Positions 1-64,000 of a DNA stretch of 64,000 bases are shown one piece after another. This DNA comes from an uncultured Ferrovum sp. (GTDB lineage: Bacteria; Pseudomonadota; Gammaproteobacteria; Burkholderiales; Ferrovaceae): positions 1 through 64,000 of the forward strand of contig CAITLJ010000082.1 in the NCBI GenBank assembly GCA_903893215.1, written 5' to 3'. The position numbers were made by a program, and so were the translations under genes. Below the pieces are notes generated by a model. The model saw only the letters and a program-made list of their open reading frames with translations, did no database searches and was not told the DNA's origin. The number at the start of each line of letters is the position of its first letter. Position 1 is the stretch's first letter.

Positions 1-71
1 CCCCGGTGCTCTTGGACCAGGCGAACTGCGCGCTCGCGGATCTCTGGCGAAAACTTGTTTGACTTGTTCAT
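1..71 (-). CDS. IS3-family transposase OrfA, N-terminal part (cut by window edge)
   Basis: Reading the minus strand from the ATG at 71 gives 23 residues that begin MNKSNKFSPEIRERAVRLVQ, the usual start of an IS3-family OrfA. This is the small helix-turn-helix protein that precedes the OrfB integrase. The frame is open to the window edge, so the element continues to the left. There is no way to tell from here whether the element is intact. Confidence 0.85.
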   Translation of the reverse strand, partial: MNKSNKFSPEIRERAVRLVQEHR

Positions 72-121
72 GGCTCCATCCTCTCATCAGTTGGAGCCTC
101 CACGAAAGGCGGGGCGGTTCA
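1..121 (-). mobile_element. IS3-family insertion sequence, one end
   Basis: The minus strand starting at 121 reads TGAACCGCCCCGCC and runs into the OrfA start 50 bases later. That is the layout of the left terminal repeat and leader of an IS3-family element, so 121 is the likely outer boundary. The other end and the target duplication lie outside the window. Confidence 0.7.
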
Positions 122-867
122 TCTGTGCGCGTCGGCGCCCGGGGTGGCGCCCGCGCAGGTAAGTCCAGGTACGTCCGATTGAGCTTTGTCACGGACCCTC
201 CCGGGCAATCGCCCGCCTTACGGCTAGCTCAATGCAGCATGCGGCGCCCAGGCCCGTCTACGGGGCCCATAACCTGTCCTGGGATGCGAGTGGATCCGAT
301 CAAGCGCGAAGCTTGCGAGCTGCCGATGCGCGAGCGTTGACGGAGTCGCGGCCTCGCCCAGTGCGAAGTAAGCCCAGGATGGCAGGCAGGCAGGGTGTGG
401 GGTGGCGGCTCGCCCATGGCAAGCTCGCAATCGACCTTCAACACTGCGACCAGAGACCTTTCGTAAGCCGGCCTAATTCATTGATTCCGATCTTCGTTTT
501 TTTGCCTAATACAAGGCGATTTTAAGGGCGGGATCCTCTAATTCTGTACAGCAAAGACAGTGCTTCCCTGGCAGTCATCTATTATCGTTCGGCCTAGCGC
601 GAAATTTTAATTGACGTTTATTTGTGGCATCATGATAGAGTAAAGCTCAACGATCGTGATCGGGATATTCAGGCCCGCCCACTTTTCTTTGTCCATTGCG
701 CAAGACAAGTAATGCCTTTGTATTCCCAGATTCCGTCCAAGTTTCGCAGCGACTACCAACTGCGGACCCTATTTCCAGAGTCATATCGCAGGCACCGCAT
801 CCGATTCAGCGAAAAATGATCAGATATCAATGCTCTACAACCCAACCCGTGAATAGGATTGCCAACC
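122..867. other. Intergenic stretch, no convincing gene
   Basis: There is no open frame with recognisable protein content here. The first 300 bases are GC-rich. The segment at about 141-163 nearly repeats 58486-58508, with one mismatch in 23 bases. From about 450 to 867 the DNA becomes AT-rich, with several A/T tracts, and probably holds the promoter of the PEP-CTERM gene that follows. No clear -35/-10 or -24/-12 pair could be assigned. Confidence 0.5.
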
Positions 868-1449
868 ATGAAAACGCATCAAAATATCTTGCTGGGACTT
901 CTGCTTGTGTTTCCCCTTTTCGCACAGGCAGCCCCGGCGAACCTGCTGGTGAACGGTGACTTCGAGACAGGCTCGCTGTCCGGTTGGACAGGGACCAACA
1001 TTCTGTACGGCGGAGTGAACTCATCGAAGCCCCAAAGCGGCACCTATGCCTACGACCCGCTGAATGGATCCGGAGACGGTACCGAGATTATCAGCCAGAG
1101 TTTCGCCGACGTAGCGGGCACCACGCTTTATTTTGACGGATGGGTCGATTCCTTTGCAACGGTATCCACCGACTTTTTCAACATTGCAATCAATGGCGTA
1201 AATATGATCAGCCAGTTCGGGTCTTCGCCTACCGATGTCGGCTATCAGGAGTTCAATTTTTCATTTGTTGCCACCGGCAATGACACACTGAGCATCAGTT
1301 CGATAGCGACGCCCATTCCCGCGCATACTTACTTTGACACTCTTAGTGTGTCTGCACAGGCCCCTGTCCCGGAACCCGGCACCTACGCCCTGATGCTGGC
1401 AGGCTTGCTTACCGTCGGTGGTATCGCGCGCCGGCGCCGGCTTGGGTGA
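868..1449 (+). CDS. PEP-CTERM sorted extracellular protein
   Basis: This 193-residue exported protein starts at the ATG at 868. It has a signal peptide (MKTHQNILLGLLLVFPLFAQ, cut near Ala-Ala-Pro) and then NLLVNGDFETGSLSGWT, the common opening of a carbohydrate-binding-like beta-sandwich. The C-terminus is a complete sorting tag: VPEPGT, a hydrophobic helix, and an RRRR cluster. In known systems EpsH/exosortase removes the tag and the product goes to the exopolysaccharide matrix. No exosortase gene is in the window. The gene stands alone, with IS debris on both sides. The role of the mature protein is unknown. Confidence 0.9.
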   Translation: MKTHQNILLGLLLVFPLFAQAAPANLLVNGDFETGSLSGWTGTNILYGGVNSSKPQSGTYAYDPLNGSGDGTEIISQSFADVAGTTLYFDGWVDSFATVSTDFFNIAINGVNMISQFGSSPTDVGYQEFNFSFVATGNDTLSISSIATPIPAHTYFDTLSVSAQAPVPEPGTYALMLAGLLTVGGIARRRRLG

Positions 1450-1518
1450 ATTGCTGCAGGTCCAGAATACTGCCGGGTATTTCGCGGGTGACCTCCTGTA
1501 CCCCGGCAGTCCCTATGT

Positions 1519-1797
1519 CTACGGCGTGAACACCACTTCGCCTGGCTTGGCGTTGGTTCCGCCGGGCAGCGCCACAATCGACTGCGGCAATGCGCACAGG
1601 CGGCCCTGGCCCTGGTTAAGGCGGAAGGCAGTCACGTTGGTCACAGTACCTGCGGCATTGACCACATAGACGAGGCCGCCGCGCACCGAGATGCTGGGCG
1701 GCATCACGCCGCCTGACGGAACCTTGTCGACCAGTTCGAGCGTGTCCGCGTGGGTACGGAACAGCGAGATCTCGATGCTGCCGGCGTTCACCACCAA
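1519..1797 (-). pseudogene. Beta-propeller (3-carboxymuconate cyclase-like) fragment
   Basis: About 92 residues on the minus strand read like two blades of a lactonase/3-carboxymuconate-cyclase type propeller, with the repeat phrases LELVDKVPSGGVMPPSISVR and GGLVYVVNAAGTVTNVTAFR. The family is normally 350 or more residues. Here the frame stops at TAG just after VVFTP, and there is no start codon or signal peptide upstream. It is best read as a leftover of a deleted gene beside the IS3 fragment at 1900-1968. Confidence 0.65.
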
Positions 1798-1899
1798 GTG
1801 CAGGCCATTCCTTTAAACCACGGAACCCTTTGCGGGCAGGGGATCGATGCCCGCTGCGCCGGCGGGAGGTGGCGGCGTGATGGTACCCAGTCTGGCGGT

Positions 1900-1968
1900 C
1901 GGGGCGCGCTTGTGAATCAATTCGGCCTTGTAAAGCCCATTGATGGTTTCAGCCAGAGCGTTGTCGTA
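1900..1968 (-). pseudogene. IS3-family OrfB remnant (23 codons)
   Basis: The minus strand encodes YDNALAETINGLYKAELIH plus four more residues. This is the signature block around the last catalytic residue of IS3-family DDE integrases. Neither flank matches the family, so only about 70 bases remain. It marks an old IS insertion and deletion point between the propeller fragment and dcp. Confidence 0.8.
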
Positions 1969-2319
1969 CCGGGTGCTGCGGCCGGGGGGCATCGCGCCAG
2001 GCGACAGCGTGACCCTGTTGGATCGTCCCAACCCAGGTTTTTCATTCATGCGCCTCGTCGCGTTGATTTCGGGCACTTGGCCCACGGCCGAAGAGATCGA
2101 ACAAATGGCCGTGATGCCAGGCCTCGCAGGTAACCGGCAAGCCATGGCGAGGCAGATAGGGAACACACATGTCAGTCGGCGGGCTGATCAGGCCATTTCG
2201 GTCGCGGCTCCAACCGGCCACCTGAGTCGCGGCTAGATCAGGCCACCCGAGTCGCAGACCAGCTCGCTCTTTGATTCGTAGCGGCCCTTGGCAATCTGCG
2301 CCAAGTTGCTCCTCGACGG
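1969..2319. other. Gene-free debris next to dcp
   Basis: No recognisable protein is encoded. Two similar short segments (near 2187-2210 and 2228-2257, each with a GATCAGGCCA-like core and a GAGTCGC/GGTCGCGG block) suggest the edge of another decayed element. Its family could not be named. Confidence 0.35.
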
Positions 2320-4551
2320 TCACCTGCTTCTGATCTCCTTGTCCTGTCGGATCGCTGTTGTGCCGCCAGACCCCCTCTGTGCGACCAGACCGCGCTCGAC
2401 CAGCAGCGGCATGACATCCGGTGCGCCGCCGAAGAAGTCGTGGAACAACTCGGCGGCATCCGCCGTGCCGCCTCGCGACAGCACCTTGGCGCGCAGAAAG
2501 TCGCCATTGGCCCGCACAAGGCTGCCATGCGAACGCATCCAGTCCTTGGTGTCGGCGCCAAGCACGGCGCTCCAGATATACGCGTAATAGCCCGCTGAGT
2601 AGCCACCACCCCAGATATGCGCGAAAAATGGTGTGTGATAGCGGGGTGGCACGGCGGCAAAATCGACGCCCGCCTTCTTGAGCGCAGCCGCTTCGAAGTG
2701 CATCAGGTCTTTGGCGACAGGGGCCTGCGATTCGTCGATCTGGTGCCAGGCCTGGTCAAGGATCGCCGCCGCCAGATATTCGGTGGTATCGAAACTCTGG
2801 TCGAACCGCTGCACTGCAAGCAGCTTGTCGGCGAGACTCCCGGGGAGCGCCTGCCCCGTCTGATAGTGTCGCGCGTAGTTCGCCAGCACGCGTGGATCGC
2901 TGGCCCACATTTCGTTGTATTGCGACGGGTACTCAACGAAATCCAGGGCGACGTTGGTGCCGGACAACAGCGGATAGCGCGTGTCCGAAAACAGTCCATG
3001 CAGGGCGTGCCCGAATTCGTGGAACATGGTGGTCACGAAATCGAAGTTGAGCAACACGGGCTGCCCTTCGCCGGGCTTGGGAATGTTGAGATTGTTGACC
3101 ACCACTGCGCGACGCTTGAAGAGTGCCGACTGGTCGATGTAATTGGTCATCCAGGCGCCGCCCTGTTTATTGGGGCGCGCGAAGTAGTCGAGCATGATCA
3201 GTCCGAGCGGACTGCCGTCGGCGTTGAAAATCTCGAAAGTGCGCACGTCCTTCTGGTAGACCGGCAGATCCGGGCGTTCTTTGAAGCTGAGCCCATAGAG
3301 TTCGTGCGCCGCAAAGAACACGCCGTCCTTGAGCACATGCTCCAGTTCGAAATAGGGTCGCGCCTCGGCCTCGTCGTAATCGAAGCGGGCCTTGCGCAGC
3401 TTGCCCGCGTAGTACTCCCAGTCCCACGGCTGCAGCTTGAACGGCTTGGTATGCGCTGCCCGCGCCTCTGCATCGATCAGTTGCTGCAAATCGGCGGCGG
3501 TGCGGCGCGCATTGGCTTCGGCCGGAAGCGCCAGATCGTGCAGGGTCTTGTTGACCGCTGCAGGGGTCTTCGCGCCGGTGTCGTCCAGTACGAAAGCCGC
3601 ATAATTGGGATAACCCAGTAGCTTGGCCTGGCGGGCGCGCAGCCGTGCCATGTGGGTGATCAGTTCGGTGGTGTCGTCGGGATTGCCGATGCCGCGTGTG
3701 ATCGAGGCGCGGTAGATCTTTTCGCGCAGTTTGCGGTCCTTGAGTTCAGCCAGTACTGACTGGCGCGTGGTGTTCTGCAGGGCGATCAGCCATTGGCCGC
3801 TCAGTCCCTTGGCCTCTGCGGCCTTGGCAGCAGCTGCAATGCGCTCGGGCGGCAGCCCGTCGAGTTCGGCGGCGCTGTCGACCACCACGGCGTGAGCATT
3901 GCTGGTCTTGAGCAGGGTCTGCTGGAATTCTGGCGTCAGGCTCGAGAGCTCCTGATTGATTGCCTTGAGGCGCTCCTGATCCGCGGAAGACAGTTCGGCG
4001 CCGGCGCGCACGAACATCGTGTGGTAGCGCACCAGCAGGCGCAGGTCCTCGGCGTCCAGACCGAGGGTCGCGCGGGCCTCGTAGAGGGCCTTGACTCTTC
4101 CATACAGCAGCGGATCAAGAAAGATCGCGTCCTGGTGGGCAGCCAGCTTCGGCGCGACGGCCACCTGGATAGCGTCGAGCGCATCATTGGTGTTGGATGA
4201 GGTCAGATTGTTGAACCACTCGGAAACGCGTGTCAGCGTCTGACCTGAGCGCTCCAACGCCACGATGGTGTTGTCAAAAGTAGGGGGAGCTGGGTTGTGC
4301 GCGATTGCGTCGATTTCAGCGCGCTGCTCTGTCAGCCCGGCCTGGAAGCCTGGCTCGAAATCGCCGTTGGACAGCTGATCGAAGGGTGGCATTTCGTAGG
4401 GCAGCGAACTTGCCTTGCTGAAATCGTACGTCGGCTCTGCCGTGACCTGCTTGCTCACGGCGGGAGCGGTTTCGGTGGCGGACTCGGCATGGCCGGTCAG
4501 TGCGGAGCACAACAGCAGGCCTGCGGTCAGGCCGGGACGAAAGGATGGCAT
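2320..4551 (-). CDS. dcp: Peptidyl-dipeptidase Dcp, M3 zinc metallopeptidase
   Basis: This 743-residue M3-family oligopeptidase removes dipeptides from peptide C-termini. A signal peptide (MPSFRPGLTAGLLLCSALTG, then HAES) indicates a periplasmic form. The zinc site HEFGH sits at residues 511-515, followed by the family block GLFSDTRYPLLSGTNVALDF and EYPSQYNEMW. The body matches Dcp throughout. The last ~20 residues after PDVMPLLVERGLV look unrelated to the family end and run toward the IS debris, so the natural stop may have been replaced. It is the first of three minus-strand genes and is not obviously an operon with the crotonase gene 209 bases upstream. Confidence 0.93.
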   Translation of the reverse strand: MPSFRPGLTAGLLLCSALTGHAESATETAPAVSKQVTAEPTYDFSKASSLPYEMPPFDQLSNGDFEPGFQAGLTEQRAEIDAIAHNPAPPTFDNTIVALERSGQTLTRVSEWFNNLTSSNTNDALDAIQVAVAPKLAAHQDAIFLDPLLYGRVKALYEARATLGLDAEDLRLLVRYHTMFVRAGAELSSADQERLKAINQELSSLTPEFQQTLLKTSNAHAVVVDSAAELDGLPPERIAAAAKAAEAKGLSGQWLIALQNTTRQSVLAELKDRKLREKIYRASITRGIGNPDDTTELITHMARLRARQAKLLGYPNYAAFVLDDTGAKTPAAVNKTLHDLALPAEANARRTAADLQQLIDAEARAAHTKPFKLQPWDWEYYAGKLRKARFDYDEAEARPYFELEHVLKDGVFFAAHELYGLSFKERPDLPVYQKDVRTFEIFNADGSPLGLIMLDYFARPNKQGGAWMTNYIDQSALFKRRAVVVNNLNIPKPGEGQPVLLNFDFVTTMFHEFGHALHGLFSDTRYPLLSGTNVALDFVEYPSQYNEMWASDPRVLANYARHYQTGQALPGSLADKLLAVQRFDQSFDTTEYLAAAILDQAWHQIDESQAPVAKDLMHFEAAALKKAGVDFAAVPPRYHTPFFAHIWGGGYSAGYYAYIWSAVLGADTKDWMRSHGSLVRANGDFLRAKVLSRGGTADAAELFHDFFGGAPDVMPLLVERGLVAQRGSGGTTAIRQDKEIRSR

Positions 4552-4760
4552 GTCAGGTAACTCAGTGCGGGTGGAAGAGGGCGTCCGCGGCAGGACGTGC
4601 CGATCTTCGTGAGAGGCGGGCCAACGTCGCGGGCGTCGCGATCTTGACCCATTTTGCCGGGAAATGCCAAAGGTCTTACCGCAACAGTGCCGTGGCGGCC
4701 CGGCGCTTTTCCCTTGATCGTGAGTGCGTTGTTGTCAGCCTGGGCGACAGTCTGATTCAG

Positions 4761-5567
4761 TCACTTCTCAATCGTGCGCGCGGCATATGGCGGCGCCTTG
4801 TCCGGCCGTAATTGGCGGCGCACGGCAATACGCTGGTTGGCACGCCCGATCAGACGTCGCTGCCAGTAGCGCTCCAGGCGTAATGCTGCGCCATCGCTTG
4901 CTTGCCAGGCCCGCTGCAGCAGGAATTTGCCGGCCGCGACGGCGTCTGGCGAGCCATCCGACAGTTCGCGGGCCAGCGCTTCGGCGGCTTCCAGTGGATC
5001 AGCGACCACCTTGGTGACCAGCCCAAGTTGCAGCGCCTCGTGCGCCGACAGGATGCGGCCGCTCATGATCAGTGACTTGGCCTGATCGATCGGCATCAGC
5101 TCGCGCAGCAGCACGCTGCCGCCCATGTCCGGAATCAGGCCCCAGCGCATTTCCATCACCGAAAGGTTTGCATCGGGCGCTGCCACGCGCAGGTCGGCGC
5201 CGAGCGCCAGCTGGATGCCGGCGCCGAAGCAGTTGCCGTGCACCGCTGCGACCACCGGAAAGGGCAATTCACGCAGTCCCAGGCTCCATGACTGGAACAG
5301 GTTGCGCCAGGGTGAACAGAGACGCAGCAGCGCGCCCAACATGGTCTTGCGGTCAAGCAGCAGCGACTTCACGTCCAGACCGGCGCAGAAGGAGGGACCG
5401 GCACCATGCAGCACAGCCGCGCGGATGCGTCGGTCGCGGCGCAATGCCTTCTGCACGTGCGCCATTTCCTTCAGCATCGGCATGTCGACGCCATTGTGTC
5501 GGTCCGGCCGGTTCAGCGTGATCCTTGCGATCTGGTCGCTCACGGTTAGGGCAACCCGGTCGGTCAT
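4761..5567 (-). CDS. Crotonase-family enoyl-CoA hydratase/isomerase
   Basis: A 268-residue crotonase-fold protein. The two oxyanion-hole segments are visible as GAGPSFCAGLDVKSLL and HGNCFGAGIQLALGADLRVA, followed by EMRWGLIPDMGGSVLL. The carboxylate after GLIP is Asp, as in dienoyl-CoA isomerase-like members, so the exact reaction (hydratase, isomerase or hydrolase) cannot be fixed. It starts at the ATG at 5567. No fatty-acid oxidation genes are adjacent, so the physiological substrate is unknown. Confidence 0.85.
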   Translation of the reverse strand: MTDRVALTVSDQIARITLNRPDRHNGVDMPMLKEMAHVQKALRRDRRIRAAVLHGAGPSFCAGLDVKSLLLDRKTMLGALLRLCSPWRNLFQSWSLGLRELPFPVVAAVHGNCFGAGIQLALGADLRVAAPDANLSVMEMRWGLIPDMGGSVLLRELMPIDQAKSLIMSGRILSAHEALQLGLVTKVVADPLEAAEALARELSDGSPDAVAAGKFLLQRAWQASDGAALRLERYWQRRLIGRANQRIAVRRQLRPDKAPPYAARTIEK

Positions 5568-5709
5568 TGGCAGGCCATTGTGCTGTGGGTTCGTCGAAGC
5601 AACATAACGTTAATGCAATGCGCACATGCGCGCCACCGTCGCGTTCGATATCGCCGGGTCTGTCTAGGGGGCGATGCTGCCTTGCGCGCGCCGGTGCGCG
5701 ACGATCCGC

Positions 5710-6804
5710 TCAGCGCGCTGTCTGCTGTTGCTGTTGTCCGCCAACACCGGCACCGCAGCGCGCCCCGGCAGCCGACATATCACACACTGCGCCGATCTGC
5801 ACCGGTGCGGCAGCCGTGCCATCGCCCGATGCCGGGCGTCGTGCAAAGCTGAATTCCTTGCCCGCTGCCACCAGGCCGGAACTCAGCATGCCAGTATTGG
5901 CGCAGACCGCATCTGCGTCTTTCCAGGCAGGCACCGAGGTGCTCCAGCAATAATTGATGGCGATGGGTTTGCCGCACTCGTTGCGTACTGTCCAGTTCGG
6001 AAATTTTGAGCGCGCGCGGACCAAGGCCACGCAGGTGGGCAGCGAGCCCGTGCTGAGCAGGGGCGCGCCACCATCCCCGTCGGCGCCCTCCATCGATGCC
6101 GACAGGGCGGCCACTGCTGCCTCCACAGGCCGGCGGTCAAGGATGCGACCTTCCACTGTCTTCACCACCACCGAATAGCTCGAGATGTACTGGCCTACGC
6201 CGACCAACACCAGATTGCCCTCGCGCTCCGCCACGAGGTAGGACGAATGACCCTCCGGAATGATGTTCGGGTCGAGCTTTTGCGCCGGGTCGAACTGCGC
6301 CCGCCAAGGGACGCGTCCACCACCACAACTGTCCTCACAAATGAAGACGGTCTGGAACCCCTGCTGCAGCAGGATGTTCTCGTAGTGGCGGCGCACCAGC
6401 AAAGGGCTATCATCCGGCCGGAGTTCGTAACCGTAGAGGTGGACGCTGCCCTCGTAGGGCACACTGAGGCGCGGCTGCAAACCATCGGCAGGGGTGGGTT
6501 CAAGCTTGGACAGCGGCATCCTGCCGCGCTCGAGCGGATTCGCATACTGGCTGGCCAGCCGGGAACGCGGATAGGCCACCAGGCCGAATGGCTCCGTCGG
6601 GGAACCGCGCAGCGCTGCGCCCGCATCGCCAAGGCTGCCAAGCCCCGGCACCGGTGTGCTGCCCGTCGCTGTGCCTCGCAGTTTGCTGATGGTATCGATG
6701 GCCTTGCCAACCTGATCAAACAGGCCGTCGGCACGCGCCGGAATCACGCCGGTGAGGATGGCCAACAGCAGCACGCAGGCGGCACGAAATGAAAGTCGCG
6801 ACAT
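5710..6804 (-). CDS. Secreted protein with DUF4892-like domain and glutamine-rich tail
   Basis: A 364-residue exported protein. The start at 6804 has GGAG about nine bases upstream and gives a clean signal peptide (MSRLSFRAACVLLLAILTGV, cut after PARA). An in-frame ATG at 6858 would put 18 residues before it. Residues about 70-210 resemble DUF4892: a YPRSRL start, SPLLVRRHYENILLQQGFQT, and then a cysteine pair in ICEDSCGGG. The second half is a separate cysteine-rich region of about 100 residues. The tail ends in GGQQQQQTAR. The function is unknown. It is divergent from the bufferin operon, with about 300 bases between the starts. Confidence 0.7.
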   Translation of the reverse strand: MSRLSFRAACVLLLAILTGVIPARADGLFDQVGKAIDTISKLRGTATGSTPVPGLGSLGDAGAALRGSPTEPFGLVAYPRSRLASQYANPLERGRMPLSKLEPTPADGLQPRLSVPYEGSVHLYGYELRPDDSPLLVRRHYENILLQQGFQTVFICEDSCGGGRVPWRAQFDPAQKLDPNIIPEGHSSYLVAEREGNLVLVGVGQYISSYSVVVKTVEGRILDRRPVEAAVAALSASMEGADGDGGAPLLSTGSLPTCVALVRARSKFPNWTVRNECGKPIAINYCWSTSVPAWKDADAVCANTGMLSSGLVAAGKEFSFARRPASGDGTAAAPVQIGAVCDMSAAGARCGAGVGGQQQQQTAR

Positions 6805-7100
6805 GACAGGCTCCAGAGGTGGTGATGCCATCGGGTTGAAGGTGACTGGGTTTGTCACAGCGAACCCGAAATTAGCAGATTGCTGAGTAATATTGAAGCC
6901 TGCGCGGCTCGAGCGGATTCATCCTCGCTGCAAACTGGTAAAAATCGATCGATATGCTGGCTGTGTGCACTGCAACGCATAGACAGCATTGATTGTAAGG
7001 TTTTGCGGGGTGGCTGCGACTACCGTTCAGCAAGCACGCAAAACAAGCCGCCCGCAGTGCATTGCGCCAACCCACCTTGAGACCTACAGGAGCAGATCAG

Positions 7101-7409
7101 ATGAACAAGTCCCTCACCACCGCCTCCCTCGCCCTCGCCCTCGGCACTGCCCTGAGCCTGGCCGCCGTCAACGCCCACGCGGATGACATGGCCAAAAGCG
7201 CCGCCAAGGAAAAGTGCTTCGGCATTTCGATGAAAGCCAAGAACGACTGCAAGGCCGGTGCTGGCACCACCTGCGCAGGCACTTCGCACGCTGACTATCA
7301 GGGCAACGCCTGGAAGAACGTGCCGGCTGGCACCTGCGAAAAGACCGCCTCGCCGACTTCGCCGACCGGCTTTGGTCAACTGAAGGAATTCAACGCCAAG
7401 GGTGCCTGA
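7101..7409 (+). CDS. bufA: Bufferin-type precursor peptide (DUF2282, BufA1-like)
   Basis: A 102-residue precursor with a signal peptide ([20 protein letters not shown], cut after NAHA). The mature part carries the four spaced cysteines typical of DUF2282: [17 protein letters not shown] and GTCEK. In described bufferins the neighbouring MNIO enzyme converts core cysteines to thiooxazoles, and the exported peptide binds copper. Here bufB lies 34 bases downstream, followed by bufC and doxX. The tail after GTCEK is longer than in the shortest family members. The start is fixed by AGGAGCAGATCAG just upstream. Confidence 0.88.
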
Positions 7410-7443
7410 GGCATTTGACTGACCCCGTGGGAGGGCAGGCAAG

Positions 7444-8334
7444 ATGGCATCCGAGTACGGCACGCAAACCGCGATGCCCCTCCCGGCCGGGTTATCCGGC
7501 GCGCTGCCTGCGCGCGCCGGACTGGGCCTCAAACCCGAACATCTGCGCAGCATGTTGCAGCACCGGCCTGACATCAGTTTTTTTGAAGTGCATGCAGAGA
7601 ACTTCATGGTGGAAGGTGGGCCGCTGCTGCACTTTCTGCATCGCCTGCGTGATGATTATCCGCTCTCGGTGCACGGCGTCGGCCTGTCAATCGGCGGCAT
7701 GGCCCCCCCCGATGCCGACCATCTGACTCGTCTGGCGGGACTGCTTGAACGTTTCCAGCCAGCATCCTTTTCCGAGCACCTCGCCTGGTCCACCCACAAC
7801 GGGGTGTTTTTCAACGACCTGTTGCCGTTGGTCTACGATCCGGTCAGCCTGGCGCGCGTCTGTGCCCACATCGACCAGATCCAGGAGCGCCTGGGTCGCC
7901 GTCTGCTGCTGGAAAACCCGGCAACCTATGTTGCGTACGCTGGAAGCAGTCTGGATGAAGCCGATTTCATTGGCCAGGTGATCCGGCGTACCGGTTGTGG
8001 TCTTCTGCTCGACGTCAACAACCTGCATGTCACCTGCCGCAATCATCAGCGGGATCCCCTGGCTTATCTGCGTGCGCTGCCGCTGCACGCAGTGGGTGAA
8101 ATCCATCTGGCCGGGTGTGCTGAACACACCACGGCGGACGGCGGCGCGCTGCTGATCGACAGCCATGATCGTGCAGTGGCGGAAGACGTCTGGGGCCTGT
8201 ATTGCACGGCGCTGACCCTGACCGGGCCGCAGCCCACCCTGATCGAGCGTGACGCCAACCTGCCCCCGCTGGAGGAGCAACTGGCCGAAGCACAGACCGC
8301 GGACCGGATGCTTTGCGCATGTCTGACGGCCTGA
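7444..8334 (+). CDS. bufB: MNIO-family peptide-modifying iron enzyme (DUF692, BufB)
   Basis: This 296-residue TIM-barrel DUF692 protein belongs to the multinuclear non-haem iron oxidative enzymes that modify cysteines in RiPP precursors. Metal-ligand motifs are in place: EVHAENFM, SVHGVGLSIGG, FSEHLAW, LLENPATY, DVNNLHV, EIHLAGC, IDSHDRAV and ERDANLPP. It sits between the precursor gene and bufC, overlapping the latter by 16 bases, which implies coupled translation. The likely substrate is the peptide encoded at 7101-7409. Start ATG 7444 has GGGAGGGC upstream. Confidence 0.9.
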   Translation: MASEYGTQTAMPLPAGLSGALPARAGLGLKPEHLRSMLQHRPDISFFEVHAENFMVEGGPLLHFLHRLRDDYPLSVHGVGLSIGGMAPPDADHLTRLAGLLERFQPASFSEHLAWSTHNGVFFNDLLPLVYDPVSLARVCAHIDQIQERLGRRLLLENPATYVAYAGSSLDEADFIGQVIRRTGCGLLLDVNNLHVTCRNHQRDPLAYLRALPLHAVGEIHLAGCAEHTTADGGALLIDSHDRAVAEDVWGLYCTALTLTGPQPTLIERDANLPPLEEQLAEAQTADRMLCACLTA

Positions 8335-9104
8335 TTGCCAGCATGGCGCAGGCACTGCGCGATCCGGCACAGCCCTGCCCGGCGGGACTGCGTGAATCGT
8401 GCCCAGCCGACCCGGCGCAACGCTTCGCCATTTATCGCAACAATGTCCAGTCTTCGCTGATTGATGCGCTGGCGGATACGTTTCCGGTCTGCCGCGCACT
8501 GGTGGGGGCTGACTTTTTTATCGGTCTGGCCAGGGCTCATCTGCAGGCGTGCCCGCCGCGTTCTCCGGTGCTGATGGAATATGGTGCCGAGTTTGCTGAT
8601 TTCATCGCCGGGTACCCGCCCGCGGCCAGCTTGCCGTATCTGGCTGACATGGCGCGGCTGGAACGGGCCTATGTGATGAGTGCGCATGCGGCCGATTCGG
8701 TACCCCTGACTTCCCGGCAGTTGCAGGACCTGCTGTCGCGGGCAGACCTGCTGCACGATGCCCGCTTTCAACTCGATCCGGCGCTCGCCCTTGTCCGGTC
8801 GGACTACGCAGTCGCTTCCCTGTGGGGTGCACATCAGGAAGACGATGTGACGGCGGCACTGGCTGGTGTCCGGCCCGGGCAACCCGAAACCGCGTTGCTC
8901 GTCCGTTCAGATCTGGTCGTGGCCATCACGGCCGTCCCGCAGTCCAGTGGCGAGCTGATCCAGCATCTGATTGACGGTGCAAGCCTTGGGTCCGCAGCCA
9001 GCATCTTCCAGGCACGGCACCCGGACTTTGACCTGGCGTCCGCGCTGGGCCTGCTGATTGCGTATCAATCCATCATCCACGTCCAACTGCCAGGAGCCAA
9101 TTGA
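8319..9104 (+). CDS. bufC: BufC-like partner protein (DUF2063)
   Basis: This 261-residue protein has the DUF2063 N-terminal pattern: RFAIYRNNVQSSLIDALADTF, then VCRALVGADFF and LPYLADMARLE. The family is annotated as putative DNA-binding, but in MNIO operons the homologue acts as the RiPP-recognition partner that presents the precursor to the enzyme. Its start lies inside the end of bufB, and its stop overlaps the next start as TGATG, so the whole unit looks translationally coupled. Confidence 0.85.
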   Translation: MSDGLIASMAQALRDPAQPCPAGLRESCPADPAQRFAIYRNNVQSSLIDALADTFPVCRALVGADFFIGLARAHLQACPPRSPVLMEYGAEFADFIAGYPPAASLPYLADMARLERAYVMSAHAADSVPLTSRQLQDLLSRADLLHDARFQLDPALALVRSDYAVASLWGAHQEDDVTAALAGVRPGQPETALLVRSDLVVAITAVPQSSGELIQHLIDGASLGSAASIFQARHPDFDLASALGLLIAYQSIIHVQLPGAN

Positions 9105-9760
9105 TGTCCACCCGTCCCTACGATTCTGCCCCCTCCGCGATTGCCAGACTTGGCGTTGCCGTTGCCACTATCGACGCCGGACTTGGCAAGCTGCCGTATT
9201 CGGCCCTCGCCCTGCTCGGCCGCTTTTCGATCGCCGCGGTTTTCTGGCATTCGGCGCAGACCAAGGTGCAAGGCTTCAGTGTTGATTTCATTGCCGGCCA
9301 GTATCAGTTCGGCTGGCCCCGACTCGCCGATTCGGCGCTCGATCTGTTCCGCGATGAATATCATCTGCCGCTGGTACCTCCGGAACTGGCGGCACCACTG
9401 GCCGCAGTGTCGGAGCATCTGTTTTCGCTGCTGATCCTGCTGGGGCTTGCCACCCGGCTCTCGTCATTTGCGCTGCTGATCATGACCCTGGTGATCGAGA
9501 TCTTCGTATATCCGGATGCCTATCCCACGCACGGCATCTGGGCTACGGTGCTGCTGCTACTGATGTCCCGCGGTGCGGGAGTGATCTCGGTTGATCACTG
9601 GTTGTGGCGGCGGTTTGGCGGATCACATGGCGCAGGCGATGGATCTGCTTTTGCCGGGCAATGTGGCTGTCGGCCCGGCTGGCGAACTGGATATCCTTCT
9701 GGCGGCCCATCACCTGCCAGATCGACTCGGGCTCCGGCGCGGTCTGGTGCCAGACATTGA
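9104..9760 (+). CDS. DoxX-family membrane protein, tail altered
   Basis: A DoxX-like inner-membrane protein with about four hydrophobic segments. Recognisable stretches are LGRFSIAAVFWHSAQTKVQG, LFRDEYHLPLVPPELAAPLA and the family end GVISVDHWLWRRF. DoxX proteins are frequent last members of bufferin operons. The last ~45 residues (rich in Gly, Ser, Pro and Arg) are not DoxX-like and are read from the opposite strand of the patatin gene, which it overlaps by 218 bases. The natural C-terminus was probably near base 9620. Confidence 0.82.
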   Translation: MSTRPYDSAPSAIARLGVAVATIDAGLGKLPYSALALLGRFSIAAVFWHSAQTKVQGFSVDFIAGQYQFGWPRLADSALDLFRDEYHLPLVPPELAAPLAAVSEHLFSLLILLGLATRLSSFALLIMTLVIEIFVYPDAYPTHGIWATVLLLLMSRGAGVISVDHWLWRRFGGSHGAGDGSAFAGQCGCRPGWRTGYPSGGPSPARSTRAPARSGARH

Positions 9761-10490
9761 CCGCAAAGATCAGTGAGTTGTGTCGCGGGTTGTCGTCGAG
9801 CACCGCTTCGATGGGTGTATTCGAGTACAGGCCGCCATCCCAGTAGGGTTCGCCATCGATACGGACAGCCGGGAAGGCCGGCGGCAGGGCACCCGAGGCC
9901 ATCACATGCTCCACACGGAGGGCTTCGTCGCGGCTGTCGAAATAACGCATGGTGCCACTGCAGGCATTGACGGCCCCGACAGTTAGCCGCGTTGCGCCCC
10001 CCTGCAAGCCAGCAAAGTCCACCAGCCTTTCCAGGGTCTCACGCAACGGCTCGGTGGAATAGTACGCAGCCGACTCCACCCCGAGATTGGCGCGGATGCC
10101 GCGCAGCGCCAGCGGACTTGGCTCGAAGAAGGCCGGGATGCCGCGCAGTACGACATTCATGTTGGCGACCCAGTTACCAAGACCAAACCAGTCCAGCGGG
10201 CCGGCGGCTGGTGTCGCCTGCTCGCCATGGTGCCAGAAGGTATTCAGGCGTTCCATACGCTCGCCGACAGGATTTCCGGCAATCAACGCGGCGTTGATCG
10301 CCCCGATCGAGGTGCCGATCACCCAGTCGGGTTCAATGCCGGCCTCGTGTAAGGCCTCGTAGACCCCGACCTGATAGGCTCCCAACGCCCCGCCGCCCTG
10401 AAGTACCAGCACCACCTGCTCGCATCCAGTTGCGGTGGCGGGGCTTTTCTTGCGTTGGCTGGCGGTGGCTCCGCCTGCGGTTGAACTCAT
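9543..10490 (-). CDS. Patatin-like phospholipase, C-terminally truncated
   Basis: Patatin-fold serine hydrolase with the oxyanion loop QGGGALGAYQVG, the nucleophile elbow GTSIGAINAA and the catalytic Asp in WDGGLYSNTP. The start at 10490 gives a 315-residue product. Related proteins carry a further C-terminal segment (DUF3734) of roughly 60 or more residues after RLRHVIR. Here the reading runs into the convergent doxX gene instead, with the unrelated end TSDQPRSLPHRGTSVAAAP. The active site is complete, so it may still be an enzyme. Confidence 0.85.
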   Translation of the reverse strand: MSSTAGGATASQRKKSPATATGCEQVVLVLQGGGALGAYQVGVYEALHEAGIEPDWVIGTSIGAINAALIAGNPVGERMERLNTFWHHGEQATPAAGPLDWFGLGNWVANMNVVLRGIPAFFEPSPLALRGIRANLGVESAAYYSTEPLRETLERLVDFAGLQGGATRLTVGAVNACSGTMRYFDSRDEALRVEHVMASGALPPAFPAVRIDGEPYWDGGLYSNTPIEAVLDDNPRHNSLIFAVNVWHQTAPEPESIWQVMGRQKDIQFASRADSHIARQKQIHRLRHVIRQTAATTSDQPRSLPHRGTSVAAAP

Positions 10491-10572
10491 GGTCGGGTCT
10501 CGCAAAGGTTGCAGGGGATGAAACGGCAGAACCTTATGCTGCCGACCAACAGTCGGCAGCACAGCGGGGCTC

Positions 10573-10715
10573 TTACATCATTTTTTCCATCGTGGCGGGC
10601 TTCTTGTCGTTGACCACGTCGCCGATGGTGAGGTCTACCGGCGAGGTGCCGGTGTTCTTCCACCAGTGCTTGGTGCCCTGGAATTCGCGCGCGACATCAC
10701 CGGCCTTGTGCAGAA
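10573..10715 (-). pseudogene. Cupin-domain protein, C-terminal stub
   Basis: The minus strand reads KAGDVAREFQGTKHWWKNTG, then SPVDLTIGDVVNDKKP, to a TAA at 10573. This is the last ~45 residues of a small cupin-like protein. The N-terminal part is missing. Upstream the frame is fused, with a shift, to the phosphoesterase stub at 10697-10957. It is a deletion remnant. Confidence 0.65.
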
Positions 10716-10957
10716 TCCGACAGGCCCGGCGTGAATGCCGCCGTGTAGTTCACGCCATGCTCGGCCAGCGCCGCAATATTCGGGCAGGTGTTGCTCTGGA
10801 TGCACAGCGCGAGATCCTGCTGGTGCATGCCGTCCACGCTGACGATCAGGACATGCTCGACTTTCACTTCATTCGCAGCCCATGAAGCATTCGGGAGCAC
10901 CGCGAAAGTCGCAGCCACGGCAGCGGCGACTGATTTCAACAGGATTTCAGGGTTCAT
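10697..10957 (-). pseudogene. Alkaline-phosphatase-like phosphoesterase, N-terminal stub
   Basis: The 86 residues start with a signal peptide (MNPEILLKSVAAAVAATFAV, cut after SWA). They then show the first motif of the nucleotide pyrophosphatase/phosphodiesterase fold, HVLIVSVDGMHQQDLAL, including the first metal Asp. The family is 400 or more residues. Here the frame stops at TGA right after LSDSAQGR, where cupin-like sequence begins in another frame. It is a truncated, non-functional gene. Confidence 0.7.
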
Positions 10958-11074
10958 TTGGCATTCCTCGGCTTGGTTGGGTGATGCAAACGATAAAAGG
11001 CGCGAAGCTGCTGCGCTCTGCGCTTACCTGACTGTGCGCGCACAAATTTTCAGTTTTTTTAAACAGAAGTCGAT

Positions 11075-11090
11075 GTCGCATAAATGCGAC
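11075..11090. repeat. Perfect 16-bp palindrome
   Basis: GTCGCAT-AA-ATGCGAC is a perfect inverted repeat with 7-bp arms and a 2-bp spacer. It lies between the broken phosphoesterase gene and the permease gene. It could be an operator for a dimeric regulator of either side. There is no adjacent T-run in the usual terminator position. Confidence 0.5.
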
Positions 11091-11299
11091 GGGCGGGCCG
11101 CGACCGCCTGCAAACAAGCGATCCTGTAGCATGCCGCACCCGGCTTGGCGGATGCACCAAACTGGATACTGCCGCGCCACTTCGGGGCCGACACCCGGGC
11201 GCCAGACGGGCATCTACGGTCCCGCGGATCAAGCTTTGCAGCGGATTGTCTCCTGCGGACCGGTGGATTTCAGCTGGCACACTCCCTGCTTGGCTGGTA

Positions 11300-11321
11300 T
11301 TACTAAAACTGTTTTTAGTAA
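11300..11321. promoter_or_regulatory. Candidate operator upstream of permease
   Basis: TTACTAAAA-CTGT-TTTTAGTAA is a perfect inverted repeat with 9-bp arms. It lies 19 bases before the preferred TTG start of the permease gene (11341) and is AT-rich in a GC-rich setting. Its size and symmetry suit a MarR/TetR/GntR-type dimer. It could also form a hairpin in the leader. No regulator gene is adjacent. Confidence 0.6.
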
Positions 11322-11340
11322 CACTTGGGTGGGGGGGAAT

Positions 11341-12861
11341 TTGGCCGACATAAGCGTCGAAACGCACGGCATCGAAATCATTCCCGATGCCGACCGTACC
11401 GCCACCATTGCGGATTTTTTCCGGATTGCGTGGGGCGGCAGCAATTCGCTGGCTACTGCGGTACTGGGTGCATTTCCGATCCTGTTCGGGCTGTCGTTCT
11501 GGCAGGCCAGTGCCGCCACCGTGCTCGGTGTGCTGCTGGGTTCGCTGCTTCTGGCCCCCATGGCGATCTTCGGTCCAATCAATGGCACCAATAACGCGGT
11601 TTCCTCAAGCGCCCACTTTGGCGTGGTCGGGCGCATCGTGGGCTCCATGCTCAGCCTGCTTACGGCGATTGCCTTTGTATCGATCAGCGTCTGGTCCAGC
11701 GGTGATGCCGTGGTTGGCGCCCTGCAGCGGTTGACGCATCGCCAGCCTGCCGAGTGGATGTTCGCGCTGGCCTATGCCGTGTTTGCCGGCGCCATCCTTC
11801 TGGTCTCCATCGTGGGTTTCCGCGTGATGTTGCTGGTCAACAAGGTGGCTGTGGTCGCTGCCTCGCTGCTGTTTGCGCTCGGTTTCTGGATTTTCCTGCC
11901 GCAATTCGATGCGCGCTTTGCCGGCGCGGGTCTGGCCTGGGGCGCAAGGGACTTCTGGCCGCCGTTTCTTGGGGCCACCCTTGTGGTGCTGTCCAATCCG
12001 ATTTCGTTTGGCGCTTTCCTGGGCGACTGGAGCCGTTACCTGCCGCGCGCAACCAGCCGGTTGCAGCTGATGGGGGCCTCAATCCTGGCGCAATGGCTGA
12101 GTCTGGTACCGTTCGGGTTCGGTCTGGTGACCACCGCCATCATCGCGAGGGCGCAGCCGCAGTTCCTCGCCCAGGTGGATTACACCGGTGGGCTGCTGGC
12201 AATTGCGCCGGTGCCTTTTGTCGGGCCCCTGCTGGCGCTGGCGATGCTGAGCGGCATGTCCACGGGCACCACGTCACTGTATGGCACCGGACTTGACTTC
12301 TGCAGCGTGGTGCCGCGCTTCACCCGGCCACAGGCCACCCTGTTCATCGGCAGCCTGGCGGCCGCCCTGATCTTCATCGGACGGTTCGGCTTCAACCTGG
12401 TTGATGCCATCACCACCTTCGTCTCGCTGATCGTGGTGATGACCACCCCCTGGATGGTGATCATGATGCTGGGTTACCTGTTTCGCCGCGGCTACTACCT
12501 GCCGGAGGCCATGCAGGTGTTCAATCGCGGGCAGACCGGTGGCGCGTACTGGTTCACCCACGGCTGGAACTGGCCGGCCATGTCAGCGTGGTTGCTGTCC
12601 TCGGGTGTGGCGCTGCTGATGGTCAACCTGCCGGGGCACTTTGTCGGATGGCTTGGCAATCTGGCTGGTGGCATTGATCTCTCGCTGCTGGCGGCGCTGC
12701 TGTTGCCTGCCGGGTTGTATCCCCTGCTGCTGTGGTGTTTTCCCGAGCCACAGGCGGTGTTCGGCCCCGCCGGCCCGTTTGGTGTGCCGAGCGCTGACCG
12801 GCCGGTGCCGGCAGTGACTGGACGACAGGTTTGCACTCCCCCCCTTTCGGAGACCACCTGA
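11341..12861 (+). CDS. NCS1-family nucleobase/cation symporter-type permease
   Basis: A roughly 506-residue polytopic protein with about 12 hydrophobic segments. NCS1-family features include FFRIAWGGSNSLATAVLGAF, GPINGTNNAVSSSAHFG, FLGDWSRYLPR and GMSTGTTSLYGTGLDF. Known members import purines, pyrimidines, allantoin, hydantoins or thiamine with H+ or Na+. The substrate here is not evident. The TTG at 11341 is preferred because conserved sequence begins right after it. An ATG at 11131 would add 70 unrelated residues and run through the palindrome. The stop overlaps the next start as TGATG. Confidence 0.82.
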   Translation: MADISVETHGIEIIPDADRTATIADFFRIAWGGSNSLATAVLGAFPILFGLSFWQASAATVLGVLLGSLLLAPMAIFGPINGTNNAVSSSAHFGVVGRIVGSMLSLLTAIAFVSISVWSSGDAVVGALQRLTHRQPAEWMFALAYAVFAGAILLVSIVGFRVMLLVNKVAVVAASLLFALGFWIFLPQFDARFAGAGLAWGARDFWPPFLGATLVVLSNPISFGAFLGDWSRYLPRATSRLQLMGASILAQWLSLVPFGFGLVTTAIIARAQPQFLAQVDYTGGLLAIAPVPFVGPLLALAMLSGMSTGTTSLYGTGLDFCSVVPRFTRPQATLFIGSLAAALIFIGRFGFNLVDAITTFVSLIVVMTTPWMVIMMLGYLFRRGYYLPEAMQVFNRGQTGGAYWFTHGWNWPAMSAWLLSSGVALLMVNLPGHFVGWLGNLAGGIDLSLLAALLLPAGLYPLLLWCFPEPQAVFGPAGPFGVPSADRPVPAVTGRQVCTPPLSETT

Positions 12862-13652
12862 TGAACAGCGACCGCACCTTGCAGCGTGTGGCCCATGCGC
12901 GCGATTGGTATGCGCGTGCCGATCTGCCGGACGGCATCACCCACTTGTTCGAACCCCATATCGACGTGTTCTATCGCTGCAATATGTGGTTCGTGCGCGG
13001 ACGTACCCATAATCTGCTGCTCGACTCGGGGCTGGGCGCGGTCAGCCTGTCGGGCCAGTTTCCCTTTCTGCAGGCGCAACCCCTGCTGGCCGTGGCCAGT
13101 CACGCGCACTTCGACCACATCGGCTGTCACCATGAATTTGGCGAGCGAGCCTGTCACCGCGCCGAGGCACACATCCTCGCCAACCCGACGCGCGCCGACA
13201 CGCTGGCCGATCCCTACGCACGGCTGGCCATGTTCACTGCCCTTCCGCCCGATGGCTTTGACGAACTGGCCTATCGGGTGGAGGCGGCGCCCGCCACACG
13301 CGTGCTGGAGCACGGCGATGTGATCGATCTTGGCGACCGCCACTTCGAGATCCTGCACCTGCCCGGTCATTCGCCCGGTTCGATCGCCCTGTGGGAGGCT
13401 GCCAGCGGCGTGTTGCTGTCCGGGGACGCCATTTACGACGGTCCTTTGATCGACGACTGCTACCACTCCGATCGCGGGGAATACTGCGCCACCATGCACC
13501 GCCTGCGCGAACTGCCGGTTCGCGTGGTGCATGGCGGGCATTACCCCAGTTTCGGTCGCGACCGGTTTCATGTGTTGATTGACGAATACCTGCGTGGCGC
13601 GCGTGCACCCGGGTGTCCGCTCGAGAGCGGCGTGTCGGGCACATCGGCATGA
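12861..13652 (+). CDS. MBL-fold metallo-hydrolase
   Basis: This 263-residue metallo-beta-lactamase-fold protein has a complete binuclear metal site. HAHFDH lies at residues 81-86, with further ligands in LPGHSPGS, LSGDAIYDG and HGGHYPSF. Translation is coupled to the permease by the TGATG overlap, so its substrate is probably what the permease brings in, or a derivative such as a lactone, amide or thioester. There is no signal peptide, so it is cytoplasmic. The exact reaction is unknown. Confidence 0.85.
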   Translation: MNSDRTLQRVAHARDWYARADLPDGITHLFEPHIDVFYRCNMWFVRGRTHNLLLDSGLGAVSLSGQFPFLQAQPLLAVASHAHFDHIGCHHEFGERACHRAEAHILANPTRADTLADPYARLAMFTALPPDGFDELAYRVEAAPATRVLEHGDVIDLGDRHFEILHLPGHSPGSIALWEAASGVLLSGDAIYDGPLIDDCYHSDRGEYCATMHRLRELPVRVVHGGHYPSFGRDRFHVLIDEYLRGARAPGCPLESGVSGTSA

Positions 13653-13743
13653 AATCGTCTCTGCCGGCGCCGCTGCAGGCTTGCATTCATCAAGGGGCGG
13701 CCATCCGCCGTCCGCCTTTTTTCTGAACATCAGGAGATCCGCC

Positions 13744-16269
13744 GTGTCCCGTCTTTCCCATCGCATTGCAGCGGCACCTTGTCCCGCTGCGCCCATCCTG
13801 CGTCCGACCCGACTGGCCATGGCCATCACGCTGGCATTGAGTGCTGGCTCGACATGGGCGGCTAATGGCGCGCCGGCCAGTGACACGCTGGAGCCGGTGG
13901 TGGTGACTGCCAACCGGCGTCAGGAGAATGCCCTCGACGTGCCGTATAACATTTCCACCGTCAGTGGCGATGCGCTCGAAAACGCGGGGGTGACCAGTCT
14001 GGTGGATATTGCGCGGTTGTTGCCCGGGGTGACCATTCCGGATGTCGGCGCGCGAGCCAACAGTGGCAACAGTCTGATCATCATCCGTGGCCTGAACATC
14101 AATGATCCGGTCGGGTCTTCCTACCTGCCCTGGGGGAGCGTGCCGACGGTCTCGACGTACATCGACGATGTTCCCCTGTTCGTCAACCTGCGACTCGAAG
14201 ATATCCAGCAGGTGGAGGTGCTGCGTGGTCCGCAGGGCACGCTGTATGGATCGGGCGCAGTGGCTGGCACCATCAAGATGCAGCACAATCCGCCCAACCT
14301 GACTGGCTTTGCGGCCGAGGTGTCGACCGAAGTGTCGCAGACGGCGCACGCCGGCAACCCCTCGTATGGCACCCACTTCATGCTGAACATGCCTGTCAGC
14401 GAGACCTTCGGCTTACGCCTGTCAGCGGGCTTCCAGCAGCAGGCCGGCTATATCAATGCTTCGAATGCCACCGTGTTCGGTCCCAACCAGCAGCCCGTGT
14501 TGGCAAATCCGGGAAGTCCTGCCACGAGCGGGCTGGTGGGCGTGGCCGTACCGCACATCGACGATTCGCATGGGGCCAACCTGCGCCTTGCCGCGCTGTG
14601 GAAAGTCAGCCCAGACCTTGTGGCGAATTTTGCCTATCAACGCCAGGATGATGTGTCTTACGGCTTTTCCCACCAGACGGCTGGCGCATCCTTCGTGACG
14701 CAGACACTGGTGCCGCAGGAGCCTGATCACCGGCAGGTGGATCTGGAGTCGATGACGCTTACCGCTGATGTCGGTTTTGCCACCCTGACCTCATCTACGT
14801 CCTATTCGGTGAACAAGGACAGCAACATCTATGACGAGTCTCAGTTTGTGATCGCTTACGATTCGGGCGGCCCCCAGTTGTACGGCAACTACCCGCGCAT
14901 CACTTCATTGTTCTTCTCCGATTCCCGCGATACCTCGTTCACCCAGGAACTGCGGTTGGCATCAAAGTCCGGTGGTCTTTGGGATTACACGGTTGGTGCC
15001 AATTATCAGCGGCAAGCGCAGACGCTGTTCCAGCGCGAGAGCATCCCTGGCTTCGCCAGCTGGTCGCTGCTGCCAGGTTCCGCCACTGCGATCAATGCGG
15101 CCACAGGCGGCAACTACAGCAGTTTCGACAACTATCTGACGTCCTTCGGTGGCACTTCACCCAGTGCCCTGTCGCCCACCGATACCAACTTCACCTACCT
15201 GCGCAATTCGAGTTTTGAAGATCGTGCGCTGTTTGGCGAGCTCACCCGGCACCTGACCGACAAATGGCAGGTCACCGGCGGCGCGCGCGTGTTTTCGCAA
15301 TCTTTTGACCAGAACCTGTATTCCACGATTCCCTACGGTGGTCCGGCCAACTCGACCTTGCCGTCGCCTGCCAACCTGACCGACACTGCCGGCACCACCG
15401 TGATTGACCGGCAGCAGACCTACCACAGCCATATCTTCAAGTTGAACACGAGTTACGCGCTCAGCCCGACCATGCGCAGCTACGCCACCTATTCGGAGGG
15501 CTTTCGTCACGGCGGCATCAATGCGTTGCCGATCGGGGCCTGCGTATTCTGCGAGAACACATCGATCGTGCCGTACAAGTCCGACACCGTGAAGAACTTC
15601 GAGATTGGTGTGAAGGGCGAAATGGATCACTGGTTGCGTTACAGCGCCGCCGCCTATCTGATCAACTGGAATGACATCCAGATCCAGACATTCGGTCAGG
15701 CCGGCGATCCGGCCGTGGTCAACGGCGGAACTGCACGCAGCCAGGGCATCGAGCTTGAATTGAATGCCCGCCTGGGGGGCGGTTGGTCCACTGACTTCGG
15801 GTATGGGTTCACCAACGCCCGCCTGACCCAGGATTTCAGCGTGATTGATGTGGTGCCGCAGGCTTTCGTGCCGGTGGTTCCGCTGATCGTCGGTCATGCC
15901 GGCGACCGCTTGCCCAACGTGCCCGAGCAGACCCTGACCGGTGCGGTAAACTGGGTACACGCGCTTAACCCCGACGTGTATCTGGATCTGCATCTGAACG
16001 GTGCCTATCGCAGCGCAATCACCACCGAGGTCAACAACTCGGTACCTGGCTTCCAGCATCTTGGGGGCTTCACCATCCTGAACACCTCGGTGGGGCTGTC
16101 CTACGGGCCGAACTGGCATGGTCGGTTGTTCGTCAACAATCTCACCAATGCCGTGGCGATCACCTCTGCCGGTCAGTTGTTCCGCAATTTTGCCGATCCG
16201 CGCTATAACGTCGAATACCCCAGTCGTCCACGGACCATCGGTCTCGGTGTCGACTATGTGTTTGAATAA
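13744..16269 (+). CDS. TonB-dependent outer-membrane receptor
   Basis: The protein is about 841 residues. GTG 13744 is chosen because CAGGAGAT lies about ten bases upstream and a long signal peptide follows, ending near GSTWAAN. A TonB-box-like segment (LEPVVVTANRR) precedes the plug domain, which contains VEVLRGPQGTLYGSGAVAGT. The barrel ends in aromatic VDYVFE. It belongs to the FepA/FecA-like family common in nutrient-scavenging proteobacteria. Siderophore, vitamin or other small-molecule import are all possible. It follows the permease and MBL genes and precedes a sulfotransferase gene. Confidence 0.92.
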   Translation: MSRLSHRIAAAPCPAAPILRPTRLAMAITLALSAGSTWAANGAPASDTLEPVVVTANRRQENALDVPYNISTVSGDALENAGVTSLVDIARLLPGVTIPDVGARANSGNSLIIIRGLNINDPVGSSYLPWGSVPTVSTYIDDVPLFVNLRLEDIQQVEVLRGPQGTLYGSGAVAGTIKMQHNPPNLTGFAAEVSTEVSQTAHAGNPSYGTHFMLNMPVSETFGLRLSAGFQQQAGYINASNATVFGPNQQPVLANPGSPATSGLVGVAVPHIDDSHGANLRLAALWKVSPDLVANFAYQRQDDVSYGFSHQTAGASFVTQTLVPQEPDHRQVDLESMTLTADVGFATLTSSTSYSVNKDSNIYDESQFVIAYDSGGPQLYGNYPRITSLFFSDSRDTSFTQELRLASKSGGLWDYTVGANYQRQAQTLFQRESIPGFASWSLLPGSATAINAATGGNYSSFDNYLTSFGGTSPSALSPTDTNFTYLRNSSFEDRALFGELTRHLTDKWQVTGGARVFSQSFDQNLYSTIPYGGPANSTLPSPANLTDTAGTTVIDRQQTYHSHIFKLNTSYALSPTMRSYATYSEGFRHGGINALPIGACVFCENTSIVPYKSDTVKNFEIGVKGEMDHWLRYSAAAYLINWNDIQIQTFGQAGDPAVVNGGTARSQGIELELNARLGGGWSTDFGYGFTNARLTQDFSVIDVVPQAFVPVVPLIVGHAGDRLPNVPEQTLTGAVNWVHALNPDVYLDLHLNGAYRSAITTEVNNSVPGFQHLGGFTILNTSVGLSYGPNWHGRLFVNNLTNAVAITSAGQLFRNFADPRYNVEYPSRPRTIGLGVDYVFE

Positions 16270-16310
16270 GCCGGACGCAGCATCAGCGCTGCGGCGGGAG
16301 AGTGCCCGGA

Positions 16311-17732
16311 ATGCTGCCCAGATCAGAGTCCCATCGTCCGGTTGACGCACGCACCCGCGAGGCGTTGCAGCAGGTGATTGCCCTGCGCGCGCAGGCGGAC
16401 TGGCGCGCAGCTGATCTCGCCCTGCTGGCGGCGCTTGACGCGGCGGGTCAGGGCGCCGCCGCGAATGCGGCGGTGGGCGATCTGGCGGTTACGCTCGAAG
16501 CTTACGGTGTGGCGCACGACGCCTACGGACGCGCCCTGATGGTAAGGCCGGATGAGCCCCGGTACTGGTTCAACCGCGCTGCTGTACGCCGCTTCCTCGG
16601 GGATCTCGCAGGTGCAGAGACGGATTATGATGCCTGCATTGCCCGGGCACCGGAGGACGGTCAGGCATGGTTGAACCGTTCGGACTTGCGTGTCCAGACA
16701 GCCGGGCGCAATCATGTCGATGGACTCGAATGTCAGCTTGCCAGGCCCGGCCAAGCCTGGCCAACCGTGGTGGCCCTGCGCCATGCGCTGGCCAAGGAAT
16801 GCGAAGATCTGGGGCATCATGCGGCTTCCTGGGCGCACCTGGTCGCCGGGGCGAGTTTGCGGCGTCAACATCTGCAGTATCGGGTCGACACCGATGTGGC
16901 GACGGTTGACTGGCTGATCGAGGCTTTTCCGCGAGAAGGTACCGGCCCGGCTGCGCGCGGCCATCCATCCGTCGAGCCTGTCTTCATCCTGGGCATGCCG
17001 CGCACCGGTTCCACGCTGGTGGACCGCATGGTCACCGCCCATAGCGCGGTCACCCCTGCAGGGGAGCTGCTCGATTTTGGCAATGCAGTCGTGGATGCGG
17101 CGCGCCGCCAGTGGCAGTCGCACGGTGTGGCCGGTCAGGCACCCGACCGTCGCGCGTTGGTGATGGCTTCGGCTGGCGTGGACTTTGCTGCGCTCGGCGC
17201 CGACTATCTGCAGCGCACCCGTCCGCGGTCGGGTCAGACCGCGCGTTTCACCGACAAGCTTCCGCTCAATTACCTGTATTGCGGCTTGATTGACCGGGCC
17301 TTGCCAGGCGCCAAGATGGTCCACGTCAGCCGCCATCCGCTGGCCACCTGTTATGGCGTGTTCAAGGTGCTGTTTGCGCAAGGGTACCCATTTTCCTATG
17401 ATCTGGGCGAACTGGCCGAGTACTACATTGCCTACCGTCGCCTGATCGCGCACTGGCAGGCGGTGTTGGGCGAGCGGCTGATCGAGGTGCGCTACGAAGA
17501 TCTGGTGGCCCAACCGGAACAGCAGTGCCGGCGGCTGCTCGGCCAGCTCGGGCTCGACTGGGAGCCCGACTGTCTGGCGTTCGAACGCAATCCCAAGCCG
17601 ACCACCACGGCGAGTGCATCCCAGGTGCGCCGGCCAATCTACACATCGGCGCTGCGGGTCTGGCAGCACCACGCCAGCGCCTTGGCTCCCCTGCAGCGCC
17701 GACTGGAAGCCGCCGGGATTGATTGTCGCTAG
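16311..17732 (+). CDS. TPR-containing sulfotransferase-family protein
   Basis: A 473-residue protein. The N-terminal ~160 residues look like tetratricopeptide helices (YGRALMVRPDEPRYWFNRAA, FLGDLAGAETDYDACIARAP). The C-terminal half is a PAPS-type sulfotransferase domain, with the 5'-phosphosulphate loop FILGMPRTGSTLVDRM and the 3'-phosphate site VHVSRHPLATCYGVF. This architecture is often found beside TonB receptors. The acceptor molecule is unknown. ATG 16311 is preferred over GTG 16302 because the GGGAGAG ribosome site is correctly spaced. It converges on the next gene with overlapping stops. Confidence 0.87.
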   Translation: MLPRSESHRPVDARTREALQQVIALRAQADWRAADLALLAALDAAGQGAAANAAVGDLAVTLEAYGVAHDAYGRALMVRPDEPRYWFNRAAVRRFLGDLAGAETDYDACIARAPEDGQAWLNRSDLRVQTAGRNHVDGLECQLARPGQAWPTVVALRHALAKECEDLGHHAASWAHLVAGASLRRQHLQYRVDTDVATVDWLIEAFPREGTGPAARGHPSVEPVFILGMPRTGSTLVDRMVTAHSAVTPAGELLDFGNAVVDAARRQWQSHGVAGQAPDRRALVMASAGVDFAALGADYLQRTRPRSGQTARFTDKLPLNYLYCGLIDRALPGAKMVHVSRHPLATCYGVFKVLFAQGYPFSYDLGELAEYYIAYRRLIAHWQAVLGERLIEVRYEDLVAQPEQQCRRLLGQLGLDWEPDCLAFERNPKPTTTASASQVRRPIYTSALRVWQHHASALAPLQRRLEAAGIDCR

Positions 17733-18886
17733 CTGAGTGGCGCCCCGCCGTGGCGTGTGCCAGATGCGCGGTGCATGCAGCCAGGGGTGAGGTGTGGCAG
17801 GTCGAATGCCAGTCCGGCCTGGCGTCGCATGATGTCCATCGTGCCAAGCGGGTGCGGCAGTTGCGGTAGCCGCACGCCCCAATTGCGGTACATGGTGAAG
17901 GCACTGCTGACCAGACGTTCGGCGGAATCCCAGCGCGCAAAAGGCTGCGCCTGAAACTGTGCGCTTTGGATAGTCTGCCGTGCTGCGTCGGCAGGATGCT
18001 GTCCCTGCCGGCAGCAGCGTTGCAGCGCCTCATGCACAAAATCCCAATAATCGATTACCTGCTGCACATCGGCTGGTGTGGCCAACGGGCCATGGCCGGG
18101 CACGATCACCCGTGTTTTCAGGGTCAGCAGACGCTGCAGCGCGGATACCAGTCGTTCCACCGGCCCCGCCCACATGACCGGAGTGACACCGACGAACAGG
18201 ATGTCCCCTGCATAAGTCGCCTGTTCCCTGGGCACATGGACAATGCAGTCGCCATTGGTGTGACCCGGTCCAACTTCGATCAGGTGCAGGTCCAGTCCAT
18301 TGATCGAGAGGTGTTTGTCGCCGCAGAACGACTGGTTGGGCGGAGTCAGCTGCACGGTGCGGAAGTCATAGGGGCGCAACATCTGGTGCATGTACTGGCC
18401 AAATTCGGCAAGGCCACCCCACGGTACGTGACGCAGGAGTGGGCTGGCCAGTTGCAGGGCTTGCAGTGAGCGCGGTTTGAGGTGGTGAATCTGTTCTATG
18501 CAGGCGCTGGTGGCGATGATCGGGCGGTCGCCAAACAGCTGATTGCCCCAGCAGTGATCGCCGTCGGCATGCGTGTTGATGACCATGGCCACCGGGGACG
18601 CCTGCAGGATGGGAGCGGCATGGCCGAGCATCTCACGGGTGAAATCCAGATCCCAGCAGGTATCGATCAGGATGCTCTGGCCTCCGGCATCGATCAACCC
18701 AATGTTGGTCTCACCCCAGGAGCCGTTCGGCACCATCCAGGCATAAGCGCGCGGACTGAGCCGGTAAAGCCCTTCACGGAACCGGGCCGGTTCGGCAAAG
18801 CGCGTGCGGGTCCGCGGTGATCCGGCAAGCCAGGTACCGAGAGGATCGGCTGGAGGAAGGTCGTCTGGCATTGCGATCCGGTTCAT
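17729..18886 (-). CDS. MBL-fold hydrolase with HxDxDH-type metal motif
   Basis: A 385-residue metallo-beta-lactamase-fold protein. The metal motif reads THADGDHCWGNQL (H106, D108, D110, H111), with Asp where the standard motif has its second His. Other ligands are in GPGHTNGDCIVH, YAGDILFVG and PGHGPLA. The start at 18886 overlaps the thioesterase stop as ATGA. A second ATG at 18871 is possible. It belongs to the same locus as the first MBL gene (12861) but is only distantly similar. The substrate is unknown. Confidence 0.82.
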   Translation of the reverse strand: MNRIAMPDDLPPADPLGTWLAGSPRTRTRFAEPARFREGLYRLSPRAYAWMVPNGSWGETNIGLIDAGGQSILIDTCWDLDFTREMLGHAAPILQASPVAMVINTHADGDHCWGNQLFGDRPIIATSACIEQIHHLKPRSLQALQLASPLLRHVPWGGLAEFGQYMHQMLRPYDFRTVQLTPPNQSFCGDKHLSINGLDLHLIEVGPGHTNGDCIVHVPREQATYAGDILFVGVTPVMWAGPVERLVSALQRLLTLKTRVIVPGHGPLATPADVQQVIDYWDFVHEALQRCCRQGQHPADAARQTIQSAQFQAQPFARWDSAERLVSSAFTMYRNWGVRLPQLPHPLGTMDIMRRQAGLAFDLPHLTPGCMHRASGTRHGGAPLS

Positions 18887-19353
18887 GCTGCGCGGCTGGC
18901 CCCAGCGTGTTTGATGTTTACGGTGATGTCCGCCGTGAATACGAGTTGCTGCTGCGTGTCGGTCACCTTGACCGGTACGACGAAATTGCCATCGCCCGAC
19001 CAGTCCAGGTGGCTGACATCGGCACTGCCGGTCAGGTCGGTGGTCGCTTTCCTGAGATAAGCCACAGTCATGCCCACCGGAATCCAGCGCGCGCCCGGCG
19101 GGATCGATACTTCCGTGACCAGTCCCATCACGATTTCGGCAAGGTTGCACATCGCAATCGCATGTACCGTGTGGATATGGTTTTCCACCTTGCGGCGTTT
19201 TTTCATCGTCACGCGCGCATAGCCGGGCCGCAAATCCTCCGTCAAGGGCCGGATCGAGGCGAAGTAGGGCGCTGTGCGGCACACACCCCAGGTGAAGATC
19301 CGGCGGCCACCGGGAAAATCCTTGAGCTTGTTGTAGAGTTTGAGCGTTTGCAT
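18883..19353 (-). CDS. Hotdog-fold thioesterase-like protein (DUF4442)
   Basis: A 156-residue protein starting MQTLKLYNKLKDFPGGRRIF. The hotdog-fold core is visible as VENHIHTVHAIAMCNLAEIV, then PVGMTVAYLRKATTDLTG and VPVKVTDTQQQLVFTADITV. DUF4442 members are acyl-CoA thioesterase-like. It is translationally coupled to the downstream MBL gene, so the two may act on the same acyl thioester. An in-frame upstream extension to 19500 has no family similarity. Confidence 0.75.
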   Translation of the reverse strand: MQTLKLYNKLKDFPGGRRIFTWGVCRTAPYFASIRPLTEDLRPGYARVTMKKRRKVENHIHTVHAIAMCNLAEIVMGLVTEVSIPPGARWIPVGMTVAYLRKATTDLTGSADVSHLDWSGDGNFVVPVKVTDTQQQLVFTADITVNIKHAGASRAA

Positions 19354-19555
19354 GTCGTGAGATTCAGTTGGGTGCGGTTGCACACAGCATAAGCACAAGC
19401 GCACAGACCGGGCTACGCGCCCTTTGGCGTAATGACCAGACGGCAGGGGCGCTGCCACCGCAGCCAAGGTTTCCGCGACCGCCGCTGACCGGACAGACAA
19501 GCGCTTTTCCAGCGTGCCATCGTTTCGCTGCTTTTCTCATGGCAGGGGTTGAATG

Positions 19556-20317
19556 ATGAGCAGGCTCTACGAGCGACTGACCGGCGCCTTGCACGCGATC
19601 TACGATCGCCGGGTATTTGATCCGCCCATCCTGGATGCGCGACTGCGCTTTGCGGACCAGTCGCGGTTTGTTGCGGCGTGGGCAGAATTGCGCGACGAGG
19701 CGCTCAAGCTGGCTGAGGACCTGAGCCGTATTCCACGCTTTCACGAACTGATGGCCGAACAGGCGGACATTTCGGCGAACGATCAGCGGGACTGGCGCAT
19801 GTTCGTCTTGAAGGCGTATGGCGTGGACATCAAGTCCAACCAGGCGCGTTGTCCCTGTCTGGCTGCCCTGCTGCAGGAATGTCCCGAGGTGATTTCCGCC
19901 ACGCTGTCGTTTCTGGCACCCTACAAGCATATTCCGGAGCACCGTGGCCCGTTTCGCGGCGTGCTGCGCTTTTATCTGGGCTTGTCGGTGCCCTGTGACA
20001 AGAGGGGCAGGCCAGACACCGAACTGCTGATTGATGGCAGCAGCTTCCGTATCGGTGATGGTGAATGCCTGTTGTGGGACGACACCTATCCCCATGAAGT
20101 GCGTCATCACAGCGCCAGGCCGCGTGTCGCTCTGCTGCTGGATGTGCGACGGCGCAGCCTGCCGCCCGGCCTGACCCTGCTGTCAGGTGCGCTGATCAGA
20201 TTGGCAGGCTGGTCGGTGCGCTGGCGCCGCCTGGCCAGACACGATCCCTTTGCGCCAGTTCAGGCCACGTCGCGACGCGGCAACACCCAGTTTGGCCGGG
20301 CGAAGTGGCAGGTGTAG
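19556..20317 (+). CDS. Aspartyl/asparaginyl beta-hydroxylase-family dioxygenase
   Basis: A 253-residue 2-oxoglutarate/Fe(II) enzyme of the AspH/LpxO group. The iron-binding and co-substrate region is seen in [19 protein letters not shown] and [13 protein letters not shown]. Tandem ATGs at 19553 and 19556 follow GGCAGGGG. Family members hydroxylate protein Asp/Asn side chains or the secondary acyl chain of lipid A. The product ends 58 bases inside the convergent msrA gene. It may belong with the TonB/sulfotransferase locus, but this is inference. Confidence 0.82.
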
Positions 20318-20766
20318 CCGCCTGGCGTGCGCTCCAGGTAATCCTGGTGTTCCGGTTCGGCTTGCCAGAAGTCACCCACCGGAACCACCTCGGTCACCAC
20401 CCGGCCTGGCCACAGACCCGAGGCATCCACATCCTTGATAGTGTCGATCGCTTCCAGATGCTGCGCTTCCGTCACATAGTAGATTGCCGAACGATATGAC
20501 AATCCGCGGTCGTTGCCCTGCCGGTTGGGGGTGGTCGGGTCGTGAATCTGGAAGAAGAACTCGAGCAGACGGCGAAAGCTCAACAGCGCTGGATCGAAGA
20601 TCACTTCGATGCCTTCGGCATGTGTGCCGTGATTGCGATAGGTGGCATTGGGTACGTCGCCACCGGTGTAGCCCACCCGGGTCGAGATCACGCCGGGCAT
20701 CCTGCGGATCAGGTCCTGCATGCCCCAGAAGCAGCCGCCGGCCAACACTGCGCGTTCGGTTGTCAT
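20260..20766 (-). CDS. msrA: Peptide-methionine (S)-S-oxide reductase MsrA
   Basis: A 168-residue MsrA starting at [15 protein letters not shown], with catalytic Cys12 in GCFWG. Typical blocks follow: [35 protein letters not shown] and YRSAIYY. It reduces the S-epimer of methionine sulfoxide using thioredoxin. It lies directly downstream of msrB (1-base gap), so the two epimer-specific enzymes are co-expressed. No signal peptide is seen. Confidence 0.95.
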
Positions 20767-20767
20767 T

Positions 20768-21214
20768 TCACACCTCCTCAACCTGGTTCAGGTAGTCGCC
20801 ATAGCCCTGCGCTTGCATGTCGTTGCGGTGGATAAACCGCAGTGCTGCCGAATTGATGCAGTAGCGCAGGCCGCCGCGGTCCGGCGGTCCGTCGGGAAAT
20901 ACGTGGCCCAAATGGCTGTCGCCGTGCAAGGAGCGCACTTCGGTACGGATCATGCCATGGCTGATGTCGCGCAACTCGTTCACATAGGCCGGCTCGATCG
21001 GTTTGGTGAAGCTTGGCCAGCCGCAGCCCGATTCGAACTTGTCTGAGGACGCGAACAACGGCTCACCCGACACCACATCTACGTAGATGCCTGGCTCGTG
21101 GTTGTGCAGGTACTCGCCGGTGCCTGGCCGTTCAGTACCGCTGCGCTGGGTGACGTGGTGCTGCTCCGGCGTGAGGCTGGCCAGGGCAGCCGCGCTCTTG
21201 GTGTAGGTCTTCAT
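20768..21214 (-). CDS. msrB: Peptide-methionine (R)-S-oxide reductase MsrB
   Basis: A 148-residue MsrB with catalytic Cys119 ([12 protein letters not shown]) and Cys64 in [19 protein letters not shown] is also present. The structural zinc CxxC pairs of the common form are missing: the first pair position reads VDVVSG. This makes it a zinc-free subtype. It is first in a two-gene unit with msrA. Confidence 0.94.
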
Positions 21215-21336
21215 GTGTCGGGCTCCTCATGGATGCGCTTTTGGATGGCAGGCAGGGGCGCAACAGATTCTGGCCTGAAGGGCCTGCGCATGCCACCCTT
21301 GGGACAAGCATTATCGACACAAGTTTTCGCTGGCGT

Positions 21337-21356
21337 CGGCGGGCGTTGGCCCGCCG
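21337..21356 (-). terminator. Hairpin directly after selA
   Basis: CGGCGGGC-GTTG-GCCCGCCG forms an 8-bp perfect stem that begins right after the selA stop codon. No uridine tract follows on the minus strand, so it is a weak or Rho-assisted terminator, or an RNA-stabilising hairpin. Confidence 0.45.
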
Positions 21357-22835
21357 TCAGTGCTTTGGCGTCCCCAGCCACAGGGGCAACTGCTGGACCA
21401 GCGCTGCCTCATCGACCAGACAGCGCAGGTCCAGATGCAGCGCGCCGTCGCGCACATAGCCCACCACGGGCATCGGCAGGGCGCGCAGGCGCTCCTGCAG
21501 ACGGTTGAGGCTGCTGCCGGCAGCGCGGCCGGCAGCCACGGGTGAAAGTCGCAGTCCGGCACTGGGCAACAGGTCGACCGGCAGCGCGCCGCTGCCGATC
21601 TGGCCCCACAGATCGATGGCCTGCACCCTGAATTGACTGATGACTGCCGCCGTCACCACCGGCAACAGGCGCTCGACCTGCGCGCGGATGTCCTCACGCG
21701 TCCGCGTAAGCAGGCGCAGGGTAGTCACCTGGGCGGCCAACTGCTCGGGATGACGGTACAGGCGCAGCACGGCCTCCAGTGCCGCCAGGGTGAGCTTGCC
21801 CACCCGCAGGCAGCGCTTGAGCGGATTCTTGCGGATTCGCGCCACCAGATCGCGCCGGCCGGCGATCAGGCCGCACTGCGGGCCGCCGAGCAGCTTGTCA
21901 CCGCTGAACAGCACCAGGTCGGCACCCTGCGCCAGCGTGGCCTGCACGGTGGGTTCCTTGGGCAGGCCAAATACCGACAGGTCGGTGAGCGTGCCGCTGC
22001 CCAGGTCGACCACGAAGGGCAGGTCATGCTGGTGGGCCAGGGTGGCCAGTTCTGGCTCCGGCACCACAGCGGTGAAGCCGCTGATGGCGTAGTTGCTCCA
22101 GTGCACCTTCATCAGCATGGCCGTGGCGGGGGTGATGGCGTCGGCAAAATCAGGCAGGTGGGTGCGGTTGGTGGTGCCCACTTCCACCAGCCGGGCGCCG
22201 GCCCGCTGCATGATGTCCGGGATGCGGAAGGCGCCACCAATTTCGACCAGTTCGCCGCGCGACACCACCACCTGTTTGCGCAATGCCAGGCTGTTCAGCG
22301 TGAGCAGCACGGCGGCGGCGTTGTTGTTGACCACGGTGCAGTCTTCCGCACCGGTCAGCTCGGTGATCCAGGGGCGGATCAGGTTGTCGCGGTCGCCGCG
22401 GCCGCCCTCATCCAGGTCGAATTCCAGGTTGACCGGACTGCGCATGGCCTGCAGCACCGCCTCGACCGCGGCTTCCGGTAGCAGGGACCGGCCCAGATTG
22501 GTGTGCAATACCGTGCCAGTCAGGTTGTGCACGGCGTGCAGGCGTGTGCGCGCCGCCTCCGCCAGGCGCAGGCCAATCTGGTTCAGCAGCAGCGTGGCGT
22601 CGGGCACGGTGACATTGGTCTGCGTGCCGTCGGCTGGCATGGCGGTCAGTTCGGCGCGCAAAGTGGCAAGGTGCTGGCGCACTGCGGTGGTCACGCTGCT
22701 GCGGCCATGCTGCGCGATCAGTGCCTGCGCATCCGGGTGGGTCAGCAGCCGTTCAACCTGGGGAATCTGTGCAAGCAGCGATTTCGACGTCTGCGATTTG
22801 GGTATCTGGGCTTTGGAAATCTGTGCTTTCGACAT
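21357..22835 (-). CDS. selA: L-seryl-tRNA(Sec) selenium transferase SelA
   Basis: A 492-residue PLP enzyme that converts Ser-tRNA(Sec) to Sec-tRNA(Sec). The PLP lysine is K314 in FSGDKLLGGPQCG. Other SelA blocks are NLTGTVLHTNLGRSLL, NNNAAAVLLTLNSLA, RGELVEIGGAFRIPDIM and EVGTTNRTHLPDFADA. The first ~20 residues are a degenerate repeat (SKAQISKAQIPKSQTSKS) not usual in the family, so translation may start lower. No selB or selC is adjacent, which is unusual because selA-selB are commonly paired. The formate dehydrogenase in this window is a cysteine form. Confidence 0.93.
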   Translation of the reverse strand: MSKAQISKAQIPKSQTSKSLLAQIPQVERLLTHPDAQALIAQHGRSSVTTAVRQHLATLRAELTAMPADGTQTNVTVPDATLLLNQIGLRLAEAARTRLHAVHNLTGTVLHTNLGRSLLPEAAVEAVLQAMRSPVNLEFDLDEGGRGDRDNLIRPWITELTGAEDCTVVNNNAAAVLLTLNSLALRKQVVVSRGELVEIGGAFRIPDIMQRAGARLVEVGTTNRTHLPDFADAITPATAMLMKVHWSNYAISGFTAVVPEPELATLAHQHDLPFVVDLGSGTLTDLSVFGLPKEPTVQATLAQGADLVLFSGDKLLGGPQCGLIAGRRDLVARIRKNPLKRCLRVGKLTLAALEAVLRLYRHPEQLAAQVTTLRLLTRTREDIRAQVERLLPVVTAAVISQFRVQAIDLWGQIGSGALPVDLLPSAGLRLSPVAAGRAAGSSLNRLQERLRALPMPVVGYVRDGALHLDLRCLVDEAALVQQLPLWLGTPKH

Positions 22836-23029
22836 TTACATTGACATCAAGTGACCGGGTGACAATCAGCAGGCAAAAATCCGCGGCCCAGCCAAGTCCT
22901 GGCAATGGCAGGAACTCAGCCCGACATCGCGCAGTCTGACACCTATATTCCTTGTCTTGCCAAACTTGTTGTCCCGACCTTTGCGGTACGACGTCCTTAC
23001 CCACGCGACTTTCCCGGTCGTCACTTCCC

Positions 23030-23794
23030 ATGAGCATTTCCGAAGAACGATCTTCTGCCACCAGCGGCTGGGCCTTGGTGACTGGCGGTGCCAGTCGCGG
23101 CGGCGCAGCCATGTGCCGCATGCTGCATGCACGCGGCATGTCGGTGGTGATCCACCATTCCCCGCGTTCGCTGGCAGCAGCGCAAGCCCTGCGCGATGCC
23201 TTGCTGACGCGACGGCCGGGTTCCGTGCGACTGTGGGAGGCCGATTTTCTTGCGACTGGGTTCGCGCTGCCGGATTGGCTGCCTACCCTGGGAATTACCG
23301 TGCTCGTGTGCAATGCCTCGCAGTACAAGCCGAGCAGGGTCGGCGACCTGCAGGCTTTTCGCGATGACTTCGAGGTGCACGTGGTGGCGCATGCCAGGAT
23401 ACTGGCTGCCCTGCAGCCCGATCCGCGTGCCTCGCTCGGCTACGCGCCGCTGTCTTCGGTGGTGGCCATTTCTGACATCGCTGTGGATCGCGCGCCGGTA
23501 GGACATATCGGTTACACCACCGCCAAGGGCGCACTGGAAACCATGGTGCTGGCGCTTGCCAACGACTGGGCACCGCACACGCGCTGCAATGTGGTGCAGG
23601 TGGGCACGCTGCCGTTTCCGGAAACCTGGACCGACGTGGTGCGCGCCGACAAGATCATGGCCTCGATCCCGCTGGCCCGGATCGGCACGTTCGAGGATCT
23701 GGCCGGCGCGGTGGTGTTCCTGGCGCTGGATGCGCGCTACATCACCGGCCAGAAGCTGGCCGTGGACGGTGGACGCAACCGGTTCCTGCTGTAA
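23030..23794 (+). CDS. SDR-family oxidoreductase, pteridine-reductase (FolM)-like
   Basis: A 254-residue short-chain dehydrogenase. The NADPH loop is TGGASRGGAAMC, with Arg in the glycine motif, and is followed by HHSPRSLAAAQAL. Both are marks of pteridine reductases. The catalytic Tyr and Lys are in GYTTAKGALETM. Known relatives reduce dihydrofolate or dihydromonapterin. In a cell that runs C1 units over folate, a spare pteridine reductase is plausible, but the substrate is inferred. ATG 23030 is used. The 195-base gap to divergent selA should hold both promoters. Confidence 0.78.
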   Translation: MSISEERSSATSGWALVTGGASRGGAAMCRMLHARGMSVVIHHSPRSLAAAQALRDALLTRRPGSVRLWEADFLATGFALPDWLPTLGITVLVCNASQYKPSRVGDLQAFRDDFEVHVVAHARILAALQPDPRASLGYAPLSSVVAISDIAVDRAPVGHIGYTTAKGALETMVLALANDWAPHTRCNVVQVGTLPFPETWTDVVRADKIMASIPLARIGTFEDLAGAVVFLALDARYITGQKLAVDGGRNRFLL

Positions 23795-23797
23795 AGC

Positions 23798-24175
23798 TCA
23801 TTTGCAGGGAAAGCGCTTTTCCAGGCCATTGATCAGCACCATTTCCATCGGCGTGGTGGTGGCTTCGTCGCCCTTCAGGTCGGTGGTCTCGGCCAAAATC
23901 ATGTCGGCCACGGCCTGTTCGCCTGGCAACTCCTCCATCTTCACGCAGAACAGCGGGGGCGCGTCTGGATGCGTGTCATGCAGGGCGGTGCCGTACCACA
24001 CCATGCCCTGAAAGGTGACGTACAGGTAAGCGTCCTGGGATTCGCGGTTGGCGGGGTCGGTGCGGCCGCTGCGATATTCACCCAAGGTCAGGGCGGCGCC
24101 GGGCAGGCTGGTGGTCATGCCGATGGCGCACAGCGCGGTCAGCAGCGTGGGACGGAGAAAAGTTGAAAGCGACAT
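23798..24175 (-). CDS. Small secreted protein, weakly Rap1a/Tai-like
   Basis: A 125-residue exported protein with a signal peptide (MSLSTFLRPTLLTALCAIGM, cut near LPGAA). The mature part has an aromatic block (DAYLYVTFQGMVWYGTAL) and two cysteines, in LFCVKMEELPGEQ and at the end (FPCK). The spacing is reminiscent of Rap1a/Tai-type small periplasmic proteins. That similarity is faint, and no function is claimed. Confidence 0.6.
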   Translation of the reverse strand: MSLSTFLRPTLLTALCAIGMTTSLPGAALTLGEYRSGRTDPANRESQDAYLYVTFQGMVWYGTALHDTHPDAPPLFCVKMEELPGEQAVADMILAETTDLKGDEATTTPMEMVLINGLEKRFPCK

Positions 24176-24308
24176 GCCAGGGGTCCTCGGTCGAAATGGA
24201 AGTGCATAATTCGCTGCGCGGAGCGGCGAACAGTGCAACTTGCGCATCGTGACATACTCTCATTTTCGTTGCCGCTCCCCTCCCTGACAAATCCTGACAA
24301 GACCAACC

Positions 24309-25388
24309 ATGAACCGATTCGTTGCCCTGATCCTTTTCGTTCCCCTTCTGTTGTCGGGTTTGCTGGCCCAGGCGGGCCCCTTGGCCTATGTGACCAATGA
24401 GCGCGCCGGCGTGTCGGTGATCGACCTTGACCAGTTCACCGTGCTGCGCACAATCGACACCGGCGGGGAAGGGCCGCGCGGCCTGGGCATTACCCCCGAC
24501 GGTCGTTTTCTGGTCACCGCCAACAAGGGGACCAGCGATATTTCGGTGATTGATACCGCCACCAATGCGGTGGTGCGTCGCATTCCGGTGGGCAAGAATG
24601 TGGAGTTCGTGCGCGTGCAGGGCGACCTCGCCTATGTGACTTATGAGCCGAGTGGCCCGGGAGCGCCCGATGAAGTACACAAGGGCGGCATGCCCGATGA
24701 AGCACACAAGGGCGGCAAGGACGCCAAGGATGACAAGGAAGATGACCTGGTGCCGGCCGAGATTGCGGTGGTCGACCTCAAGCTTGGCAAGGTACTGCGT
24801 TCGATGAAGTCGGGGCGTGAAACCGAAGGTATTGAATTTTCTCAGGACGGCAAGCAGATGCTGGTGGCCAACGAGGGCGAGAACACTGTCACGGTGTACG
24901 ATCGTGCCGCTGGTACCGTGCTGCGCAGGATTGATGTGACCGCGCAGGGCAGTCGTCCGCGCGGCATCAAGATCTCGCCGGACGGCAAGACCTACGCGAT
25001 CACACTGGAGTTTTCCGACAAGGTGTTGCTGGTCGATGCGGCCACGTTTGCAGTCACCAAAAGTGCTGCCACCAAGAAATCACCCTACGGCGTAAGTTTT
25101 GATTCGGATGGCAAGCGCCTGTTCGTTGCGGCCTCGCGCTCCAGCGTGATCCAGGTGTTTGATGCTGCGACGCTGGCCCTGCAGGGTGAAATTCCGGTGG
25201 GCGGGCGCTGCTGGCACTTTGCGTTTGCGCCGGACGGCAAGCATCTGGTGGCGGCCTGCGGCAAGTCCGACACCCTGGTGGTTGCCGATACCACCAGTCT
25301 GCAGGTCACCAAGACCCTGACTGGTGCCAAGGGGCCGTGGGGCATTGTGGTGTATCCCCGCACGCGCGGCAGCATCGACACACCCTGA
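24309..25388 (+). CDS. Periplasmic YVTN-type beta-propeller protein
   Basis: A 359-residue secreted seven-bladed propeller (signal peptide MNRFVALILFVPLLLSGLLA). Repeating blade phrases include GPLAYVTNERAGVSVIDLD, PRGLGITPDGRFLVTANKG, ISVIDTATNAVVRRIPVGK and PRGIKISPDGKTYAITLE. A charged, His-containing insertion sits at about residues 119-148. Such proteins often accompany periplasmic quinoprotein or cytochrome systems, but none is seen here. The function is unknown. Confidence 0.8.
   Translation: MNRFVALILFVPLLLSGLLAQAGPLAYVTNERAGVSVIDLDQFTVLRTIDTGGEGPRGLGITPDGRFLVTANKGTSDISVIDTATNAVVRRIPVGKNVEFVRVQGDLAYVTYEPSGPGAPDEVHKGGMPDEAHKGGKDAKDDKEDDLVPAEIAVVDLKLGKVLRSMKSGRETEGIEFSQDGKQMLVANEGENTVTVYDRAAGTVLRRIDVTAQGSRPRGIKISPDGKTYAITLEFSDKVLLVDAATFAVTKSAATKKSPYGVSFDSDGKRLFVAASRSSVIQVFDAATLALQGEIPVGGRCWHFAFAPDGKHLVAACGKSDTLVVADTTSLQVTKTLTGAKGPWGIVVYPRTRGSIDTP
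24666..24719 (+). repeat. 27-bp tandem duplication inside the propeller gene
   Basis: Two copies of a 27-base unit (24666-24692 and 24693-24719) with two differences encode PDEVHKGGM and PDEAHKGGK. They are followed by a Lys/Asp-rich run (DAKDDKEDD). This in-frame duplication lengthens a surface loop of the propeller. Confidence 0.8.
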
Positions 25389-25393
25389 ATTTT

Positions 25394-25410
25394 GCCGGGT
25401 GGCACCCGGC
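25394..25410. terminator. Hairpin between convergent genes
   Basis: GCCGGGT-GGC-ACCCGGC gives a 7-bp stem in the 62-base space between the propeller gene and the convergent dehydrogenase gene. There is no T-run on either side, so termination is only suggested by position. Confidence 0.35.
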
Positions 25411-25450
25411 GGGCGCGGTTTGCGTCTGTACGGGTTAACCCCACGGCAGG

Positions 25451-26368
25451 TCATTCGCTGGCCTTGATCCCTCCGGCGCTGTCCGCAATCCCCAGTTCAA
25501 GCGCGGTCCAGTCGCTCTCGCCGCGACCGTGGGCCATTGCCGTGGTCAGGCGTTGGCGCAGCAGGTCCACCAGTGGCATCGGCACCTGCACCTGCCCAGC
25601 GGCCTGGCTGACCAGGTTCATGTCCTTCAGCCCCAACCGGAGGCGGAAGCCAGCAGGTTGATAGCGTCGCTGTGCGATCTGCTGGCCATAATTCTGATAG
25701 ATCGGGCAGGCAAACAGCGTGCGGCCAAAGAACTCAGCGAAGGCTTGCCGCTCCACGCCGAATTTCTGCGCCATCAGCATGGCCTCGCCCATACTTTCCA
25801 CCGCCGCAAGGATCATGAAGTTGCCGGCCAGTTTCAGGGCGGCGGCGGCGGCGTGTTCCTCGCCCAGCGGCTGGATGCCTTGGCCGAGCAGGGCGAGCAC
25901 CGGTGCCACCCGCTGGCATGCTGCGGCCGGACCGGCCGACAGGATCCACAAGCGTTTTGCTGCTGCGGCGTCAGGCCGGCCAAATACAGGCGCGGCCACC
26001 AGATGTTCGCCGTGCCGCGCGTGTTCGGCTGCCAGCCAGCGCAGGGTATCCGGGCTCACCGTGCTGCATGACACATGTACGCCGCCAGCCCCGAGGTGGC
26101 CGATCAGGCCCTCTGGTCCGCTGCTGATGCTGCGCAGCGCGGCATCGTCGGCCACCATGCTGAGGACGATGCCGCCGCGCGTAACGGCAGCGGCCGGGCT
26201 GACGGCCAGCGTGGCACCGCGCGTCACCAGGTCGGCGGCCTTGGTGGTGTCGCGGTTCCAGATGGTCAGGCCGGCCGGGTGGTCGAGCAGATGGCCGGCC
26301 ATCGGCAGGCCCATGGCGCCGAGGCCAATGAAAGCCAGGCGGGATTCGGAGAGGTTGGGGAAATTCAT
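25451..26368 (-). CDS. NAD(P)-dependent beta-hydroxyacid dehydrogenase-family oxidoreductase
   Basis: A 305-residue protein of the 3-hydroxyisobutyrate/6-phosphogluconate dehydrogenase superfamily. It has the Rossmann motif FIGLGAMGLPMAGHLL and the catalytic-Lys region KLAGNFMILAAVESMGEAM. The substrate-binding segment reads APVFGRPDAAAA where classical members have DAPVSGG, so the substrate differs from hydroxyisobutyrate. Its start overlaps the end of the regulator gene (ATGA), so it is co-translated with the putative formate-dehydrogenase regulator. Confidence 0.82.
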   Translation of the reverse strand: MNFPNLSESRLAFIGLGAMGLPMAGHLLDHPAGLTIWNRDTTKAADLVTRGATLAVSPAAAVTRGGIVLSMVADDAALRSISSGPEGLIGHLGAGGVHVSCSTVSPDTLRWLAAEHARHGEHLVAAPVFGRPDAAAAKRLWILSAGPAAACQRVAPVLALLGQGIQPLGEEHAAAAALKLAGNFMILAAVESMGEAMLMAQKFGVERQAFAEFFGRTLFACPIYQNYGQQIAQRRYQPAGFRLRLGLKDMNLVSQAAGQVQVPMPLVDLLRQRLTTAMAHGRGESDWTALELGIADSAGGIKASE

Positions 26369-27519
26369 TGTGGGGAGGGCTCCGAGTTGACGAAATCAAG
26401 GACGGCCGGGTCGACGTCCTGTTCCTGCAGGTTGGCGCCGTGTGGCGCAAATTCGGCTGGAAAGGCCTGGCGCAGTGATGTGAGGGTGCCGCAGGCGTTG
26501 CTGTCATAGCCCGGCAATTCGCCAATCCGGCGCTTCAGTTCGCCGGCACGTAGCAGGTTGCGCACCGAATCGAGGTCGAGGCGGTTGGCGTCGTCCTGCC
26601 GGCAGGCCAGAAAATAACGCTCGGTGACCAGTGGGATGAAGTCAAGCTGAAAGCGGCGCGCTGCGGTTTCGATACCAAAGCCGACGTCCGCCATGCCGCT
26701 GGCAATGTAGGCGGCCACGGCCGCATGGGTGTATTCCCACATTTCGTAGCCCGGAATCTGTTCGCTGGCCACGCGCTGTTCCTGCAGCAGCAGGTCGATC
26801 AGCAGGCGGGTTCCGGAGCCCGGCTGGCGGTTGATGAAACGCGGTTTGCGCAGCGGCAGGTCACGGATGCCGGTGATCCCGAGCGGATTGCCCGGCGGCA
26901 CCATCAAGCCCTGCACCCGGGTGGCCAGATTGATCAGTTGTACCGGTTGGGCGAGCAGGGCTTGCCGGTAAGGGGCCATGCCGGCGGCTTGCAGTTGGCC
27001 GATCGGCACATGAAAACCGGCCAGATCACACTCCTTGCGCGCCAGCGCCTGCAGCGCATCCGTGCTGCTGGTGTAGCGCAGGTCAAAGTTCAGGCCGGAC
27101 TCGACCAGCGTCTCGCGCAGCGCCTGAACGGCAAAGCCATGGCTGGCCTGGATCCGCACCGGGGCCGAGGCGGACAGTACGCGCTCCATTTCGGCGCTGA
27201 GTTCGGAGGACAGGCTGTCGAGGGCTGGCGACAGGCGTGCTGCAATGCGGCGATCGGCCCACAGCAGCACCTGGCCCAACGGTGTCAGTTGCCCGCCGCG
27301 GCCACGCTCCAGCTGGATCAGTGGGGTGCCAAATGCCTGATCTGCCTCGCGGATCAGGCCCCATGCATGCCGGTAGGACAGCTGCAGGGTCTTGGCGGCC
27401 TGAGCCAGGCTGCCCTGTTCGTGCACCGCAGCACACAAACGCAATACCTGGGGCAGGTCGAAGTCGGGTTGCCCGGGGCGTTGCAGTGACCATTCCGGAC
27501 GTACGTGTAGACGGAACAT
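26365..27519 (-). CDS. Transcriptional regulator with LysR/ModE-type HTH and molybdate-binding-like domain (FdsR-like)
   Basis: A 384-residue protein. The N-terminal winged helix is VLRLCAAVHEQGSLAQAAKT followed by LSYRHAWGLIREADQAF and RGGQLTPLGQVLL. The C-terminal ~250 residues form a periplasmic-binding-protein-like sensor with the block INRQPGSGTRLLIDLLL, as in molybdate-type regulators. It is divergent from the fds operon, with 134 bases between the starts, so it is the natural candidate to control it. A molybdate or C1 ligand is inferred from the context. Confidence 0.8.
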   Translation of the reverse strand: MFRLHVRPEWSLQRPGQPDFDLPQVLRLCAAVHEQGSLAQAAKTLQLSYRHAWGLIREADQAFGTPLIQLERGRGGQLTPLGQVLLWADRRIAARLSPALDSLSSELSAEMERVLSASAPVRIQASHGFAVQALRETLVESGLNFDLRYTSSTDALQALARKECDLAGFHVPIGQLQAAGMAPYRQALLAQPVQLINLATRVQGLMVPPGNPLGITGIRDLPLRKPRFINRQPGSGTRLLIDLLLQEQRVASEQIPGYEMWEYTHAAVAAYIASGMADVGFGIETAARRFQLDFIPLVTERYFLACRQDDANRLDLDSVRNLLRAGELKRRIGELPGYDSNACGTLTSLRQAFPAEFAPHGANLQEQDVDPAVLDFVNSEPSPQ

Positions 27520-27523
27520 TATG

Positions 27524-27616
27524 CAATGTTATACATATTGTGGTGGGGTGGGTGCGCTGCTAAAGTCTCGATTCTAAGAGTGATTCGCCTTTTTATATGC
27601 TGATTTGAACATATAA
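27524..27616. promoter_or_regulatory. Divergent control region of fds operon with two palindromes
   Basis: The 134-base space between the regulator and fdsG holds an AT-rich dyad-like site (27524-27540, CAATGTTATACATATTG) next to the regulator start. It also holds a second inverted repeat, TTATATG-N10-CATATAA (27593-27616), about 40 bases before fdsG. Both are plausible binding sites for the regulator encoded at 27519. Promoter hexamers were not assigned. Confidence 0.5.
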
Positions 27617-27653
27617 GGGCGGTCGCAACAAATCATCGGCAGGAGATGCCCGC

Positions 27654-28112
27654 GTGAGCTACAGCGAACTGTACAGTGACTTGGTCGAGATGCCAGGCGC
27701 ACTGCTTCCGATCTTCCATCGCATCCAGGAGCGTCTGGGTTATGTCCCGCAGGAGGCCCTGCCGGAGATTGCCAAGGCGCTCAACCTGTCTCGCGCAGAG
27801 GTGCATGGCGTGATGACGTTTTACCACGACTTCCGCAGCGAACCCGCGGGCCGCACGGTGGTAAAGATCTGCCGCGCCGAGGCCTGTCAGGCGATGGGTG
27901 CCAATGCCCTGGTCGCTCATGCCGAGGCCTGCCTGCACACGCCGCTCAACTCGACCAGTGCCGACGGTTCGGCCACGCTGGAAGCCATGTATTGTCTTGG
28001 CAATTGCGCATTGGCGCCGGCAGTGATGATCAACGGTGATCTGAAGGGCCGGGTCACTCCGGCACGCTTCGATGCCTTGGTGGCCGCAGCTGGCAAGGCG
28101 GTGCCCGCATGA
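27654..28112 (+). CDS. fdsG: NAD-dependent formate dehydrogenase gamma subunit FdsG
   Basis: A 152-residue NuoE-like [2Fe-2S] subunit. It carries LPEIAKALNLSRAEVHGVMT and YHDFRSEP, and the cluster cysteines in ICRAEACQAMGA and MYCLGNCALAPA. It passes electrons between FdsB and FdsA. The start is GTG 27654, with CAGGAGAT upstream. It overlaps fdsB by four bases (ATGA). Confidence 0.96.
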   Translation: MSYSELYSDLVEMPGALLPIFHRIQERLGYVPQEALPEIAKALNLSRAEVHGVMTFYHDFRSEPAGRTVVKICRAEACQAMGANALVAHAEACLHTPLNSTSADGSATLEAMYCLGNCALAPAVMINGDLKGRVTPARFDALVAAAGKAVPA

Positions 28113-29659
28113 TCCGCGTTTATGTTCCCCGCGATTCGGCCGCCCTGTCGGTGGGGGCGGACGATGTTGCCGCTGCCATCACCGTTCAGGCGCAACAGCG
28201 TGGCCTTGCCGTCGAACTGGTGCGCAACGGCTCGCGCGGCCTGCTCTGGCTGGAAACCCTGGTGGAAGTCACCACACCGGCGGGACGGGTGGCCTACGGC
28301 CCGGTGTATCCGGAAGATGTGGAAAGTCTGTTCGAGGCAGACTTCCTGCACGGTGGCGCGCATGCGCTGGGGCACGGACTGACGGACCAGATTCCGTATC
28401 TGGCCAGACAGGAACGCCTGACCTTTGCGCGCTGCGGAATTACCGACCCGCTCTCACTCGATGATTACCTTGCGCATGACGGCTACCGTGGCCTGCGCAA
28501 TGCGCTGGCCATGGACGCCGCCGCCATCGTTCAGCAGGTCACCGATTCCGGTCTGCGTGGTCGCGGTGGTGCCGCGTTCCCCACCGGCATCAAGTGGAAG
28601 ACCGTGCTGGGTGCGCAGGCAGCGCAAAAGTACATCGTGTGCAATGCCGACGAAGGCGATTCGGGCACCTTCGCTGATCGCATGATCATGGAAGATGATC
28701 CCTTTACGCTGATCGAAGGCATGACCATCGCGGGCGTGGCGGTCGGGGCCACCATCGGCTACATCTACCTGCGCTCGGAATATCCGTACGCCTTCGACGT
28801 GTTGAATCAGGCGATCGCCATTGCCAACCAGCACCAATGGCTGGGCGAAAACATCCAGGGTAGCGGCAAGACCTTCCATCTGGAAGTGCGATTGGGCGCT
28901 GGCGCCTACATCTGCGGCGAGGAAACGGCGCTGCTGGAAAGCCTGGAAGGCAAGCGCGGGATTGTGCGCTACAAGCCGCCCATTCCGGCGCTGAAGGGCC
29001 TGTTCGGCCTGCCCACCATCGTCAACAATACGATCTCCTTTGCATCCGTGCCGATCATCATGGACAAGGGCGGTGAGTTTTACCGCAACTACGGCATGGG
29101 CCGCTCGCGCGGCACGCTGCCGTTCCAGTTGGCCGGCAACCTCAAGCAGGGGGGGCTGGTCGAGAAGGCGTTTGGCCTGACCCTGCGTGAACTGATTTAT
29201 GACTTTGGCGGTGGCACCGCCAGCGGCCGTCCGGTCCGCGCCATCCAGGTGGGCGGACCGTTAGGCGCCTATGTGCCGGCCAGCCAGTTCGACACGCCGC
29301 TCGATTACGAAGCGTATGTCGGCATCTCGGCCATGATCGGGCACGGCGGCATCGTGGTGTTCGACGACACGGTCGACATGGCGCAGATGGCGCGTTACGC
29401 GATGGAGTTCTGTGCCATCGAATCGTGCGGCAAATGCACGCCATGTCGGGTGGGTTCCACCCGCGGTGTGGAAGTGGTCGACCGCATCATCGCCAATCAG
29501 GATCGTGCCGCCAACCTCGCGCTGCTGCGCAGTCTGTGCGACACCATGCTGAACGGTTCGCTCTGCGCGATGGGTGGCATGGCGCCTTACCCGGTGCTTA
29601 GCGCGCTCAATCATTTTCCGGAAGATTTCGGCATCGAAGCCGGCGAACTGGCTGCCTGA
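28109..29659 (+). CDS. fdsB: NAD-dependent formate dehydrogenase beta subunit FdsB (FMN/NADH site)
   Basis: A 516-residue NuoF-like flavoprotein with an N-terminal thioredoxin-like region. The FMN loop is GLRGRGGAAFPTGIKW and the NADH-binding segment is GAGAYICGEETALLESLEGK. The [4Fe-4S] ligands are C440, C443 and C446 in ESCGKCTPCRVGS, plus a fourth cysteine in GSLCAMGG. It transfers electrons from the iron-sulphur chain to NAD+. A gap of 101 bases precedes fdsA. Confidence 0.97.
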   Translation: MIRVYVPRDSAALSVGADDVAAAITVQAQQRGLAVELVRNGSRGLLWLETLVEVTTPAGRVAYGPVYPEDVESLFEADFLHGGAHALGHGLTDQIPYLARQERLTFARCGITDPLSLDDYLAHDGYRGLRNALAMDAAAIVQQVTDSGLRGRGGAAFPTGIKWKTVLGAQAAQKYIVCNADEGDSGTFADRMIMEDDPFTLIEGMTIAGVAVGATIGYIYLRSEYPYAFDVLNQAIAIANQHQWLGENIQGSGKTFHLEVRLGAGAYICGEETALLESLEGKRGIVRYKPPIPALKGLFGLPTIVNNTISFASVPIIMDKGGEFYRNYGMGRSRGTLPFQLAGNLKQGGLVEKAFGLTLRELIYDFGGGTASGRPVRAIQVGGPLGAYVPASQFDTPLDYEAYVGISAMIGHGGIVVFDDTVDMAQMARYAMEFCAIESCGKCTPCRVGSTRGVEVVDRIIANQDRAANLALLRSLCDTMLNGSLCAMGGMAPYPVLSALNHFPEDFGIEAGELAA

Positions 29660-29760
29660 GGCCACACCAACAGGTAGCACCGGCGCGCATACGTACGCAG
29701 CGCCGCCAAGCATCCGGGGCGCGTGAAAACGCGGGGCCGGAAAGCAAAAGGAGAAGCACC

Positions 29761-32607
29761 ATGCAGTCCCGTTTTGATGAAGACTTCGGTACCCCGGCAA
29801 GCCACGCCAGCGAGAGCGTCACGTTGACCATCGACGGCATGACCGTCACCGTGCCCGCGGGCACGTCAATCATGCGCGCTGCGGCCGGTGCCGGCGTGAT
29901 GGTGCCCAAGCTGTGCGCCACCGACAGCGTGGACCCCTACGGCTCGTGCCGTCTCTGTCTGGTCGAAGTGGATGGCCGCCGCGGCTACCCGGCCTCGTGC
30001 ACCACCCCCTGCGAAAGCGGTCTCAACGTGCGCACGCAGAGCAACAAGCTGGCCGAGATCCGCAAGGGCGTGATGGAGCTCTACATCTCCGACCACCCGC
30101 TCGACTGCCTGACCTGCACCACCAATGGCAACTGCGAACTGCAGGACATGGCCGGTGCGGTGGGCCTGCGCGAAGTACGCTATGGCTACGAAGGCGAGAA
30201 CCACACCAAGAGCCTGAAGGACGACTCCAACCCCTACTTCACCTACGATCCCTCCAAGTGCATCGTCTGCAGCCGTTGCGTGCGAGCCTGCGAGGAAGTG
30301 CAGGGCACCTTTGCACTGACCATCGAAGGGCGTGGTTTTGATTCGCGCGTTTCCGCCGGCATGAGCGAGAAGTTCATGGACAGCGAGTGCGTGTCCTGCG
30401 GTGCCTGCGTGCAGGCCTGCCCGACCGCCACGCTGACTGAAAAGTCGATGACCCTGATGGGCCAGCCCGATCACAGCGTGATCACCACCTGCGCCTACTG
30501 CGGTGTGGGCTGTTCCTTCCGTGCCGAAATGCAGGGCAGCCGCGTGGTGCGCATGGTGCCGTGGAAGGACGGCAAGGCCAATCACGGCCATTCCTGCGTG
30601 AAGGGCCGCTTTGCCTGGGGCTATGCCACCCACCCGGACCGCATCACCAAGCCGATGATCCGCGACGCCATCACTGACCCGTGGAAGGAAGTCAGCTGGG
30701 ACGAGGCGCTGCAGTATGCCGCCCGCCGCTTCCAGCAAATCCAGGCCAAGCACGGGCGCGATTCGATCGGCGGCATCACCTCCTCGCGTTGCACCAATGA
30801 GGAAGCCTATCTGGTACAGAAGCTTGTACGCGCCGTATTCAACAACAACAACGTGGATACCTGTGCCCGGGTGTGCCACTCGCCCACCGGTTATGGTCTG
30901 AAAGCCACGCTGGGGGAATCGGCTGGCACGCAGGACTTTGATTCGGTGCTGGCTTCCGACGTGATCCTGGTAATCGGTGCCAACCCGACGGATGGCCATC
31001 CAGTATTCGCGTCGCTGATGAAGAAGCGCCTGCGCCAGGGGGCCAAGCTGATCGTGGTAGATCCGCGCCAGATCGATCTGGTGCGCTCGGCGCACATCGA
31101 AGCGCAGCACCATCTCAAGCTGCGTCCCGGCACCAACGTGGCCATTGTCAACGCGCTGGCGCATGTGATCGTCACCGAAGGTCTGGTCCAGGAAGCCTTC
31201 GTGGCCGAGCGTTGCGATGTTGATTCCTTCAACAAATGGCGTACCTTTGCCGCGCGCGAGAACAATTCACCGGAAGCTCTTGAGGCAATCACTGGTGTGC
31301 CGGCCAAGTCGGTGCGCGAGGCGGCGCGTCTGTTCGCCACCGGCGGCAACGGTGCCATCTACTACGGCCTGGGCGTGACCGAGCATGCACAGGGTTCCAC
31401 CACCGTGATCGGCATCGCCAATCTGGCAATGGCAACTGGCAACGTGGGACGGCGTGGCGTGGGGGTCAACCCGCTGCGTGGTCAGAACAACGTGCAGGGC
31501 TCCTGCGACATGGGTTCGTTCCCCCACGAACTGCCGGGCTACCGTCACGTGTCGGAGGCCGGGGCGCGCCAGTTGTTTGGCGACGCCTGGGGCGTGACCA
31601 TCCAGCACGAGCCGGGCCTGCGCATTCCCAACATGTTCGAAGCCGCGATGGATGGAAGCTTCCGTGGCATGTACGTGGAAGGCGAGGACATCGTGCAGTC
31701 CGACCCTAACACCCAGCACGTGATCGCCGCCTTGCAGCAACTCGAATGCCTGGTGGTGCAGGATATCTTCCTGAATGAAACCGCCATGTATGCGCACGTG
31801 TTCCTGCCGGGCTCTTCGTTCCTGGAAAAGGACGGCACCTTCACCAACGCCGAGCGCCGTATCTCGCGAGTGCGCAAGGTGATGCCGCCGCTGGCTGGCA
31901 AGGCGGACTGGGAAGTCACCCAGGCACTGGCGCAGGCGATGGGTTATCCCATGAATTACAGCCATCCGTCCGAGATCATGGACGAGATCGCACGTCTCAC
32001 GCCCACCTTTACCGGCGTGAGTTACGAGAAGCTCGACCGTCTGGGCAGCGTGCAGTGGCCCTGCAACGAGGCTACGCCGGAAGGCACCCCCACCATGCAC
32101 ATTGATGAATTCGTGCGTGGCAAGGGCAACTTCATGCTGACCGAATACATTCCGACCAGCGAGAAGGTGACCAAGCGCTTCCCGCTGCTGATGACCACCG
32201 GCCGCATCCTGTCGCAGTACAACGTGGGTGCACAAACCCGGCGTACCGCCAACAACGCCTGGCACTCGGAAGATCGGGTCGATATCCATCCGGTGGATGC
32301 CGAAGATCGCGGTATCAAGGACGGCGACTGGGTCGGGATCACCAGCCGGGCGGGCCAGACGGTGCTGCGCGCCACGGTATCGGAGCGCATGCAGCCGGGG
32401 GTGGTCTACACCACCTTCCACTTCCCGGAATCGGGCGCCAACGTGATCACCACCGACAACTCGGACTGGGCGACCAACTGCCCGGAGTACAAGGTGACTG
32501 CCGTCGAACTGACCATGGTGTCGCAACCTTCGGAGTGGCAGTCGCATTACAAGCGCTTTGCGAAGGACCAGATCGGTATGGTGCCGCACCTGGAAGCCAA
32601 GGCCTGA
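29761..32607 (+). CDS. fdsA: NAD-dependent formate dehydrogenase alpha subunit FdsA (Mo/W-bis-MGD, cysteine type)
   Basis: The 948-residue catalytic subunit oxidises formate to CO2. Clusters in order: [2Fe-2S] at C52, C63, C66 and C80; His-ligated [4Fe-4S] at H112, C116, C119 and C125; two ferredoxin clusters (C167-C177 and C210-C220); and the catalytic-domain cluster C244, C247, C251 and C279. The metal ligand is C372 in CARVCHSPTGYG, encoded by TGC at 30874-30876. It is therefore not a selenocysteine enzyme. AAGGAG precedes the ATG. Assembly needs bis-MGD and the FdhD chaperone encoded next. Confidence 0.97.
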   Translation: MQSRFDEDFGTPASHASESVTLTIDGMTVTVPAGTSIMRAAAGAGVMVPKLCATDSVDPYGSCRLCLVEVDGRRGYPASCTTPCESGLNVRTQSNKLAEIRKGVMELYISDHPLDCLTCTTNGNCELQDMAGAVGLREVRYGYEGENHTKSLKDDSNPYFTYDPSKCIVCSRCVRACEEVQGTFALTIEGRGFDSRVSAGMSEKFMDSECVSCGACVQACPTATLTEKSMTLMGQPDHSVITTCAYCGVGCSFRAEMQGSRVVRMVPWKDGKANHGHSCVKGRFAWGYATHPDRITKPMIRDAITDPWKEVSWDEALQYAARRFQQIQAKHGRDSIGGITSSRCTNEEAYLVQKLVRAVFNNNNVDTCARVCHSPTGYGLKATLGESAGTQDFDSVLASDVILVIGANPTDGHPVFASLMKKRLRQGAKLIVVDPRQIDLVRSAHIEAQHHLKLRPGTNVAIVNALAHVIVTEGLVQEAFVAERCDVDSFNKWRTFAARENNSPEALEAITGVPAKSVREAARLFATGGNGAIYYGLGVTEHAQGSTTVIGIANLAMATGNVGRRGVGVNPLRGQNNVQGSCDMGSFPHELPGYRHVSEAGARQLFGDAWGVTIQHEPGLRIPNMFEAAMDGSFRGMYVEGEDIVQSDPNTQHVIAALQQLECLVVQDIFLNETAMYAHVFLPGSSFLEKDGTFTNAERRISRVRKVMPPLAGKADWEVTQALAQAMGYPMNYSHPSEIMDEIARLTPTFTGVSYEKLDRLGSVQWPCNEATPEGTPTMHIDEFVRGKGNFMLTEYIPTSEKVTKRFPLLMTTGRILSQYNVGAQTRRTANNAWHSEDRVDIHPVDAEDRGIKDGDWVGITSRAGQTVLRATVSERMQPGVVYTTFHFPESGANVITTDNSDWATNCPEYKVTAVELTMVSQPSEWQSHYKRFAKDQIGMVPHLEAKA

Positions 32608-32611
32608 TCAC

Positions 32612-33454
32612 GTGCCATTCGCCGGACTCAATCCCCATCGCACGTTTGCCGGCCAGCGCTGGCTGGCGGGCGATGAGGAGTTGCGCAACGACGCCGTGGC
32701 CGAAGAAACGCCGGTGGCGCTGCTGTTCGATGGCCAACCCCATGTGGTGATGATGGCCTCGCCGCAGGACCTAGAGGACTTTGCGCTGGGTTTTTGCCTG
32801 AGTGAGGGGCTGCTGGCTGGCCCCGACGATCTGCTTGCCCTCGAGGTACTCACCCATCCCGAAGGCATTGCCCTGCAACTGGCCTGCCGTCCCGGGGCCT
32901 TGCCCGACCTGGGTGAGCGCCGGCGCAACCTGACCGGGCGCACTGGCTGCGGCTTGTGTGGTGCCGAAACGCTGGCACAGGCGGTGCGCGCGCCAAGACC
33001 GGTGGGAGCCGGTGTGACCCTCACCGCACAGGCGCTGCAGGCCGCACTGGCGGCCTTGGGCGCTGCGCAGCCCCTGAATGCCATCACCGGCGCCGTGCAT
33101 GCCGCTGCCTGGTGCAGTGTGGCAGGTGAAGTGCTGCTGGTTCGCGAGGATGTGGGGCGCCACAACGCACTCGACAAGCTGATCGGCGCGCTGGCCCGAC
33201 AGGGCCTGGATCCCGCTGCCGGGTTCCTGTTGCTGACCAGTCGCGCCAGCTATGAACTGGTGCTGAAGGCGAGCATGGTGGGAATCACCACCGTGCTGGC
33301 CGTCTCGGCGCCGACCGGTCTTGCGATCCGCATGGCGGATGAGGCCGGCATCACCCTGGTCGCGTTTGCGCGTACCGGCCGTCATACCATCTACACGCAC
33401 CCGGACCGCTTGCAGCCGCTGTCAGCGGTGGAGCAGCCAGCCGTCTTGCCCTGA
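32612..33454 (+). CDS. fdhD: Formate dehydrogenase sulfurtransferase/chaperone FdhD (FdsC)
   Basis: A 280-residue FdhD-family protein that delivers sulphur to the molybdenum cofactor of formate dehydrogenase. The essential cysteine loop is C113/C116 in RTGCGLCGAE. Other family blocks are EDFALGFCLSEGLL, VREDVGRHNALDKLIG and LTSRASYELVLKASMVGI. The start is GTG 32612, four bases after the fdsA stop. In fds operons this gene is called fdsC. Confidence 0.95.
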   Translation: MPFAGLNPHRTFAGQRWLAGDEELRNDAVAEETPVALLFDGQPHVVMMASPQDLEDFALGFCLSEGLLAGPDDLLALEVLTHPEGIALQLACRPGALPDLGERRRNLTGRTGCGLCGAETLAQAVRAPRPVGAGVTLTAQALQAALAALGAAQPLNAITGAVHAAAWCSVAGEVLLVREDVGRHNALDKLIGALARQGLDPAAGFLLLTSRASYELVLKASMVGITTVLAVSAPTGLAIRMADEAGITLVAFARTGRHTIYTHPDRLQPLSAVEQPAVLP

Positions 33455-33464
33455 GGAACGTCGC

Positions 33465-33689
33465 ATGCATATTGAAAACCTGGTCACCATGTTGAACCAG
33501 ATCAACTCTTTTTTTGCCACCGAGCCCGACCGCGAGCTGGGCATCGAAGGCATCCGCAACCACGTGCAGCGCTTCTGGGAGCCACGCATGCGTCGCTTGA
33601 TCATTGCGCATGTGCAGGCGGGGGGGGCCGGCGTCGAGCCCCTGGCACTGGAAGCGGTCAAGCGTCTGGAGGCGGTGAAAGCCGCTTGA
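33465..33689 (+). CDS. fdsD: Formate dehydrogenase delta subunit FdsD
   Basis: A 74-residue small subunit starting MHIENLVTMLNQINSFFATE, with the FdsD pattern IRNHVQRFWEPRMRRLIIAH. It is the last gene of the operon, 10 bases after fdhD, with GAGGAAC as the ribosome site. In homologous operons FdsD takes part in cofactor binding and maturation. Confidence 0.93.
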   Translation: MHIENLVTMLNQINSFFATEPDRELGIEGIRNHVQRFWEPRMRRLIIAHVQAGGAGVEPLALEAVKRLEAVKAA

Positions 33690-33777
33690 AGCGTTGCGAT
33701 AGGCGGGTTCCGGTTTTGCGCGAAGCCGGACTGTGAAACAATAGCGGTAACTGGAAACATATAGAGCGCGCAGCAAA

Positions 33778-34371
33778 ATGATTGATCGGGATGGATATCG
33801 GCCGAATGTCGGGATCATCCTGGTGAACACCCGTAATCAGGTGTTCTGGGGTAAACGTATCCGCGAGCATTCGTGGCAGTTTCCGCAGGGTGGCATCAAG
33901 CATGGCGAATCCCCCGAACAGGCCATGTATCGTGAGCTGATGGAAGAGGTTGGCTTGCGGCCGGAGCACGTGCGCATCCTGGGGCGTACCCGCAACTGGT
34001 TGCGCTATGACGTGCCCGAAACCTGGGTGCGTCGAGAGTGGCGCGGCAATTATCGCGGCCAGAAGCAGATCTGGTACCTGCTGCGCCTGACCGGCCGTGA
34101 TTCGGATGTGTCCCTGCGCGCAAGCTCGCATCCTGAGTTTGATGCATGGCGCTGGCATGAGTACTGGATTCCGCTGGACAGCGTGATCGAGTTCAAACGC
34201 GATGTGTACCGCAACGCGCTCAACGAACTTTCGACCTTTCTGGAGCGCCTGCCGGCGCGTCCGGGCGGGCGCGCTGCCGTCGCACTCAAGGCCTCCGAGG
34301 CTGCCCTGGCTGGTCCGTCCAGCGACCTGCCGCGCGCGATCCCGTCGCAGGAGTCTGCGCCGGGCAACTGA
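33778..34371 (+). CDS. rppH: RNA pyrophosphohydrolase RppH (Nudix)
   Basis: A 197-residue Nudix hydrolase that removes pyrophosphate from mRNA 5' ends and so triggers decay. The Nudix box spans residues 38-60 (GGIKHGE, then REL and EEVG). The start [17 protein letters not shown] and the RppH block [13 protein letters not shown] are typical. The last ~35 residues are a variable Ala/Ser/Pro-rich tail. Confidence 0.95.
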
Positions 34372-34490
34372 CGGCTGGGTGCCCTGACCGACGGACAGCC
34401 GTCGGCGGGCGGACTAGGGTTTGTCGGCAGGTCGATGCGTTCGGAGGTCGGCCGCCCGGGTCGCCCCGGTTCTGCTATCAGGAGACCACA

Positions 34491-34916
34491 ATGCCCAATC
34501 TCGCAGGCACCAAAACCCATGCAAACCTGAAGGACGCCTTCGCTGGCGAAGCGCAGGCCAACCGCCGTTATCTGTACTTTGCTGCCAAGGCCGACGAGGA
34601 AGGCCGCACTGACGTGGCGGCCGTGTTCCGCACGGCTGCAGAGAGTGAGACGGCCCACGCGCGAGGCCATCTCAAATATCTGGAGGCGGTGGGCGATCCC
34701 GATACCGGCCTGCCGATCGGTGATTCCGCGCACAACCTGAAATCGGCGATCGCGGGCGAGACCCACGAGTCCACCGCCATGTACCCGGGCATGGCCAAGA
34801 CCGCACGGGAGGAGGGTTTCACCGAAATCGCCGACTGGTTCGACACGCTTGCAAAGGTGGAAAGCTCGCACGCCCAGCGTTTCACCCAGGCGCTCGACAA
34901 GCTCGGCATGAACTGA
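34491..34916 (+). CDS. Rubrerythrin-family diiron protein (no rubredoxin domain)
   Basis: A 141-residue four-helix ferritin-like protein with the diiron ligands in GEAQANRRYLYFA, AESETAHARGHL, AGETHESTAMYPGMA and KVESSHAQRF. The C-terminal rubredoxin-type FeCys4 domain of classical rubrerythrin is absent. The likely role is peroxide reduction, with an external electron donor. It is a single gene with a strong AGGAGACC site. Confidence 0.9.
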   Translation: MPNLAGTKTHANLKDAFAGEAQANRRYLYFAAKADEEGRTDVAAVFRTAAESETAHARGHLKYLEAVGDPDTGLPIGDSAHNLKSAIAGETHESTAMYPGMAKTAREEGFTEIADWFDTLAKVESSHAQRFTQALDKLGMN

Positions 34917-34938
34917 ACGTGCCTGAAGGGCGCGTATC

Positions 34939-35751
34939 TTACTGAGGCGTGTGTCCTGATGCCGCTTGCTGCAGCGGCGGCTGCAGGACCGTGTTCAAAG
35001 GGGCCGCACTGGCCAGCAGGAATTCCTGCAGCAGCGGTGCCACCTGTTTCAGGTGCAGGCGCGGGGCACCGCCGTTTTCCAGGCGTTGACCATACCCGGC
35101 ACCGCCATCCAAAAAGTAATGCGACTGATACCAGCCGGGCTGGTTGACCGGACAGTGGCCACAGAAAGTGGGTGACAGACCGCGCTGCACCATCGGTGCC
35201 GTGCCCGGTGCGGACAGGCTACGGTTATAGCGGCGCGCCATGCTCATGGACCACAGCATGCGTTCTTCGCGCAGCGCACGAAAGCGGCCGGGACCATCAA
35301 TGTCCTGATCGGTCAGCGGCATGCCCAGGGTATCGGTGAGCTCGGCGTGCACCAACTGGAAGCGCTCCAGGCCTTCGCCCACCACGATCAGAAGCGGCAA
35401 TGCCTGCAGCCGCTCCACCCAGGCCTGGCGCAGTCCCGCAGGGAGCACGGCGGCCCATTCGCCGCCATGGCGTAGCCAGTCAAAACGTGCGTTTTCGCTG
35501 GTTTCGGCGGCGATCATCATCGCTTCATGATTGCCCAGCACGGCATGAAACCAGGGTTCGTCCAGCAGTTGCAGGCTGCGCAGGCTGTCTTCGCCGCGAT
35601 CGATCAGGTCGCCCACCGCAAACAGACGGTCGCGCAGGGGATCAAAGCCGATCGCGTCCAGTTCCCGTTCCAGCCACGCACGCTCGCCATGCAGGTCGCC
35701 AACGACATAGTCGTGGCCACGCTGGTTGGCGGTGGTGCGGTGCAGTTTCAT
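34939..35751 (-). CDS. Calcineurin-like metallophosphoesterase (PrpA-type protein phosphatase)
   Basis: A 270-residue phosphoesterase with the dimetal motifs VVGDLHGERAWL, AVGDLIDRGEDS and VLGNHEAMM, as in bacterial serine/threonine phosphatases of the PrpA/PrpB and lambda-phosphatase type. The start at 35751 has CCGGAGT upstream. An upstream in-frame ATG at 35811 lacks family sequence. The C-terminal half carries GHCPVNQPGWYQSHYFLDGG. The substrate is unknown. Confidence 0.85.
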   Translation of the reverse strand: MKLHRTTANQRGHDYVVGDLHGERAWLERELDAIGFDPLRDRLFAVGDLIDRGEDSLRSLQLLDEPWFHAVLGNHEAMMIAAETSENARFDWLRHGGEWAAVLPAGLRQAWVERLQALPLLIVVGEGLERFQLVHAELTDTLGMPLTDQDIDGPGRFRALREERMLWSMSMARRYNRSLSAPGTAPMVQRGLSPTFCGHCPVNQPGWYQSHYFLDGGAGYGQRLENGGAPRLHLKQVAPLLQEFLLASAAPLNTVLQPPLQQAASGHTPQ

Positions 35752-35884
35752 CGGGACTCCGGACGGTCTGGTCTGATCTTCAGCACAGACGATACCGGGT
35801 AAGTATTTCAATCGCTAGCGGTTTTACCTGAATTTCATGTGCATGCGCAACATGCTGGCGGCCAGCTGCGGCTGCATCTCCATG

Positions 35885-35910
35885 AAAAAAGGCCACCCGG
35901 AGGTGGCCTT
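35885..35910 (-). terminator. Rho-independent terminator of ftfL
   Basis: On the minus strand AAGGCCACC-TCC-GGGTGGCC is followed by TTTTTT. This strong stem with a uridine run lies 25 bases past the ftfL stop. Confidence 0.88.
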
Positions 35911-35934
35911 GCAATGCATCACGCGACGTCCGGC

Positions 35935-37617
35935 TCAGAACAGTCCAACCACCTTGCCGTGCTCATCCAGGTCGATCTTCTCGGCCGACGGCACCTTGGG
36001 CAGGCCCGGCATGGTCATCACGTCGCCGCACACCAGCACGATAAATTCTGCGCCGGCACCCAGGCGCACTTCGCGGATGTTCAGCGTGTGGCCGCTCGGC
36101 GCGCCCTTGGCATTGGGGTCGGTGCTGAACGAGTATTGGGTCTTGGCGATGCACACCGGGTACCTGCCGTAACCATCGTCTTCCAGCTTCCTGATCTGGT
36201 TGCGCACCTTTGCATCGGCACTGATGTCGGCGGCACCATAAATCTTTTGTGCCACGGCACGCGCCTTGTCCAGGATCGGCAGGTCGTCTTCGTACACGAA
36301 GCTGAAATTGGACGGCTGGGTGCCGTTCTCCACCACGTCCACGACGGCTCGGGCCACATCCTCGGCGCCCTTGCCCCCTTCGGCCCAGTGACGCGCCACC
36401 AGCACCGGCACGCCATGCTTGGCCATGGCATCCTGCAGCAACTGCAGTTCGGCCGGCGTGTCAAAGGTGAAGTTGTTGATCGACACGATGCAGGGCAGGC
36501 CGTAATGGGTGCGCACATTGGCCACGTGCTTTTCCAGGTTGGCCACCCCCTTGGCCAGTGCCTCGAGGTTCTCGGTGTTCAGGCTCTTTACGTCGACGCC
36601 GCCATGGAACTTGAGTGCGCGAATGGTGGCCACAATCACCACCACATCCGGGCGCAGGCCGCTCTTGCGGCACTTGATGTCGATGAACTTCTCGGCGCCG
36701 AGGTCGGCACCGAAGCCGGCTTCGGTCACCACATAATCGGCCAGCTTCAGGCCAGCTTGCGTGGCGATGACCGAGTTGCAGCCATGCGCGATATTGGCGA
36801 AGGGGCCGCCGTGGATGATGGCCGGGTTGTTTTCCAGCGTCTGCACCAGATTGGGGGCCAGCGCGTCCTTCAGCAGCACGGCCATCGCGCCGTGCGCCTT
36901 CAGGTCGCGTGCGGTGACTGCCTTCTGGTCCTTGGTGTAACCCACCACGATATTGCCCAGGCGTTCCTTGAGGTCGGCAATCGAGGTGGCCAGGCAGAAG
37001 ATCGCCATCACCTCGGACGCCACCACGATGTCGAAGCCGTCCTCGCGCGGGTAGCCGTTGCCGGGGCCGCCCAGGGAGTTGACGATGTCGCGCAGCGCGC
37101 GGTCGTTCATGTCGACCACGCGCTTCCAGGTGATCCGGCGCACATCGATGTTCAGTTCGTTGCCGTGGTGGATATGGTTGTCCAGCATGGCGGCCAGCAG
37201 GTTGTTGGCCAGCGCGATGGCGGAGAAATCGCCTGTGAAGTGCAGGTTGATGTCTTCCATCGGCACCACCTGGGCGTAACCGCCGCCAGCGGCTCCGCCC
37301 TTCACGCCAAAGACCGGTCCCAGCGAGGGCTCACGCAGGCAGATCACGGTCTTCTTACCGATCCGGTTGAGCGCATCCCCCAGTCCAACCGTGGTGGTGG
37401 TCTTGCCTTCGCCGGCCGGTGTGGGACTGATGGCGGTGACCAGCACCAGCTTGCCGTTCGGGCGGTCCTTCAGCGTGTCCAGGAACGGCAGCGAAATCTT
37501 CGCCTTGAAGTGACCGTAGGGCTCGAGGTGTTCATCGGCAATGCCCAGCTTGTCACGCGCGATCTGGGTGACGCGCTGCAGGGTGGCTTGTTGTGCAATT
37601 TCGATATCGGATGCCAT
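35935..37617 (-). CDS. ftfL: Formate-tetrahydrofolate ligase FtfL
   Basis: A 560-residue ATP-dependent ligase that makes 10-formyl-H4F. The nucleotide loop is [10 protein letters not shown] (residues 66-75). The signature blocks [20 protein letters not shown] and [20 protein letters not shown] are present. In methylotrophs it is the entry of formate into assimilation. FchA and MtdA, encoded 6-8 kb away on the other strand, carry the next two steps. GAGGAG precedes the ATG. gck lies 76 bases upstream in the same direction. Confidence 0.97.
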
Positions 37618-37693
37618 TGGGTGGGTTTCTCCTCTTTGGGCAATGCGCTAAAGGTGCGGGTTGAGAGCGGGCGGGGGGAATATTACGTTGTTA

Positions 37694-38965
37694 TTAGCGG
37701 ATCAGGATGGCTCGGAAATCGTTGACGTTGGTGAGGGTGGGGCCGGTGATCACCAGATCGCCCAGCGCCTGAAAGAAGCTGTAGCCGTCGTTGTTGGCCA
37801 GCAGTGCCTTGGCGCTGACGCCAAGCGCTGCGGCGCGCTCCAGTGAATCGGGAGTCAGGATGGCACCCGCGTTGTCTTCTGTGCCGTCGATGCCGTCGGT
37901 ATCGCCGGCAATGGCGCTGATGTTGGCGTGACCATCGAGGGCGACTGCCAGCGCCAGCAGGAACTCGGCATTGCGGCCTCCGCGACCCTTGCCGCGCACC
38001 GTGACGGTGGTCTCGCCACCCGACAGCAGCACGCAGGGCGGGCGCGCCGGCTTGCCATGGCGGGCGGCATGACGCGCAATGCCGGCATGTACCAGGGCCA
38101 CCTCGCGTGATTCGCCTTCCAGACTGTCGCCAAGGATCAACGGAATCACGCCAGCTGTGCGCGCCACCACGGCCGCGGCTTCCAGCGAGGCATTCGGGGT
38201 GGCAATCATGCGCACTTCGGCGCGCTCGAAGCAGGCATCCCCCGGCTTGGGGGTCTCGTCATGACCCGACTGCAAGTGCGCGAGCACGCTGGCGGGGGCG
38301 TCAATCCTGTACTTGGCCAGGATGGCCAGGGCGTCGGCACAGGTGGTGGGGTCGCCTACCGTGGGGCCGGAGGCGATCACCGAGGGATCGTCGCCCGGCA
38401 CATCCGAGATCAGCAGGGTGATCACCTGCGCTGGCGCACAGGCCTTTGCCAGCCGGCCACCCTTGATCGCCGACAGGTGTTTGCGCACGCAGTTCATCTC
38501 GGTGATGGTGGCCCCCGAACGCAGCAATGCCTTGTTCACCAGTTGCTTGTCTTCAAGGCTGATGCCGGCAGCGGGCAAGGCCAACAGCGCCGAGCCACCG
38601 CCCGAGATCAGGCACAGCACCAGATCGTCTTCGGTAAGACCCGACGTGAGCGCCAGGATACGAGCCGCAGCATCGCGGCCGGCAGCATCCGGCACCGGGT
38701 GGGCGGCTTCTACCACTTCAATCCGCTCGGTTGGCGCGCCATGGCCGTAGCGGGTGACCACCAGGCCGCTCAGCGGGCCTGGCCAATGTTGTTCCACTGC
38801 GCGAGCCATTGCCCCGCCGGCCTTGCCGGCGCCGAGCACCACGGTGCGGCCTTTTGGCGGGGGCGGCAGGAAGTCCGGCAAGCAGGTATCCGGCGCGGCG
38901 GCGGCGATGGCTGCGTCGAACATACGGCGGAGCAGGTCGGCGTCTTGTTGGGCTTGTGTTGGCAT
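37694..38965 (-). CDS. gck: Glycerate 2-kinase, serine-cycle type (GckA/TtuD family)
   Basis: A 423-residue MOFRL-family kinase. It has GAGKAGGAMARAVEQHW, the GGGSALL block (CLISGGGSALLALP), LLISDVPGDDPSVIASGPT and GGRNAEFLLALAVAL. It phosphorylates D-glycerate to 2-phosphoglycerate, the serine-cycle step after HprA. The start at 38965 fits the family. The upstream in-frame sequence is low complexity. It is probably transcribed with ftfL and diverges from glyA across 313 bases. Confidence 0.93.
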   Translation of the reverse strand: MPTQAQQDADLLRRMFDAAIAAAAPDTCLPDFLPPPPKGRTVVLGAGKAGGAMARAVEQHWPGPLSGLVVTRYGHGAPTERIEVVEAAHPVPDAAGRDAAARILALTSGLTEDDLVLCLISGGGSALLALPAAGISLEDKQLVNKALLRSGATITEMNCVRKHLSAIKGGRLAKACAPAQVITLLISDVPGDDPSVIASGPTVGDPTTCADALAILAKYRIDAPASVLAHLQSGHDETPKPGDACFERAEVRMIATPNASLEAAAVVARTAGVIPLILGDSLEGESREVALVHAGIARHAARHGKPARPPCVLLSGGETTVTVRGKGRGGRNAEFLLALAVALDGHANISAIAGDTDGIDGTEDNAGAILTPDSLERAAALGVSAKALLANNDGYSFFQALGDLVITGPTLTNVNDFRAILIR

Positions 38966-39278
38966 GGGTTCGGGGTCGGCTGTGATGGGCGGGAAAAAGG
39001 TTGCAGTGCGCCCGCGCGGGGGTGGTGGCGCGGGGCGCGTTGCAGTGTGACGGACCGGGCTGTCCTTGGGTGCGGTGCAGCATCCGTCACGCACTGTGCA
39101 ATCGTCTGGCGAGATTACAGCCACGCGGCTTTTGCGCCAATGCACATGGACTGATCATCTCCATAACTAAGTCTTAGAATAGGGGTTCGCGATGCCTAGA
39201 TAATCGGTCTCAAGAAAGCGCTGATGTCCCGCTGCGGATCATCAAGCCTCACTCGTTTATGAATTGGAGGAAGTCCCC
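38966..39278. promoter_or_regulatory. Divergent gck/glyA control region
   Basis: This 313-base gap separates the two halves of the serine-cycle cluster. It contains a perfect 11-bp palindrome, CTAAG-T-CTTAG (39167-39177), in an AT-rich patch about 100 bases before glyA. That is a reasonable half of a LysR-type site (TAAGTCTTA). In known serine-cycle bacteria a LysR regulator (QscR) acts on such clusters, but no regulator gene is in the window. GGAGGAAG at 39266-39273 is the glyA ribosome site. Confidence 0.5.
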
Positions 39279-40526
39279 GTGTTTGATTCGAAAGCCACCA
39301 TCGCCAGCATCGACCCCGCACTGTGGGGCTGCATGCAGGACGAACGTCGCCGCCAGGAAGATCACGTCGAGCTGATTGCTTCGGAAAACTACACCAGCCC
39401 GGCCGTGATGGCAGCGCAGGGCTCGGTGCTGACCAACAAGTATGCCGAGGGTTATCCCGGCAAGCGTTACTACGGCGGTTGCGAGTTTGTGGACGTGGCC
39501 GAGCAGCTGGCAATTGATCGTATCAAGGCCCTGTTCGGTGCCGAATACGCCAACGTGCAGCCGCACTCCGGTTCGCAGGCCAACGCCGCCGTTTACGGCG
39601 CCTTCTTGCAACCCGGTGACACTATCCTGGGCATGTCGCTGGCCCACGGCGGTCACCTGACCCATGGTTCCAGCGTGAACTTCAGCGGCAAGACCTATAA
39701 GGGCGTGGCCTACGGTCTGCACCCGGATACCGAGCAGATCGATTACGACGAAGTCGAGCGCCTGGCCCACGAGCACAAGCCGAAAATGATCGTGGCGGGT
39801 GCTTCGGCTTACTCGCTGGAAATCGACTGGCAGCGTTTCCGCAATATCGCGGATGCCGTTGGTGCCTACTTTTTGGTCGACATGGCGCACTACTCCGGCC
39901 TGATTGCAGCGGGTGAGTACCCGAGTCCGGTAGGCATTGCCCACTTTGTCACTTCTACCACCCACAAGACCCTGCGCGGTCCGCGCGGCGGCATCATCCT
40001 GTCGAGCGCCGAATTCGAAAAGCCGCTCAACAGCATGATCTTTCCCGGCATCCAGGGTGGACCGCTGATGCATGTGATCGCTGCCAAGGCGGTGGCGTTC
40101 CTCGAGGCATCCAAGCCTGAATTCAAGGTGTACCAGCAGCAGGTCAAGGCCAACGCTGTCGCCATGGCCACCACCCTGACCGAACGCGGACTGCGCATCG
40201 TGTCCGGTGGCACCAAGAGCCACATGTTCCTGGTTGACCTGCGCGCCAAAGCCATCACCGGCAAGGCGGCGGAAGCCGTACTGGGCAGTGCGCACATGAC
40301 CTGCAACAAGAACGCGATTCCGAACGATCCCGAAAAACCTTTCGTGACCAGCGGCATCCGCATTGGTACCCCCGCCATGACCACCCGTGGCTTTGGTATC
40401 ACTGAGGCCCGGCAGATCGCAAACCTGATTGCCGACGTGCTAGAACATCATCAGGATGAAGCGGTGATCAGCCGCATCGCCGGCGAAGTGACGGCCTTGT
40501 GCCATCGCTTCCCGGTTTACGGCTGA
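39279..40526 (+). CDS. glyA: Serine hydroxymethyltransferase GlyA
   Basis: A 415-residue PLP enzyme. The PLP lysine is about residue 230 in [14 protein letters not shown]. Also present are [20 protein letters not shown] and YYGGCEFVD. It joins methylene-H4F and glycine to serine, the first carbon-fixing step of the serine cycle. GTG 39279 is chosen as start because GGAGGAAG lies 6-13 bases upstream. It heads the long plus-strand run of serine-cycle genes. Confidence 0.96.
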
Positions 40527-40550
40527 TCGCTTGATCCCACTGCGCAGGGA

Positions 40551-40572
40551 CAAGGGGCTGACCAGCCCCTTG
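40551..40572 (+). ncRNA. Stem-loop in the glyA-sgaA spacer
   Basis: CAAGGGGCT-GACC-AGCCCCTTG forms a perfect 9-bp stem 25 bases after glyA. No T-run follows, so it is more likely an mRNA-stability or processing element, or a leaky attenuator, than a full terminator. Confidence 0.5.
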
Positions 40573-40669
40573 CATCCACCAAGTCCATCCCGGGAGATCC
40601 CCCGGTCCGGCTGCGCATCGCTTCGTCCAAGCCCATATACCTATAACGAGATTCTGAGGAGTACTCACC

Positions 40670-41851
40670 ATGGCTGGTCGTAATTTTCTGTTTGTCCCGG
40701 GTCCCACCAACGTGCCTGACCGTGTGCTGCGCGCAATGGTGGTGCCACAGGAGGACCATCGTTCGCCCAAATTCGGCGAGCTGGGTCTTGCCTGCATCAA
40801 CGGCCTGAAGAAGATCTTCAAGACCGAGGCCGGTACGCCCTTCATCTTCCCCGCATCCGGCACCGGTTGCTGGGAAGCGGCGCTGGCGAACTGCCTGAAC
40901 CCCGGCGACAAGGTGCTGATCGCGCGCTTCGGCCAGTTCAGCCACTTGTGGGCCGACATGGCTGCCCGCCTGGGCTTCCAGGTGGAAATCCTCGAAACCC
41001 CCTGGGGTGAAGGTGCCCCGATCGAGCGCTACCGCGCCGCGCTGGCCGCCGATACCACGCACAGCATCAAGGCGGTGCTGGCGACGCAGAACGAGACCGC
41101 CACGGGGGTGAACAGCAATATTCCGGCCCTGCGCGCCGCCATCGACAGCGTGAAGCATCCGGCCCTGCTGATGGTCGATTCGGTGTCGGCGCTGGCTTCG
41201 GTGGATTTCCGCATGGACGAGTGGGGCGTGGACGTGTGCGTGAGCGGCTCGCAGAAGGGCCTGATGATGCCCGCAGGCCTCGGCATCACCTGCGTCAGTG
41301 CCAAGGCGCTGGAACTGGCCAAGACGTCGACCAGCCCGCGCTGCTACTTCGACTACGGTGACATGGTGCGCAACAATGCCACCGGGTACTTCCCCTACAC
41401 GCCCTCCATTCCGTTGCTGTACGGCCTGAAGGAAGCCATCGCCATGCTGCTCGAGGAAGGGCTGGAAAACGTGTTCGCCCGCCATGCCTACCTGGCGGCC
41501 GGCGTGCGCGCTGCCGTGCTGGAAGGCTGGGGCCTGAAGTTGTGCGCCACCGAGCCCCAGTGGTACTCCGACACGGTGTCGGCCATCATGGTCCCGGAAG
41601 GTTTTGATGCCGCCAAGGTGATCGCGCGCGCTTACAGCCAGTACAACACCTCGCTGGGCGCCGGTCTTAGCAAGGTGGCCGGTAAGGTGTTCCGCATCGG
41701 CCACCTGGGCGACAGCAACGTCGTGATGTGCCTGGCCGCCGTGGCTGCTGCCGAAATCGCCATGATCGACGTCGGTATTCCGGTCACGCCGGGTAGCGGT
41801 GTGGCCGCCGCCAGCACCTACTACCGCACCCACAGCCCCGAGGCCGCCTGA
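40670..41851 (+). CDS. sgaA: Serine-glyoxylate aminotransferase SgaA
   Basis: A 393-residue class-V PLP aminotransferase. It begins AGRNFLFVPGPTNVPDRVLR, and the PLP lysine is K196 in SGSQKGLMMPAGLG. It converts serine plus glyoxylate to hydroxypyruvate plus glycine, so it links the two halves of the cycle. It starts the core order sga-hprA-mtdA-fchA. The hprA start lies one base past its stop. Confidence 0.96.
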   Translation: MAGRNFLFVPGPTNVPDRVLRAMVVPQEDHRSPKFGELGLACINGLKKIFKTEAGTPFIFPASGTGCWEAALANCLNPGDKVLIARFGQFSHLWADMAARLGFQVEILETPWGEGAPIERYRAALAADTTHSIKAVLATQNETATGVNSNIPALRAAIDSVKHPALLMVDSVSALASVDFRMDEWGVDVCVSGSQKGLMMPAGLGITCVSAKALELAKTSTSPRCYFDYGDMVRNNATGYFPYTPSIPLLYGLKEAIAMLLEEGLENVFARHAYLAAGVRAAVLEGWGLKLCATEPQWYSDTVSAIMVPEGFDAAKVIARAYSQYNTSLGAGLSKVAGKVFRIGHLGDSNVVMCLAAVAAAEIAMIDVGIPVTPGSGVAAASTYYRTHSPEAA

Positions 41852-41852
41852 G

Positions 41853-42806
41853 ATGAGTCATCGTGTGGTTTTCCTGGACCGGGCCTCGCTGAAGGCCACG
41901 GTGCGCAAGCCCTCGGTTGCGGCGGAATACGTCGAGCACGAGAAGACGGTGGGACTTGAGGACACCCTGGCCAAGTTGAAGGGGGCCACGGTGGCGATCA
42001 CCAATAAGGTGCCGTTGCGCGGCGAGCTGTTGGCGCAGTTGCCCGACCTGAAGATGATCGCGGTGGCCGCCACCGGCTACGACGTGATCGACGTGCCGTA
42101 CTGCAAGGAACATGGCATTGCAGTGGCCAACATCCGCAATTACGCCGTGCATACCGTGCCGGAGCACACCTTTGCGCTGATGCTGGCCCTGCGCCGCAAC
42201 ATCCTTGCCTATCGCGAGGATGTCGAAGCCGGGGTGTGGCAGAAGTCCGACCAGTTCTGCTTCTTCACCCACCCGATCGGCGACCTGCATGGTGCCACGC
42301 TCGGGATCATCGGCGAAGGCGCGCTGGGGCAGGGCACCGCCACGATTGCGCGTGCCTTCGGCATGAAGGTGCTGTTTGCCGACCATGCCCCGCCGAAGGC
42401 ACCGGGCGTGGAGTTCACGCCGATGGACGAGGTGCTGGCGCAAGCCGACGTGATCTCGCTGCATTGTCCGCTGACACCGTCCACACGCAACGTGATCGGC
42501 ATCGAGCAATTGCGCAAAATGAAGCGCACCGCTCTGCTGATCAACACCGCGCGTGGTGGGCTGGTCGATGAGGCGGCGCTGATCCAGGCGCTCGACGAAG
42601 GCCTGATTGCCGGTGCAGGTTTTGATGTGCTGACGGTGGAGCCGCCGCGTGATGGTCATCCGCTGCTGGACGTGCGCCGTCCCAACTTCATACTGACGCC
42701 CCACGTGGCGTGGGCGTCGGACGGTGCCATGCAGTTCCTGGCGGATCAGCTGATCGACAATGTCGAGCTGTGGGCCAAGGGCACGCCGCAGCACCTGGTG
42801 ACCTGA
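41853..42806 (+). CDS. hprA: Hydroxypyruvate reductase HprA (glycerate dehydrogenase)
   Basis: A 317-residue D-2-hydroxyacid dehydrogenase. It has AATGYDVIDVPYCKEHGIAV, the cofactor loop LGIIGEGALGQGTATIARAF, INTARGGLVDEAALI and catalytic His284 in PHVAWAS. The cofactor loop has Glu in place of the third Gly-region hydrophobic residue, as in serine-cycle HprA. It reduces hydroxypyruvate to glycerate for Gck. It sits one base downstream of sgaA. Confidence 0.94.
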   Translation: MSHRVVFLDRASLKATVRKPSVAAEYVEHEKTVGLEDTLAKLKGATVAITNKVPLRGELLAQLPDLKMIAVAATGYDVIDVPYCKEHGIAVANIRNYAVHTVPEHTFALMLALRRNILAYREDVEAGVWQKSDQFCFFTHPIGDLHGATLGIIGEGALGQGTATIARAFGMKVLFADHAPPKAPGVEFTPMDEVLAQADVISLHCPLTPSTRNVIGIEQLRKMKRTALLINTARGGLVDEAALIQALDEGLIAGAGFDVLTVEPPRDGHPLLDVRRPNFILTPHVAWASDGAMQFLADQLIDNVELWAKGTPQHLVT

Positions 42807-42825
42807 ACCAAATACGGGGACGTAC

Positions 42826-43686
42826 ATGAAGAAGTTGTTGTTTCAACTCGACACGGATGCCACGCCGTCCGTGTTCGACAACGTGGTGTGCTACGACGGT
42901 GGTGCGGATCACATCACGGCCATCGGCGGTGTCACGCCGGACAACGTGGGTGCAATGGTCGACGGAGCCATCTTCACCCGTGCACCGAAGGACAAGAAGA
43001 GCACCGCCCTGTTCCTGGGGGGTAGCAGCATGGCCGACGGTGAAACCCTGCTCAAGGCGGTGAAGAAAAAATTCTTTGCCAACTTCCGGGTGTCGGTGAT
43101 GCTCGACAGCAATGGGGCCAACACCACGGCTGCGGCCTGCGTGGCCTGGCTGGGCCATGGCCGCTTGCTGGCTGGCAAGAAGGCCGTGATCCTGGCTGGT
43201 ACCGGTCCGGTCGGCTCCCGCGCTGCCGTGATGCTGGCGCGTGAAGGGGTGGAGGTGACCATCACGTCGCGCAAGGAAGAGCAGGCCCTGAAGACGGTCC
43301 ATGCCATCCGTGAGCGTTTCGGCATCGAGATCAAAGGGGTGGCCGCGCCCGATGGCGCCAGCCGAAGGGCAGCGATCGAGGGGGCGCATATCGTGGTTGC
43401 TACCGGCGCCGGCGGTATCGAACTGCTCGGTGAGGATGACTGGAAGAACAGTCCCACCCTCGAACTGATTGCCGATGCCAACGCCACGCCGCCGCTTGGC
43501 ATCACGGGTGTTGACATGATGGACAAGGGCCGCGAGCGCCACGGCAAGATCACGTTCGGTGCGATCGGTTTTGGTGCCCTGAAGATTGCCCTGCAGCGTG
43601 CCTGTGTGGCCAAGCTGTTCGATACCAACGACCTGGTGCTGGACGCCGAGGAAATTTACGCCATCGCCAAGACGATGGTGGGTTGA
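42826..43686 (+). CDS. mtdA: Methylene-H4F/H4MPT dehydrogenase MtdA
   Basis: A 286-residue NADP-dependent dehydrogenase. MKKLLFQLDTDATPSVFDNV is the classic start, and the cofactor loop VILAGTGPVGSRAA lies near residues 121-134. It interconverts methylene- and methenyl-tetrahydrofolate (or the methanopterin forms). With FchA and FtfL it forms the formate-to-methylene-H4F route. The spacing is 19 bases to hprA and 9 to fchA. This gene is almost limited to methylotrophs and is the strongest lifestyle marker here. Confidence 0.97.
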   Translation: MKKLLFQLDTDATPSVFDNVVCYDGGADHITAIGGVTPDNVGAMVDGAIFTRAPKDKKSTALFLGGSSMADGETLLKAVKKKFFANFRVSVMLDSNGANTTAAACVAWLGHGRLLAGKKAVILAGTGPVGSRAAVMLAREGVEVTITSRKEEQALKTVHAIRERFGIEIKGVAAPDGASRRAAIEGAHIVVATGAGGIELLGEDDWKNSPTLELIADANATPPLGITGVDMMDKGRERHGKITFGAIGFGALKIALQRACVAKLFDTNDLVLDAEEIYAIAKTMVG

Positions 43687-43695
43687 GGAGCGTTG

Positions 43696-44325
43696 ATGAG
43701 TACCCTGCAGCAGCCGTTACAGCAATTCCTTGATGAACTGGCGAGCAGTGCGCCGACCCCGGGAGGGGGCGGTGCGGCAGCGGTGATCGGGGCCACTGGC
43801 GCCGCCCTGCTGTCGATGGTCGCCAACCTGACCATCGGAAAGAAGGGGCTGGAAGAGGTGGATGCCGAGATGCGCGGCATCCTGGTGCAATCGGAACAAC
43901 TGCGTGCCCGGTTGTCGGCCATGGTGGCCGACGATGTGGCGGCTTTCGACAGCCTGATGGCCTCGTACAAGCTGCCGAAAGACACTGACGACCAGAAGGC
44001 TGCGCGCTCGGCGCAGATTCAGGCGGCGTTGCGTGCAGCTACCGAGGCACCGATGGCCTGTGCCCGTGCCGCGGCCGCCGTGGTGCAACTGTCGCGTCGT
44101 ACCGCAGAGATCGGCAACAAGAACGTGATCAGCGATGCTGGCGTCGGCGTGCTGGCGGCCCAGGCCGCCTTGCGCAGCGCCGCGCTCAACGTTTACATCA
44201 ATGCCCCGTCGCTGAAGGATCAGGACTTCGCTCGGGGAATCGTGCAGGAACTCGAAGCGCTGCTTGCCGAGAGCGCGGTGGCGTCGGAAGACATCTATTC
44301 CCTGGTCAAGGCCCGACTGGCGTGA
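43696..44325 (+). CDS. fchA: Methenyltetrahydrofolate cyclohydrolase FchA
   Basis: A 209-residue protein of the FTCD cyclodeaminase fold. It has FLDELASSAPTPGGGGAAAV near the start and RTAEIGNKNVISDAGVGVLA later. It hydrolyses methenyl-H4F to 10-formyl-H4F, or runs in reverse for assimilation. ATG 43696 follows GAGGAG with good spacing. It is the last gene before the tandem hairpin array. Confidence 0.95.
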   Translation: MSTLQQPLQQFLDELASSAPTPGGGGAAAVIGATGAALLSMVANLTIGKKGLEEVDAEMRGILVQSEQLRARLSAMVADDVAAFDSLMASYKLPKDTDDQKAARSAQIQAALRAATEAPMACARAAAAVVQLSRRTAEIGNKNVISDAGVGVLAAQAALRSAALNVYINAPSLKDQDFARGIVQELEALLAESAVASEDIYSLVKARLA

Positions 44326-44634
44326 GGCGCAGACTGGTGCCGGTGAATGAATGCCAGTCCTTGCGCCGGTGAATCAATACCCGGCCTTGCGCCGGTAGAA
44401 AAATACCCGGCCTTGCGCCGGTAAAAAAATACCCGGCTCCACGCCGGTAAAAAAATACAGAGCAGCCGCAGGCCATTTTTGGCCCGCAGGGGAAGGCTTT
44501 GCCCGAAATTCGTGCGCCTCAGGTGTCACGCGGGCTTCTCCAGAAGGCGCCACCAACCGATCCGGATCACGTGCGGAGCACGGGTCCACCATCTTTACCG
44601 TCGCTTGACGGGTCTTTTTGAGGAGGAAGCACAG
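44326..44634 (+). other. Spacer between fchA and mtkA
   Basis: The 309-base gap divides the run of serine-cycle genes. Its first half is filled by the 26-bp tandem hairpin repeats. The second half has no recognisable gene and ends in the strong ribosome site GAGGAGGAAG before mtkA. A separate mtkA promoter could lie here but was not assigned. Confidence 0.6.
44354..44457 (+). repeat. Tandem 26-bp hairpin repeats, four full units
   Basis: Four consecutive 26-base units (44354, 44380, 44406 and 44432) are preceded by a decayed fifth (about 44331-44353). The consensus unit is CCCGGCCTTGCGCCGG followed by TAAAAAAATA. Units 2-4 each form a 5-bp stem, CCGGC/GCCGG. The loop is CTTGC in two and TCCAC in the last, so the stem is kept while the loop drifts. 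The A-rich tail is on the transcribed strand, so these are not ordinary terminators. Confidence 0.9.
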
Positions 44635-45801
44635 ATGGATATTCATGAGTATCAGGCGAAGTCCCTGCTCGCCGGTTTCGGCGTGGTGGTACCCGCTGGT
44701 GGCGTGGCTTACAGCCCGGACCAGGCGGTGTACGTGGCCACCGAACTGGGTGGCTCCCATTGGGCCGTAAAGGCGCAGATTCACTCCGGTGGGCGTGGCA
44801 AGGCCGGTGGCGTGCGACTGTGCCGTACCTATCGGGATGTGGCCGAGGCCGCCCAAGGCCTGCTGGGCGCCCGGTTGGTGACCAACCAGACCGGTCCTGA
44901 GGGCAAGGTAGTGCATCGTTTGTACGTGGAGCGTGCCACTGCGTTCGAGCGCGAGATCTATCTGGGCTTTGTGCTTGATCGCAAGATCGAACGCATTCGC
45001 GTGATCGCCTCCGCCGAGGGGGGCATGGAAATCGAGGAAATTGCCCACAACAAGCCGGAGTCGATCATGCAGATCGAGGTGGAACCGGCAGTCGGCCTGC
45101 AACCCTTTCAGGCGCGCGAACTGGCTTTCGGTCTGGGGCTCAACCTGAAGCAGGTGTCGCAGGCGGTCACGATCATCCTGGGCTGCTACCGGGCGTTCCG
45201 TGACCTCGACGCGACCATGGTGGAAATCAACCCGCTGGTGGTCACCAAGGAAGATCAGGTGATCGCACTGGATGCCAAGATGTCGTTCGACGACAACGCT
45301 TTGTTCCGCCGGCCGCAGGTATCCGAAATGCGCGACCCGGCCGAGGAAGACCCGCGCGAGGCGCAGGCTGCCGAACATGGCCTGAACTACGTGGGGCTGG
45401 CTGGCGACATCGGTTGCATCATCAATGGCGCGGGTCTGGCGATGGCCACCATGGACACCATCAAGTATTGCGGTGGCGAACCGGCCAATTTTCTGGACGT
45501 GGGCGGTGGCGCGTCACCCGAGCGTGTCGGTGCCGCCTTCCGCCTGGTGCTTTCGGACCGCAACGTGAAGTGCATCCTGGTCAACATCTTTGCCGGCATC
45601 AACCGCTGCGACTGGGTGGCGCAGGGCGTCGTGCAGGCGGCTGCCGACCTGAAGGTGCCGCTGGTGGTGCGCCTGGCCGGCACCAATGTGGAAGAGGGCC
45701 AAAAGATCATCCGCGAATGCGGGCTGCCGATCCACACCGCGGATTCCCTGATGGAGGCCTCGCAACTGGCCGTCCGTCTTGCGGCCGGCGCGGTCGCCTG
45801 A
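44635..45801 (+). CDS. mtkA: Malate-CoA ligase (malate thiokinase) beta subunit MtkA
   Basis: A 388-residue ATP-grasp subunit similar to SucC. It starts [17 protein letters not shown] and shows [33 protein letters not shown] and [17 protein letters not shown]. With MtkB it makes malyl-CoA from malate, CoA and ATP. It is assigned as MtkA rather than succinyl-CoA synthetase because of its place in the order mtkA-mtkB-ppc-mclA after fchA. The strong ribosome site is GAGGAGGAAG. Confidence 0.94.
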
Positions 45802-45829
45802 TCCCTTTTCTGCCTTCGAGGACACATCC

Positions 45830-46720
45830 ATGAGCATCCTGATCAACCAACACACCCGCGTCATCGTGCAGGGTTTCACTGGCGACAAGGCCAGTTTTCA
45901 TGCCAGCGAGATGATCGCGTACGGCACCAATGTGGTGGGCGGCGTCACGCCCGGCAAGGGGGGCAAGACCCACCTGGGCCGCCCGGTATTCAACACGGTG
46001 AAAGAGGCTGCAGCTGCGACCGGCGCGCAGGCCAGCCTGGCCTTCGTGCCGCCCCCCTATGCCGCAGATGCGCTGATGGAAGCGGCCGATGCCGGCCTTG
46101 AACTCGTCTGCATCATTACGGACGGCATCCCGTCGCAGGACATGATGCGCGTCAAGCGCTACCTGCGCCGCTATCCCAAGGAGCGCCGCACCACCATCGT
46201 CGGCCCCAACTGCGCGGGCATCATCAGCGCCGGCAAGGCCATGCTCGGCATCATGCCCAGCCATATCTACCTGCCCGGCAATGTGGGCATCGTGTCGCGC
46301 TCGGGTACGCTGGGATATGAGGCGGCCGCCCAGATGAAGGCGCTGGGTATTGGGGTGAGCACCAGCGTGGGTATTGGCGGCGATCCGATCAACGGATCGT
46401 CCTTTCTCGATCACATGGCGCGCTTCGAGGAAGATCCTGATACCCGTGCGGTGGTGATGATTGGCGAGATCGGCGGCCCGCAGGAAGCCGAAGCCGCGGC
46501 CTGGATCAAGGAAAACATGAGCAAGCCGGTGGTTGGCTACGTCGCCGGCCTGACGGCGCCCAAAGGCCGGCGCATGGGGCACGCGGGTGCGATCATTTCC
46601 GCTGCTGGTGACACTGCCGCAGAAAAGTCGGAAATCATGGCGTCGTTCGGCCTGTTCGTGGCACCCAGTGCCGCCGAACTGGGCACGACGGTGGCACGGG
46701 CCCTGGCCAGCGTGGCATGA
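45830..46720 (+). CDS. mtkB: Malate-CoA ligase alpha subunit MtkB
   Basis: A 296-residue SucD-like subunit. It has [20 protein letters not shown], the CoA-domain block [20 protein letters not shown] and the phospho-histidine H251 in [11 protein letters not shown]. It is the partner of MtkA. Its stop overlaps the ppc start (ATGA), so malyl-CoA and oxaloacetate formation are translated together. Confidence 0.95.
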
Positions 46721-49461
46721 ACGCCATGACGCCGCCGGGCTACATGATCACGCCGGAAGATGCCGAGGAAAGTCCGCGGGCGGTGGACGGTTTTTCGCGC
46801 ACCGACCTGCTGCACGACCTGTTCGTGAAGGTGTTGACCCGCTATCAGCCGGAAGTGGTGCCGGTAATCAACGGAGAGTTGCCGATCCGTGGGCTGCCAC
46901 CTGCGTTGCTGATCAAGGCCCTGCGCGCGCAGGGCGTCTGGTTCCAGTTGCTGGCGATTGCCGAGCAGAACCGCGACATGCGCAACCGCCGCATGGTCGA
47001 GCAGGCGCATGGTGCAGACAGCGTACCCGGATCGCTCAACCATGCGTTTGCGGGGGTGGCGCGCAGTGGAGTATCGGCTGAGGCGGTCCGCCAGACACTC
47101 GGCAACCTGCGCATCCGTCCCACCCTGACCGCGCATCCCACCGAAGCGCGAAGGGTCACCGTGCTGGAGCGTTATCGGCGCATCTACCTCAAGCTGGTGG
47201 ATTTCGAGTCACCCCGCTGGACCGACCGCGAGCGCGAAGATGCACTGGCCACTATTGCCAGTGAAATCGAGCTGCTCTGGCTGACCGGCGAGCTGAAGCT
47301 GGAAAAACCCACCGTGGACAAGGAAGTGGCTTGGGGTTTGTATTTTTTCCAGGAAAACCTGTTCGACGTGGTACCGCAGGTGGTTGCCAAGGTGGAGGCT
47401 GCGTTGGCCCGGCATTTTCCCGGCGAGTCCTTCGACGTGCCCCTGTTTATGACCTTTGGCTCGTGGATTGGTGGTGACCGGGATGGCAACCCCTATGTGA
47501 CCAGCGCGGTGACACGGCGCACCCTGTGGGAGACCCGGCTGGCGGCCCTGCGTCGTTATCACGAAAGGGTGGGCGACCTGATCCGTGTGCTGAGCATTTC
47601 CGAGCGTGAATTGCCGGTGCCAGCCGACTTTGCGGCGCATGTGGCGCACGCGCTGGGCAGCATTGCCGAAGGCGAGCAGCTGCGGCAACGCAACCCGAAT
47701 GAAGTGTTCCGCCAGTTTCTGGCTTACATACGGCAGCGCCTGCAGGCCACATTGACGCCGGCGGAGCAGCATGCGCTGCCGCCTGCAGGGACGGGATACC
47801 GTACCGCCGATGAATTGCTGGCAGACCTCGATCGCATGATCGCTGCCATGCAGGTCGCAGGTGCACCGGCAGTGGCCGAGACGCTGCTGCTCCCCCTGCG
47901 GCGTGAAGTCGGTATCTTCCGCTTTGCTACCGTGCGCCTGGATGTGCGGGAGAACACCATCCGCATGAATCAGACCCTGGCGGAAATGCACCGTATCCTG
48001 ACCGGGCATCCGGCGCCAGCGGCCGACACGCCGCAATGGAAAGCCTGGCTGCTGTCCGAATTGACCCGGCCACGCGGCGCCGCCCGCGATCTGTCGGCGC
48101 TGAGCAGCGAGGCAGCGGAAACGCTCGACACCTTCCGTGTGATCGCAGAAATGCGCCAGACCATCGATCGTGAGGCCTTCGGTGCCCTGATCCTGAGCAT
48201 GACCCACAGTGCAGCCGACGTGCTCGGCGTGTACCTGATGGCCAAAGAGGCTGGTCTGTTCACCGATGCGGCTGGTATGGAGGGGTGCACCCTGCCCATC
48301 GTGCCGCTGCTCGAAACCATTCCTGACCTGCGTCGTGCATCCGCCATCCTGAAAGAGTTGCTGGCGGTTCCGGTGGTGCAGCGCAGCCTGCGCCAGCAGC
48401 ATAATGTGCAGGAAGTCATGGTGGGCTACTCCGATTCCAACAAGGACGGCGGCTATTTCGCCGCCAATTGGGAACTTGCCAAGGCGCAGCGGCAAATGGT
48501 GCGTACCGGTCAGGAAGCCGGGGTGGTGATCAGCTTCTTCCATGGTCGCGGCGGTTCGGTCAGTCGCGGTGGCGCCCCCACTGGCAAGGCGATTGCTGCC
48601 GCACCTGCGGGGTCGATCCGGGGCAGTTTTCGCAGCACCGAGCAGGGCGAGGTGGTTTCGCTCAAGTACGCCAACCGCGGAACGGCAGCCTTCCAGCTCG
48701 AGTTGCTCTCGTCGTCAGTGATGGCGCATGTGCTCACCTCCGAGCGCGAAGCCGCCGGCCAGCCTCTGCACGAATATGAGGAGGCGATGGAAGCCATCTC
48801 CGGCACGTCCTGGACTGCGTACCGCAAGTTGATGGAGCGCCCGGATATGCTCGCCTACTTGCAGGCCTCGAGCCCACTGGAGGAATTGTCGCTGCTCAAT
48901 ATCGGTTCGCGGCCTGCACGGCGAACCCAGGCCACCACCCTGGCTGACCTGCGCGCGATTCCCTGGGTGTTTGCCTGGACGCAGAACCGTCACATGGTGA
49001 CCGGCTGGTATGGCGTGGGCACCGGGCTGAAGGCTTTTCTGGATGTGCGCGCCGGGCGCGGTAACGAACTGCTGCAGCGCATGTTCCACGGCTACCGGTT
49101 GTTCCGCATGACCATCGACGAGGTCGAACGCAGTCTCTATCAGGTGGATCTGGAGATTGCGCGTGACTATGCCGACCTGGTCGGGGACCCGGTCACCCGC
49201 GAGGAAATCTTCCAGCAGATCGTGGATGAGTACCGTCTGACGTGCGAGATGGTGCTGCGCGTTTCTGGTGGCAGCACCATTGCAGAACGTTTTCCGCAAT
49301 ACCGACGGCGGCTCGACCGTCGCTTGCAGACGCTCAATCTGGTCAGCCGCGAACAGGCTGCCCTGCTGCGTCGCCTGCGCGACCAGGGCGATGATGCCGT
49401 GCGCGACGCATTGCTGATGTCAATCAACTGTGCGGCCGCAGGTTTGGGAGCCACCGGATGA
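46717..49461 (+). CDS. ppc: Phosphoenolpyruvate carboxylase
   Basis: The 914-residue carboxylase makes oxaloacetate from PEP and bicarbonate, the CO2-fixing step of the serine cycle. Catalytic H140 is in LTAHPTEARR, K576 in YSDSNKDGGYFAANWE and H609 in FFHGRGGSVSRGGAP. Its length is typical. Overlap with mtkB and the following mclA is the order known from serine-cycle bacteria. No separate housekeeping ppc is visible in the window. Confidence 0.96.
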   Translation: MNAMTPPGYMITPEDAEESPRAVDGFSRTDLLHDLFVKVLTRYQPEVVPVINGELPIRGLPPALLIKALRAQGVWFQLLAIAEQNRDMRNRRMVEQAHGADSVPGSLNHAFAGVARSGVSAEAVRQTLGNLRIRPTLTAHPTEARRVTVLERYRRIYLKLVDFESPRWTDREREDALATIASEIELLWLTGELKLEKPTVDKEVAWGLYFFQENLFDVVPQVVAKVEAALARHFPGESFDVPLFMTFGSWIGGDRDGNPYVTSAVTRRTLWETRLAALRRYHERVGDLIRVLSISERELPVPADFAAHVAHALGSIAEGEQLRQRNPNEVFRQFLAYIRQRLQATLTPAEQHALPPAGTGYRTADELLADLDRMIAAMQVAGAPAVAETLLLPLRREVGIFRFATVRLDVRENTIRMNQTLAEMHRILTGHPAPAADTPQWKAWLLSELTRPRGAARDLSALSSEAAETLDTFRVIAEMRQTIDREAFGALILSMTHSAADVLGVYLMAKEAGLFTDAAGMEGCTLPIVPLLETIPDLRRASAILKELLAVPVVQRSLRQQHNVQEVMVGYSDSNKDGGYFAANWELAKAQRQMVRTGQEAGVVISFFHGRGGSVSRGGAPTGKAIAAAPAGSIRGSFRSTEQGEVVSLKYANRGTAAFQLELLSSSVMAHVLTSEREAAGQPLHEYEEAMEAISGTSWTAYRKLMERPDMLAYLQASSPLEELSLLNIGSRPARRTQATTLADLRAIPWVFAWTQNRHMVTGWYGVGTGLKAFLDVRAGRGNELLQRMFHGYRLFRMTIDEVERSLYQVDLEIARDYADLVGDPVTREEIFQQIVDEYRLTCEMVLRVSGGSTIAERFPQYRRRLDRRLQTLNLVSREQAALLRRLRDQGDDAVRDALLMSINCAAAGLGATG

Positions 49462-49561
49462 ACGCCGCTGCAGCTTTTCTGCCTTTGCCTACGCGATCTT
49501 TGGTCATGCCGCCTGCCTGCCTTTACTTTGTTCAGCGCATTCCGCGCAAGGAGTTCACGTC

Positions 49562-50545
49562 ATGAGTTTCACCATCATCGAGCAAGCCACTGCCCGCCTG
49601 CATCGTTCCGAACTGGCGGTACCCGGTTCCAATCCGGCAATGTTCGAAAAGGCCGCGGCGAGCGCGGCCGACATCATCTTCCTGGACGTTGAAGATGCCG
49701 TCGCGCCTGACGACAAGCCGCAGGCGCGCAAGAACATCATCGCCGCGCTCAACGATATTGACTGGGGCAACAAGACCATGATGGTGCGCATCAATGGTCT
49801 CGATACCCATTTCATGTACCGGGATGTGGTTGACATCGTCGAAGCCTGCCCGCGTCTGGACATGATCCTGATTCCCAAGGTGGGGGTGCCTGCCGATGTG
49901 TATGCCATCGACATGCTGGTGACCCAGATCGAGGCCGCCCAAAAACGCACCAAGCGGATCGGGTTCGAAGTGTTGATCGAGACGGCGCTGGGCATGGCCA
50001 ACGTCGAGGCGATTGCGCAGTCCAGCAAACGGCTGGAGGCCATGTCCTTTGGCGTGGCGGATTACGCGGCCTCCACGCGTGCGCGCACCACCGTGATTGG
50101 CGGCGTCAACAAGGACTCTGGCGTGCTGACCGATCGCGATGCGGATGGTCATCGCGCTTACTTCTGGACCGATCCCTGGCATGCAGCGCAGACCCGCATG
50201 ATGGTGGCCTGCCGCGCTTATGGCCTGCGCCCAATCGACGGCCCCTTCGGCGATTTCAGTGACCCCGATGCCTTCCTCAGTGCCGCCAACCGGGCGGCGG
50301 TGCTCGGTTACGAGGGCAAATGGGCAATTCACCCCTCACAGATCGCGCTGGCCAATCAGGTGTTCACGCCCTCCGAGGCCGAAGTGACCAAGGCACGGCG
50401 CATTCTCGAGGCAATGGCCGAGGCAGCGCGCGCCGGCAAAGGGGCAGTCAGTCTTGATGGTCGGCTGATCGATATCGCCAGTATCCGCATGGCGGAAGCC
50501 CTGCTGGCCAAGGCAGATCAGATCGCCGGTGCTACGGTCCCCTGA
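49562..50545 (+). CDS. mclA: L-malyl-CoA/beta-methylmalyl-CoA lyase MclA
   Basis: A 327-residue HpcH/HpaI-CitE-family lyase. It has RSELAVPGSNPAMFEKAAAS, IIFLDVEDAVAPDDKPQARK, IPKVGVPADVYAIDMLVTQI and EGKWAIHPSQIALANQVF. It splits malyl-CoA to acetyl-CoA and glyoxylate, closing the serine-cycle gene set. It starts at 49562 with AAGGAG upstream. A strong terminator follows, so it ends the operon. Confidence 0.95.
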   Translation: MSFTIIEQATARLHRSELAVPGSNPAMFEKAAASAADIIFLDVEDAVAPDDKPQARKNIIAALNDIDWGNKTMMVRINGLDTHFMYRDVVDIVEACPRLDMILIPKVGVPADVYAIDMLVTQIEAAQKRTKRIGFEVLIETALGMANVEAIAQSSKRLEAMSFGVADYAASTRARTTVIGGVNKDSGVLTDRDADGHRAYFWTDPWHAAQTRMMVACRAYGLRPIDGPFGDFSDPDAFLSAANRAAVLGYEGKWAIHPSQIALANQVFTPSEAEVTKARRILEAMAEAARAGKGAVSLDGRLIDIASIRMAEALLAKADQIAGATVP

Positions 50546-50603
50546 AGGGGACGTCAGTCCGTTTTTTGGCAGCGCCGGCCCAAAAGGCTTGCGAGGCATG
50601 TGC

Positions 50604-50638
50604 AGGGCCGGCGTGTCCACCGCGCCGGCCCTTTTTTT
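50604..50638 (+). terminator. Rho-independent terminator after mclA
   Basis: GGGCCGGCG, a 9-base loop, CGCCGGCCC and then TTTTTTT lie about 60 bases past the mclA stop. This is a textbook intrinsic terminator that closes the serine-cycle run. Confidence 0.92.
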
Positions 50639-50832
50639 GGGGGAGGGTACCCTGTATTCATGTGCAGATTTTGCTGTAGACGGTCCTTTAACTTGATGTT
50701 TTCTATGGATTAGGTAAGAAATTCTTAAAAGCGAAATGCATTGCAATGCGGTTGCGACGGTGTTAACTTCTGTTTCAACTGGTGGGAACCTTTCCCGCGC
50801 CGTGGTCGTTGCAATCCGACCTCGTTAATTCC

Positions 50833-53307
50833 ATGAGGGTCCGCATCTTGGAACCTGTGTCGAGCGAAAACGTGGTTTGGCTGGAAGCGATGGAACGCAC
50901 CGGTAAGGTGGTTCGTCGTGGTGAGCCTATGGTTTTCCTCGCCGAATGCCGTGACCAGCTGTTGGCTCAGATCGTGAGTGCGTTAAACCGGCTGGTCGAG
51001 CAGATCGAACAGGACCTGTTCGATCTGGCCGAACGATCAGACTCGGGTGATCTGCGCTCGCAGTATCTCGACGCCCATGACAAGCTGGCCTCGCGCCGCG
51101 CCCTGGTCAGCTTCGGGTTCCGCCGCTGCTATGCGGCCGCTTGGACTGCGGCCACCAGCACTCCGGACAGTCGCCGGGATGGCGGCCTGGGTGATCCCGG
51201 CTTGAGCCTGGTCGACAACGACATACTGGAAGAAACCATTGCCGTGGCCAAGCTCAGTGCGTCGCTCGAGCGTAACCTTGAGGAGTCCCTGTTCAAGCTC
51301 ACCGGTCGCGTCGCGCTCCTGCTAGGCGTGACCCAGATGGATAATGCGGCCAACCCGCTGCGGCCGCGGCTGGTGGCCGAAGCCCTGCATGCCGCCCTGG
51401 CTGACCTGGCGCTGGGTAGTCGCGCCAAGGTGGCGGTGGTCGGGTTGTTCGAACGCGGGTTGCGCGAAGAACTGCGACTGGGTTACGAAGAAATCGAGAA
51501 GCGTCTGGCGCGGCGGCTGGGCAATGGCGATCCGGGCAGCGTCAGCCGACGTCAGCCCCGCAAGACCTTCGCCCCCAATCGCCGTGATCCTGGCGCAGAT
51601 CTTTATGGCACGCTGGCGCGGCTGGTGTCCGAAGTTCGTGGTGAATCCAATCCTTCCGACACTGCGGTCGCTGGCGCAGCCTCCGCGCCGGCCGGGTCGA
51701 TGGGGGTGGGTGTAGCGCCGGGCGTGATCGGTGCGGGTGGTGTGTACGTGCAGCAAGGTGCGGCAGGCGCCGCCGGTGCGCATGGAGCACCGACAACCGG
51801 CCAGGGCCCTGTGGCCGGCGGGCTTCAAGCCCCGGTGGCTGCCGTCAGCGGCTTCGCGGCGGGTATCCCTCCGCAGGCTGCCAATTCTGCGGTCCTGCTC
51901 ACGTCCCTCACCGCCCTGCAGCGCGGTGACACGAGTGCGTTCGGCGCGCTGGCGCTGCTCTCACCGACTGACGTCGAGGCCGGTAGCGGCAATATCCTGC
52001 ACGCGCTGCGTCGCACTCCGTTGGCCCGTGAATTCCCGGCCAGTGATGGGGTTACGTTTGACATCGTGGCCATGCTGTTCGACTTCATCTTCGAAGATGA
52101 AGATATTTCCGAGCTGATGAAGGCGCGCATCGGCCGCTTGCAGGTGCCGATGGTCAAGGTGGCCCTGCTCGACAAAGGATTCTTTTCGTCACGGCAACAT
52201 CCCGCCCGCCAGCTGATCGACCTTCTCGCCGAAGTGGCGCAGGCCTGGGTGCCGGAGGGTTTCAACAACGAGCGCCTTCTCGCGGAGGTCGATGCCACCA
52301 TCCAGTCGGTACTTGATCAGTTCGAGACCGATGTAGCCGTCTTTGCCGCGGCCGCCACCCGGCTCACCGTGTTTCTGGAAGCCGAGCGTGCGCGTGAGCG
52401 CGAACTGGCCCAGGCCTCCGCCCATCTGGTGCTGGCGCGTGAACGGAAGGAAATTGGCCGAAGCGTGGGGCTCGACGAAATCGAGCGCCGGCTGGCCAAC
52501 CGCGACATTCCTGCATCCGTGGCGGCTTTCCTGCGGCAGCATTGGGCCGAGGTGATGGCCGCCTTGCATGTGCGCCATGGCGAAAGTGCCCCGGAATGGG
52601 CGGCTGGATTGGCCACATTGGACGAGCTGCTCTGGAGTGTCGAGCCGAAACTGTCTTCACCCGAGCGCAACCAGTTGGTGGCGCGTCTGCCTCAGTTGCT
52701 GCGCCGCTTGCAGTCAGGCATGGATCTGGTCGAAGTCCCGCCGGCGGAGCGCAATGCCTTCTTCACCGCACTGGTAGCCTGCCATGCCAGCGCGGTCAAG
52801 ATGGGCTTGCGGTCGGTGCAGCGCGAGGGCGAGGCACCGCAGCGCCGCGCTTCCATCGACAGTCCAGCCGAAATGTCTGACGTCCCGGGACGTCGTGTGA
52901 TGGGTGACGGACTGGGTTCGGATGGCCAATCGGCCCCCTTGCTGCTGACCGAGGTTGACGAAAACGGCGTGCAGCTGGAAGAGATCCGGCTGGAAGGCGA
53001 GCGTGGTGTGCGGCTTGGCACCCTGCAGGGCGTGGACGAATATGCCGCCATGGTCACCGCGCTCAAGCGCGGTGCCTGCGTGGAGTTCGCATCGCTGGAA
53101 GGTCGTCGTACCCGCTGCAAGCTGGCGTGGGTAAGTCCGTTGCGCGGTATTTACCTGTTCACGCGCCAACCCGGCCGGCAGGCGCTTTCCGTCTCGCCAG
53201 AGGCGCTCGCGGCAGCACTGCGCAGCGGTGAGGCCACCATCCTCAACGACGCGCCGCTGTTCGATCGTGCCGTCGATTCGCTGCTCGGCGCGCTCAGCCC
53301 AGCCTGA
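50833..53307 (+). CDS. DUF1631-family protein with PilZ-like C-terminal region
   Basis: A large cytoplasmic protein (about 824 residues) of the DUF1631 family. The N-terminal helical region has RRALVSFGFRRCYAAAW, and the middle has TPLAREFPASDGVTFDIVAM and IGRLQVPMVKVALLDKGFFS. The C-terminal ~90 residues have a PilZ-like pattern (ACVEFASLEGRRTRCKLAWV, then SPLRGIYLFTRQPGR), which suggests cyclic-di-GMP or ribosome-linked sensing. The start is unclear: ATG 50833 or GTG 50782. A Gly/Ala-rich linker lies at about residues 285-340. Confidence 0.8.
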   Translation: MRVRILEPVSSENVVWLEAMERTGKVVRRGEPMVFLAECRDQLLAQIVSALNRLVEQIEQDLFDLAERSDSGDLRSQYLDAHDKLASRRALVSFGFRRCYAAAWTAATSTPDSRRDGGLGDPGLSLVDNDILEETIAVAKLSASLERNLEESLFKLTGRVALLLGVTQMDNAANPLRPRLVAEALHAALADLALGSRAKVAVVGLFERGLREELRLGYEEIEKRLARRLGNGDPGSVSRRQPRKTFAPNRRDPGADLYGTLARLVSEVRGESNPSDTAVAGAASAPAGSMGVGVAPGVIGAGGVYVQQGAAGAAGAHGAPTTGQGPVAGGLQAPVAAVSGFAAGIPPQAANSAVLLTSLTALQRGDTSAFGALALLSPTDVEAGSGNILHALRRTPLAREFPASDGVTFDIVAMLFDFIFEDEDISELMKARIGRLQVPMVKVALLDKGFFSSRQHPARQLIDLLAEVAQAWVPEGFNNERLLAEVDATIQSVLDQFETDVAVFAAAATRLTVFLEAERARERELAQASAHLVLARERKEIGRSVGLDEIERRLANRDIPASVAAFLRQHWAEVMAALHVRHGESAPEWAAGLATLDELLWSVEPKLSSPERNQLVARLPQLLRRLQSGMDLVEVPPAERNAFFTALVACHASAVKMGLRSVQREGEAPQRRASIDSPAEMSDVPGRRVMGDGLGSDGQSAPLLLTEVDENGVQLEEIRLEGERGVRLGTLQGVDEYAAMVTALKRGACVEFASLEGRRTRCKLAWVSPLRGIYLFTRQPGRQALSVSPEALAAALRSGEATILNDAPLFDRAVDSLLGALSPA

Positions 53308-53365
53308 AGCATTCCTGTGTGTCTGGCATAATAGCGTTTTGCTGTAACGCGGGGTTGGCCAATTC

Positions 53366-55195
53366 ATGTGCGGAATTGTTGGTGCAGTAGCGCAAAGAAA
53401 CGTTGTGCCGATCCTGCTCGAGGGCCTGAAGCGCCTCGAATATCGCGGTTATGATTCGGCCGGATTGGCCGTGCTGGCGGCAGACGGCCTGCAGCGCGTG
53501 CGCAGCGTCGGGCGAGTTGCAGCGTTGGCCGCAGAGGCGCAGGCACTTGGCGTGCGCGGCACTGTGGGTATCGCACACACCCGCTGGGCTACCCACGGAG
53601 CACCCACCGAACGCAATGCCCATCCTCACGTCAGTCGTGACCAACTGGCGGTGGTGCACAACGGCATCATCGAGAACCACGAGCAGCTGCGCGCCGAACT
53701 CATGGTGGCCGGTTATGCATTCAGCTCCGACACCGATACTGAGGTGATCGCGCATCTGGTGCATCGTCACTGGTCAGCCTGCGGCGATCTGGCCCTTGCG
53801 GTGCGCGAGGCAGTGTCGCGCCTGCATGGAGCCTATGCCATCGCCTGCATCGTGCCGACTGCGCCAGACCGGATGGTGTGTGCGCGGCGCGGTTCACCTC
53901 TTCTGCTCGGGGTGGGTATCGAAGAGTATTTTGTGGCATCCGATGCTTCGGCGCTGCTGCCCGTTACCCAGCGCATGGTGTATCTGGAAGAGGGCGATAT
54001 TGCCGACATCACCCTGCAGGGGTATTCGGTGAGCGACGCACAGGGCGTGGTCGTGCAGCGTGGCGTGCATTTGAGCGAGCTGTCTGGCGAGACTGCCGAA
54101 CTGGGGCCCTATCGCCATTTCATGCAGAAGGAAATCGCCGAGCAGCCGCGCGCGATCGGGGACACCATCGAGGCCACCCTCGGTCGCGGGTTTGTACCCG
54201 AGCTGTTCGGTGCAGGCGCTGCTGGTGTGTTCGATGGCATCGACAGCGTCACCGTTCTGGCCTGCGGCACCAGCTTTTATGCCGGACTGGTGGCGCGCTA
54301 TTGGATCGAAGCGATCGCGCAACTGCCTTGCAGCGCCGAAGTGGCAAGCGAATACCGTTACCGCGAAACAGTACGCAACCCGCGCACCCTGATTGTGACC
54401 ATTTCACAGTCCGGTGAAACGGCTGACACGCTGGCGGCACTCAAGCATGCGCAGGTGCAGGGGCACGTCCGCTCGTTGGCGATCTGCAATGTTCCGGAAA
54501 GTGCGATCGTGCGTGCATCCACCCTGTCGATGCTGACTCGCGCCGGCATGGAAATCGGGGTGGCATCCACCAAGGCCTTCACCACCCAGCTCGCCGCCCT
54601 GTTCACCCTTGCGGTCACGCTGGCCAAGGCGCGTGGCGTGCTGGCTGCCGAACGCGAAGCCGAGTATCTCGACGCACTGCGCCGCCTGCCGGGCAAGGTG
54701 CAGCATGTGCTCAATCTGGAGGCGCAGTTGAGCGTGTGGGCTGAGCGTTTCGCAGACAAGCACCACGCCCTGTTCCTCGGACGCGGGGTGCATTATCCGA
54801 TCGCACTTGAGGGCGCGCTGAAGCTGAAGGAAATTTCCTACATTCATGCTGAGGCTTACCCGGCCGGTGAGCTCAAGCATGGGCCATTGGCACTTGTCGA
54901 TGCCGACATGCCGGTAATTGCCATTGCGCCGAACGATGCATTGCTCGAGAAACTGAAGAGCAACCTGCAGGAAGTCAAGGCACGCGGCGGCGAGCTCTAT
55001 GTGCTGGCGGACAACGACAGCCAGTTTCAGGCTGAGCCAGGCGTTCATGTGATTCGCATGCCCGACCACGAAGGCATCCTCAGCCCGGTATTGCACGTGA
55101 TTCCGCTGCAACTGCTGGCTTATCACACCGCCCTGCAAAAGGGCACGGACGTCGACAAACCGCGCAATCTGGCAAAATCGGTCACGGTGGAGTAG
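53366..55195 (+). CDS. glmS: Glutamine-fructose-6-phosphate aminotransferase (isomerizing) GlmS
   Basis: This 609-residue two-domain enzyme is the first step of UDP-GlcNAc synthesis. The glutaminase domain starts [20 protein letters not shown], with Cys exposed after Met removal, and shows [18 protein letters not shown]. The two SIS domains contain [15 protein letters not shown] and [16 protein letters not shown]. The C-terminal end [12 protein letters not shown] carries the active-site Lys. Confidence 0.97.
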
Positions 55196-55921
55196 GGCGC
55201 CCGTTATTTCTGCCGCTCCTGTTCCCGACAATTGATTCGAAAACAGGCCACTAAAGTCGAAAACACCGGTTCCGAGCGGGTGAAGTCTGCTGGGGAGCGG
55301 TCATTGGAAACTGGACCTCGCCTGCACAGCCCCCGGAGGCGAGGGTTAGGTGTGGTCGAAAGTGGCAGATAACCTACAGAAAGCCGAGGCTCGGACGGCT
55401 GATTAGGGACGCGTTCATGGGGCGGGACCCGGCCCATGGCGGACCTGGATTGACCGAATTGGAGCGATCGTATTGGCATCGGTTGGGCCTGCGAGGGCTG
55501 CTGGCCGGGCCCCATGCGGTTTCATTTCCAATGAGCTTTTAAGCATGGATGTCGGTACGTTCCTCTTCGGTGGAATACCCATCGAATACCTACGTCGAGA
55601 TGTACTTTCCTGCATACATCGATCGTTAGATCGCCATTGGGTTCAAACCGGGAGCGGGGCCTTGCGCCAGTACCTCTGAAATACCAGGTGGAATGTTCAA
55701 ACGCCAGGTCGCGCGCCGGGTCAGGGTGGGCGCAGTGGTCGCGGCGGCGGCGGTCAATGCAGCGGGGGGCCAGGCAGCAACCGCAGTGCGCAGGGTCAGA
55801 ACGGTGTCGCGGCCTCGCAGGGCGCGCCCTGCGGGGCTTGCCGACGGCATGCCTGCAGCGGCGTATCCCGCTGGGCAGGCCTGCAGCGGCCCATCTCGCT
55901 GCAGGAATGGACCCGACGGCT
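55196..55921. other. Intergenic stretch after glmS, no gene recognised
   Basis: 726 bases separate glmS from the convergent FIST-MCP gene. No frame resembles a known protein. The part from about 55690 to 55900 is very GC-rich and reads as a Gly/Ser/Gln-rich or Ala-rich low-complexity frame on either strand. No tRNA cloverleaf and no intrinsic terminator with a T-run was found. Confidence 0.5.
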
Positions 55922-57937
55922 TCAACGACGGGTCAGTGCCGTCAGTCCGTCCGCCACGCTGTTGGCCTCGGATGCCGCACTGGCCGTGCCTGCGCTGAAG
56001 GACTCGACTTGGGCCAGCATCTCGGACAGCTTGCCGACCTGTGCCGATTGATGCTCGATTTCGTGTGCCACATGGCCGATTTCGCCCGCCAGCAGATTCA
56101 CGTCTTTGCCGATTTCCGCGGCACTGTTGCGCGATTGCTCGGACAGTTTGCGCACTTCATCGGCAACCACTGCAAATCCACGGCCTTGTTCGCCGGCGCG
56201 CGCCGCTTCGATCGCCGCATTCAGCGCAAGCAGATTGGTCTGATCGGCAATCTTCTGGATCACGCTCACCACACGCTGAATACGCTGACTGGCCTCCGCC
56301 AGGTCACGCGCACTCCTGGCGGCAGTCGCCGCTTGTGAAGCCACACTCTCGACGGTGCCATTGGCATCGTGGATCACCTGTTGTTGGCGCACGACCTGCT
56401 CGTTCAATTTGCCCATCGAGGCGTACAGATCACCCGCGCTGGATTCGAGTTTGAGGTCCGTCTCGGCGCGCTGCTGGTTCGCGCCCTCCAGGGTTTCACC
56501 CAACTGGTTGAGGCCAAACACCACTTTCGAGATGTTGCCGTCAAAACTGCCTGGATCCAGAGTGGCGCGGAAGTCCAAGGCGCGATAGGCGTCGATCTGT
56601 CCGACCACAACACGCGCGAGTCCCGCCAGCTTGGAGATTTGGCGACGCAGGAAAAAGGCCTTGAACTCGCCGTAGTGACCGACAAAGTTGTCGACGAATT
56701 CGTCGCGAAAGCGCTCTCCGGCGGCGACGCGGTAAAAAAATATTGCTGTCAGCGTCTGGTTGAGGTTGAGGCCCAGGATTTCTCCGAAGGTCGAGAAGCC
56801 TGCGATGCCATTGCCGGAGATCACGCCTCCCATGCGCGGAAGCTCTTTCTGATTGTAGAGTCGGCGCAGAATGCAGTCGTTCAGGATCCCACCGATCGGT
56901 TGCCCGGGCTTGCCTTCCATGAAGCGCCGGAAGTCGCGCTCGGTTGCGTCAACCAAACCGGTCCGGCGCACCATCATCAAGTCTTCGCCGGCACCTACAT
57001 CGCAATAGAAATGTACACGCTGGGTAGTCAGATCGATGCGCGAAATCGAACGCACGAAGAATTCCTTGCCGACCGGAATCGCAAAGGAGTGATCGGCGAG
57101 ACGGTGTTCGAGCTCCTTGGGCGCGCAGGACAGGGTTTTGCACAGCGCATCGATCAGCGTGGTGATCTGCCCTTTTTCATCCAGCACCTGATGCACGTAG
57201 CGCTGTTCGAGCGAGCCGTTGAGCACCTGGAAGCGGGTAGGGGTGGGATCGAAGTTCTGCGTCTTGAGCACGCCGAAGCGCACGCCGGGGCGCATTTTCA
57301 GGAACGCGATCATGGCGTGGTTGGTGTATCGACGTGTCCCGTCGTGCATCCAGCTCGCACCAAAGTCCAGCTTGCCACCCGAAGACCCACCCACAAACAG
57401 GCAAGGGAAGCGCCGCGACTCATAGAGCGCCTCCATCAGGAAGGATTCCGAGTTCGACAGCCCGTCGATCAGCACATAGGCGAGGGTGTCACGATGATCG
57501 ATATCGACCGGCACCGACACTTGTTCGAGTGTCCGGCGGATACGTTCTACCCGGGTCTGCACGTCACAATTGACCTGCTGCCCGCGCAAATCCTCGCTGC
57601 CAAGTGGCACGGTCACGATATGCGCCTGCGCAACGACGCTGGCGTCGAACACCTGCACCACGATATTGTCCCAGGTCCCGCTGGTGCTGCAGTAGAGGTT
57701 GCGTCCGCTGTTATGGAGTTCGCCCGCGGTGGAGCACACCATCATGGTGGCCGAGGGAAAGCGGCTGCGCAGCCGCTGGGCTACGCCATCGATGTCCACA
57801 TGGGGTGAAGCATAGGCCAGCACGAAACTGGCCGTGCCTGGGACACCTTCCAGGCGGCTGGACAGTTCGGCTGCGCTTGATTCGACAACGACAATGCCTT
57901 CAGTGGTGGAACCCTTGCGACGCTTGAACCCAAACAT
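55922..57937 (-). CDS. FIST-domain methyl-accepting chemotaxis-type signal protein
   Basis: A 671-residue soluble sensor. Residues ~20-370 form FIST_N and FIST_C domains ([51 protein letters not shown]). The C-terminal part is the MCP signalling hairpin with the conserved tip [20 protein letters not shown] followed by [18 protein letters not shown]. No transmembrane segment is seen, so it is a cytoplasmic receptor. FIST domains are thought to sense small ligands such as amino acids. No che genes are near. Confidence 0.9.
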
Positions 57938-58116
57938 GTGAATAGCCCTAGGTTTGCCTCAAGGCGGTCGTGCTGAGATGCCGCACCTGAGTGGTTTTGT
58001 AATATTGATCACCGCCGTCGCGCGTAGCGCTTTCGACGCTGTTGTAATCCCACTAGCGGCGACTGCTTTGGGACCTTGACCGCGGAATTGCGTGCATTTG
58101 ATCCAGATCAAGCAAT

Positions 58117-58153
58117 CCAAAGAAAAAGGCGCCAAAGGCGCCCTTTTCTTTGG
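58117..58153. terminator. Bidirectional intrinsic terminator
   Basis: CCAAAGAAAAAGGCGCC-AAA-GGCGCCCTTTTCTTTGG is a long inverted repeat. The GC core is flanked by A-rich and T-rich arms, so it can terminate transcription from either side. Confidence 0.85.
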
Positions 58154-58187
58154 ACCGGAAGCGCGTCGCCTCCCAAAATCCGGCAGA

Positions 58188-58427
58188 TTACTCGTCGAAG
58201 GGGTGACGCCGGATGATGGCTTCGACCCGATCCGGCCCGGTCGAGTTGACATCGATCGGTACTTCGAACCCTGATACCCGGACCGCATCCGGCCTGAACG
58301 GCAGCGCCCGTCCAAAGTCCACCCCTGCGCGGACACCCCGATCGCCTGGCGTTCGGAGCAGGATGACTGCGTACCCTTCCTCAGAACGCGCCCAGCGCTG
58401 GGCAGCTCCCCGCCCTCGGCAATCCAC
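58188..58427 (-). CDS. Hypothetical small protein, doubtful
   Basis: An open frame of 79 codons ends shortly before the terminator at 58117-58153. Its second half (VDFGRALPFRPDAVRVSGFE, then VPIDVNSTGPDRVEAIIRRH) looks protein-like. The same VDFGRAxPFRPDAVRVSGF stretch recurs at 63708-63765 behind an IS91-family transposase end. The first half is low complexity and the true start is unclear. It may be a remnant of a larger gene. No function is recognised. Confidence 0.35.
   Translation of the reverse strand: MDCRGRGAAQRWARSEEGYAVILLRTPGDRGVRAGVDFGRALPFRPDAVRVSGFEVPIDVNSTGPDRVEAIIRRHPFDE
58266..58323. repeat. 58-bp direct repeat, copy 1
   Basis: GAACCCTGATACCCGGACCG through CCAAAGTCCACC matches 63708-63765 with a single base difference (A/T at 58303). 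Both copies are in the same orientation and 5.4 kb apart. Confidence 0.9.
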
Positions 58428-58821
58428 CGATGGACGGTATGCGCTCAGGCTAAGTCGAGTTCGGCGTCCAGGCGCGCCGGTGCCTGGGGTGGCGCCCGCG
58501 CAGGCAAGCCCATCCGCGCGCTGCGCCGTGGCGGCTGCATGCCTGGCTCTGGATCGGCGGCCGTGTGTGGCAGCACCTCCCGGCCCACTCCGCCATGCAG
58601 GCCTTCCGTACCTGGATCAGGCAGTTGGGCGACCACTCGGCGTCCAACTGAAGCGGAGGCGCCCAGCCACCTGCACGCCGGATCACTGCCGGGGCCGGGC
58701 GCGCACCGCATCCCGGTTGCGCCAAACTGATATTGCAATTATTCACAAATAAACAGCAATTTAAGAATTTATTTGAAAGTAACATCTGCACTCAACCCTT
58801 GCCCGTTACCGGAGTACAGGC

Positions 58822-60372
58822 ATGCCAGCACTTCAGACCGCCCCGGCGGTGCCCGTCATCTATCCGCCGAATGCCGCCGAGGCATCGCGTTTCCTGCAGC
58901 AATGCGCGATCGCTGCCACGGATGCCGACATTGCCGCGCTGCAAGGCATGGGCTATGCCGCCTGGCTGGACGCCCAGTTCGCCAAACCGGCCGTGCAAAC
59001 CAACACCGCGTGGCTGATAGCGCATGGCTACGCGGCCAGCACCAACCAGTTCAGCAATGCCGGCGTCGACAACACCGTGTGGCGTTCCCTGATCGCCGAG
59101 CAGAACCCGGTGATGCAGCGTCTGGCCATGTTCTGGCTCGAGTATTTCGTGGTCTCGCTGGCAGGCCTGCCAACCAGCTGGCCACAATTCCTGGGGGCCG
59201 CCTACGTCGACCTGCTGACCCGCATGGCGGTGGCCAATTTTCGCGACCTGCTCGCTGCGGTCACGCTGTCGCCCGCGATGGGGGAATATCTGAGCCTGCG
59301 CGGCAGCCTGCCGGCAGATGCCACCAGCCATCGCCATCCCGACGAAAATTATGCCCGCGAGGTGATGCAGCTGTTCACCCTTGGCCTTTATCAGCTCGCC
59401 CCTGATGGCAGTCCGCTACTGGTCAACGGGCAGCCACAGCCAAGCTACACCCAGGGTGACGTGACCGGCCTCGCCGCAGCGCTGACCGGCTGGGACTTTG
59501 CGGCCGCCCAGTCCTCACCGGCCTACGCCACCCTGCCGATGGTGCAGGTGCCGGGCCATCACACCACCGGCAGCACCACCTTCCTCGGGGTGACGATTCC
59601 GGCCGGCACCAGCGGTGCAGCCGCGCTCAACATCGTCCTCGACACCCTGTTCCATCACCCCAACGTGGCGCCCTTTGTGGCACGCCATTTGATCCAGCGC
59701 CTGGTAACCAGCAACCCGAGCCGGGCCTACATCGCCCGCGTGTCGGCGGTGTTTGCCAACGATGGCACGGGGGTGCGCGGCAACATGAAGGCCGTGATCA
59801 AGGCCGCCCTGCTCGACAGCGAGGCACGCAACAGCAGCCTGCCCACCGCCGGTCGCCTGCGCGAGCCCATGCTGCGTTTTGCCCAGTGGGCGCGCACCTT
59901 CAACGCCAGTTCCTCTACCGGCAACTGGACCATCGGCAACACCAGCGATCCGGCCACAGCACTGGGCCAGAGCCCGCTGCGGTCGCCCACGGTGTTCAAC
60001 TTTTTCAGCCCGGACTACGTTCCCCCTGGCTCGACACTGGCCGCCAGCGGCGCAGTGGCGCCGGAAACCCAGCTGCTCGATGAATCCACGGTGGCGGGCT
60101 ATCTGAATTTCATGCAGCGGGCGATTGGTAGCGGCATTGGCGATGTTTCGGCCAGCTACAGCAGCGAGCTTGCATTGGCTACCAATGTCAGCGCCTTGCT
60201 GGCGCGCATCAACCTGCTGTTGGCCGCCAACCAGGTCGACACGGCCACGCTGGGCCAGATCGGCGCCGCGCTCAACACCATCGATGCGGGCACCGCGGCA
60301 GGCAAGCTGGCGCGCGTCGAGGCAGCAATCTTCCTGGTCATGGCCACTCCGACCTACCAGGTTCTCAAGTGA
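58822..60372 (+). CDS. DUF1800 family protein
   Basis: A 516-residue protein starting at ATG 58822 behind GGAGTACAGGC. It has the DUF1800 pattern: FLQQCAIAATDADIAALQGM, GYAAWLDAQFAKP, HPDENYAREVMQLFTLGLYQ, LAAALTGWDF and FNFFSPDYVPPGS. No signal peptide is evident. It is followed at once by a DUF1501 gene, the usual partner. The pair is widespread and its biochemical role is not established. Confidence 0.88.
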   Translation: MPALQTAPAVPVIYPPNAAEASRFLQQCAIAATDADIAALQGMGYAAWLDAQFAKPAVQTNTAWLIAHGYAASTNQFSNAGVDNTVWRSLIAEQNPVMQRLAMFWLEYFVVSLAGLPTSWPQFLGAAYVDLLTRMAVANFRDLLAAVTLSPAMGEYLSLRGSLPADATSHRHPDENYAREVMQLFTLGLYQLAPDGSPLLVNGQPQPSYTQGDVTGLAAALTGWDFAAAQSSPAYATLPMVQVPGHHTTGSTTFLGVTIPAGTSGAAALNIVLDTLFHHPNVAPFVARHLIQRLVTSNPSRAYIARVSAVFANDGTGVRGNMKAVIKAALLDSEARNSSLPTAGRLREPMLRFAQWARTFNASSSTGNWTIGNTSDPATALGQSPLRSPTVFNFFSPDYVPPGSTLAASGAVAPETQLLDESTVAGYLNFMQRAIGSGIGDVSASYSSELALATNVSALLARINLLLAANQVDTATLGQIGAALNTIDAGTAAGKLARVEAAIFLVMATPTYQVLK

Positions 60373-60379
60373 GGCGATG

Positions 60380-61747
60380 ATGGACAAGACCACTCCGGCG
60401 CGTCGCGCCTTCCTGCGTCAGCTGGCGGCCTATGGCAGCCTCGGCGCTGCCAGCCGCCTCGCCCTGCCGCTCTCGCTACTGGGCACCGCCACGGCTGAGG
60501 CGGCCACCGATTACAAGGCGCTGGTGTGCGTCTACCTGCAGGGCGGTAATGATTACGCCAACACCGTAGTGCCATTCGATGGCCCCAGCCATGCCCTCTA
60601 TGCCGGCTTGCGCAGCACGCTGGCGCTGCCCGCCAGCAGCCTCGCCGCCACCGCGCTCAGCCCGCGCAACGTGCTGGCGGGTGGCGTGCGCTTTGCCCTC
60701 GCGCCGGGGCTGGCGCCAGTCAAGCCCCTGTTCGACGCCGGCCAGCTGTCGGTGCTGCTCAACATCGGCACTCTGGTGGCGCCGACCAGCAAGGCGCAGT
60801 TCACGGCCTCCAGCGTGCCAGTACCGCCGCGCCTGTTCTCCCACATCGACCAGCAGAGCTTTTCGCAGACCCTGATCAGCGACCAGGCGACCGGCTGGGC
60901 CGGGCGTATCGAGGACCTGCTGATGGCCAACAACACGAATGCCACCTTCAGCGCCATTTCCGCCACCGGCAATTCGATTTTCCTGAGTGGCCGCTCGGCC
61001 ACCCAATACCAGGTCAGCCCCAGCGGCGCGGTGGCGATCAACGGCCTCGGCGGCCGGGTGTTCGGCTCCAGCGCGGTCGGCACAGCCCTGCAGTCCCTGA
61101 TCACGGCCAGCCGCAGCCATCCGATCGAAAGCGAGGTGAGCGGAATGGCGCGGCGGTCGATCAGTGCGCAGGGCATGGTCAGCAGTGCGATCGGTACCAC
61201 CTCGCCCTTTGCCTCGCTGTTCCCGTCCGGCAACAGCCTGGCTGCCCAGTTGCATATCGTGGCGCGCCTGATCAATGCGCGCGCGGCGCTGGGGGCCGGC
61301 CGGCAGGTGTTCATGGTCTCGCTCGGTGGCTTCGATCTTCACGATCATCTCAGCGCGCAGCACCCGCTGCTGATGGATACCCTCGGGCACGCGCTGGCGT
61401 CGTTCCAGGCTGCCGTGATGCAGATGGGGCTGGGGGCCAACGTGACCAGCTTCACGGCGTCGGACTTCGGACGCACGCTCACCTCCAACGGCGATGGCAG
61501 CGACCACGGCTGGGGCAGTCACCACTTCCTGATGGGGGGCGCCATCCGCGGCGGCCAGATCCTTGGCACCCCGCCGGCGCTGGCCAACAATGGTCCGGAC
61601 GATGTCGGGCAGGGGCGCCTGATTCCAACCCTGGCCTGGGATCAGCTGGCCGGCCAACTGGGCGGCTGGTTCGGCGCTAGTGCCAGCCAGCTCGCCACGG
61701 TGCTGCCCAACCTGCGCAATTTCGGAAGTGCGCCTGCGATGGTGTGA
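60380..61747 (+). CDS. DUF1501 family protein with Tat-type leader
   Basis: A 455-residue protein with a twin-arginine leader (PARRAFLRQLAAYGSLGAAS, cut near AEAA). DUF1501/sulfatase-like blocks follow: LVCVYLQGGNDYANTVVPFD, MVSLGGFDLHDHL, FTASDFGRTLTSNGDGSDHG and WGSHHFLMGGAIRGG. It belongs to the alkaline-phosphatase-like superfold and probably acts in the periplasm. The start is 60377 or 60380, and the latter has better spacing from the ribosome site. It is the partner of the DUF1800 gene, 7 bases upstream. Confidence 0.88.
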   Translation: MDKTTPARRAFLRQLAAYGSLGAASRLALPLSLLGTATAEAATDYKALVCVYLQGGNDYANTVVPFDGPSHALYAGLRSTLALPASSLAATALSPRNVLAGGVRFALAPGLAPVKPLFDAGQLSVLLNIGTLVAPTSKAQFTASSVPVPPRLFSHIDQQSFSQTLISDQATGWAGRIEDLLMANNTNATFSAISATGNSIFLSGRSATQYQVSPSGAVAINGLGGRVFGSSAVGTALQSLITASRSHPIESEVSGMARRSISAQGMVSSAIGTTSPFASLFPSGNSLAAQLHIVARLINARAALGAGRQVFMVSLGGFDLHDHLSAQHPLLMDTLGHALASFQAAVMQMGLGANVTSFTASDFGRTLTSNGDGSDHGWGSHHFLMGGAIRGGQILGTPPALANNGPDDVGQGRLIPTLAWDQLAGQLGGWFGASASQLATVLPNLRNFGSAPAMV

Positions 61748-61809
61748 GCGGGGTACGGCTGCCAGGTGCGAGAAATTGGCCCCCGGGCGACACCCCGGGT
61801 TTCCCCGCT

Positions 61810-62156
61810 GTGTCGATTAATTGACTGATGTAGCCATGCAGGTGGCCGGAACGCGTAAGCTGCTTTATCAGCGCATGGATGATGCGCTGCAGGATCGCGT
61901 CCAGTTCCTCCGGCGTGGGCGTGAGCAACTCCGGATAAGCGGCAAACAGCAGGCGCAGCGGAATCGGGAAGGACAGCACCCACTGCCGCACCGGCACCTC
62001 CGGGATCACCTCGTCAACCAGATAGGTCGCCGTCTCCGCGATTCGGCGACCGCCGCAGGAAGGGCAGAATCCACGCCCCTTGCACGAGAACGCCACCAGC
62101 CTGGTCCCATAAGCTGACGAGGCCACAAGGTACCAATTCCGATTCGAATTCCTCAT
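61810..62156 (-). pseudogene. IS91-family transposase, N-terminal and middle fragment
   Basis: The minus strand reads LVAFSCKGRGFCPSCGGRRI, the zinc-finger region of IS91-type transposases, then VRQWVLSFPIPLRLL. After LLTP it jumps to a middle-domain piece (PEELDAILQRIIHALIKQLT). An in-frame internal segment is therefore lost, and the catalytic region is missing. Beyond about 61815 the match ends. The fragment sits directly downstream of the AT-rich lipoprotein gene. Confidence 0.8.
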
Positions 62157-62210
62157 CAGTCATATATTCGCGACATCAAACGGCCGTTTTTCCGGAACCG
62201 AATATTCTCT

Positions 62211-63473
62211 CTATTGAAACCCTTCTTTGCTGGTAGTAAAGTCAACAAAGAACGAATGGTTAGTAAAGAAATCGATGCCAATAATGCTGGCGAAACTTGT
62301 ATTTTGAGTGATTTGAGTATAGGAGGTTGTGCTTGGTGCGCCAGCAGTGTAATTGAAATTAAAGCCGGATGCTGTCGCTATTGATATGCCGGTTCCTGCT
62401 GCAATTGTTGCAGGAAAGCTAGCGCTACTTGCTGCTGGAACGCTAATCGAGTTATGTGGGGTGCCCGTATCAAATGCGACTGGCATGCTAAAACTCTGGC
62501 TCGTTGTAATATCGGAAATGGTGCTAAATTGGGCGGGTTGGCACACTGATATTCCGTTACTGCTTCCCGAAGGCTGGTTTCCAGGGCAAGTTAGTTGTTC
62601 TGATGCAAATCCAGACTCGGATGAATCAGTCAATCCCACAGTGAAAATATTCGCTTGTGTACAGCCGTTCCATGTTGAGATGTCACAAGTGGGCTGCAAT
62701 GTCGCTGGACTTAGCATAAAGCCGGTATTGATTCCAGCGCCATAACTTAGATACCGCAGCGGACTGACTTGGTGACAGGTGCTGGTTGATTGCAGGTTAC
62801 AGATTGATAACGTCGGTGCCCCATTGCCGGACACAACAATTGCATTTCCTGCGGTATTGATTCCAAAAATTCCTTGATAAGAGGGCAATGTAGTCACGGG
62901 GGTTGGTGGCGAAGTAAATGTATTAAGAATGCTGAAATAAAAAAAGATAGGGACGCTGGCAGTAGTTAACTCACTATTAGCTCCAAATGTGACCGTGGCA
63001 AATCCAAGATTTCCAGTTTGCTGCGTTCCTGAAAAAGACTTGGTTCCTTGCACGTTAGTCACTGTGATTCCGTTGTACTGGATCGACGTCGCACCAGTTG
63101 GAAATACAAACCCACTTGAGCTGACCATGCTGGATGGGAAAATTGCTTGCGCATACATAGTGATTCCTGCCGAGCCTGAATCAAGTATGAGCGGTAATGC
63201 GGAAGGTAGCATTTGAGTGCCCACTGCAGTTACAGGCATAAAGATTCTTGAGCTATTGGAGTTGGCAGAGCCTGCAGGGTAAACAGCTACAGATGTCGCC
63301 GCATTGACTGTCGATGGACTATTAATAAAGCCAGCAGCGGAATTTGAAGAATTTCCTCCCCCGCCGCCACATCCACCCACCAAGCCAGCAGCAATTGAGG
63401 GCAAAACGCACAAACACAAATTGCGAACAACCGCGGGCATGGCAATGCCTGCATCGATTAATGGCTTTTTCAT
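62211..63473 (-). CDS. AT-rich lipoprotein with pepsin-like (DUF3443-type) fold
   Basis: A 420-residue lipoprotein. The start at 63473 has GGGAG upstream. The lipobox LVGGC (C35) is followed by a glycine run and a Ser/Asn-rich spacer. Two aspartic-protease-like motifs are present: LILDSGSAGITM (D98) and VAFDTGTP (D335). The end IIGIDFFTNHSFFVDF is the usual closing strand of pepsin-like or DUF3443 proteins. Base composition is far more AT-rich than the neighbours, and IS fragments flank it. It is therefore probably acquired by transfer. Whether it is a protease or a binding protein is open. Confidence 0.72.
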   Translation of the reverse strand: MKKPLIDAGIAMPAVVRNLCLCVLPSIAAGLVGGCGGGGGNSSNSAAGFINSPSTVNAATSVAVYPAGSANSNSSRIFMPVTAVGTQMLPSALPLILDSGSAGITMYAQAIFPSSMVSSSGFVFPTGATSIQYNGITVTNVQGTKSFSGTQQTGNLGFATVTFGANSELTTASVPIFFYFSILNTFTSPPTPVTTLPSYQGIFGINTAGNAIVVSGNGAPTLSICNLQSTSTCHQVSPLRYLSYGAGINTGFMLSPATLQPTCDISTWNGCTQANIFTVGLTDSSESGFASEQLTCPGNQPSGSSNGISVCQPAQFSTISDITTSQSFSMPVAFDTGTPHNSISVPAASSASFPATIAAGTGISIATASGFNFNYTAGAPSTTSYTQITQNTSFASIIGIDFFTNHSFFVDFTTSKEGFQ

Positions 63474-63496
63474 TTGATCCACTCCCTTTTTTATAT

Positions 63497-63655
63497 TGTA
63501 AGACGTTCCCCCGAGATTGAGTAGCACTGCGGTTTGGAGCCCAATCACCCCTGAGGAGGTTGGGCATGAAGAAGCGGTATACGGAGGAGCAGATCATCGG
63601 GTTTTTGCGTGACGCTGATGCTGGCCTGCCGGTCTAGGACCTGTGTCGGCAGCAT
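63497..63655 (+). pseudogene. IS3-family element end with OrfA stub
   Basis: The ATG at 63566, preceded by GAGGAGG, starts MKKRYTEEQIIGFLRDADAG, a typical IS3-family OrfA. After LPV an in-frame TAG replaces the usual Lys codon, then DLCRQH follows and similarity ends. The probable outer end (TGTAAGACGTTCCCCC) is at 63497, only 24 bases from the lipoprotein start. The stub may have changed expression of that gene. Confidence 0.78.
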
Positions 63656-63707
63656 TGGAGCGCGGGAATTTCAAACGGTGTGTTTCCCGGGCGAGTACCG
63701 CAACCTG

Positions 63708-63765
63708 GAACCCTGATACCCGGACCGCATCCGGCCTGAACGGCTGCGCCCGTCCAAAGTCCACC
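63708..63765. repeat. 58-bp direct repeat, copy 2
   Basis: This is the second copy of the sequence at 58266-58323, with one difference. Here it is joined directly to the broken end of the IS91-family transposase frame, so on the minus strand APNARLRREV runs straight into VDFGRAQPFRPDAVRVSGFQ. Confidence 0.9.
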
Positions 63766-64000
63766 TCCCGGCGTAGCCGGGCATTGGGCGCCACCCGCTC
63801 GTGCGACAGTGCCGGACGGGTGATGTAATGGCATAGGCGTTCCAGTTCACGGCGCTGGTCCGCCCGGCAGCGGATGCCAGCATGCAGACTGAAGCCCTGT
63901 CGGAGCACACAGCCAGGCTTGACCGTGTCGGCCACGTGCAACGTGTCCTGTCGCCGGAGGATCGATCGTCCGGCATTCGGGCCGAACGCAATCCGGTAGG
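63766..64000 (-). pseudogene. IS91-family transposase, C-terminal part (continues past window)
   Basis: Read in from the window edge, the minus strand gives YRIAFGPNAGRSILRRQDT, then QGFSLHAGIRCRADQRRELE and RLCHYITRPALSHER. These are the C-terminal blocks of IS91-type transposases. VAPNARLR follows directly, so about 50 residues between the two conserved blocks are lost in frame. The N-terminal half would lie beyond 64000. It is not the missing half of the fragment at 61810-62156, because the order on the strand is reversed. Confidence 0.8.

Follow-up and report, generated by a model that had tools for sequence, protein, structure and literature searches.

A tandem stem-loop array in the fchA-mtkA gap of a Ferrovum serine-cycle operon, possibly expanded from one ancestral stem-loop

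Stem-loops that lie within operons and set transcript ratios belong to selective RNA processing and stabilization (SRPS), which has been described, as far as the available parts of the reports go, for the cip-cel operon of Clostridium cellulolyticum (PMC4423207) and for operons of Escherichia coli (PMC10667835). In C. cellulolyticum, transcript ratios inside the operon are correlated with the energy of the 3'-terminal stem-loops, and the number of stem-loops rose during the evolution of cellulosome operons (available part of PMC4423207); in E. coli, the energy of stem-loops at the 3' ends of operons is linked with stops of PNPase (available part of PMC10667835). The initial annotation of the DNA analyzed here, which proposed that a hairpin array sets the ratio between two parts of an operon, knew of no named element of this form, and SRPS supplies that name. 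Two other kinds of repeat also invite comparison. REP elements are defined, in the accessible part of PMC12306157, as extragenic and palindromic sequences of 14 to 40 nt that share a consensus, and in Streptococcus gallolyticus, the coding GCAGA repeats that precede the pil1 operon serve to tune a leader peptide, according to the part of the report that was available (PMC3894217). For serine-cycle operons, no stem-loop or hairpin element was found in the literature outside subscription papers, and the available part of PMC12403871 shows none.

The locus lies in a 64-kb stretch of DNA from an uncultured Ferrovum species (the window). The gene order on the plus strand is glyA, a gene for an sga-type aminotransferase, one for an hprA-type dehydrogenase, mtdA, fchA, mtkA, mtkB, ppc, and a gene for an mclA-type lyase; a strong terminator-like site is found at 50604 to 50632. 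Both fchA and mtkA pass curated family cutoffs, and the names sga, hprA, mtdA, ppc, and mclA derive from family matches, partly below curated cutoffs, together with context. Spacing and strand suggest that these genes are cotranscribed as one operon. A search limited to sigma-70-like promoters gave none on either strand between positions 40000 and 55000, compared with 2.8 in shuffles. The order of the operon is identical in all five genomes of the genus, i.e., this one and four congeners, and in each of the five, the gap between fchA and mtkA is the longest in the operon (309, 210, 186, 187, and 199 nt, respectively), the nearest rival being the mtkB-ppc gap of about 174 nt in the congener G002. 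The array sits, as annotated, at the boundary between an upstream segment that ends with fchA (glyA-sga-hprA-mtdA-fchA) and a downstream segment that begins with mtkA (mtkA-mtkB-ppc-mclA). The GC content of the gap ranges from 0.44 to 0.69 across the five genomes.

The array of 26-bp units in this gap is real and was correctly placed by the initial annotation. Tandem Repeats Finder (TRF) scored it at 133 and 144 in two phases, and when the 64-kb window was dinucleotide-shuffled 100 times, the highest-scoring array reached 63, which excludes a chance origin. With the phase adopted here, unit 1 spans 44354 to 44379, unit 2 spans 44380 to 44405, unit 3 spans 44406 to 44431, and unit 4 spans 44432 to 44457, with a partial unit preceding them. 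TRF reported 4.6 copies, and the initial annotation counted four full units and one decayed unit; the number of units depends on the phase, and three have an intact stem. The motif CCGGC-N5-GCCGG is indeed intact in the units that begin at 44380, 44406, and 44432, each of which is followed by an A-rich tail, and the unit at 44354 has CCAGTC in place of CCCGGC. Units 2 and 3 differ by one base, units 3 and 4 by four, and units 1 and 2 by six. The loop had been described as changing from CTTGC to TCCAC while the stem stayed constant; unit 4 does differ in this way, but the loops of units 2 and 3 are identical, which leaves a single comparison. The four bases that distinguish unit 3 from unit 4 all fall together within the 5-nt loop and may represent one event or an ancestral flank.

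An assembly artifact is thought unlikely because the array, at about 120 bp, is shorter than common reads. A coding repeat is also thought unlikely, given that a period of 26 bp is not divisible by three and that the array sits between recognized genes. We also found a minus-strand open reading frame of 334 amino acids (44374 to 45378) that starts inside mtkA, to which it is antisense, crosses units 4 to 2, and ends in the array; it is probably spurious.

Table 1. Genes and predicted RNA features in and around the fchA-mtkA gap (window positions)
Feature	Position	Strand	Basis or predicted property
fchA, methenyltetrahydrofolate cyclohydrolase	43693..44325	+	NF045657, 300 bits (cutoff 275); PF04961
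H0, long stem-loop directly after the fchA stop	44326..44367	+	-19.3 kcal/mol; includes the arm of the "decayed" first unit
Tandem 26-bp array, 4.6 copies	44339..44458	+	TRF; single genomic locus
Unit 2 stem-loop, CCGGC-CTTGC-GCCGG	44381..44395	+	-7.8 kcal/mol alone; P of 0.03-0.05 in full gap
Competing hairpin with A-rich loop, GCCGGTA-GAAAAA-TACCCGGC	44391..44411	+	-7.9 kcal/mol alone; in minimum-energy fold
Unit 3 stem-loop, CCGGC-CTTGC-GCCGG	44407..44421	+	-7.8 kcal/mol alone; P of 0.04-0.07 in full gap
Unit 4 stem-loop, CCGGC-TCCAC-GCCGG	44433..44447	+	-8.1 kcal/mol alone; P of 0.67-0.91 in full gap
H2 stem-loop, GCAGGCCATTTTTGGCCCGC	44468..44487	+	RNAalifold columns 204-226; similar position in congeners
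H3 stem-loop just 5' of the mtkA Shine-Dalgarno sequence	44598..44611	+	RNAalifold columns 339-355
Shine-Dalgarno sequence of mtkA, GAGGAGG	44620..44626	+	Sequence, by eye
mtkA, malate-CoA ligase beta subunit	44635..45801	+	NF010647, 705 bits (cutoff 604)

The strongest predicted element of the gap is H0, which is not one of the hairpins initially annotated. In H0, GGCGCA pairs with TGCGCC and GACTGG pairs with CCAGTC; its outer six pairs have probabilities of 0.83 to 1.0 in the full-gap ensemble, and it is also present in the minimum-energy folds. The unit at 44354 is not merely decayed, as had been supposed, since its CCAGTC arm is the partner of the upstream GACTGG in this stem-loop. The lone 5-bp hairpins of the units are predicted to be weak, and when the whole gap is folded, the hairpin annotated for each unit is favored for unit 4 but becomes a minor form in units 2 and 3, whose local hairpins are rare because their arms pair across units. 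A competing hairpin with an A-rich loop rivals the CTTGC-loop hairpin in energy. Overall, the gap is more stable than its shuffles (z of -2.7 and -4.0 in two runs), and the 175-nt part that holds the array is borderline on both the plus strand (z of -1.96, with 10 of 200 shuffles equally good) and the minus strand (z of -1.89, 6 of 200).

The five gap sequences, with their varying loop lengths, make a poor alignment (alignment A1), and an RNAalifold run on it did not recover the element labeled H1, paired distant columns with many broken cells, and gave an unfavorable covariation term (+1.38). H2 and H3 are therefore taken with caution. For H2, two-sided changes are found at three of the eight pairs (in one or two of the five sequences) and six of the eight pairs are broken (in one or two sequences); the best 40-nt z over this stretch is -3.2 in G001, -2.3 in G003, -1.3 in G004, about -0.9 to -1.5 in this genome (G000), and -0.2 in G002. 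For H3, the last 60 nt of the gap are no more stable than shuffles in any of the five genomes (z of 0.12 to -1.06). H3 is followed by GTCTTTTTGA (both within 44598 to 44619), just 5' of the mtkA Shine-Dalgarno sequence, and this resembles a weak plus-strand terminator or attenuator; the T-run after H3 is not kept in the congeners.

All four congeners compared carry one CCGG-cored stem-loop 8 to 12 nt past the fchA stop (GCCGGC-CGC-GCCGGC, GCCGGC-AGC-GCCGGC, GCCGGT-ATTC-ACCGGT, and GCCGGC-TTTA-GCCGGT), and the array was found in none of them. Copy number is therefore not conserved among these relatives. The congener loops, of 3 to 4 nt, are all different; the core CCGG/CCGG pairs are invariant across the five genomes, and the innermost pair changes once, on both sides, from C-G to T-A. 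The outer pair is G-C or G-T in the congeners and is unpaired in the genome with the array. The covariation sought for the stem thus amounts to one two-sided change, accompanied by changed loops in all four congeners, but four of the five core pairs never vary, which makes conservation of sequence and conservation of structure inseparable at the core. In alignment A1, the 3' arm of unit 4 falls opposite the one stem-loop present in each congener, and the sequence beyond unit 4 is aligned with that of G001 up to and including H2. On these comparisons of sequence, the best reading of the array is that one ancestral stem-loop was expanded in tandem, and in this lineage alone.

A stem past a stop codon is by itself ordinary, since such stems are common in the sampled gaps: stems of at least 5 pairs were present in 19 of 82 gaps in G000, 3 of 12 in G001, 0 of 3 in G002, 4 of 10 in G003, and 8 of 21 in G004, counting Watson-Crick pairs within 45 nt in gaps of at least 45 nt between crude open reading frame-based genes, with terminators included. 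It is less ordinary for all five genomes to carry the same core at one corresponding position. Past the fchA stop, the first 40 nt exceed shuffles in stability in G003 and G004 (z of -2.1 and -2.3, respectively; -1.8 and -2.2 in a second run) but do not clearly do so in G000, G001, and G002 (z of about -0.9). The GC-rich genomes have 237, 357, and 517 sites of the form CCGGC-N3-5-GCCGG, compared with 156, 222, and 353 for a reversed control; the low-GC genomes G003 and G004 have 4 and 3, compared with 4 and 2 for the control. The stem-loop after fchA in G004 is of this form, and that in G003 is of the form CCGGT/ACCGG. The presence within one genus of genomes rich in CCGGC stems (237 to 517 places) and poor in them (3 to 4), when each congener's mtkA protein is still 92 to 94% identical to that of the genome with the array, points to a large GC shift.

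Within its own genome, the gap matches a single place by BLAST, and the unit pattern with up to three mismatches recovers three exact copies in the array and one 3-mismatch match at window positions 56717 to 56742. The unit is thus not scattered through the genome; scattering without a link to transcription units was the outcome that the initial annotation had named as evidence against its reading. Among the 31 other genomes of the family, a search for this particular unit pattern with up to two mismatches revealed no array; 30 have no match, and G002 has one isolated 2-mismatch match. A looser pattern of 17 bases, covering half a unit, has 30 matches in the genome with the array (four of them in the array) and 19 for the reversed control. 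A 14-base pattern was too short, matching at least 118 stretches from many unrelated bacteria, and supports no result; among the matches listed for it, stretch L023 has four about 95 bp apart. Several other tandem arrays, with coding and intergenic ones counted together, were found in 15 sampled stretches and the window. Another contig of the same genome (L190:420-6308) contains, in a 6-kb stretch, several blocks of 24-bp tandem repeats, which probably represent a repetitive coding gene.

Outside the genus, no FchA match was seen in the mtkA loci within the 1.5-kb flanks covered, three of which end upstream at contig ends, and no shared hairpin after fchA was noticed by eye in 20 of 25 fchA loci, the remaining five being that of the genome itself and four distant matches. 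In other genera of the family, it is hprA that precedes mtkA, in all 15 aligned loci, and the last 45 nt or so of 14 of these 15 hprA-mtkA leaders contain the inverted repeat CTCC(A)TG(T/C)TATCAT ... ACAGGAGG (L129 to L134, L137, L139, and L141 to L146; L135 is without it). This inverted repeat would pair with the mtkA Shine-Dalgarno sequence and could form a hairpin that sequesters it, controlling malate thiokinase.

Among the described systems, SRPS is the closest in kind to the array region, a likeness that rests on sequence and predicted folds. As in SRPS, an upstream gene within an operon carries a stem-loop at its 3' terminus: H0 follows the fchA stop directly, unit 4 follows it by 106 nt, and the congeners have their stem-loops in the corresponding place. 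Orthologous stem-loops in the related operons of all four congeners and the change in stem-loop number during evolution are further likenesses. In contrast to the SRPS examples, however, the array consists of a single short unit repeated in tandem, its copies nearly identical. The array also has features of REP or BIME elements, which stabilize upstream mRNA. The units are extragenic, palindromic, within the size range of REP elements, and similar to one another, and they lie between genes of an operon. Unlike REP or BIME elements, they occur tandemly, head to tail, with a fixed 26-bp period, and at one genomic locus, so the array is not a REP element or other dispersed repeat. Nor is it an intrinsic terminator on the plus strand, because its tails are A-rich and provide no U-tract; no plus-strand site was called in the array. 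The best of three subthreshold Rfam matches in 43600 to 45000 is to SorX, on the minus strand at 44424 to 44494 (23.2 bits, compared with a gathering threshold of 46.6; E of 0.0072), and is probably due to the stem plus the T-run. Like this array, the pil1 repeats are short, tandem, and placed ahead of an operon gene close to a stem-loop; there, however, the repeats are coding, whereas the period and position of this array speak for a noncoding one.

We tentatively favor, with a probability of about 0.45, a reading in which an ancestral stem-loop expanded here and H0, the array, and H2 together act as a putative barrier where the upstream segment ends. The genus ancestor would have had one stem-loop just past the fchA stop, and expansion would have proceeded, most likely by replication slippage at the hairpin, in this lineage only. 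In the mRNA, H0, the array, and then H2 would form a structured barrier at the 3' end of glyA-sga-hprA-mtdA-fchA. An endonuclease would cut in the gap, perhaps within the single-stranded A-rich linkers, a guess from what is known of RNase E, and the barrier would slow 3'-to-5' exonucleases after the cut. As a result, the upstream segment would be more abundant or more stable than mtkA-mtkB-ppc-mclA. By analogy with SRPS, the most likely role would be 3'-end protection or a processing boundary inside the operon. Within this scheme, the likelier functional part may be the ancestral stem-loop, and the extra copies may add little or nothing.

Nearly as likely is neutral slippage, in which a tandem repeat grew at a hairpin-prone noncoding site with no effect beyond that of the ancestral stem-loop, or with none at all. 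The restriction of the array to one of five genus genomes and, by unit pattern, to one of 32 family genomes is consistent with such growth, as are the near identity of units 2 and 3, which is consistent with a recent duplication, the weakness of single units, and the spread of gap lengths from 186 to 309 nt, which indicates that large changes are tolerated. Against neutral growth stand a stem that stays intact in three units despite differing tails and one differing loop, a point weakened by the small number of units, and the location of the array at the very position where a stem-loop is kept across the genus.

A more elaborate reading would make the repeat tunable: two mutually exclusive pairing registers, one with CUUGC in the hairpin loops and A-rich linkers and the other with A-rich loops and CUUGC in the linkers, would be combined with slippage in copy number that resets the ratio of C1-transfer enzymes to carboxylation and malyl-CoA enzymes within one serine-cycle operon. 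We consider this very unlikely. It is also very unlikely that the array is a row of antisense terminators that stop minus-strand transcription from mtkA into fchA. Such a stop is conceivable because a T-rich stretch follows each CCGGC/GCCGG stem on the minus strand (TATTTTTTT for unit 4), and three minus-strand terminator-like sites match the consensus within the array (44447 to 44433, 44421 to 44407, and 44395 to 44381); both strands of 40000 to 55000 contain 18 such sites, compared with 10.0 (standard deviation, 3.4) in shuffles. However, the A-run that yields the T-run is missing just before the single stem-loop in all four congeners, the T-run of the third site is broken, the stems have just 5 pairs, and no sigma-70-like promoter was found on either strand of this region.

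Direct repeats of a dyad, the layout of this array, are also a common layout for operators. Inverted-repeat sites for a regulator acting on mtkA, e.g., one of the LysR type, for which QscR offers a precedent through its control of serine-cycle genes in Methylobacterium (available part of PMC2680597), are nonetheless very unlikely, given that the half-site spacer measures 5, 3, 3, 4, and 4 nt in the five genomes, which a dimeric regulator is not expected to tolerate, that no promoter of the sigma-70-like type was recognized in the gap, and that the full unit was not found elsewhere in the genome.

If, as in the favored reading, the stem-loops after fchA divide the transcript, the flux through the serine cycle would be balanced partly posttranscriptionally, inside one operon; if they do not, the array would be an ordinary slippage repeat. 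One species with a multiplied stem-loop and four with a single copy provide a natural test of the relationship between stem-loop number and operon stoichiometry.
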